38,610 nt of DNA from Prolixibacteraceae bacterium (GTDB lineage Bacteria; Bacteroidota; Bacteroidia; Bacteroidales; Prolixibacteraceae), in the NCBI GenBank assembly GCA_016931385.1, contig JAFGEV010000141.1, positions 1-38,610 on the forward strand. Direction: 5' to 3'. How positions within the stretch are numbered: position 1 is the stretch's first letter; every line of letters starts with the position of its first letter. This document shows positions 1-38,610 of the stretch, piece after piece. Made by a program: the position numbers and the translations under genes. Below the pieces are notes generated by a model. It was not told where the DNA came from. It did not search any database and saw nothing but the letters and a program-made list of their open reading frames with translations.

Positions 1-1488
1 GATGACCTGTTTAAACGTGCTCCATCAGTGATTACTTACGATTATGAAGAAAAAAAACAGGTTACACAGGATGCACGGGCCTGGATTTGCGGCCTAAGTG
101 ATGAAGGTGGTGCAGGAAGCTGGCTGGGGGCTGTTATGAAGCAGGTGGTGATGCCCGATAAAGAAGAGGTTGAAAAACTTGAGGATTTTGTAAACCAGAC
201 AATCTGGGGAGGAATCCAATACAACGAAGGAGAAAGAAAATACGGGGTTCGAAAAAGCATGTTTTACTATGAACCCGACTCGATGCCGGCAGGCACTTAT
301 AGTGACTCAATCCGTTGGGGAAGGTACGATGGTTTTCCCTCATGGAGCAAGCGTGAGGCTGAATCGGTGGGCCGTTCGTACAACTATCCACATGTTGCAG
401 CGGCGCATTGGGCCATGTATCGCTTGGCACGTTACCGTAGAGGGTACGTTTCGCAGCACGATTGGAAATGGTATCTCGAGAATGCCTTTCAAACGATCAT
501 TGCAATGGTTGAGCAGGCTCCACATTATGCTCAGTTCGGCCAGATGGAAGGGACAGTATTCATCTTGATATTAAATGACCTGAAAGCAGAAGGGCTTTCT
601 GAAATGGCCAATGAACTTGAGGTAGCGATGAAGGCCCGTGTCGACCATTGGGCTTCTTTGTTGTATCCTTTTGGCAGCGAAATGCCCTGGGATTCAACCG
701 GGCAGGAGGAAGTTTACATGTGGTCGAAATATTTTGGCCTTGATGAGAAGGCTATGGTTACACTGAATGCAATACTGGCTTACATGCCATCGGTGCCTCA
801 TTGGGGGTATAATGGCAATGCAAGGCGAATATGGGATTTCCTTTATGGCGGAAAGCTGACTCGCTTCGAACGTATGATCCACCACTATGGCTCGGCTTTA
901 AACGCCATACCCGTGTTGTACCAATACAGAGAAAACCCATCCGATTTTTACCTCCTTCGTGTAGGGTATGGCGGTTTGATGGGGGCTATTTCGAATATTA
1001 CCGAAGATGGTTTTGCCCCTTGCGCCTTTCACTCTTTTCCTCAAACCATGACTATTGATGGTATTACCGGCGATTACGGAACAGGTTTTTTGGGGTATGC
1101 CGTAAATACCTCATCTTACCTTTTCCATCACGATGAGTTCGGGTGGCTTACATTTGGAGCTAACTGTACGGAAAAAGGCGACTGGGTAAAAGCTGAATTA
1201 ACAACAGCCGGACGAAACAGGTTTTATATTGCCCCGGTGGGTTTATGGCTTACCCTTGATGCAGGCCGGCTTAAAAGCGTTTCGTATAATGTGAAAAACG
1301 GCAATGTTGAGCTGGAATTGGAAAAGGCTGATGAATATACTCCGGAAGCTTTTCTCAATATTAACACTCCTGCCAGGGAAGCATCAGCAAAGGAATATGA
1401 TACAACCTCGTTAACTAAGAATGAATTGGGCTCTTATACCGTTGAGTTGAAAGATAAACCTTTTACAATTTCACTGCATCAGAAATAA
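1..1488 (+). CDS. DUF5695-like / glycosidase-like protein, 5'-truncated by window edge
   Basis: Frame is open from nt 1 (DDLFKRAPSV...) through the GTG at 28 to the stop at 1488. Aromatic-rich (HWAMYRLARYRRGY, YGGLMGAISNITEDGFAPCAFHSFPQTMTIDGITGDYGTGFLGYA). Resembles DUF5695 proteins from memory; not searched. Confidence 0.6.
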   Translation, partial: DDLFKRAPSVITYDYEEKKQVTQDARAWICGLSDEGGAGSWLGAVMKQVVMPDKEEVEKLEDFVNQTIWGGIQYNEGERKYGVRKSMFYYEPDSMPAGTYSDSIRWGRYDGFPSWSKREAESVGRSYNYPHVAAAHWAMYRLARYRRGYVSQHDWKWYLENAFQTIIAMVEQAPHYAQFGQMEGTVFILILNDLKAEGLSEMANELEVAMKARVDHWASLLYPFGSEMPWDSTGQEEVYMWSKYFGLDEKAMVTLNAILAYMPSVPHWGYNGNARRIWDFLYGGKLTRFERMIHHYGSALNAIPVLYQYRENPSDFYLLRVGYGGLMGAISNITEDGFAPCAFHSFPQTMTIDGITGDYGTGFLGYAVNTSSYLFHHDEFGWLTFGANCTEKGDWVKAELTTAGRNRFYIAPVGLWLTLDAGRLKSVSYNVKNGNVELELEKADEYTPEAFLNINTPAREASAKEYDTTSLTKNELGSYTVELKDKPFTISLHQK

Positions 1489-1598
1489 TTGGACGTTATA
1501 TGAAGCGGAGTGTTTTTAAAATTACCATTGAGGAAAGCAGGGTGAAATAAAAAATTGAAGTTGTATCTTCATGGCTAATTCTTAATCAAACGAATGAA

Positions 1599-2771
1599 AT
1601 GAAACCTGCAATTACACGTCTTCATGTTGTTGATGCCCTGCGGGGATTTGCCATTGTGTCGATCATGCTCCTGCACAACATCGAACACTTCGATTTTTAT
1701 TTTAAGCCCGAAACCCTGCCATTGTGGATCAAGGCAGTTGATAAAGTGATTTGGGACAGTCTTTTCTTCCTTTTCGGGGGGAAAGCCTATGAAATATTCG
1801 CATTGTTGTTTGGTCTTACTTTTTTTATTCAATCTAACAATCAGCAAAAAAAAGGAAAAGACTTCAGGGGGCGTTTTGCCTGGAGGTTATTTCTGTTGCT
1901 GCTTTTTGGAATTGTAAATTCCGCCTTTTACGAGGGTGATGTCTTGTCGGTATATGCACTTATTGGATATTTTCTGATACCGTTTGCAAAAATGAACAAC
2001 AAGGCCGTGTTGATCATAGCCCTTGTTTTAATGTTGCAGCCTTACGAGTGGGTGGTGTTTTTCAGTGCCCTGCAAAATCCTGATGCAGTTGTTGGCGATC
2101 CTAAATCGTGGGCCTATTTTGGACGTGCCTGGGAGTACATCCCCGGGAAATCGATATTGAACACATGGTGGGGAAACCTTACCAACGGAAAAGCAGCCGT
2201 GTTTATCTGGACCTGGGAAGAAGGCCGGGTCTTTCAAACTTTATCCCTGTTTTTGCTGGGTATGTTGTCGGGAAGAAAAGGCCTGTTTAAACAAACCGAA
2301 AAAAGCCGGAAATTTTGGTTAATTGCCCTGATTGTTTCAGCCATTGTTTTTATTCCGTTGTTTATGCTGAAATCGAACACCGTCCCGGGCATTGAAAGCA
2401 TGGTCGTTCGCCGCCCGCTGGGTATCATTGTTCAAACATGGTCGAACTTTTCGTTTATGCTGGTACTGGTTTCAGGTTTTACCTTGTTGTTCTGGAGCAA
2501 AGCCCTGAACAAAGCGCTCAATGTTTTTTCCCCTTTGGGAAGGATGAGCTTGTCGAATTACATGATCCAGTCGTTGGTTGGCTCTTTTATTTATTACGGG
2601 TTTGGGCTGGGGCTGTACAAATATACCGGTGCAACATACTCACTGATTATTGGAATAGTATTGGCCGTTTTGCAGGGAATGTTCAGCGCCTGGTGGTTTA
2701 AAAAGCACCATCACGGCCCGCTTGAATGGCTTTGGCACAAGGCTACCTGGATTGAACTTAGAAAGAAATAG
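1599..2771 (+). CDS. DUF418-family (YeiB-like) membrane protein
   Basis: N-terminal RLHVVDALRGFAIVSIMLLHNIEHF, several hydrophobic segments, C-terminal PLGRMSLSNYMIQSLVGSFIYYGFGLGLY typical of DUF418. Confidence 0.85.
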   Translation: MKPAITRLHVVDALRGFAIVSIMLLHNIEHFDFYFKPETLPLWIKAVDKVIWDSLFFLFGGKAYEIFALLFGLTFFIQSNNQQKKGKDFRGRFAWRLFLLLLFGIVNSAFYEGDVLSVYALIGYFLIPFAKMNNKAVLIIALVLMLQPYEWVVFFSALQNPDAVVGDPKSWAYFGRAWEYIPGKSILNTWWGNLTNGKAAVFIWTWEEGRVFQTLSLFLLGMLSGRKGLFKQTEKSRKFWLIALIVSAIVFIPLFMLKSNTVPGIESMVVRRPLGIIVQTWSNFSFMLVLVSGFTLLFWSKALNKALNVFSPLGRMSLSNYMIQSLVGSFIYYGFGLGLYKYTGATYSLIIGIVLAVLQGMFSAWWFKKHHHGPLEWLWHKATWIELRKK

Positions 2772-2792
2772 TTGTAAATTATAAAAAATCAG

Positions 2793-2980
2793 TAGTGTCC
2801 GGAAAAATTAAAAAATTATATTTTTTTTTTTAATGTTAGACTATAAACTTGATTGTAAGATTGGGCTAAAGCCCAGTTTAGAAGTTACGAATCAATAACC
2901 CCAGGCTTAAGCCTGGGGTTAGTAAAAGCCACACTTAACGTGGGCTTTAGCCCAAATGTAGTTTTATTTACCGGACAATG
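2793..2980. repeat. Composite palindromic element, copy 1, bounded by TGTCCGG/CCGGACA inverted repeats
   Basis: TGGGCTAAAGCCCA (2862-2875), perfect 26-nt palindrome TAACCCCAGGCTTAAGCCTGGGGTTA (2896-2921), TGGGCTTTAGCCCA (2941-2954). Outer inverted repeats TGTCCGG (2796-2802) and CCGGACA (2971-2977). Confidence 0.75.
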
Positions 2981-2997
2981 TTGTAAAAAGTTAATTA

Positions 2998-4188
2998 ATG
3001 AAAAGAATATTTGCTTTAACGATTATCATCATTTCGGTTTTTGCCGGTAGGGCGCAAACATTTGAAGAACTGGCCCCAACACCCCCGATGGGGTGGAACA
3101 GCTGGAACAAATTTGGCTGCAACGTGAGTGAGTCACTTATTCGTGAAATGGCCGATGCCATGGTCTTAAGCGGTATGCGTGATGCAGGCTACGAATACAT
3201 CGTGATTGACGATTGCTGGCAAATCAGTCGCGACGAACAGGGAAATATTGTTCCCGATCCAGAACGTTTTCCTTCAGGAATGAAGGCATTGGCCGATTAT
3301 ATCCATTCCTTGGGATTAAAATTCGGCATTTATTCCTGTGCCGGTTCAAAAACATGTCAGGCAAGGCCGGGTAGCAGGGGCTATCAGTTTCAGGACGCCC
3401 GGACCTATGCCTCGTGGGGTGTCGATTATCTAAAATACGACTGGTGTTATAACGAAGACCAGAATCCGAAAGCAGCTTACAAAACCATGAGCGATGCTTT
3501 GAAGGAGTGTGGGCGTCCAATCGTGTTCTCAATATGCGAATGGGGCGAATCGAATCCATGGGAGTGGGCCAAAGGTATTGGTCACCTGTGGCGAACTACT
3601 GCCGATATTCGCGATTGTTACCAATGCGTGTTCGACTGGGGCGGTTTGGGTGTACTCGACATCATCGACAAACAGGTTGAATTGTGGAGGTATGCCGGGC
3701 CGGGCCACTGGAACGACCCCGACATGCTCGAAGTTGGCAATGGTGGAATGACCGAAGATGAATACATTACCCATTTTTCGATGTGGGCCATGCTGGCTGC
3801 ACCGCTTATGGCCGGTAACGACCTGCGCGACATGGATGAGTCAACTAAAATGATCCTGATCAACACCGATGTAATTGCCGTTAACCAGGATACAAAAGGT
3901 GAGCAGGCCCGCCGCTTTATGGACATGGGCGAACACGAAATATGGGCTAAATCCCTTTCCGATGGGGAAGTGGCCGTATGTTTTTTAAACCGGACCGACA
4001 AACCCTGGAACCTGAATTACGACTGGAAAAAGCAAACCATGTATTTTGTTAGGGATGTAAACATCAGGAAAAACACCTACACTGTATACGACCTTTGGCA
4101 ACATAAAACAATTGGCAACACCGATGAAATACTTAGGGAAGATATTCCTGCCCATGGGGTATTGATGGTAAAGCTTATGAAGAAATAA
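2998..4188 (+). CDS. Secreted GH27 alpha-galactosidase
   Basis: Signal peptide; TPPMGWNSWNKFGCNVSE, YIVIDDCWQ, VDYLKYDWCYN (nucleophile region), PGHWNDPDMLEVGNGGMT, AAPLMAGNDLRDM: typical GH27/melibiase motifs. Confidence 0.93.
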   Translation: MKRIFALTIIIISVFAGRAQTFEELAPTPPMGWNSWNKFGCNVSESLIREMADAMVLSGMRDAGYEYIVIDDCWQISRDEQGNIVPDPERFPSGMKALADYIHSLGLKFGIYSCAGSKTCQARPGSRGYQFQDARTYASWGVDYLKYDWCYNEDQNPKAAYKTMSDALKECGRPIVFSICEWGESNPWEWAKGIGHLWRTTADIRDCYQCVFDWGGLGVLDIIDKQVELWRYAGPGHWNDPDMLEVGNGGMTEDEYITHFSMWAMLAAPLMAGNDLRDMDESTKMILINTDVIAVNQDTKGEQARRFMDMGEHEIWAKSLSDGEVAVCFLNRTDKPWNLNYDWKKQTMYFVRDVNIRKNTYTVYDLWQHKTIGNTDEILREDIPAHGVLMVKLMKK

Positions 4189-4225
4189 ATGACAGGTTTG
4201 TTTGTGCCTGCTAAAATTATTTGAT

Positions 4226-6460
4226 ATGAAAATTCAACTTCTATTTACTGCTTGTGGTCTTCTTTGCATAACATTGGCATTTGCACAGCCTGCAGATGAA
4301 GATTATGTAAGGGCCGATACAATGCATAAATTCAACGACCTGGTATATAACGCATACCCCGAAATTCGTTGGATTGACAGTACGAACACATTTGGGTATA
4401 GTGTGAAAACCCGCGAGGGAAATCAGTATTATATTGTTGATGCTGAAAAACAAAAACGAAAACCGGCTTTCGATAAGGTTAAACTTTGCAAAGGCCTGAA
4501 TGAAGCATCAGGAAAGGAATATAAAGCAGAGAAGCTTAATCTGAACAGGTTAAGGTTTATTGACGGGGGTAAAAAGATTTCTTTTGAGCTTGATGGTACC
4601 CGCTGGGAATGCGACCTGAAAAAATACAAATTCGAGAAGAAGGAGAGAGAACGGACAGAAAGGGAGGACCGTTACTGGGGCGATACCTCTGGCCAATTTG
4701 AAAGTGAACCCAAAACATCGCCCGACAGCACGAAAGTTGCGTTTATAAGGGAATATAACCTTTGGGTGAAAGATGTTGAAACCGTTAAAGAAGAACAACT
4801 TAGTTTTGATGGTTCTTCAGGTGAATTTTATTCGGGGCACATTGAATGGTCGCCCGATTCGAAGAAGATAGCAGTTACAAAGGTTCGTATAAATGAAAAA
4901 ACGTATTTCTACATTGTGGAATCTTCACCCGACGATCAGGTGCAACCCAAACTGCACAAAAAGGAATACCTCAAGCCGGGCGATGCACTTCCTATCCAAA
5001 AACCCTGCCTGTTCGATATTGAAAACAGAAAACAAATACCAGTCGATTCGCAGCCCTTCGAACATCAGTATTCACTCGAAAACCTGAAATGGTGGCCCGA
5101 TAGCAAGGCATACACCTTTGAATTTAACCAGCGCGGACATCAGCTTTACCAAGTCGTCGAAGTGGATGCTGAGACTGGAAACACAAAAGTGCTTATCGAA
5201 GAAAAAAGCGAAACCTTTGTAGAATACAGTGGCAAACACTACCGATACGATATAGATTCAACAAAAGAAATCATCTGGATGTCGGAGCGCGATGGATGGA
5301 ACCACCTTTACCTGGTTGATGCTGAAACAGCACAGGTGAAAAACCAGATCACAAAAGGGGAATGGGTTGTTCGTTCAGTGGTTCATGTCGATGAGGATGA
5401 CCGAACGGTACTGTTTCAGGGTAGCGGGAGAAATCCCGGCGAAGACCCATACTTCATTCATTATTACCGGGTCAATTTCGATGGTTCGTATTTGGTTGAC
5501 CTTACACCTGAGCCTATGAACCACCGTGCAGAATTCTCAGATGATTACATTTATTTTACCGATACCTATTCAACGGTTAACACACCCCCCTTGACAGTAT
5601 TAAAAAGCACTTCAAATGGTGAAGTAACTATGGAAATTGAAAAAGCGGATATTACCGACCTGCTGGCCGCAGGATGGAAAAAGCCGGAAGCGTTTGTGGC
5701 CAAAGCACGCGATGGGATTACTGATATATGGGGAAACATTTATTACCCGACAAATTTCGATTCCACGAAGAGCTATCCGATTATAGAATACATTTATGCC
5801 GGGCCGCAGGGCTCGTTTGCACAAAAAAGCTTCAGGGCTTTTAATTATCCTTTTTCAGGTTTGGCCGAGCTTGGGTTTATCATTGTCCAGATGGATGGGA
5901 TGGGCACGTCGGACCGGTCGAAAGCCTTTCACGATGTATGCTATAAAAACCTTAAAGATGCAGGATTCCCCGACCGGATTTTGTGGATAAAAGCTGCTGC
6001 TGAAAAACATTCCTTCATGGATACTACACGTGTAGGGCTTTTTGGTGGTTCGGCTGGCGGGCAGAACTCAACCGGGGGCGTACTGTTCCATCCCGGATTT
6101 TACAAGGCCGCAGTTTCGGCTTGTGGTTGCCACGACAACCGCATGGATAAAATGTGGTGGAACGAACAGTGGATGGGATATCCACTTGAAAAACATTACG
6201 AAGAGAGCTCAAATGTTGTAAACGCTTCAAAACTTGAAGGCGACCTGATGCTGATTGTAGGCGAGATGGACGACAATGTAGACCCGGCTTCAACAATGCA
6301 GGTAGTCGATGCGCTTATCAAAGCAAAAAAAGAGTTCGAACTTGTTATGCTACCGGGAACAAACCACACCCTTGGCGGCGATTATGGCGAACGTAAAAGG
6401 CGTGATTTCTTTGTAAAGTCTTTCTATAATCAGCTCCCCCCAAAGTGGAATTTGAAATAG
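4226..6460 (+). CDS. S9 prolyl oligopeptidase / dipeptidyl-peptidase IV-like serine peptidase
   Basis: ATG at 4226 begins a signal peptide (MKIQLLFTACGLLCITLAFAQ); the ORF track starts at an upstream TTG. Beta-propeller (SERDGWNHLYLVDAET), GLFGGSAGGQ nucleophile motif, later GEMDDNVDP (Asp) and PGTNHTLGG (His). Confidence 0.88.
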   Translation: MKIQLLFTACGLLCITLAFAQPADEDYVRADTMHKFNDLVYNAYPEIRWIDSTNTFGYSVKTREGNQYYIVDAEKQKRKPAFDKVKLCKGLNEASGKEYKAEKLNLNRLRFIDGGKKISFELDGTRWECDLKKYKFEKKERERTEREDRYWGDTSGQFESEPKTSPDSTKVAFIREYNLWVKDVETVKEEQLSFDGSSGEFYSGHIEWSPDSKKIAVTKVRINEKTYFYIVESSPDDQVQPKLHKKEYLKPGDALPIQKPCLFDIENRKQIPVDSQPFEHQYSLENLKWWPDSKAYTFEFNQRGHQLYQVVEVDAETGNTKVLIEEKSETFVEYSGKHYRYDIDSTKEIIWMSERDGWNHLYLVDAETAQVKNQITKGEWVVRSVVHVDEDDRTVLFQGSGRNPGEDPYFIHYYRVNFDGSYLVDLTPEPMNHRAEFSDDYIYFTDTYSTVNTPPLTVLKSTSNGEVTMEIEKADITDLLAAGWKKPEAFVAKARDGITDIWGNIYYPTNFDSTKSYPIIEYIYAGPQGSFAQKSFRAFNYPFSGLAELGFIIVQMDGMGTSDRSKAFHDVCYKNLKDAGFPDRILWIKAAAEKHSFMDTTRVGLFGGSAGGQNSTGGVLFHPGFYKAAVSACGCHDNRMDKMWWNEQWMGYPLEKHYEESSNVVNASKLEGDLMLIVGEMDDNVDPASTMQVVDALIKAKKEFELVMLPGTNHTLGGDYGERKRRDFFVKSFYNQLPPKWNLK

Positions 6461-6488
6461 AATTAGTTTGATTTAAAATGAAGATAAA

Positions 6489-7349
6489 ATGAGTTCAGTA
6501 AACTTTACAAAAATTTTAATTGCGGCCCTGGGTATTATGATTTTTTCAGGATGTGCCCATATGGTAAAAGAAGAAGCCGTAACTGATACAGTTGAAGTTG
6601 CTGTTAATGTTGATTTGCCTGAAATTACAGCCCCGTCGGCATCGTTGAATCTCGATCCGTTCTATAAAAAATACATCGATGCCAATGGCATTCCGATTAT
6701 AAGCTCATGGCGCGTACCCGACTCGGCGCTTATCAAAGCCTGGGAAATAATCACATTCATGACGAATAATTTGCCGCCCCATGTTTTAAAGCAAATGCAG
6801 GATGTGGATTTGCGGGTGGGTGTCATGGCTCGTTACGAAGGAACCACCGACATTCCCGAACATGCCGGCCTGGCAAATGACACAACAATAAACTGGGATG
6901 TACGGGCACGTGGTTTGGGGGGCGACATGCACCTGCCTTTAACCACCTGTGCCGAAGAGAACCTGCTTTGTTACCAGATTGACAAGTACCATGCCGAGGA
7001 TATATTGATTCATGAGTTTGCACATTCCATTCATCTGGTGGGTATAGCACCAATCGATTCAACATTTAATCCGTTGTTGCAACAGTTGCTCGACAAAGCA
7101 ATAGCCAAAGGGAAATATTACAAAACTTATGCAAAATCAAATATTTATGAGTATTGGGCCGAAGGTGTTCAAAACTGGTTCAATGTGAATGCCGAAGTGC
7201 CTGAACCCGATGGCAAACACAACCAGCTAAATACCCGGGAAGAACTGAAAGTATACGATCCTGACCTGTATGATGTGCTTCATAATTGCTTTTCAGAATT
7301 TGAGGCAAGCCCATCTTGCCATGCGGCCGAAAACAAATATACTCCCTAA
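6489..7349 (+). CDS. Lipoprotein with HExxH metallopeptidase-like motif
   Basis: Lipobox ALGIMIFSGCAH; DILIHEFAHSIH zinc-binding motif; downstream IYEYWAEGVQNWF could supply a third Glu ligand. Confidence 0.65.
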   Translation: MSSVNFTKILIAALGIMIFSGCAHMVKEEAVTDTVEVAVNVDLPEITAPSASLNLDPFYKKYIDANGIPIISSWRVPDSALIKAWEIITFMTNNLPPHVLKQMQDVDLRVGVMARYEGTTDIPEHAGLANDTTINWDVRARGLGGDMHLPLTTCAEENLLCYQIDKYHAEDILIHEFAHSIHLVGIAPIDSTFNPLLQQLLDKAIAKGKYYKTYAKSNIYEYWAEGVQNWFNVNAEVPEPDGKHNQLNTREELKVYDPDLYDVLHNCFSEFEASPSCHAAENKYTP

Positions 7350-7448
7350 AAATACATCAGCATATTCAGGCCTGCAATTTTGGGTTGTTCTTTTAAATAG
7401 TACTACATAAAATCCAGTTAATCAGTGATTATTTAAAAATGTTCATAC

Positions 7449-7511
7449 ACATTTGTGCAAGTTTTTTAAACATTCCTGTCCGTTTTTCAAACCAATTTTT
7501 GTCTAATTTAC
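7449..7511 (+). promoter_or_regulatory. Candidate HTCS operator/promoter, site A (upstream of 7651 CDS)
   Basis: ACATTTGTGCAAGTTTTTTAAACATTCC: half-sites at 7449 and 7470 (21 bp apart); -7-like TAATTTAC at 7504-7511. Confidence 0.55.
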
Positions 7512-7650
7512 TGGTATAAACTCAAAAGTGTTTTTATTATATCCGTTAAACTTAATGTATAGTGAATTGAATAAATGAGAGGGATGTGAAAATTAAACAT
7601 GTAACAAAATATAGAAATTCAATAAGTTAAACATTTTAAAACAACTGATT

Positions 7651-8646
7651 ATGAGAAATTTTACTTTGATGTTAATTGCTTTGTTAATTGTGGCTTTCAC
7701 TGCCAATGCCCAGGAGGGGACAGCCTACACTGACGATTTCAGTGCTGAAATTGATTACCTTACCGCCGGCGTTGATGGAACCATTTGGGATGGTATCCTT
7801 CTTAATAGCGGCCTTTGGGATATGGGGGAAATAGTAGCTGAGATCACTGCACTGAACACAACCGATAACCCCGGTACACTTACTTTTGCATCGATGAATT
7901 CACATTGGGCTGTAGGCTCCGACAACGGCGCTGCAATTTACCGTACAGTTAAAAATGGAGCCGACTTTGAAGTGCAGGTCAAGATAGCCGGTGGTGATTT
8001 TTTGTCGTTTGGCCTTGCAGAACTTGTGCCTTATCACATGCCGGGTATAATAGCAAAAGTTGCCGATGATACTACTTTCATCCTTATACAGGTTTTCGAT
8101 ATTCAAGACTGGTCGGCTGTAATTGGAATGCGTGATATTGTACCGGCCGGTGATCTTTTACAGGAGAACTGGCAAACAGGCTTCACCCTTGCAGATAACC
8201 CATACATAAAACTTGAAAAATATGAAAACTTGTTTACTGGTTATTACAGCGCCGATGGTGTAGTATGGAATGAAATCTATTCGGTTGAAAAACCCGAATT
8301 TGCAGGCAAGGATATCCAGGTTGGCTTATATTCGGCAACATATACCGAAAGTGTGGGAACCGTTCATTTTGACGATTATTCTATGGTTGATTACAATGAG
8401 CCTGGTGCTGTTAATGTAGCGAAAGAGTTATCCCTTAAAGCTTTCTATAGCAACGGGGCTATCAGGGTTAGCAGTAGCTCGAATTTGGGCAATGTGAAAG
8501 TGTACAGGACCGATGGCTCGCTCTTTTTAAGCAGGGCTAATGTAAATTCATCTCAATTGTCGATACCGGTTCAAAATAAAGGTATTTACCTGCTTTCTTG
8601 TGAAAGTGCAGGCGAAGTGCAAACGCAAAAGGTTTTGGTTTATTAA
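7651..8646 (+). CDS. Secreted LamG/concanavalin-like protein with T9SS type A sorting domain
   Basis: Signal peptide (MRNFTLMLIALLIVAFTANAQ); beta-rich domain with VGLYSATYTESVGTVHFDDYSM; C-terminal VKVYRTDGSLFLSR...NKGIYLLSCESAGEVQTQKVLVY typical of a T9SS domain. Confidence 0.75.
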   Translation: MRNFTLMLIALLIVAFTANAQEGTAYTDDFSAEIDYLTAGVDGTIWDGILLNSGLWDMGEIVAEITALNTTDNPGTLTFASMNSHWAVGSDNGAAIYRTVKNGADFEVQVKIAGGDFLSFGLAELVPYHMPGIIAKVADDTTFILIQVFDIQDWSAVIGMRDIVPAGDLLQENWQTGFTLADNPYIKLEKYENLFTGYYSADGVVWNEIYSVEKPEFAGKDIQVGLYSATYTESVGTVHFDDYSMVDYNEPGAVNVAKELSLKAFYSNGAIRVSSSSNLGNVKVYRTDGSLFLSRANVNSSQLSIPVQNKGIYLLSCESAGEVQTQKVLVY

Positions 8647-8675
8647 CAGAAGCATTCTGATATTTAAATAAACTC

Positions 8676-8742
8676 AAACCGGGCAATGGTTACCTGAAGG
8701 CAAAAAGATGTAAACCCGAAGGTATTCGTTGCCTGGTTTTTT
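8676..8742 (+). terminator. Candidate intrinsic terminator between 7651 CDS and HTCS gene
   Basis: AAACCGGGCAA (8676-8686) pairs with TTGCCTGGTTT (from 8729), one G-T wobble, followed by a T run; loop of about 40 nt. Confidence 0.5.
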
Positions 8743-8834
8743 CTGTTAAGTCAGCCTGATAGCTGTCAAAAATTACATATATTTAAATCGAATTGTTTTT
8801 TAGGTTTCAATTTTCAACAAAGCCGGATATGTGC

Positions 8835-11800
8835 ATGGGGAATTACAGGGATAAAAAGAAAGGTATAATTCGCTTTTTACTGGCAGCACTTTTGTTTGTA
8901 TTTGGCTACGTTAACATACTTCCTGCAAGCGAAGAACCGCTTTCATTTATTCATTATACCAACAAGGACGGATTGCCATCGTCGTATGTGAAAAGCATCA
9001 CCCAGGATCATTACGGTTTTATCTGGCTGGCAACCCGAATAGATGTATGCCGGTTCGACGGAAGAAATTTTCAAACTTTTCCTGCATATAATGAAGAAGG
9101 GGAAAGCTTTAATCTATACTCAAATAAAATATTCTCATGTGCCGATTCAACCCTGGTTTGCCGTACAAATGAAGGAAGTTATTTTTATTTCGATTTTGAG
9201 CTTGAATGCTTCAAACCCTACAAACTCCTGAACGATGTGCTTTCGGTTCAGTCAGTTGAGCCTGTCGGGGGCGGATATTGGATTTGCCGCGACAATAAGC
9301 TTTATTTTCTCGATTCGAGAAATGGCATGTTAACCGAGATAAAAGATATGGTTACTTTTGGAAGTATACCCCCGCAAGTGGTTTTCACCGATGTTAGGGA
9401 AAGAAACGGCGATTTGATTGCCCTTACCGATGACAGGCTAATTATTTTATTCGATTTCAAATTGTCGAAAATTAAAACCTTCAAACTTCCCGATTATTTT
9501 TCAGGCCTTTCAATTTCTTCATTTTATGTCGATGCCTGGAAAAATGTGTGGGTGGGCGAGGAGGCAACAGGTTTGTTCAGGCTAAACCTCGAAACAGGCG
9601 ATAACGAACGCTATTCAAAAAATTCACCAACCGACAAACGTTTATCCCACAATATGGTGCATACATTTGTTGAAGATAAAATCGGAAGGCTTTGGATAGG
9701 TACCGAGGGCGGGCTAAGCATCTGGCACCCCGAAACAAATAAATTCTCATATTGCAGGTATGAACTTGAAAATCCATCGGGTTTGAACACCGATCCGGTT
9801 TACGATGCATTTTGCGATGATAACGGGAATATTTGGCTGGGAACCTATTTTGGAGGGATTAACTTCTGGGATGCCGAAAAAAGCTTCTTTAAAACCTGGA
9901 AATCGGGCACAGGCAACAGGCAGCTTGGAGGAAACGTAGTAAGCTGCCTTCGTGAAGACGGGGACGGAAACCTTTGGATAGGGCTGGAAGACATGGGGCT
10001 GAACAAGCTTGACCTTATCTCAGGAGAAATTCAGAAATATACCAGCAATACCGATGGAAAAGGTTTGTCGTACAACAACCTTCATGATTTGTTATTTGTT
10101 ACCGACAAGGAACTCTGGATAGCTACATATACAGGGGGAATTAACATTTTAAACACTATAACAGGGAGGTACAGGTATATTAATCAGAAAAGCCATCCCG
10201 GTTTGCCATCCGATAACGTATATGCTTTTCTACCTTTAGGCGACTCAATTTTTATTGCTACTACCGGAGGAATAGCGATTTATAATTTAAACACATCCAA
10301 TATTTCAATTTTTCATCCCGAAGAATTAAATCTTTTCCAGTTTGAGAGTATCTGCCGAACCAGGAACAGGATATGGTTCTCGTGCTTTGAATACATTTTT
10401 TATTACGATTTGATCGAAAAGAAACTGAACAGGTTCAGTAATGTTACCCAATCGTGGAGTAACAATTTTGTAAAATCCGATTCAAAAGGGAGAATATGGG
10501 TTGGCAGTTGTTATAACGGTTTGTACTGCTACGACGAAACAATCGATTCAATTCGATTTTTCAACCCACAAAACGGATTTCCTGTTTCATGGATTTTCAG
10601 CGTTGAAGAGGCAAAAGATGGCTGGTATTGGGCCAGCAGCGACAAAGGCCTTGTTAGGTTTAACCCTGAAAAAGATGTATATGTATTGTACGACAGCAAT
10701 TCAGGCATACCTTTTAACCAGTTTAATTACAGGGCATCGTACAAAGACAATTGGGGAAATATTTATTTTGGTGGGAACAACGGGATGGTTTCTTTCAATG
10801 AAAACGACAATCCGAATGTGGCAAAAAAGCTTGATGTATTTTTCACCGGCCTTCAGTTGTTCAATAAGGTTGTCAGCCCGTTGGAAGAGAAATCGCCTCT
10901 GAAGAAATCAATCAATGAAACTGAATTGATAAAGTTCGACTATAACCAAAATGTGTTCACCCTTGAGTTTTCGGCATTGAGTTATTCAAACAATGGGAAT
11001 TGCCAATATGCTTATTACCTCGAGAACTTTGAAGAAAATTGGAATTACGTAGGTAACCGCGATTTTGCCACGTATACAAACCTGAGCCCTGGCACCTATT
11101 TTTTCCATGTAAAAGGATCGGTTGGGAACATTGCTGATGAAACCAACTTCAGGACACTGAAAATAGTTGTAAAGCCACCTTTCTGGCTATCAATCTGGGC
11201 ATTCATTGTTTATTTCATTCTTGTATGGGTTGTGTCGATTTTGATTTATACCGTTGGTAAAAGTTTTGAAAAATCGAAGGCATTGGTTGCTATGGAACGG
11301 CGCGAAAAAGAACATGCCAATGAAATACATCAGGTTAAACTCGAATTTTTCACCAATATTTCGCACGAACTTAAAACGCCTCTAACGCTTATTATAGGGC
11401 CCTTAAACGCCATCTTGAAAGAAGAAAAGTTAAGCCCTTTTATAAAAAAACGTCTGATGGGAATTGAAAAAAATGCACAACGCCTTTTTAACCTCATTAA
11501 CCAGTTGCTTGAGTTCAGAAAAATTGAAACAGGAAGGGAAAAACTACAGGTTGCCCGTTGGGACCTTGATACAATTTCGTTCGAAATAGCTGATTCATTT
11601 CAATCGGTTGCTGAAAATAAGAACATCGAATTTACAGTAAAATTTAATTGCGAGGAAAGAGTGGTATGGCTCGATGTGAACAAGGTTGATAAAATTATTT
11701 GCAACCTACTGTCGAATGCATTCAAATATACGCCCTCGGGGGGTAAAGTTGAATTAACCTTCGACATTGTGCAACGTGATAAAAAACGAAACCGCAAACC

Positions 11801-12911
11801 GCTTTATGATTTACTGATTACAGTTTCGGATACAGGTAAGGGCATTAAACGTGAAATGCTCGATAAGGTTTTCGACCGCTTTTTCCGTATCGACAAGGAA
11901 GCCTTAAATGAAAAAGGGTCAGGTATTGGGCTTGCTTATTTGAAAAGCCTGGTTATTGTTCACCGGGGTTCAATTGAAGTGAAAAGCGAAGATAATAAAG
12001 GATCGGTATTCAAAGTGCTGTTACCTGTGTCACAATCCGATTATTCAAACGATGAACTTGAATCGTCTTCCATACAATATATTCCATCACCTGAAGAAAT
12101 TGAAGTTGAAACCGAAGAAGAAAAAATTGCAGATTTTGACGATGCCACCGGGTTTTCGCACGACCCGGTTGTTTTGCTGGTTGAAGACAATTCTGAACTT
12201 CTCGATTTCATGAAAGATATTTTGCAGGACAAATACCAGGTTTACACCGCGCAAAACGGAATTGACGCTCTAGGTAAAATGAAAACAATTTTTCCCGACA
12301 TGGTCATCAGCGACATTATGATGCCGGAATTGGATGGGCTGGAACTAACGAAACATATAAAATCGGATATTGCCACATCACATATCCCCGTAATTCTTTT
12401 AACCGCCAAAAGTGGTGCAAAAAACATATACAAGGGATTGAAAACCGGGGCCGACTTGTATATTGAAAAACCCTTTGTGCCTGAAATTCTTGAGCAGAAC
12501 ATCGAAAATATCCTGAATACGCGCAAAATGCTTATACAACGTTTTCGCGATAATGCCTTCGCCTCTGTTAGCGATGTAGCCCACAGCGAATCGGATAAAG
12601 TGTTTATTGAGAAAATGACCGGCATAATTAAGAAAAACATCAGCGACCCAAACCTCGATGTAACATTCCTTGTGAGAGAAATGGGCATGAGCCGCTCACT
12701 GATTCATATAAAACTTAAAGGATTGCTCCAGTGTTCAACCACTGAATTTATTCGTTCCATCCGCCTTAGGGAAGCTGTAAAGTTGTTATCCGACGGGACA
12801 TACAACATTTCAGAAGCCGCTTACGAAACAGGTTTTTCAAGCCCGACCTATTTTACCCGACGTTTTAAAGAATATTTTGGTAAATCGCCCAGGGAGTATT
12901 TCAACGTATAG
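8835..12911 (+). CDS. Hybrid two-component system regulator (HTCS): periplasmic Reg_prop/Y_Y_Y sensor, HisKA, HATPase, receiver, AraC-type HTH
   Basis: Repeated two-bladed-propeller motifs (DRIGRLWIGTEGGLSIW, GNLWIGLEDMGLNKLD); TM segment WAFIVYFILVWVVSILIYTV; H-box FFTNISHELKTPLTLI; receiver DMVISDIMMPELDG; C-terminal AraC helices EAAYETGFSSPTYFTRRFKEYFGKSPREY. Start uncertain (TTG 8793, ATG 8829 or ATG 8835). Confidence 0.95.
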   Translation: MGNYRDKKKGIIRFLLAALLFVFGYVNILPASEEPLSFIHYTNKDGLPSSYVKSITQDHYGFIWLATRIDVCRFDGRNFQTFPAYNEEGESFNLYSNKIFSCADSTLVCRTNEGSYFYFDFELECFKPYKLLNDVLSVQSVEPVGGGYWICRDNKLYFLDSRNGMLTEIKDMVTFGSIPPQVVFTDVRERNGDLIALTDDRLIILFDFKLSKIKTFKLPDYFSGLSISSFYVDAWKNVWVGEEATGLFRLNLETGDNERYSKNSPTDKRLSHNMVHTFVEDKIGRLWIGTEGGLSIWHPETNKFSYCRYELENPSGLNTDPVYDAFCDDNGNIWLGTYFGGINFWDAEKSFFKTWKSGTGNRQLGGNVVSCLREDGDGNLWIGLEDMGLNKLDLISGEIQKYTSNTDGKGLSYNNLHDLLFVTDKELWIATYTGGINILNTITGRYRYINQKSHPGLPSDNVYAFLPLGDSIFIATTGGIAIYNLNTSNISIFHPEELNLFQFESICRTRNRIWFSCFEYIFYYDLIEKKLNRFSNVTQSWSNNFVKSDSKGRIWVGSCYNGLYCYDETIDSIRFFNPQNGFPVSWIFSVEEAKDGWYWASSDKGLVRFNPEKDVYVLYDSNSGIPFNQFNYRASYKDNWGNIYFGGNNGMVSFNENDNPNVAKKLDVFFTGLQLFNKVVSPLEEKSPLKKSINETELIKFDYNQNVFTLEFSALSYSNNGNCQYAYYLENFEENWNYVGNRDFATYTNLSPGTYFFHVKGSVGNIADETNFRTLKIVVKPPFWLSIWAFIVYFILVWVVSILIYTVGKSFEKSKALVAMERREKEHANEIHQVKLEFFTNISHELKTPLTLIIGPLNAILKEEKLSPFIKKRLMGIEKNAQRLFNLINQLLEFRKIETGREKLQVARWDLDTISFEIADSFQSVAENKNIEFTVKFNCEERVVWLDVNKVDKIICNLLSNAFKYTPSGGKVELTFDIVQRDKKRNRKPLYDLLITVSDTGKGIKREMLDKVFDRFFRIDKEALNEKGSGIGLAYLKSLVIVHRGSIEVKSEDNKGSVFKVLLPVSQSDYSNDELESSSIQYIPSPEEIEVETEEEKIADFDDATGFSHDPVVLLVEDNSELLDFMKDILQDKYQVYTAQNGIDALGKMKTIFPDMVISDIMMPELDGLELTKHIKSDIATSHIPVILLTAKSGAKNIYKGLKTGADLYIEKPFVPEILEQNIENILNTRKMLIQRFRDNAFASVSDVAHSESDKVFIEKMTGIIKKNISDPNLDVTFLVREMGMSRSLIHIKLKGLLQCSTTEFIRSIRLREAVKLLSDGTYNISEAAYETGFSSPTYFTRRFKEYFGKSPREYFNV

Positions 12912-12973
12912 CGCTAATATCTTTTCTGTTGAATGAAAAAAACTCCTTTAAAAAAACTTATCAATACTTCTCG

Positions 12974-13035
12974 ACATTTGTTTTAGTTTCCTGAACATTT
13001 GTGATTCTGTTTAGCCTGATTAACACATTATTTTG
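12974..13035 (+). promoter_or_regulatory. Candidate HTCS operator/promoter, site B (upstream of 13063 CDS)
   Basis: ACATTTGTTTTAGTTTCCTGAACATTTG: half-sites at 12974 and 12995 (21 bp apart); -7-like TTATTTTG at 13028-13035. Confidence 0.6.
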
Positions 13036-13062
13036 ATTAGAACTTAATGGCAAATCAAATTA

Positions 13063-15036
13063 ATGAAGCTGACATTTTTCTTTGCAATATCAATGTTTGG
13101 TTTTTTTATTATCGGATGTTCTTCAAAAACTGAGCATCTGGAGAAACCAAACATTCTGCTAATTACTACCGAAGGGCAGGCATGGGAAGATGTTCCCTCG
13201 CAAATGCCTTTTTTGAAAATGCCGGCCCTTGAAAAGCTAATTGCCGAGGGAGTTGTTTTTCAGAACCATTATTCCAATGCACCTTTATGCCAGCCTGCAA
13301 AGTATACCATAATCAGTGGATTGTACCCTCATCAGCATCACTTGATGGAAGAAAGTGGCAACTGGTTGCCCGAAAACACCCAGGTTTTAATGGAGTATTT
13401 ATCCGAAATGGGATATTTCACAGCCGGTGTTGGCAAGATGGATTTTAAGCCCTGGGAACGCATGGCTGGTTTCGATATGCGCATTTCGGCCGAAGGCCTG
13501 GGCGAGAACCAAAGCGATACCCTGAAACACGATGATTATTACCATTTCCTGAAATCAGCAGGTATGTCACGGCTCGATTATCTTGAAAAACTTGAGTATC
13601 CCGAAATAGACCAAATAGCCGCATGGCCCTTTAACGATTCGCTGCATATCAATTCTTTTATTGGTAAAGCTGCTTGTAAATTCATCGAAGAAAGATGTGA
13701 TATTCAAGCGAAACCTTGGTTTTTATGGGCATCATTTGCAGGCCCCATGTATCCCTGGATGCCTCTGAAGAAAAACTTCGATGAATATTTGAATGTTGAA
13801 TTTCCGGGGTGCAGAACTGTTGAAAAGGAGCTAAGGAATAAGCCTTTCGACCACACAGTTACCAGGTATAAATATATGCGCAGTATAATTGATTACATCG
13901 AAGAAAATCCTCTTGAGGAAAATGAAACCATTTCAAAGGTAAAAGCTGCCCATTATGCCTGTCTCTCCGATATTGATACATGGATAGGGAATATCATGGT
14001 TACCCTTGAAAAAAAAGGAATGATCGATAATACTGTGCTTGTATTTACCAGTACCCAGGGGGCATTAACAGGCGATCATTTTAACTTTAACGGGGGTAAT
14101 GCATATGAACGTGCTGCACATGTACCCTTTCTCATTTGGATGCCCGGTAAAAACGAAAGAAAAAATATTACCGGTTTTACATCTCATGTAGATATTTTAC
14201 CAACAATTATTGAACTGGCAGGAGGCGAACGCCAAAACGACAATATTGAAGGGAAATCGCTGGTGCCGGTTTTATCGGGCGAAGTTACAGGAAGCAATCA
14301 TGCCTTTATCGAAATTATGAATAACTATTCGATTGTTACAGCAGCTTATAAACTTGGGTTTTATACACCATATAAAGAAGCTGAATTGTACAACCGCCTG
14401 GAAGATGCCAATGAAATCAGAAATGTGTTTAATAATGATAAATACAGGGATATTATCGACTCATTAGCCTTGATCATGACTGAACATTACCAACACTTAA
14501 ACGAAGTAATGGCTGAAAGGAAGGAATATCAATCGCCGGTTACTTTTGTTGAGTTACGCCAGGGCAAAAGTGCAATTGACGAAAAAGCACCATACATTGC
14601 CAATAAGCCCTTTAAAATGATGGCTGAACTTGATATTTCTGAAAATGCATCAGGACCGGTTGTAACATACGATGTGGGTAATATGCATGGTTTTTCGTTG
14701 TTTCTCGACAAAGGCTATCTTTGTTTCGGGATCAGAAAGTGGGGAAGGGATGAGATTTTCAGGGTTTCGCAAAAAACTGGCGGAAGGAACGTTAAAATTA
14801 CCTTTGATATGAAAAACAACGGCACTTTTATCATTTCTTCGCCTTCGTTGGAAAAAACGTATAGCTTCAAATCCGACTGGCCAATTCCTGAGCCAACAGG
14901 GCGCCCTGAATATTTTTCTAAGTCATTATACGCAGGAATTTCCGGTGAAGGCTGGACTAAACCTTATGGCAACCTACCCTGGGGAAAGGATCTTGACGGT
15001 GAAGTAAAATCATGCCTCATATCAGTTGGTTATTGA
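13063..15036 (+). CDS. Sulfatase-fold lipoprotein with divergent active site
   Basis: Lipobox FFIIGCSS; alkaline phosphatase/sulfatase-like layout (PNILLITTEGQAWEDVP, NAPLCQPAKYTIISGLYPHQHH, VFTSTQGALTGDHFNF...YERAAHVPFLIWMPG, HVDILPTIIELAG); C-terminal beta domain. Several canonical catalytic or metal residues replaced (see findings). Confidence 0.8.
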   Translation: MKLTFFFAISMFGFFIIGCSSKTEHLEKPNILLITTEGQAWEDVPSQMPFLKMPALEKLIAEGVVFQNHYSNAPLCQPAKYTIISGLYPHQHHLMEESGNWLPENTQVLMEYLSEMGYFTAGVGKMDFKPWERMAGFDMRISAEGLGENQSDTLKHDDYYHFLKSAGMSRLDYLEKLEYPEIDQIAAWPFNDSLHINSFIGKAACKFIEERCDIQAKPWFLWASFAGPMYPWMPLKKNFDEYLNVEFPGCRTVEKELRNKPFDHTVTRYKYMRSIIDYIEENPLEENETISKVKAAHYACLSDIDTWIGNIMVTLEKKGMIDNTVLVFTSTQGALTGDHFNFNGGNAYERAAHVPFLIWMPGKNERKNITGFTSHVDILPTIIELAGGERQNDNIEGKSLVPVLSGEVTGSNHAFIEIMNNYSIVTAAYKLGFYTPYKEAELYNRLEDANEIRNVFNNDKYRDIIDSLALIMTEHYQHLNEVMAERKEYQSPVTFVELRQGKSAIDEKAPYIANKPFKMMAELDISENASGPVVTYDVGNMHGFSLFLDKGYLCFGIRKWGRDEIFRVSQKTGGRNVKITFDMKNNGTFIISSPSLEKTYSFKSDWPIPEPTGRPEYFSKSLYAGISGEGWTKPYGNLPWGKDLDGEVKSCLISVGY

Positions 15037-15089
15037 ATAACTATTATTGGAGGCGTTAAAACTTAAAGTATTGAAGCGAGATAATTAAT

Positions 15090-16475
15090 ATGTTCGATAA
15101 AAAAATATATATCGGTAGGAGGGCTGTTTTAAAAGAGAAGCTTCAAAGTGGTTTGGTACTGCTTTCAGGAAATTCCGAAAGCCCTGTGAATTACGAGGGC
15201 AATCCTTACCGGTTCAGGCAGGATAGCACATTTTTATATTATGTGGGCATTAAGCTTACATCCCTTGCACTCGTAATTGACATTGAAGGCGATAAAGAAA
15301 TCCTTTTTGGCAACGAACAGACAATCGACAGTGTTGTGTGGAACGGTAAACTGCCTTCAATACATGTATGGGCTGAAAGAAGCGGAATTGAAAATGTTGC
15401 CCCTTTTAAAGATTTAAAAGTATACCTGCAGGAAGCATCGGATTTAAAAAGGACGATACATTTCATCCCACAGTACCGGGGCGAAAACAAAATTTTATTT
15501 CATGAGCTTCTCGGACTGCCAGTGCAAAAAATTGAAACAGGGTATTCTGTCGAATTGGTAAAGGCAATCGTTGCCCAGAGGGAAGTGAAGGTAAACGAAG
15601 AAATTGCTGAAATTGAAAAGGCTGTTAATATATCGGTTGAAATGCACACGGCTGCCATTAAATTTGCACGTCCCGGGATGCGTGAATACGAGGTGGCTGC
15701 CGAAATTCATAAAGTTGCGCTTGCCGCAGGGGGCGACCTGGCATTTCCGATCATCGCCACAAAAAATGGCCAGATTCTTCATAATTATTCCCAAACTTCT
15801 GTTATTGAAGAAGGCGATTTGTTCCTTGTCGATGCCGGTGCTGAAGTGCCCTCAGGCTATGCAGGAGACCTGTCGTCAACTTTCCCTGTTTCAAAAACTT
15901 TTGCTGCCATTCAAAAGGATATTTATGCAATTACCCTTGAAGCCCATTCGTCTGCTGTTAATACCTTAGGGCCTGGTGTCAATTTTCGTGAAGCACATTT
16001 GAATGCGTGCAGGGCCATTGTTGTTGGTTTAAAGCAGCTTGGACTGATGAAAGGTGATCCCGAAGAAGCATTGGTGAACGGAGCACATGCCTTGTTTTTC
16101 CCTTGCGGCACAGGACACATGCTGGGGCTTGATGTGCACGACATGGAAAACCTGGGCGAAAAATGGGTAGGATACAATGGTGGCGAACACAGCACACAAT
16201 TCGGCCTAAAATCGTTAAGGCTTTCAAAACCGCTAAAACCCGGCTTTGTGCTCACAATTGAACCAGGTATATATTTTATTCCCGATTTGATTGAAATGTG
16301 GGCTGCAAATAAAATGCACAGCCATTTCCTGAATTATCCCGAAATATTGAAATTTAAGGATTTTGGCGGTATCAGAAATGAAGAAGATGTTTTGATTACC
16401 AGCACCGGGGCACAGGTTTTAGGAAAACCTTTTCCAAAATCGATAAACGATATTGAATTGATGCGAAGAAATTAA
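15090..16475 (+). CDS. M24B aminopeptidase P / Xaa-Pro aminopeptidase-like
   Basis: N-terminal aminopeptidase P-like domain (NPYRFRQDSTFLYYVGI); M24 metal ligand motifs FLVDAGAEVPSGYAGDLSSTFP, CGTGHMLGLDVHD, LTIEPGIYF, GGIRNEEDVLIT. No signal peptide. Confidence 0.93.
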   Translation: MFDKKIYIGRRAVLKEKLQSGLVLLSGNSESPVNYEGNPYRFRQDSTFLYYVGIKLTSLALVIDIEGDKEILFGNEQTIDSVVWNGKLPSIHVWAERSGIENVAPFKDLKVYLQEASDLKRTIHFIPQYRGENKILFHELLGLPVQKIETGYSVELVKAIVAQREVKVNEEIAEIEKAVNISVEMHTAAIKFARPGMREYEVAAEIHKVALAAGGDLAFPIIATKNGQILHNYSQTSVIEEGDLFLVDAGAEVPSGYAGDLSSTFPVSKTFAAIQKDIYAITLEAHSSAVNTLGPGVNFREAHLNACRAIVVGLKQLGLMKGDPEEALVNGAHALFFPCGTGHMLGLDVHDMENLGEKWVGYNGGEHSTQFGLKSLRLSKPLKPGFVLTIEPGIYFIPDLIEMWAANKMHSHFLNYPEILKFKDFGGIRNEEDVLITSTGAQVLGKPFPKSINDIELMRRN

Positions 16476-16578
16476 CCTTTTCCAAAAATAAGATTGCATA
16501 TTGCAAACCAATGGATTTAAAGAGAGATTATTAAACCAATTAAACCAAAACCTGTAAAGCTTTATTGTTTAGGCTTTC

Positions 16579-19500
16579 ATGTTCTTAAATAATTTTTTTA
16601 TGACTTATCGTTTACTTTTTGTTTTACAAATTTTTCTGGTTTTATCGTTGAAAAACATTTTTGCACAAATTAATTTTAACAAGGGGGCTGAATACAGGTT
16701 GTTGAAGGGGATCAGTACGGTTGACCTGCCTGAGAACTGGATGGCTGACGGATCGGTCTCTGCAGGATGGGATGTCGCATTTGCTCCTTTTCGGTATGGT
16801 GACGGTGATGGCGGTACCGAATTATCCGATATGAGGAATTACTATTCGACTTTTTACCTTCAAACAAAATTCACAGCCCAAAACATTGATGCTATCAGTT
16901 CAGTTAATTTCAATATTTCGTACGATGACGGGTTTGTTTTATGGATAAACGGTGAGGAGGTCATTCGCCGGAATGCCCCTGTATCATTAGTGCCCGGGGC
17001 TTTGTCTCCTGAAAACCATGAGTGGAACGATCCGCTCTCTATTGACCTGGCTGTTGAAAACCTTCCGATTATTGAGGGTGAAAACCTGGTAAGCATACAG
17101 GTTTTTAATACAACCCTGGGCAGCTCAGATGCTTACTTCGATATGGGCATCATGGGAAATGTCGTCCAGCCTGAACTTCCAATGGTCGATGCTGAGGGGA
17201 TTTCACTTACATTCAGTCATAATGCCGGATTCTATGCCAATGCTTTTGAATTGCAGGTAACTGCTTCAAACGATGCTTTCGGTGTAATCTATACCGTTGA
17301 TGGAAGCAACCCGCAAACATCGGCTACTGCAATTAAGGCCGGTTCTGTTGTTGCCGTTACTGTCGATCCGGATTCGGAAACAGGAAGAGGCAGGACTCCT
17401 GCATTTATCGTCCGTGCTTCTTTATGGAAAGAAGGTTTCAGCCCGGCTTTCCCTGTTGGAAATACCTATATTTTTCTTGATAAGGTTCCTGAACAAAGTA
17501 ATCCGGGTGGGGGCTGGCCTTCTGGCTCTGTAAACGGTCAGCGCATCGATTATGATATGGCTGCCGACATCGTTACCAACAGCAAATATTCTTCGATGAT
17601 GGGACAGGCGCTGTTGGAAATTCCCTCAATTTCGATCAGCACCGATCTTGATAACCTTTTTGGTTACAGCCAGGGTATCTATGTGAATGCCTCACAAAAA
17701 GGAGAGGAGTGGGAAAGGGATTGCTCAATTGAATTGATAAACCCATCGGGGAAAGAAGGATTCTCGGTTAATGCCGGGCTTAGGATCAGGGGAGGGAACA
17801 GTGCAAAAAATTCAAACAACCCAAAACACGCTTTCCGTTTGTTTTTCAGAAAAGAATACGGCGAAGGTAAACTGCATTATCCGCTTTTTGATGATAAGGG
17901 AGCCAGTGAGTTCGACTGCTTCGACCTGCGTTGTGAACAAAACTATTCGTGGAGTATGGACGGTGATCCGCAGAATACGTTGATAAAAGACATTTACTCA
18001 CGTGATATGCAACAGCAGATGGGGCATCTTTCGGCTAAAGGCGAATATTATCATTTATACCTGAACGGGATGTACTGGGGCATTTTTCAAACAGATGAAC
18101 GCCCTGAAGCAAGTTTTGCCGAATCGTACCTGGGCGGCGATAAGGAAGATTACGACATTGTAAAAGTAAACACCCAGCCGTGGCCATATTATAACGAGGT
18201 TACCGAAGGAACAATGGACACATGGGAAGACCTCTGGAATTTGTGCAGAACAGGTTTTCAAACAAATGAACAATACTTCAACCTTGAGGGAAAGGACAAA
18301 AACGGGAAACGCATTCACGATGCCCGGGTCTGGGTCGATATCGATAACCTGATTGATTTCCTGCTGATCATTTTTTATACAGGCAATTTTGATGCACCGG
18401 TTTCGGCCTGGGGCGGCAACGACATGCCCAACAATTTCTTCGCTATCATTAACCGCGAGAACTTATCGCAGGGATTCAAGTTCGTCGCCCACGATTCGGA
18501 ACATTGCATGTTCGTTGATGAAAAAAATATCGATAATGGTATACATGAAAACCGTGTTAACATTGGGACTACGGGCGCCATGAAAATTAACCGCCTTCTC
18601 GATTTTAACCCACAGTGGCTCCATTACAGGTTATGCCAGAATGAAGAATACCGTTTGCGTTTTGCCGACCATGCATATAAATATTTATCAGAAGGCGGAC
18701 TGTTTTCTCCCGATACTGCCCATTGGTATTTTGAAAGACGTGCTTTGGAAATCGATACGGCCATTGTTGCCGAATCGGCCCGTTGGGGCGATGCACAACA
18801 ATGGGGAGGCTCATTAAACAGGGATGATCACTGGCTGGCCGAACTTGAAAATCTGTACGATAACTATTTCCCGTATCGCACCGATATTGTAATCGGACAA
18901 CTTCAGGATGAAAATCTTTATCCACAGTACAATGCGCCTCGCGTTTCAGCAGAAGGAACGACTGTGGTTGAAAACAGGCATTTGTTTTCAGCGGAGGTGT
19001 CGGTTACTGTTGATAGAAACAACCCAACGGGCGATATTTATTTCACAACCAATGGCGCCGACCCCAGGCTGCCGGGTGGAACAATTTCGCCCGATGCAAT
19101 TAATGGGGGCAAAAGCACCTCTTTCCAACTGACTTCAAATACTTTATTTAAGGGAAGGGTAAAATCGGGCAACGCCTGGGGAGCTTTAAATACAGTGCTT
19201 TTTGTAAAACAGGAACAGGATTTTTCAAAATTTAAAGTTACCGAACTCGATTATCATCCGCTTGATATTATCGATGGAGTAGATACCATTGATCAAAAAA
19301 ACCTGGAATTTATCGAGTTTAAGAATACAGGTAGTGAAGTGCTTGATTTGTCAGGCTTAAAACTCGATTCAGCCGTTACATTTACATTTCCTTCAGGTAC
19401 ATTGCTTTTCCCCGGCCATTTTTATGTTGTTGCCTCAAAACCTAATTCTTTCTTCCGTCGTTTTGGGAGGTACCCCGACGGCAACTTCCAGGGACAGTTC

Positions 19501-19992
19501 GGTAACAGTGGCGAATATGTTTTATTAACTGATAAAAATGGAAAAGAGATACTTTCGTTTACCTACTCCGATCAGCTTCCCTGGCCGGTTGAAGCCGACG
19601 GTACAGGTTATTCCCTTACTTCGGTTGAAGATGACCCGAAAGGTGACCCCAATAACGTTGCATACTGGAAATTCTCATCGGCATTAAACGGTTCGCCTTT
19701 TGCAAACGACGATGGTTCAACTTCTTCAGACGATAATCCTTTTGCCTTAAAGTGTGATGTGAGGGTTTATCCAAACCCGGCTTCGGGTTTCATAAAGGTT
19801 TCGGTAAAGGGTACAGAAAATATTGTTGTTACTTGCTTTGATTTGCAGGGAAGGCTTAAGTTTAAAGAGGAGATTCTTTCAGGTGAAAAAATCGATTTGT
19901 CACCCTTTAGTCTCGATAATGGTTTGTATATACTTAGGATATTTGCAGGCGACAATATTTTTACCCAAAAGCTTGAGTTTATAGTCATTTGA
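16579..19992 (+). CDS. Secreted CotH-kinase-family protein with chitobiase-C-terminal-like segments, lamin-tail-like domain and T9SS sorting domain
   Basis: CotH-like region NAGLRIRGGNSAKNSNNPKHAFRLFFRKEYG...HLYLNGMYWGIFQTDERPEASFAESYLGGD; FGVIYTVDGSNPQ and GDIYFTTNGADPR repeats; lamin-tail-like NLEFIEFKNTGSEVLDLSGLKLDS; C-terminal VRVYPNPASGFIKVSVKG...LDNGLYILRIFAGDNIFTQKLEFI. Confidence 0.87.
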   Translation: MFLNNFFMTYRLLFVLQIFLVLSLKNIFAQINFNKGAEYRLLKGISTVDLPENWMADGSVSAGWDVAFAPFRYGDGDGGTELSDMRNYYSTFYLQTKFTAQNIDAISSVNFNISYDDGFVLWINGEEVIRRNAPVSLVPGALSPENHEWNDPLSIDLAVENLPIIEGENLVSIQVFNTTLGSSDAYFDMGIMGNVVQPELPMVDAEGISLTFSHNAGFYANAFELQVTASNDAFGVIYTVDGSNPQTSATAIKAGSVVAVTVDPDSETGRGRTPAFIVRASLWKEGFSPAFPVGNTYIFLDKVPEQSNPGGGWPSGSVNGQRIDYDMAADIVTNSKYSSMMGQALLEIPSISISTDLDNLFGYSQGIYVNASQKGEEWERDCSIELINPSGKEGFSVNAGLRIRGGNSAKNSNNPKHAFRLFFRKEYGEGKLHYPLFDDKGASEFDCFDLRCEQNYSWSMDGDPQNTLIKDIYSRDMQQQMGHLSAKGEYYHLYLNGMYWGIFQTDERPEASFAESYLGGDKEDYDIVKVNTQPWPYYNEVTEGTMDTWEDLWNLCRTGFQTNEQYFNLEGKDKNGKRIHDARVWVDIDNLIDFLLIIFYTGNFDAPVSAWGGNDMPNNFFAIINRENLSQGFKFVAHDSEHCMFVDEKNIDNGIHENRVNIGTTGAMKINRLLDFNPQWLHYRLCQNEEYRLRFADHAYKYLSEGGLFSPDTAHWYFERRALEIDTAIVAESARWGDAQQWGGSLNRDDHWLAELENLYDNYFPYRTDIVIGQLQDENLYPQYNAPRVSAEGTTVVENRHLFSAEVSVTVDRNNPTGDIYFTTNGADPRLPGGTISPDAINGGKSTSFQLTSNTLFKGRVKSGNAWGALNTVLFVKQEQDFSKFKVTELDYHPLDIIDGVDTIDQKNLEFIEFKNTGSEVLDLSGLKLDSAVTFTFPSGTLLFPGHFYVVASKPNSFFRRFGRYPDGNFQGQFGNSGEYVLLTDKNGKEILSFTYSDQLPWPVEADGTGYSLTSVEDDPKGDPNNVAYWKFSSALNGSPFANDDGSTSSDDNPFALKCDVRVYPNPASGFIKVSVKGTENIVVTCFDLQGRLKFKEEILSGEKIDLSPFSLDNGLYILRIFAGDNIFTQKLEFIVI

Positions 19993-20100
19993 TTATTTAT
20001 CGTATTGCCAAATCTGTCAATATTTCTAACAAAACTCATTATTTGAAGAAGGTCTAATGTAAGAATCAGATTTATAGCGTGATGTGCTTTATGTGCTTCA

Positions 20101-20163
20101 ACATTTATACAAGTTTTTTGAACATTTGGGACTGTTAAAAAAGTACAGAATCATGTTATTTAC
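20101..20163 (+). promoter_or_regulatory. Candidate HTCS operator/promoter, site C (upstream of susCD operon)
   Basis: ACATTTATACAAGTTTTTTGAACATTTGGG: half-sites at 20101 and 20122 (21 bp apart); -7-like TTATTTAC at 20156-20163. Confidence 0.65.
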
Positions 20164-20212
20164 ATTAACAAAATCCTGATTGATTTCTGCAAAATCAAAT
20201 GAATATTGAAAA

Positions 20213-20422
20213 ATGATGATTTTAACAAGCATGTTAAGGGAAGATAAGTACAAACCGCAGCAACTCCGTTTTGTTTGCCCTGTGTGTGAAAAATTTGTAA
20301 GCACGAAAGAATGGGAAGATTACGGAATGCATTTTCACTGTACCGAATATTATTTATCGGGGAGGTATCTAAAAGAAATTGAAATGAAAAAAGAAGGGAA
20401 TATACATCTAATAAAACTATGA
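20213..20422 (+). CDS. Small Cys/His-rich ORF (69 aa) in the susCD operon leader
   Basis: ATG start about 50 nt after the -7-like element of site C; stop 3 nt before the SusC ATG (20426). Sequence ...RFVCPVCEKFVSTKEWEDYGMHFHCTEYYLSGRYLKEIEMKKEG contains a CPVC...HFHC pattern. No family recognised. Confidence 0.5.
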   Translation: MMILTSMLREDKYKPQQLRFVCPVCEKFVSTKEWEDYGMHFHCTEYYLSGRYLKEIEMKKEGNIHLIKL

Positions 20423-20425
20423 TAA

Positions 20426-23400
20426 ATGAAATCTAACTTAATTGGAAAAACTCAATTGTTGCTGATTGTATTGCTTGTACTGGCGCTGCCATTATTTGCA
20501 GCCCTGCAGGTAAAAACCATCACAGGTACGGTAACCGATGAAAAGGGAGATGCTTTGCCCGGTGTTACCGTTAGGGTGATGGGTACCACAAGGGGCGTGG
20601 TCACTGATCCTGATGGGAAATACAGCATTGATGCTGAAGACGACGAAGTACTTTCGTTTTCGTTTATCGGGATGCAAACACAGGAGATATCGGTTGAAAA
20701 GAAAACCGTTATCAATGTGTCCTTATCAGCTGGCGTTGAAAATATCGACGAGGTGGTTGTTGTTGGTTATGGCGTTCAATCAAAAGAGTCGGTAGTAGGT
20801 GCAATCTCTCAGGTTTCGGGCGAAAAACTCCAGGCCATGAAAATGGGTGGCAGCCTCGAAAACTCACTTCAGGGTAGCCTGCCCGGCCTTACGGTAATCT
20901 CAACAGACCCGACACCTGGTGAAGAGTCTTTAAATGGTATTACGATGCTTATCAGGGGAAGTTCATCGCTTGGAAGCAACAGCCCGCTTGTAATTGTCGA
21001 TGGAGTTGAACGAAGCTTCTCGAACCTTGATCCAAATGAGGTGGCTTCCATTTCAATCCTGAAAGATGCTTCTGCAACTGCAGTTTATGGTATCAAAGGT
21101 GCAAATGGTGTTATCATTGTTACCACAAAACGTGGGCGTAAAGGTGCCGTGCAGCTCGAACTTTCAGCTGAAGTTTCGCTAAAAGAGGCAACCCGCCTGC
21201 CCGAGTACCTGAATGCTTACGAAACCCTTTTGCTTCGTAATGAAGCTTACCGTAACGACCAGAACTGGGATATGATGGTTTCTGACGAAGTGCTTGAACA
21301 TTACCGTACCCAGGATGCTCCCTGGTTGTACACCGATTTCGACTGGATGGGGTTTCTGTTTAAGCCCGGTTGGGATCAGAACTATAATGTGAATGCCCGT
21401 GGGGGGAATAACTTTGTTCAGTATTTTGTCTCGTTGGGATATTTACACGAAGGCGACATTTACACAGTAGGTGACCTTTTCCCATACGATTACGATCAAT
21501 ATAACGCCCACTATTTCCACGACAGGTACAACTTCAGGAATAACCTCGACTTTAATATCACAAAAACAACAAAATTGTCGGTTAACCTTGGCGGTAATAT
21601 CAAAAAGTGGGGAAGACCATTCGATAATTACACGCAGGAAACCTGGTTCAACCCGGTAACCCTGCCGGCATATTACCCTGCCGAAGTGCTTGATGAATTC
21701 CCCGACGATGTGATCCCTTATGATCAGGATAGAATCAGGATTGCCTGTAATCCCAGGTTCTTTAATACCAGGCTCGACTGGTTAGGTGGCCGTGGCTTTG
21801 AAAGATTGAAAAGCAATGAGTTAAATGCCGATGTGATCCTGGAACAAAAATTAGATTTCCTAACTAAAGGATTGACCCTTTCAGGAACCTATTCATATAA
21901 CGACTATGCACGTTATAAAGAGAGCTTCAAAACCGGCCCGGGTTTCTATGGCGAAATATTTGGTTATTACCTGAACCCTGCCGACACAACCTGGGGGCGT
22001 TACAATTCAGATGGTAACGAGGACTTTGACACACCGCAACCAAAGCTGATTTCGCATGGTGATGTGCTGGAATCCAGTTTCAGGAGCCTTTATTATAAGT
22101 TGCAGGCCAACTATGCGCGCAAATTTGGAGAACACAATGTTTCGGCAACTGCGGTTTTCAGTCGCCGTGAATCAACAAGTGGCTCTGCCTTTACACACTA
22201 TGAAGAAAACTGGGTTGCACGTGCCACTTACGATTTAAAAGGAAAATACTTTTTAGAAGCCAGTGTTGCACACACGGGATCAGAGAATTTTGCACCCGGT
22301 TTACGTTTCGGCACATTCCCTGCAACTGCAGCAGGCTGGCTGGTATCGGAAGAGAAATTCTGGAAAGATGCCATGCCATGGTTTAACCTTTTCAAGATGA
22401 AATATTCATGGGGTATTGTTGGTAGCGATGCCAATATAGCACGTTGGTTATACATATCGGAGTATACTTCAAGCGGAGGGATAAGTTTTGGATACCCGCA
22501 ACGAGGGTACAGTACCATTGCCGAAGGAAATGTACCCGTTAGTGATGTAACCTGGGAAAAGGCTGTGAAACAAAACCTGGGTTTCGAATTGGGCTTCTTT
22601 CAGAATATGATCACTTTGAATGTTGATTTTTATGACGAAAAAAGGGAAGATATCCTTCAGGAAAGGAAAAGGGTTCCCTCGTGGTTTGGCGCAGGGAGCA
22701 TAACAGGGAACATTGGCGAAACCAAGAGCCACGGTTTTGAGGTAGAAGTGAATTTTAACAAAACCTTGCCAGGAGGCCTTAACCTGTTTGCTTCGGCATA
22801 TTTAACCGGCAATGAAAGCCGCGTGGTTTTTTACGATGAACCAACCACAAAACCCTTCAACCTTAGTGTGGAAGGAAAACCCGTGGAACTTGCCGATAGG
22901 ATGGATTGGTATAACCCGTCAGCAGGTCTTGAAGTGGAAGGGTACTACCAGAATATTGATGAAATATTTATGGCAGCAGAGATGGGCCGTAACGGATCAA
23001 TTGTTGCCGGCGACCATTATTATCTCGATTTTAACGGCGATGGAAATATCGATGCCCAGGATTATGTTGTTACCGAACATCCGTATGCACCTGCATTCGT
23101 TTACAATGCAAAGTTTGGGTGCATTTACAAAAACTGGACTGCCCAGGTCGACTTCTACGGCGTGTCGGATGTTGAATACCAGATGCGCCAGGGAGGCATG
23201 TTCTATCTCTACCCGTTCTCACAGGATAAAGATAACGCGCTGCTGATCCACAACGATTACTGGACACCTGATAATCCCGATGCAACCTATCCCGCAGTGC
23301 ATACCAATGTGAATTATAACCCTAATTATACCTTTAGCAGTTTTGCCAATGTGAATGGGAGATATTTCAGGTTGAAAAATGCCAGGGTAAGCTACATCTT

Positions 23401-23584
23401 CAGGCTCGATGCATTTAAAAGTATTGGGATTCAGAGCGCTGAACTGGCATTGACAGGAACCAACCTGTTTACCTTCACTGAATACCCTCTGGGCGGAGAT
23501 CCCGAGGGGGCTAACTCAGGGGTTGATTTTGGCGCTTACCCGCAGTTAAGAAGATATTCACTCGAACTGAAAATTGTATTTTAA
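20426..23584 (+). CDS. SusC/RagA-family TonB-linked outer membrane protein (1)
   Basis: Carboxypeptidase-regulatory-like N-terminus (ITGTVTDEKGDALPGVTVRVMGTTRGVVTDPDGKYSI), TonB box-like DEVVVVGYGVQ, plug NSPLVIVDGVERSFSNLDPNEVASISILKDASATAVYGIKGANGVIIVTTKRG. Confidence 0.97.
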   Translation: MKSNLIGKTQLLLIVLLVLALPLFAALQVKTITGTVTDEKGDALPGVTVRVMGTTRGVVTDPDGKYSIDAEDDEVLSFSFIGMQTQEISVEKKTVINVSLSAGVENIDEVVVVGYGVQSKESVVGAISQVSGEKLQAMKMGGSLENSLQGSLPGLTVISTDPTPGEESLNGITMLIRGSSSLGSNSPLVIVDGVERSFSNLDPNEVASISILKDASATAVYGIKGANGVIIVTTKRGRKGAVQLELSAEVSLKEATRLPEYLNAYETLLLRNEAYRNDQNWDMMVSDEVLEHYRTQDAPWLYTDFDWMGFLFKPGWDQNYNVNARGGNNFVQYFVSLGYLHEGDIYTVGDLFPYDYDQYNAHYFHDRYNFRNNLDFNITKTTKLSVNLGGNIKKWGRPFDNYTQETWFNPVTLPAYYPAEVLDEFPDDVIPYDQDRIRIACNPRFFNTRLDWLGGRGFERLKSNELNADVILEQKLDFLTKGLTLSGTYSYNDYARYKESFKTGPGFYGEIFGYYLNPADTTWGRYNSDGNEDFDTPQPKLISHGDVLESSFRSLYYKLQANYARKFGEHNVSATAVFSRRESTSGSAFTHYEENWVARATYDLKGKYFLEASVAHTGSENFAPGLRFGTFPATAAGWLVSEEKFWKDAMPWFNLFKMKYSWGIVGSDANIARWLYISEYTSSGGISFGYPQRGYSTIAEGNVPVSDVTWEKAVKQNLGFELGFFQNMITLNVDFYDEKREDILQERKRVPSWFGAGSITGNIGETKSHGFEVEVNFNKTLPGGLNLFASAYLTGNESRVVFYDEPTTKPFNLSVEGKPVELADRMDWYNPSAGLEVEGYYQNIDEIFMAAEMGRNGSIVAGDHYYLDFNGDGNIDAQDYVVTEHPYAPAFVYNAKFGCIYKNWTAQVDFYGVSDVEYQMRQGGMFYLYPFSQDKDNALLIHNDYWTPDNPDATYPAVHTNVNYNPNYTFSSFANVNGRYFRLKNARVSYIFRLDAFKSIGIQSAELALTGTNLFTFTEYPLGGDPEGANSGVDFGAYPQLRRYSLELKIVF

Positions 23585-23602
23585 TCCGGAAATCTGAAAA
23601 AA

Positions 23603-25342
23603 ATGAAGAAAATAGTATCAATAATCATGATAGCACTTTTGTTTTGGGGATGTGAAGAATACCTCGACAAAGTGCCCGATTCCGAAGGGATGACCGAAGA
23701 AGAAGTTTTCACCGACTATCTTAACTTCAAGAAGTTTCAGGACCGGATGTATAAGGACATGCTCGATTATGTGGCCGATTACGAGTATTCGTTTATCGCT
23801 GCTGTGTGCGACGAAGGGACAACAAGTTGCCGTTGGGAAACCCTGCCTGTTGTTCAGAACGGAAACTGGTTGCAATGTTACGGTTTAGCGCAGGCTTTGC
23901 AGTTTTCAACAGTATGGAGGGCATGGGAAAGCATACGTATTGCCAATATGTCGCTCGAAAAACTGCCTATGCTCGAAAATGCTTCCAATCAGCAAAAAGA
24001 TGAACTGAAGGGGCAGGCACATTTTATGAGGGCCTGGTATTATTACGAAATGTTGAAGCGTCAGGGAGGGATGCCCTATCTCACCAGGACACTTGGTCCT
24101 TCCGACGATTTTGCCCTGCCACGCCTTTCGTTCGATGAAACTGCCCATATGATTGCTGCCGATTGCGATACAGCTGCTTCGCTCTTGCCTGTGTCATGGC
24201 CGAATAACGAATACGGGCGTCCGACACAAGGGGCTGCCATGGCCTTAAAGGCAAATACTTTCCTGTTTAATGCAAGCCCGTCGAACAATTCATCAAACGA
24301 TCAGGCCAAATGGGAAGAAGCCGCGCAGGCTGCCTGGGATTTAATCAAATTCTCGGAGGATAACAGTGTGTACAGCCTTGTTGAGTGCAATTCAACCGAC
24401 CAGGTAACATACATGTCGCCCGAGGGGGTAAAAACCATTGAATTCACCGGCGGTTACGACAGCATATTTAACTATGAACCTTTCGTAGATGAAATTATCT
24501 GGGAATATGCTTCACAAATGCAAAACAGTGGCCGTTACTCTGTGTTTTCAACCACCAACCTTGTTACCGGTGGGATCATTCAGGGGTATAGCCCCTCACA
24601 AAATATGGTTGATTTGTATGAAACCAAAAACGGCCTTGCCATTGGTGACGATCCTGGATACAATGAGCAGGATCCTTATGTAGACAGGGATCCCCGCTTT
24701 TACCATAATATTTTGTTTAACCGTGAAAGGTGGACCAGTAAAACCGATTACTACCTGAGTCTTTACAATGGAGGTGAAGAACGTCAGGCTGCTGAACATT
24801 ACAGCAAAACAGGCTACCTCGCCCGAAAATTCTGGGTCGACAACATTGACCAGTGGTCCGATGCAGTCCATCCCATTTCGCACTGTATTTATTTCAGGTA
24901 TACTGAAGTTTTAATGTGGTATGCCGAAGCCTGCAACGAAATCGGAGGTCCGGCGCACACACTCTCCGGGGCTAATCTTAGCGCTTTGGATGCGGTGAAC
25001 AAAATCCGTGCACGTGTTGGAATGCCCGGTGTTAATGCAATGTATACAAGCAGCAAGGAAGCATTCCGGGAAAGGATCAAGAACGAACGTGCCGTAGAAT
25101 TCTTCCTTGAAGGAAAACGCTTCTTTGACTTGTCACGTTGGGGCGATGCTTCAAAAGTTAAGCATAAGGAAATATACGGGATCAACATTGCCGAAGATGC
25201 ATCACAGCCAACAGGGTATGTATTTAACCGTTCTACAGAACCCGTTGTTACTTTGACGTTTGATCAGAAACATTACAAGTGGCCCATCCCACTGGAAGAT
25301 GCGACCATGTTTGAAGAATTTAAACAGAATCCGGGATGGTAA
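23603..25342 (+). CDS. RagB/SusD-family nutrient-binding outer membrane lipoprotein (1)
   Basis: Lipobox ALLFWGCEEYLDKVPD; AHFMRAWYYYEMLKRQGGMPYLTR; KNERAVEFFLEGKRFFDLSRWGDA; C-terminal YKWPIPLEDATMFEEFKQNPGW. Confidence 0.97.
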   Translation: MKKIVSIIMIALLFWGCEEYLDKVPDSEGMTEEEVFTDYLNFKKFQDRMYKDMLDYVADYEYSFIAAVCDEGTTSCRWETLPVVQNGNWLQCYGLAQALQFSTVWRAWESIRIANMSLEKLPMLENASNQQKDELKGQAHFMRAWYYYEMLKRQGGMPYLTRTLGPSDDFALPRLSFDETAHMIAADCDTAASLLPVSWPNNEYGRPTQGAAMALKANTFLFNASPSNNSSNDQAKWEEAAQAAWDLIKFSEDNSVYSLVECNSTDQVTYMSPEGVKTIEFTGGYDSIFNYEPFVDEIIWEYASQMQNSGRYSVFSTTNLVTGGIIQGYSPSQNMVDLYETKNGLAIGDDPGYNEQDPYVDRDPRFYHNILFNRERWTSKTDYYLSLYNGGEERQAAEHYSKTGYLARKFWVDNIDQWSDAVHPISHCIYFRYTEVLMWYAEACNEIGGPAHTLSGANLSALDAVNKIRARVGMPGVNAMYTSSKEAFRERIKNERAVEFFLEGKRFFDLSRWGDASKVKHKEIYGINIAEDASQPTGYVFNRSTEPVVTLTFDQKHYKWPIPLEDATMFEEFKQNPGW

Positions 25343-25382
25343 TTCCTAAGGTAAAAAAGTAATACGATTAAAAAGTTATCGA

Positions 25383-28300
25383 ATGAAGCAAATAATAAGC
25401 ATAAAACTGTTGGTAATTCTGGCCATAATTGTAAACATTCAATTGTTTGCGCAGGAAGAAGAATTTGCAACGGTTTCAGTTAAAGGAAAAGTGCTCGGTG
25501 AAAATGCTGAACCCTTGTCGAACATTGAGTTAAAAGCATTTATGAGCAACGATATAGCCCTTACAAATGCACAGGGCGAATTTGAAATTGATGTGGTGGA
25601 AAACCGCACCGACCGGATAACCATCGATGAGCCGGGATACCTGCTTAAAGTAGTGGCTGTAATGAATGGTAACCTGACTGAAGAAAACCTGGTACTCGAA
25701 AAACAACTTGTTTTTGATCCGGCCAATGATGTTGAACTGCCCTTCAGAAGCCTGAAAACAACACGGACGGTTTCATCGGTTTATACGGTTACTGCCGATA
25801 AGCTGGGATCATTTCCGTCAGGGTCATTTCTCGATGCTTTATCGGGCCTGGTGCCCGGAATGGTGGTTGTACAGAATACTTCAACACCGGGAAGTGAGTC
25901 TTCATCTGTGCAAATTCAGGGGCAGTCGGCAACGATTTATGTCGATGGCGTAATACGCGACCCGTCCGATCTGATTGCCGAAGAAGTTGATAAGGTTGAA
26001 ATCCTGAAAGATCAGGCCAGCCGTGCCCCGCTGGGAATTTATGGCTCCGGTCCTGCAATATGGATTTCAACACGACAGGGAGACAGCTTTAACCGTGAAA
26101 TGGGCTTTTCAGCCGAATATGGCATGAACATGGCCACGGCAATTCCCGAATATACCGATGCCTGGGAATATGCGACCCTTTACAACCAGGCTATGGTTAA
26201 CGACGGATTTGAACCCTATTATTCCGACGATGCCTTAAACGCGTATAAAAACAATGCCGACCCGGTAAACTACCCGAATATTAATTACCTCGACAGGTAT
26301 GTACGCCCGTCTTCACCTTTCCTGAAAGCAAATATCCACTTTGCAGGGGGTGATGAGAAAGTGAACTATTTTTCGATGATCAGTTATATGGGAAGCGAAG
26401 GCCTGGAAGCCGTTGGTGAAAAGTATTCCAGCGACAGGTTAAAACTCCGGGGGAATGTGAACATCAAACTGAATGAATTGATCAGAATGAATGTAAATAT
26501 CTCGGGTATGTACAAAGGGAGCAGAAATCCCCATGAAAATATTTTTATACTTAACTCGGTCATCCCGGCCAATGCCCATCCGATCTCTTTTAACGATTCG
26601 TTGATTGTTAGCAACGATTATCCTATAAACATTGAAAACGAACTGGTATATGGCGGATTCAGGGAGTCAACAACCTTAAGTACGCAAAACAATGCAACCC
26701 TGTATTTCGACCTGTCCGATTTTGTTGAAGGACTTAGTGCAAGGGCTTCGGCTGCGTTCGATGTAACGAGTTTTATAACTACAGGGAAGTACGAGTCGGC
26801 GCCTTTGTACCGGCTGGTGGAAAGCAGTACCGGTGCCGATTCTATAGAACTTGTATCGGCCGAGGTTAAAGTGCAGAATAAATCTGTATTGTCAAACAAC
26901 ATATTGCGAAAAACAGTAGCCAGTTTATCGTTGAATTACGACCGCACGTTCGGCAAACATGCAGTAGCCTCAAACCTGAGTTACTATCAGGGCGCGTTTG
27001 AACAAAACGCCTATACAGGCTACCAGCCAGAAAAAATGCAGGATTTTACATTAAGCGCAACCTATACTTACGATGACAAGTACACGGTTCAAATAGATCA
27101 GGTTTTGTCGGGGAGCATGAGAATGCCAAAAGGGAAGAGGTTTTCGTATTACCCGACCATTGGCGCAGGCTGGACGATTAGCAACGAAGATTTCCTGAAA
27201 GAAAGCAATGCAATCGACTTTTTAAAACTGAATGCTTCGTTTGGCATCATGGGCGTAAATGATTTTACATACCTGACCGGCGATTTTTTACTTAGCGATT
27301 ATGATACGTATTATTTATACGAAACCCTTTGGGAACAAAGAGGCTCATGGCTAAGCGGTATTGCCGGGAAGTTTGGAACACCCATTAATGGCTATATTAT
27401 TAAGCAGGTTGCCAGCGACCAGTATACTGTTCCTAAAAAGCGGTATATAAATGTTGGTATTCAAGGCGCTATGTTCGATAATTCGCTTACCGTTGACCTG
27501 AACTATTACAACATGAGCAATTATGACATGATTTCCCAGATGAAGAGCTATACACCTTCATTGTTTGGTGGTGGTGGATTTTTGCCGGCAACAAACTTTG
27601 GAGAGATCAACTACTGGGGCTTCGATGGCGCTGTTCAGTATACAAAAACTGTCGGTGATTTTACAGTTAGCGCCGGGGCAAACGCTCTGTATCATCGAGG
27701 AAAAATCATTGAATGGGATGAACCTTTAAACCTTGACGATTACCGCAAAAATGCCGGTAAGGAAACCGATGAATATGTAATGTACAACGCGCTTGGGCTT
27801 TTCCAGAACCAGGATGAAATAGATGCCAGCGAAGTATATCAAACCTTTGGTTCTGTTGTTCCGGGCGATATCAAATACGAAGATTACACCGGCGACGGCA
27901 TTGTTGACGAAAAAGACATGTACCGCACAGGCGCACATGCTCCGCGTATATACTACGGAGTTAATATCTCTTTAAGTTACAAGGGCTTTAAAATTAAAGC
28001 TGTAGGGCAGGGACGCACCGATGGTGAAATGATGTTGGCATACAATTCTTATTTTAATAACACGGGGAACAATCAGAATTTCTCGAAAGCAGTTCTTGAT
28101 AGCTGGACAGAATCCAATACCGATGCAAGATTCCCGAGGTTAACCACAACATCGATCAATAATATGCAAACATCTTCTTTCTGGCTTACTGATGCTTCCT
28201 ATTTCAGATTGAAAAATGTGGAAGTAAGTTATACCTTGCCTAAGAATATTTCCAGGAAAATGCTGATGGGCAACTGCACTGTCTTTTTGCGTGGTTCGAA

Positions 28301-28418
28301 CCTTTTCGAAACATCTGAACTGTCGGAATTCGGTATCGATCCCGAAAATAATTATGCCGGTATGTATACATATCCAATTTATGAAACCTATACGGTTGGG
28401 GTAACATGTATGTTTTAA
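25383..28418 (+). CDS. SusC/RagA-family TonB-linked outer membrane protein (2), divergent N-terminal region
   Basis: Signal peptide; VKGKVLGENAEPLSNIELKAFMSNDIALTNAQGEFEI; plug-like ATIYVDGVIRDPSDLIAEEVDKVEILKDQASRAPLGIYGSGPAIWISTRQG; beta-barrel ending YTVGVTCMF. Confidence 0.93.
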   Translation: MKQIISIKLLVILAIIVNIQLFAQEEEFATVSVKGKVLGENAEPLSNIELKAFMSNDIALTNAQGEFEIDVVENRTDRITIDEPGYLLKVVAVMNGNLTEENLVLEKQLVFDPANDVELPFRSLKTTRTVSSVYTVTADKLGSFPSGSFLDALSGLVPGMVVVQNTSTPGSESSSVQIQGQSATIYVDGVIRDPSDLIAEEVDKVEILKDQASRAPLGIYGSGPAIWISTRQGDSFNREMGFSAEYGMNMATAIPEYTDAWEYATLYNQAMVNDGFEPYYSDDALNAYKNNADPVNYPNINYLDRYVRPSSPFLKANIHFAGGDEKVNYFSMISYMGSEGLEAVGEKYSSDRLKLRGNVNIKLNELIRMNVNISGMYKGSRNPHENIFILNSVIPANAHPISFNDSLIVSNDYPINIENELVYGGFRESTTLSTQNNATLYFDLSDFVEGLSARASAAFDVTSFITTGKYESAPLYRLVESSTGADSIELVSAEVKVQNKSVLSNNILRKTVASLSLNYDRTFGKHAVASNLSYYQGAFEQNAYTGYQPEKMQDFTLSATYTYDDKYTVQIDQVLSGSMRMPKGKRFSYYPTIGAGWTISNEDFLKESNAIDFLKLNASFGIMGVNDFTYLTGDFLLSDYDTYYLYETLWEQRGSWLSGIAGKFGTPINGYIIKQVASDQYTVPKKRYINVGIQGAMFDNSLTVDLNYYNMSNYDMISQMKSYTPSLFGGGGFLPATNFGEINYWGFDGAVQYTKTVGDFTVSAGANALYHRGKIIEWDEPLNLDDYRKNAGKETDEYVMYNALGLFQNQDEIDASEVYQTFGSVVPGDIKYEDYTGDGIVDEKDMYRTGAHAPRIYYGVNISLSYKGFKIKAVGQGRTDGEMMLAYNSYFNNTGNNQNFSKAVLDSWTESNTDARFPRLTTTSINNMQTSSFWLTDASYFRLKNVEVSYTLPKNISRKMLMGNCTVFLRGSNLFETSELSEFGIDPENNYAGMYTYPIYETYTVGVTCMF

Positions 28419-28438
28419 TGAATTTAAAAAAGAGTAAT

Positions 28439-30094
28439 ATGAAACGAATAATTATAGTTGCATTAGCGCTTTCAACATTGGCTGCATGTGATTTTCTCGA
28501 ACCCAGGCCGATTGAAGACCTGAAAACCGAAGAGTTATGGAGCCATGCCGATTACGGCGAAGGCATATTAACTACGGTTTATGCCAATCTCGATATCGCA
28601 TTGGATGTTACATCCGACTATTATACCGACAATGCCGTACCCAATATTACAGGGGCAAACAGGTTGGCCCTGGGAAGCTGGACCGTTGAAAACAACAGCA
28701 TAGGCGAATGGGGCGAGTATTATACCATGATCAAATATCTGAACCTCTTTATTGAAAACGGGAAGACATTGCCCTATAACGTTACCGATGCTTTTAAGGA
28801 TTCACTTTACCGGGTACACCGTGTAGGAGAGGCTTATTTCCTGAGGGCATGGTACGAATGGAAATTATTGCAGAATTATGGAGGAATTGTTGATGGTGAA
28901 GCATTAGGCTTCCCCATTGTGACCGAAGCGCTTGAAATAGGTGATGACCTTGATTTGCCACGTGATACTTATGAAGATTGCGTAGCACAGATCATAACCG
29001 ATTGCGACTCGGCAATCAGCATTGTTACCTACGATTATACCAGTTCGCGCGACCCTTACGTGGGGGTGAAGAACCGTGGCCGGGCATCTGGCATTGCTGC
29101 CGAAGCATTAAAAGCCCGTGTTTTGTTGTATGCGGCCAGCCCGGCGTTCAATAACTCAACACAGGCAAGCTGGGAACGTGCTGCAAATGCTGCCGCCGAA
29201 TGCATCAACAATTCAGGCGGTTTAACCGATCTTCAGGCTTATGGAGATTTTACCGATGGGGGCAATTTTGAAAACATCTGGGTGTCTTCAACCTATTCAC
29301 GTAACGACTGGGAACAGAGTTATTATCCGCCTTCTTTATACGGTAGTGGTGAATGCAACCCATCGCAAAACCTGGTTGATGCTTTCCCTGCCAGTGATGG
29401 ATATCCTATCGGGCAAAGTGCTGCATATTCTGCCAGCAAACCATATGAAAACCGCGATGCGCGCTTCGAACGATTTGTTTTTCATAATGGAACTGAATAT
29501 GGTGGAAAAGTTGTGAATACCTATATGGGCGGCGACGATGCACCCGGCGGCTTGCTGAAACAGGGAACCCGTACCGGATATTACCTGAAAAAGTTCCTGA
29601 GTACGGCTGTTGACCTTACGCCAGGGGTAAATTCCTTTGCATATCATTTTGTAACTTACCTGAACAGGGCTGAACTTTACCTTAATTTTGCCGAGGCAGC
29701 AAACGAGGCTTTTGGCCCCACCGATGCACGTTTGGGAATATCGGCACTCGATGCCATAAAGAAAATAAGAAAAAGGGGCCTGGGAGATATTGCCGATAAT
29801 TACCTGACCGAACAGGCTGGTTTGGGGAAAGATGCTTTCAGGGAGCTGATTCAAAACGAACGCCGGATCGAACTTTGCTTCGAAGGGCACCGTTTCTGGG
29901 ATGTACGGCGTTGGAACCTTCCGTTAAGCCATACCGTAAAAGGGATGAAAATTACGAAAAGCGGTGATAACCTTACCTATCAGCAGGTCGATGTGGAAGA
30001 ACATACTTATGAGGATTACATGCGTTATGTTCCTGTGCCTTACGACCAAACCCTGATTATGGATAACCTGGCACAAAATGCAGGTTGGAAATAA
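28439..30094 (+). CDS. RagB/SusD-family lipoprotein (2)
   Basis: Lipobox ALSTLAACDFLEPRPIEDL; AYFLRAWYEWKLLQNYGG; QNERRIELCFEGHRFWDVRRW; C-terminal YVPVPYDQTLIMDNLAQNAGWK. ATG at 28439 is the likely start (track start 28406 overlaps SusC 2). Confidence 0.96.
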   Translation: MKRIIIVALALSTLAACDFLEPRPIEDLKTEELWSHADYGEGILTTVYANLDIALDVTSDYYTDNAVPNITGANRLALGSWTVENNSIGEWGEYYTMIKYLNLFIENGKTLPYNVTDAFKDSLYRVHRVGEAYFLRAWYEWKLLQNYGGIVDGEALGFPIVTEALEIGDDLDLPRDTYEDCVAQIITDCDSAISIVTYDYTSSRDPYVGVKNRGRASGIAAEALKARVLLYAASPAFNNSTQASWERAANAAAECINNSGGLTDLQAYGDFTDGGNFENIWVSSTYSRNDWEQSYYPPSLYGSGECNPSQNLVDAFPASDGYPIGQSAAYSASKPYENRDARFERFVFHNGTEYGGKVVNTYMGGDDAPGGLLKQGTRTGYYLKKFLSTAVDLTPGVNSFAYHFVTYLNRAELYLNFAEAANEAFGPTDARLGISALDAIKKIRKRGLGDIADNYLTEQAGLGKDAFRELIQNERRIELCFEGHRFWDVRRWNLPLSHTVKGMKITKSGDNLTYQQVDVEEHTYEDYMRYVPVPYDQTLIMDNLAQNAGWK

Positions 30095-30119
30095 AGTCGA
30101 AATAGAAAAAATTACTGAT

Positions 30120-31019
30120 ATGAAGAAAATATTTTGGATACTGATAATTGCAGTCGTAGCAACAAGTTGCTACGATGATTTCAGGATTGACCACACCTTC
30201 TCAAGTATTGCATTTTCACGTGCCGACGGAGGATCGAATGTTGAAGGTGTATTGCACCGTACCGTAGTGAAAGACGAGGGATTGCAGCTCGACATGGGGC
30301 TAAATCTCACAGGCATTCTTGAAAATGAAGAAGAGCATTGGGTAGGGTTTGAGATTGATCCTTCGCTGCTCGAAGAAACAGGCATAAAAACTTTAGGGTA
30401 TAAACTTATGCCCTCTGACTATTATTCATTCAGCAACGGCTCAAAATTCATTATCGAGGCTGGTTCAATACTTGGAAAAGTGACTGTAATCATCGATTCG
30501 GCAAAATTCCTGAATGACCCGCTTTCCTTGAAGCACCGATATGCGATTCCCTTCAGGTTAACCGATACCTCAGCCGATTCAATCAATTCAGAATTGGATA
30601 CGAAGATTTTGGTAGTAAAATACATTAACCATTTCGAAGGCTATTACGACCAGACAGGTACCGTAACCAGTTTCGATGCAGGCGGCAGCCAAACAGGTAC
30701 AACAAGTCTTGAGAATGTGATAACGCTTACCACTACGAGCCTCGACACGGTTGTGTCTGATGGCATGATGAACCAGATAGGTTCAGATTTTGCAATGAAA
30801 ATTGTTGTGAATTCCGATAATTCGGTAAACATTGGAAACACTGCAGGTTCGCAAAGCAACATGGTAACTGAAAACGGTGATTGTAAGTTTAATGGGGAAA
30901 CCTCAACCTTTACTTTAAATTATAAGGTTACAAGTACCGATGGAACCTATAAAAATGTTTCGTCACAAATGGTTTGGCGAAACCGCATCCGCGATGGAGT
31001 GAATGAATGGCGCAGATAA
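30120..31019 (+). CDS. DUF1735-like surface lipoprotein, last gene of the susCD operon
   Basis: Lipobox IIAVVATSCYDDF; VGFEIDPSLLEETGIKTLGYKLMPSDYYSFSNGSKFIIEAGSILGKVTVIIDSAKF...HRYAIPFRLTD pattern typical of DUF1735. ATG at 30120 likely start. Confidence 0.75.
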   Translation: MKKIFWILIIAVVATSCYDDFRIDHTFSSIAFSRADGGSNVEGVLHRTVVKDEGLQLDMGLNLTGILENEEEHWVGFEIDPSLLEETGIKTLGYKLMPSDYYSFSNGSKFIIEAGSILGKVTVIIDSAKFLNDPLSLKHRYAIPFRLTDTSADSINSELDTKILVVKYINHFEGYYDQTGTVTSFDAGGSQTGTTSLENVITLTTTSLDTVVSDGMMNQIGSDFAMKIVVNSDNSVNIGNTAGSQSNMVTENGDCKFNGETSTFTLNYKVTSTDGTYKNVSSQMVWRNRIRDGVNEWRR

Positions 31020-31030
31020 TTTAATGGTTT

Positions 31031-31143
31031 AAAAGGGGGCTGTAATAATTTAGGCTTTCAGCCTGATATAAATAGCTTATAACTTTCAATCTGTATTTAT
31101 ATAAACAAAGGGACTGACTTTTGAGACAGCCCCTTTTTTTTTC
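31031..31143 (+). terminator. Candidate terminator of the susCD operon with long internal loop
   Basis: GGGGCTGT (31036-31043) pairs with ACAGCCCC (31126-31133), followed by TTTTTTTTT; small nested hairpin AGGCTTTCAGCCT near 31052. Confidence 0.55.
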
Positions 31144-31306
31144 TTTGCTTACAATTATAAGTCATTTATAATACGAATCGGTATTTGAAACAGCTCCATG
31201 TTTTTTCTTTGGTTACTTGTTTGTGAGAGCATTTAGGTTGCACCGAAACAGCTTATCACGGAATGCCGGGAGGTAAGGGAAGCTTTTACAGGAAAAAAAC
31301 AGTAAA

Positions 31307-31368
31307 ACATCCGTGCCACTTTTTTGAACATTTGATTCACTCTGTATGATACTTTTTTTCAATATTTG
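31307..31368 (+). promoter_or_regulatory. Candidate HTCS operator/promoter, site D (no ORF downstream)
   Basis: ACATCCGTGCCACTTTTTTGAACATTTG: half-sites at 31307 and 31328 (21 bp apart); -7-like AATATTTG at 31361-31368. Confidence 0.5.
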
Positions 31369-31374
31369 ATTGTG

Positions 31375-31525
31375 AAAAATAAATAAGCCAAATAAAGGTG
31401 ATAGTATAAATTCACGGTTGTTTATTGAAATTTAGGTTAGAAAAGAGAAAAACACATTTTGTATTTTTAATTAACATTGGTTATTAGTAGTTATTAGTCC
31501 TCGTTTTTATGAGGACTTTTTTTAT
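31375..31525 (+). ncRNA. Candidate small non-coding RNA between site D and an intrinsic terminator
   Basis: About 150 nt with no convincing ORF, bounded by promoter-like site D and the AGTCCTC-GTTTTTAT-GAGGACT-T7 hairpin. The 5' end is an estimate. Confidence 0.35.
31496..31524 (+). terminator. Intrinsic terminator
   Basis: Perfect 7-bp stem AGTCCTC (31496-31502) / GAGGACT (31511-31517), 8-nt loop, followed by a T run. Confidence 0.75.
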
Positions 31526-31559
31526 TGCTGCTATGTGAATTTAATCTCAAAAATCAGAA

Positions 31560-31697
31560 TGGGCTAAAGCCCCGGGGAGTGCATATGTCAGTTATATCCT
31601 CCGCCTTGAAAGGCGGAGTTAGTAAATATGATACCTTTAATCACTTTTTGAACAGTCTCATAAAAGCAGAGTACAGATAAAATGTGAGCTTCAGCCC
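31560..31697. repeat. Composite palindromic element, copy 2 (degenerate)
   Basis: TGGGCTAAAGCCCC at 31560, internal hairpin CTCCGCCTT-GA-AAGGCGGAG followed by TTAGTAAA, degenerate right end TGAGCTTCAGCCCA (31684-31697). Confidence 0.6.
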
Positions 31698-31700
31698 AAA

Positions 31701-32633
31701 TTATCCGCCAATAAACACTGTTAACCCCGCTTTTATAAAAATATCCCTTGCCTGTTTAATTTCTTCTTCAAAAGGTTCTATCAGTTGTTTAAAATTGTAT
31801 TCTTTCCCCAGCCTTTTATATTTGCCTGACGCAATATTGTGGTAGGGCAGCAGGTTAACTGTTTTCTTTTCACCTGCAAGTTCAGCAATAAATATGGCGC
31901 TTCTTTCCAGATTCTCAACATCGGTATTGATGCCTCCGATCAATGGTATCCGTAAGTTGATTTCAGCACCTGTTTTTGATAGCTCCTTCAGGTTTTTTAA
32001 AATCAATTCATTCGAAACACCGGTGTATTTTTTATGTTTCATACTGTCGAACAATTTGAAATCGTAAAGGAACAGATCGGTATGTTTTGCGGCGTTTATA
32101 ATATATTCTGTTTTTGTGTAGCCCGATGTATCAACTGCCCTGTGAAATCCCTGCTCGCCGCAGGCTTCAAGCAGCTCCATCAAAAGTTGATAGTGCATGA
32201 AAGGTTCACCTCCTGAAAATGTAACACCACCTCCCGACTGGTCGAAAGCCAACCTGTCTTTTTCAAATATTTTCAGAAGTTCAGCAACAGAATAATTTTT
32301 CCCGCTGATCTCGATGGCTTTTGACGGACATACTTCTGAGCAAATTCCACAAAGAGAACATTTACTATTGTCGGAAACAATGCCTTGAGGCGTAAGGGTC
32401 AATGCCTGGTTCGGGCAATTTTTTACACACTCCTGTGCCCCGATGCATTTCGATTTCCAGTACATCTTTTCTTTTCGGGGTGAAAAGCTTTCAGGATTGT
32501 GGCACCAGATACAACTGAGCGGGCACCCTTTTAAAAAAACAGTGGTGCGGATACCCGGCCCGTCGTTTATTGAATAATGCTTTATGTCGAATATCAGGCT
32601 TTCAAGCCTTTCTATTGTATCAGTTTGATTCAT
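31701..32633 (-). CDS. Glycyl-radical-enzyme activating protein (radical SAM, PflA-like with two extra 4Fe-4S motifs)
   Basis: KGCPLSCIWCHNPESF (CxxxCxxC radical SAM motif); CIGAQECVKNCPNQAL and CSLCGICSEVCPSKAI ferredoxin motifs; GGGVTFSGGEPFMH. Confidence 0.95.
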   Translation of the reverse strand: MNQTDTIERLESLIFDIKHYSINDGPGIRTTVFLKGCPLSCIWCHNPESFSPRKEKMYWKSKCIGAQECVKNCPNQALTLTPQGIVSDNSKCSLCGICSEVCPSKAIEISGKNYSVAELLKIFEKDRLAFDQSGGGVTFSGGEPFMHYQLLMELLEACGEQGFHRAVDTSGYTKTEYIINAAKHTDLFLYDFKLFDSMKHKKYTGVSNELILKNLKELSKTGAEINLRIPLIGGINTDVENLERSAIFIAELAGEKKTVNLLPYHNIASGKYKRLGKEYNFKQLIEPFEEEIKQARDIFIKAGLTVFIGG

Positions 32634-32696
32634 CTGTAAAAACCGTTTCAGAATATTCTGTTAATAAATCATAGATTGCGGTACAAAATTGGTATG

Positions 32697-32821
32697 TGGG
32701 CTAAAGCCCGGTTCAATAATGGATTTACTAACCCCAGGCTTGCGCCACCGCTAAAGATTTAGGCGACACGCGGTAAGCCTGGGGTTAATGAGGAAAACTC
32801 ACAGAACCGGGCTTTAGCCCA
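32697..32821. repeat. Composite palindromic element, copy 3 (most complete), between GRE and activase genes
   Basis: 18-bp perfect terminal inverted repeats TGGGCTAAAGCCCGGTTC (32697-32714) / GAACCGGGCTTTAGCCCA (32804-32821); inner 13-nt arms TAACCCCAGGCTT (32729-32741) / AAGCCTGGGGTTA (32775-32787), identical to copy 1, separated by 33 nt. Confidence 0.85.
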
Positions 32822-32830
32822 TTTTAACAT

Positions 32831-35266
32831 TTAGCCAAACGATTCATTGATTGTCCGTTCAATGATCTCAGTTTGCAGGTCATCGTTCATGTCGTTGAAA
32901 TAATCGCTGTAACCGGCCATGCGCACCATCAGGTCTTTGAATTCCTCCGGGTTTTTGCGGGCTGCTTCCAGTGTTTCGGCATCAACAACATTAAACTGTA
33001 CATGATGTCCTCCAAGTGTAAAATAGCTGCGGATGAGGCTGCCAAGTTTCATCAGATCCTGGTCGGTTTTTAACAGGCCTGGCAGAAAACGCAGATTAAG
33101 CAACGTGCCCCCTGATTTTACCTGGTCGAGTTTGCCAAGGGAGCGGATTACAGCCAGTGGCCCGTGTGTGTCGCACCCATGCGAAGGCGATGTGCCATCG
33201 GAAATCGACTTGCCTGAGAAGCGGCCGTTTGGTGTTGCTCCTGTAACTTTGCCAAAGTAAATGTGGCAGGTTGTCGAAAGCATGTTCAGGTGGTATTTGC
33301 CGCCCTTTATGTTCGGTTTACCATCGATAGCCTTTAGTAGGTCGTTGTATACCTTTACAGCAATTTCATCGGCATATTCATCGTCGTTGCCAAAAAACGG
33401 TGTACGGTTAACAATGGTTTGCCGTAACACTTCTTCTCCCTCAAAATCCTTTTCCAGCGCCGAAAGCAATTTTTCCATACCAAAGGTTTTGTTTTCGAAC
33501 ACATGTTTCTTCAATACCGAAAGGCTGTCGGTAACGGTTCCAAGCCCGGTACACTGTATGTAACTGGTGTTATATCGGGGCCCGCCATCGTAGTAGTCCC
33601 TGCCTTTTGCAATGCAGTCGTCAATTACCACCGAAAGGAATGGGGCAGGGGCGTATTTGGCAAACATCCGGTCGATGTAGTTGCTGACTTCAACCTTAAG
33701 GTCAATTATGTAGTTGAGTTGCCTTATAAAAGCAGAATATAAGTCTTCATAACTTTTGAAGGTCAACGGATCGCCTGTTGCTAATCCGGCAACTTTACCG
33801 CTTAACGGATCAATGCCGTTATTCAGGGTAACTTCAAGAATTTTGGGCACATTCAGGTAGCCTGTAAGCAGGTAGGCTTCTTTCCCAAAAGCGCCCACTT
33901 CAATGCAACCGCTGCACCCGCCTTCCCTGGCATCATGAATGCTTTTTCCCTGCAATATTAATTCCTGAATGTACACATCGGGATTAAAAACCGAAGGGTA
34001 GCCATATCCCCTGCGTATTACCTCGCATGCACGTTTAAGGAATTTGTCAGGTGTTTTCGAACTGATGTGTACCGAACAACCAGGCTGAAGAATGTGTAGT
34101 TCTTCCAGCACTTCAAGCAATATGTACGAAACTTCGCTGACGGCGTTGGTCCCGTCGGGCCTGATGCCGCCAATGTTAATGTTGGTAAAGTCGTTGTAGG
34201 TTCCGCTTTCGCGGGCAGTAATACCAACCTTAGGAGGCGCAGGGTGGTTGTTTACCTTGATCCAGAAACACGAGACAAGTTCTATGGCCTGTTCCCTTGT
34301 AAGTGTACCTTCGCTAAGTTCATTGTTGTAAAACGGTTCAAGGTGCTGGTCGAAATGGCCCGGGTTCATGGCATCCCATCCATTGAGTTCGGTAATAGTA
34401 CCCAGGTGTACAAACCAATACATCTGAATGGCTTCCCAGAATGTTCGCGGCGCATGGGCCGGTACCCAACGGCAAACGTCTGCAATTTTCAGAAGTTCGG
34501 CTTTCCGTGTCTCGTTATTTTCTTTTGCAGCCATTTCTTCGGCCAGTTGTGCATGCCGTTCGGCAAAAATGATGCTTGCATCGCACGAGATGTCCATCGA
34601 TTTTAAAGTTTCAAATTTATCGGTAGCTTCCGGGTCGTTCATGAAATCGAGCCGGGCAATGTATTCGGCAATTTCTTTTTTGAAATCAAGAAGCCCTTTC
34701 TGATAAATTTTCCCGTCGAGGGTGGTATGGCCTGGCGCCCGCTGTTCCATGAATTCGGTAAAAAGACCGGCTTCATAGGCTGCCTTCCATTCTTCGGGTA
34801 CATGTCCGAAAATACGTTCACGTTGCGTGCGGCCATTCCAATATGGAATGATCTCTTTCTCGTAGGTCTCAATATCTTCAGGTGCAACAAGGTAACGCTG
34901 CATATCACGTGTATTAAGCACTTGAAGGTCCTCAACACTGTGGCAGGTAAGTTCGGGAAACGTGGGTACAGCCTTCGGCTTAGGGCCACGCTCGCCAACA
35001 ATCAATTCCCCGGCGCCGATATAAATGGTTTTTTTCGAACAGATTTCTTTGTACGTGAGCGCCCTTAAAACAGGGATCGAATATTTCCCGTAGTTTTCTT
35101 TATAGAAGTTGGTCTCGATTACTGCCCGTTCAATCGATATTGAAGCTTCTGTTTCAACTGAAAGTTTTCGGAGTCTTTTTATCCTGTTATTCATTCCAGG
35201 ATCGTTGCTGATGCTTTTTTCCTGTTTTTCAGGAGGAGTGAAATTTATCTGATTATCGGGTGACAT
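32831..35266 (-). CDS. Glycyl radical enzyme, trans-4-hydroxy-L-proline dehydratase (HypD)-like
   Basis: Glycyl radical motif MVRMAGYSDYF; active-site GGCSGCIEVGAFGKEAY (Cys-x-Glu dehydratase type, not the Cys-Cys of PFL). Overall resembles HypD as I recall it, including EQRAPGHT, ELNGWDAM, ESGTYNDF and LLTGY segments. GRE family is firm; HypD subfamily is tentative. Confidence 0.85.
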   Translation of the reverse strand: MSPDNQINFTPPEKQEKSISNDPGMNNRIKRLRKLSVETEASISIERAVIETNFYKENYGKYSIPVLRALTYKEICSKKTIYIGAGELIVGERGPKPKAVPTFPELTCHSVEDLQVLNTRDMQRYLVAPEDIETYEKEIIPYWNGRTQRERIFGHVPEEWKAAYEAGLFTEFMEQRAPGHTTLDGKIYQKGLLDFKKEIAEYIARLDFMNDPEATDKFETLKSMDISCDASIIFAERHAQLAEEMAAKENNETRKAELLKIADVCRWVPAHAPRTFWEAIQMYWFVHLGTITELNGWDAMNPGHFDQHLEPFYNNELSEGTLTREQAIELVSCFWIKVNNHPAPPKVGITARESGTYNDFTNINIGGIRPDGTNAVSEVSYILLEVLEELHILQPGCSVHISSKTPDKFLKRACEVIRRGYGYPSVFNPDVYIQELILQGKSIHDAREGGCSGCIEVGAFGKEAYLLTGYLNVPKILEVTLNNGIDPLSGKVAGLATGDPLTFKSYEDLYSAFIRQLNYIIDLKVEVSNYIDRMFAKYAPAPFLSVVIDDCIAKGRDYYDGGPRYNTSYIQCTGLGTVTDSLSVLKKHVFENKTFGMEKLLSALEKDFEGEEVLRQTIVNRTPFFGNDDEYADEIAVKVYNDLLKAIDGKPNIKGGKYHLNMLSTTCHIYFGKVTGATPNGRFSGKSISDGTSPSHGCDTHGPLAVIRSLGKLDQVKSGGTLLNLRFLPGLLKTDQDLMKLGSLIRSYFTLGGHHVQFNVVDAETLEAARKNPEEFKDLMVRMAGYSDYFNDMNDDLQTEIIERTINESFG

Positions 35267-35579
35267 AACTTATTGTACTATTGGATTAATCAAAAACCGA
35301 CACCGGTTCATCGGCTTTATAAATAAAATGGAATTTTGGGGAATATGGGGTGGGCTTAGCAATAAAACATCCAGCACTCGAAAAGGCATTTGTAGAGCCT
35401 TAGCATGTTTCGGTGGGCAAGTTTGAATTTTGCCCGAATAAGCTTTGTATTGTTTTGATTGTTAGTCATAACAGTTGAAAATATCAGGCCGAAAATTAGT
35501 GAATTCCCGACATATTTCAAAAAAAATATGGTTTAAAACTGAATTTTCATTTCTTTTGGCAGCAATTAGAGATTTTTGA

Positions 35580-36824
35580 ATGATTGAATATACGAAACAT
35601 GTTTTACCAAACGGACTGAGGGTGCTAGTCCATCAAGACACAACTACGCCAATGGCTGCTGTTAATGTATTGTATGATGTAGGCGCCCGTGACGAAGATC
35701 CTCAAAAAACAGGCTTTGCTCACTTATTCGAGCATCTGATGTTTGGAGGTTCGGTGAACATCCCCGATTTTGATACGCCCGTTCAGGAAGTTGGAGGTGA
35801 AAACAACGCCTTCACAACAAACGATGTAACAAACTATTACATTACCCTGCCTGCACAAAATATCGAAACGGCTTTCTGGCTTGAGGCTGATCGTATGCTC
35901 GAATTGGCCTTTAGTCCACAAAGCCTTGAAGTGCAGAGGAATGTGGTGATAGAGGAGTTTAAACAGCGGTATCTGAATCAGCCTTATGGCGATGTGTCTC
36001 CTCTTATCAGGGAGTTGTGTTATACCGTTCATCCCTACAGGTGGCCCACCATTGGGAAAGATATTCTGCACATCGAAAATGCCACGCTCGATGATGTGAA
36101 GAAGTTCTTTTTTACGCATTATGCACCTAATAATGCCGTGTTGGCTGTGAGTGGCAATGTTGAACCTGATGCAGTTTTCAAACTGGCTGAAAAGTGGTTT
36201 GGCGATATACCATCACGAAGAATACCCCTAAGGGATTTGCCCGTTGAGCCTGTTCAGTCACATTCACGCGAAAAGCATGTAAAAAGGGACGTTCCTTACG
36301 ACGGACTGTATATCTCGTTTCACATGGATGGAAAATTGGGCGCCGATTATTACGTTACCGACTTGATTTCAGATATTTTATCGAACGGCCATTCTTCACG
36401 AATGTATCGCCGTTTGGTAATTGAAGAAAAGTTGTTTGGCGAACTTGATGCCTATATTTCGGGCGATACCGACCCGGGTTTGTTTACAGTGGCAGGAAAA
36501 CTTATTGAAGGTGTTACATTTGATAAGGCCGGAAAAGCTGTTTGGGACGAACTGGAAAAACTTAAAAATGAAAGTGTGCCGGATAAAGAATTGCGTAAAG
36601 TGATTAATAAAGTTGAAGCCAATTTGGTTTACTCCGAAATAAGTTACCTGAATAAAGCCATGTCGCTGGCAGGTTTTGAACTGCTTGGTGATGTCGGACT
36701 GATTAACCGGCAAATTGGATTATACAACGAAGTTACTCCCGAACGTATTGCCGAAGTGGCAAATAAAGTGTTCAGAATTGAAAATTGTTCCACCTTGTAT
36801 TATGAGCGGACTACCAAAGGATAA
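35580..36824 (+). CDS. M16 family zinc peptidase, catalytic subunit
   Basis: GFAHLFEHLMFGG (HxxEH) and downstream NVVIEEFKQRY ligand region; no signal peptide. Confidence 0.93.
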   Translation: MIEYTKHVLPNGLRVLVHQDTTTPMAAVNVLYDVGARDEDPQKTGFAHLFEHLMFGGSVNIPDFDTPVQEVGGENNAFTTNDVTNYYITLPAQNIETAFWLEADRMLELAFSPQSLEVQRNVVIEEFKQRYLNQPYGDVSPLIRELCYTVHPYRWPTIGKDILHIENATLDDVKKFFFTHYAPNNAVLAVSGNVEPDAVFKLAEKWFGDIPSRRIPLRDLPVEPVQSHSREKHVKRDVPYDGLYISFHMDGKLGADYYVTDLISDILSNGHSSRMYRRLVIEEKLFGELDAYISGDTDPGLFTVAGKLIEGVTFDKAGKAVWDELEKLKNESVPDKELRKVINKVEANLVYSEISYLNKAMSLAGFELLGDVGLINRQIGLYNEVTPERIAEVANKVFRIENCSTLYYERTTKG

Positions 36825-38115
36825 AAAGAGAAGGCCAGCAGTGAAACCTGTTTCATCGTTTAGGTTTCCCATGCCCGAAAAGCGGAAACTGACCAATGGC
36901 ATTGAAGTGTGGGGGTTGTATGGCGGTAGCCAGGAAATTACCAAGATCGATTTCATGTTCGATGCCGGTACATGGTATCAACCGGCAAATCTGATCGCGG
37001 GTTTTACCAACGGGTTTTTGAACCAGGGCACAACGCAGCGTTCAGCACAACAAATTGCTGAAACATTCGATAATAGCGGGGCTTACCTTCACCTCGCTGC
37101 CGACCAGCAATTCGGCAATGTAAGCGTGTTAACACTGAACAAACACTTTGACCCTGTTTTGGCCGAGACAGCAGGGTTGATCTTTCATCCCACATTTCCC
37201 GAGAAGGAGATAAGCGCACAGATTGCAAAAAAACGGCAGCGCTTTATTGTCGAAAATAAAAAAGTTAAAGTATTGGCACGCAAACATTTTTCTCAGGTAT
37301 TGTTCGGCGATGAACATCCGTATGCCAATACAAACCAGCTTGACGATTACGATGGGGTCACGCGTGAAGCGCTTTTGAAATTTCATGATGAAAACTATTT
37401 AAGGAGGCCTTGCAGGATTGTGGTGTCGGGGAAGTATCCCGAGAATGTATTTGAAATGCTTGATGCGCTTTTCGGGCAACATATTCTCGATGATGGCAGT
37501 GACGATGCTGTTGGCCATTCCATAAAAGGTAAGGAACAAAAAAGGCATTTTGTTGAAAAAGCCGATGCCCTGCAATGTGCAATACAAATGGGCCGGCTTG
37601 TCCCGGGCCGCAATCACCCCGATTTCCCCGGACTTTTGGTGCTGACCACACTGTTGGGAGGTTTCTTCGGTTCAAGGTTAATGGCAAACCTGCGCGAAGA
37701 TAAAGGCTACACCTACGGAATTGGGGCAAACCTGCTTACCCACAGGAATGCATCCTACATTGCAATCATGTCGGAAGTTGGCGCCAAGGTGTATAAAGCG
37801 GCATTGGCCGAAATATATTATGAAATTGAACGCCTGAGGAATGAGCCGGTTGGCAAAGCCGAAATGGAGGTTGTGCGCAGCTACATGCTTGGCGATATGC
37901 TCAGGGGAATTGACGGGATCATTGCAAATTCCGAAAGCCTGAAATCACTGCTCGAAACCGATATGGATTTTTCTTTTTTAGAAACAGTTTTAAAGAAAAT
38001 CCAAACCATACAGCCTGACGAAATTCAGCAACTGGCTGAAAAATATCTGCATAGTGATAGTTTATACGAAGTGGTTGCCGGGCCGGTATTGCATACAACA
38101 TTAAAAATTACCTGA
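36802..38115 (+). CDS. M16 family peptidase, non-catalytic partner subunit
   Basis: M16 fold (LTNGIEVWGLYGGS; LTTLLGGFFGSRLMANLREDKGYTYGIGANL) without HxxEH at the equivalent position (IAGFTNGFLNQG). ATG at 36802 overlaps the end of the upstream gene. Confidence 0.88.
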   Translation: MSGLPKDKKRRPAVKPVSSFRFPMPEKRKLTNGIEVWGLYGGSQEITKIDFMFDAGTWYQPANLIAGFTNGFLNQGTTQRSAQQIAETFDNSGAYLHLAADQQFGNVSVLTLNKHFDPVLAETAGLIFHPTFPEKEISAQIAKKRQRFIVENKKVKVLARKHFSQVLFGDEHPYANTNQLDDYDGVTREALLKFHDENYLRRPCRIVVSGKYPENVFEMLDALFGQHILDDGSDDAVGHSIKGKEQKRHFVEKADALQCAIQMGRLVPGRNHPDFPGLLVLTTLLGGFFGSRLMANLREDKGYTYGIGANLLTHRNASYIAIMSEVGAKVYKAALAEIYYEIERLRNEPVGKAEMEVVRSYMLGDMLRGIDGIIANSESLKSLLETDMDFSFLETVLKKIQTIQPDEIQQLAEKYLHSDSLYEVVAGPVLHTTLKIT

Positions 38116-38251
38116 AATTCACTGCCCTGAAAGCAGCAGCAAAGGCCGGATGTGCAGGGGCTTTTGTTTTTGTAAAAAAATGAAATCTGGCCCAAAATCA
38201 GAAATTTTTAGGGGGTTGTGTTACGGCTACCTTTGTTTGCCACAGTATTTT

Positions 38252-38610
38252 TTAATCATTCAAAACTGCTAATATTAAATCAATTTCTGTCAAATATTCT
38301 AAAAGTATTGGTTTTTTGTAATATTTCCCTTTTTGTTTAATTGATTCTTTAAGATATATTTCTAATCCAATTTCATAATTTCTTTTAATAGGAAATGCAA
38401 ATAAATGACTTAGAAATTCAATTTCATAGAATCCATAGTCATGAATGAAATATTTAAATCTTTTGTCAAGTAAAAATTGGGGTTGTTTAGCCTCTTTCTC
38501 TTGTAATAAGATAAATGGAACATTTCTTGGAAAATAGAAAACGGGGTAATCTCCAATATCATATCTTGCAAATTCCCTTATAAAGTCATATTTTTCTTCA
38601 CTGGCAGAAC
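38252..38610 (-). CDS. AT-rich hypothetical protein, 5'-truncated by right window edge
   Basis: Minus-strand frame open from the window end to TAA (TTA at 38252-38254): ...SASEEKYDFIREFARYDIGDYPVFYFPRNVPFILLQEKEAKQPQFLLDKRFKYFIHDYGFYEIEFLSHLFAFPIKRNYEIGLEIYLKESIKQKGKYYKKPILLEYLTEIDLILAVLND*. Absent from the ORF track because no start lies in the window. Confidence 0.65.
   Translation of the reverse strand, partial: SASEEKYDFIREFARYDIGDYPVFYFPRNVPFILLQEKEAKQPQFLLDKRFKYFIHDYGFYEIEFLSHLFAFPIKRNYEIGLEIYLKESIKQKGKYYKKPILLEYLTEIDLILAVLND

Follow-up and report, generated by a model that had tools for sequence, protein, structure and literature searches.

An orphan HTCS-regulon promoter and a candidate regulatory RNA beyond the end of a Prolixibacteraceae PUL

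INTRODUCTION

HTCS proteins are major switches of Bacteroidota glycan loci. The stretch of DNA analyzed here (38,610 nucleotides of contig JAFGEV010000141.1 from a Prolixibacteraceae bacterium, referred to as the window) carries a PUL with an HTCS regulator, a sulfatase, an Xaa-Pro-type aminopeptidase, a CotH-type protein, two SusC/SusD pairs, and a BT_3987-like protein, whose gene is the last of the PUL and ends at 31019. Three promoter sites of this PUL (A, B, and C) are linked to genes. A fourth, site D, opens a unit (31307 to 31523) that is located in the intergenic region between 31019 and the next gene boundary at 31701, which raises the question of what a regulon promoter drives when no gene follows it. 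Judged from the sequence, the best reading is that unit D specifies a non-coding RNA, about 150 nucleotides (nt) long and regulated together with the PUL, as the original prediction had proposed. The coordinates of the features are collected in Table 1.

Table 1 Features of the PUL regulon and of unit D (window coordinates)
Feature	Position	Strand	Remarks
Site A	7449..7476	+	Gene-linked (gene at 7651)
HTCS regulator	8793..12911	+	Reg_prop sensor, Y_Y_Y, HisKA, HATPase, receiver, AraC-type HTH (Pfam)
Site B	12974..13001	+	Gene-linked (sulfatase at 13063)
Site C	20101..20128	+	Gene-linked (SusC1 operon, 20426 onwards); kept in orthologous PULs
Site D, upstream half-site ACATCCG	31307..31313	+	
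Site D, downstream half-site ACATTTG	31328..31334	+	21 bp after first half-site
-7-like element AATATTTG (sigma-ABfr type)	31361..31368	+	TTTG at offset 58, as in A, B, and C
Predicted non-coding transcript D	31374..31523	+	About 145 to 150 nt; putative start; no ATG before terminator
10-bp tandem repeat GTTATTAGTA GTTATTAGTC	31480..31499	+	Motif common to D and orphan unit E (contig C94)
Intrinsic terminator AGTCCTCGT-TTTT-ATGAGGACT + T run	31496..31523	+	One direction only

RESULTS AND DISCUSSION

Site D in the HTCS regulon

Sites A, B, C, and D consist of direct half-sites of the ACATTTG type, and their spacing is exactly 21 bp in each of them and in a fifth site on another contig (site E, see below). 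Each of the four window sites also has TTT(G/A) at an offset of +58, counted from its first half-site. The resemblance of site D to the gene-linked sites in spacing and in its -7-like element, on which the original prediction was built, is thus borne out. When a scoring matrix was trained on sites A, B, and C only, with D left out, site D scored 25.2 bits and ranked 4th among 77,082 window positions, the next best score being 8.8. These features agree with published descriptions, in which the direct-repeat distance of HTCS motifs averages 21 bp upstream of PUL genes (PMC3878776) and the sigma-ABfr -7 consensus is TAnnTTTG (PMC7366714).

Genome-wide, the 58-offset pattern gave 9 matches against 0 for reversed-pattern controls, and D matched with 0 mismatches. 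Eight of the nine are A, B, C, D, E, a GH127 site (C94), and the sites of a second GH127-like gene (C282) and of a DUF6055-like gene (C396, assigned by eye); the ninth (C241), before a 233-amino-acid (aa) protein of unknown function, is a less certain member. A looser, earlier pattern lacking the offset matched controls about as often as real sequence, so the specificity resides in the combination of half-sites and offset. Across about 1.6 Mb of PUL loci, the other high-scoring sites nearly all precede a gene, and orphan sites are therefore not common noise.

The HTCS encoded in the window is proposed to be the activator of all sites. Site C is kept before SusC1, along with the same HTCS, in related genomes and loci (G080, L062, L063, and G029/G092); D itself is not conserved. 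From its sequence, the site D promoter almost certainly belongs to the HTCS regulon of this PUL. In another orthologous PUL (L074), a regulon site at position 572, between HTCS and SusC1, precedes a 238-aa protein that reads by eye as a Crp/Fnr-type regulator.

A short, terminated transcript predicted from site D

No coding sequence is present between 31369 and 31496. The longest sense frame inside the D transcript is 20 aa from a TTG, and the only ATG sits in the terminator loop; the proposed lack of an ORF after site D stands. The TTG frame (20 codons, 31425 to 31487) is what would speak for a unit that encodes a very short peptide, but it is not common to D and E, and neither unit has an ATG before its terminator (in E, by reading of the sequence), which makes this explanation highly improbable.

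The predicted clean terminator was likewise found. Its stem-loop (31496 to 31517) has 9 pairs, 4 of them G-C, and a loop of 4, followed by a T run. A stem of this kind with at least 8 bp arose downstream in 10 of 2,000 dinucleotide shuffles, with G-U pairs counted as allowed, and terminators of this strength number only 3 in the whole window. The tandem repeat is also present, but it does not lie just before the stem as first described, since the two overlap by 4 nt, the AGTC that ends the repeat also opening the stem.

It could be asked whether this terminator serves the PUL operon instead. Orthologous operons carry a terminator of their own directly after the last gene; at that place the window has a repeated element of about 100 bp whose ends, GGGGGCTGT and ACAGCCCC, form a stem with a T run; the terminator at 31496 therefore most plausibly serves D. 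It has no other obvious client, because the downstream gene, a glycyl-radical activase (31701 to 32633), is convergent to site D and the orthologous operons terminate right after their last gene.

Unit D thus combines a -7 promoter, no ORF, and an intrinsic terminator that follows at a distance of no more than a few hundred nt, the features by which intergenic small RNAs (sRNAs) are recognized. From these we infer transcription and its start site, and a short, terminated non-coding transcript from D is quite likely. Once the terminator is removed, the predicted fold of the D body is no more stable than those of shuffled sequences (z +0.58), which counts against an sRNA.

A related orphan unit on contig C94

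When the promoter site was searched for with mismatches allowed, an orphan site E appeared at C94:6804-6777(-), the start of a unit that spans C94:6804-6604(-) and adjoins a GH127/DUF6055 operon just downstream. Unit E has the 21-bp half-site spacing, TTTG at offset 58, and no ORF. Its repeat reads TTATTAGTTAGTTTATTAGT, then CTTATTAGTCATAAGG, and its terminator, AGAGGATAAC...GTTATCCTCT at C94 6631-6604, is strong (4 of 2,000 shuffles), the fold of the unit having a z of -4.5. The tandem pattern TTATTAGT-N0-6-TTATTAGT has 2 matches in the 4.59-Mb genome, at D and E only, and 7 matches in all across 40 other genomes; the pattern was written after both units had been seen, whereas the D repeat itself had been reported earlier, before E. 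Matches in five other genomes were inspected and rejected, having neither such a promoter before them nor a clear terminator after them.

Three properties of the pair weigh against the sRNA reading. Similarity between D and E is limited to short words (the 9-mers TTATTAGTC and TAGAAAAGA), site E is the lowest of the accepted sites at 19.7 bits, and E lies on another contig than D in a draft genome that is 86% complete. A separate site downstream of E, before GH127 and DUF6055, scores 34.4 bits. Orthologues of these two genes are found inside the G080 version of the PUL (68% and 52% identity), where GH127 has its own regulon site before it. Most likely, therefore, a single regulon includes both D and E.

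Regulon promoter membership, the missing ORF, the terminator, and a second unit with a common repeat can all be read from the DNA, and D and E together speak for functional non-coding RNAs under HTCS control and against a defunct promoter. Site D might instead act mainly as DNA, a decoy that titrates the HTCS and yields a short RNA as a by-product, and full HTCS half-sites without a gene would suit this role. A -7 element in exact register and a strong terminator of its own, both present in D and E, would however be superfluous in a decoy; we consider this explanation very unlikely. The reading of D as a functional regulatory RNA, one of two related units, is the one that we favor with moderate confidence.

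Lineage restriction and the leftover-promoter alternative

A DNA search of 60 relatives for homologues of the D RNA gave only short AT-rich matches that proved unrelated on inspection, and a search with E likewise gave no homologue. One same-genus match to E was set aside, as it covers only the promoter half-sites and is followed by neither the repeat nor a clear terminator. The D flanks show no similarity to those of sites A to C or to orthologous intergenic regions beyond the site itself. Orthologues of SusC2 were found in four genomes (G080, G029, G092, and G171) and those of SusD2 in about twenty GTDB species genomes, and a contig scan with the last operon protein returned no loci; D and E were not seen in the orthologous PULs, and both were found only in this genome. 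Lineage-restricted sRNAs are usual; of the 49 high-confidence intergenic sRNAs in Bacteroides thetaiotaomicron, 27 are strain-specific (PMC7366714).

The original prediction had named a leftover promoter as the alternative, in which the D-driven gene or cassette was lost or moved, so that what is left consists of its promoter, a fragment of the 5' leader, and the terminator. Genes have indeed moved, as the sulfatase-CotH pair directly follows the last operon gene in G080 and lies upstream here; repeat-element debris occupies the intergenic region (31036 to 31137 and 31561 to 31625), and the lack of D in orthologous loci would fit as well. Yet no coding remnant and no similarity to site B or to the sulfatase or CotH leader were found, and since the G080 sulfatase has no regulon site before it, D is not obviously something that a moved cassette left behind. 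The intact site and terminator weaken this explanation further, as does orphan unit E, which has the repeat too and would require two parallel relics, and we regard it as unlikely. The proposed PUL-co-regulated RNA of about 150 nt gains support from the regulon promoter and from the second unit with the same promoter geometry, repeat motif, and terminator, but not from the 60 relatives or the orthologous PULs.

In one orthologous locus (L062, 1322 to 1490), a second regulon-like site (1322, 22.4 bits) stands right after the HTCS gene, with a 10-bp-stem terminator within about 100 nt and then the SusC1 site. This is a possible third orphan unit, counted as suggestive only, because a terminator directly after the HTCS gene may simply end the HTCS transcript.

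A possible feedback arm and its relation to known systems

D and E are probably a pair of regulatory RNAs switched on with the sugar genes. In the proposed mechanism, a glycan would activate the HTCS, which would turn on the PUL genes and both RNAs together, and the RNA made from the D promoter would be short (about 145 to 150 nt), would not be translated, and would end at the intrinsic terminator. Its most likely role is post-transcriptional tuning, in which the UUAUUAGU repeats, either by themselves or together with an RNA-binding protein, would target mRNAs that belong to the regulon. The action in trans, its target, and its sign are all proposals; susC1 is the first target candidate, which would amount to negative feedback on transporter synthesis. 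CUAAUAA, complementary to UUAUUAG, occurs at -18 of susC1, in only 1 of the 22 start regions examined, and duplex energies of D with susC/susD and other starts were not significant (susC1, p 0.41). More tentatively, D and E may be founding members of an undescribed sRNA class inside a PUL HTCS regulon, with the tandem UUAUUAGU as seeds and feedback on the regulon's transporter mRNA. If true, an HTCS-driven sRNA would give the PUL a built-in post-transcriptional feedback arm, and such RNAs could be found from DNA alone by searching for a terminator after an orphan HTCS site.

The two-component-to-RNA logic proposed here is that of enterobacterial OmrA/OmrB and MicF, where the RNA that adjusts the synthesis of outer-membrane proteins is turned on by a two-component regulator; the phylum, the regulator architecture, and the RNA sequence differ, and the target here is a proposal.

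Among Bacteroidota sRNAs, FopS/GibS of B. thetaiotaomicron are short, mostly intergenic, multicopy RNAs linked to PUL control, and FopS base-pairs with susC mRNAs close to their start codon (PMC11697453). The predicted D RNA resembles them in being a short RNA with a single-stranded body and an intrinsic terminator, in occurring in more than one copy, and in its PUL link. FopS RNAs, however, are about 65 to 70 nt long, respond to bile salts, and have canonical sigma-ABfr promoters (PMC11697453), whereas D would be about 150 nt and has an HTCS site. An Rfam search of D gave no match at the gathering threshold, in a copy from which the FopS entry may be absent, and a permissive search gave only sub-threshold matches to unrelated families. 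DonS-type RNAs, as cited in PMC7366714 and PMC10994844, are non-coding RNAs of 78 to 128 nt tied to PUL operons and antisense to susC-type genes; they share with the predicted D RNA the non-coding nature and the tie to a PUL operon, but D lies past the operon end in the same orientation, overlaps no gene, and is not antisense. The described HTCS regulons of Bacteroides are lists of protein genes (PMC3878776); their 21-bp direct repeat is common to D and E, the difference being that the D and E sites have no gene.

Gene context of the locus

The glycyl radical enzyme gene at 32831 to 35266 (-) encodes a trans-4-hydroxy-L-proline dehydratase, HypD (NF043068, 1,189 bits against a cutoff of 1,100), and the gene at 31701 to 32633 (-) is likely the HypD activase, its best match, yet below the cutoff. 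HypD and its activase, the Xaa-Pro aminopeptidase, a DPP-IV-type peptidase, a GH27 alpha-galactosidase, and the regulon GH127 beta-L-arabinofuranosidase suggest the use of hydroxyproline-rich plant glycoprotein of the extensin type; a literature search for the HypD/peptidase/GH27/GH127 combination found no paper.

The sulfatase and CotH genes (window 13063 to 19992, compared with L041/L042) are upstream of SusC1 in the window, but in G080 they follow the BT_3987-like gene, a rearrangement within the PUL. The MITE-like repeated element of about 100 bp at 31036 to 31137 has 11 matches in the genome and more in the same genus, with a degenerate partial copy at 31184 to 31216. REP-like palindromes (GGGCTAAAGCCC and CCTCCGCCTTGAAAGGCGGAG) occupy 31561 to 31625 and have extra copies on contigs C147, C305, and C267. 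The SusC1 leader is long (about 260 nt) and contains a possible 69-aa ORF at 20213 to 20421, which starts with MMILTSMLREDKYKPQQLRF and whose end adjoins the SusC1 start.
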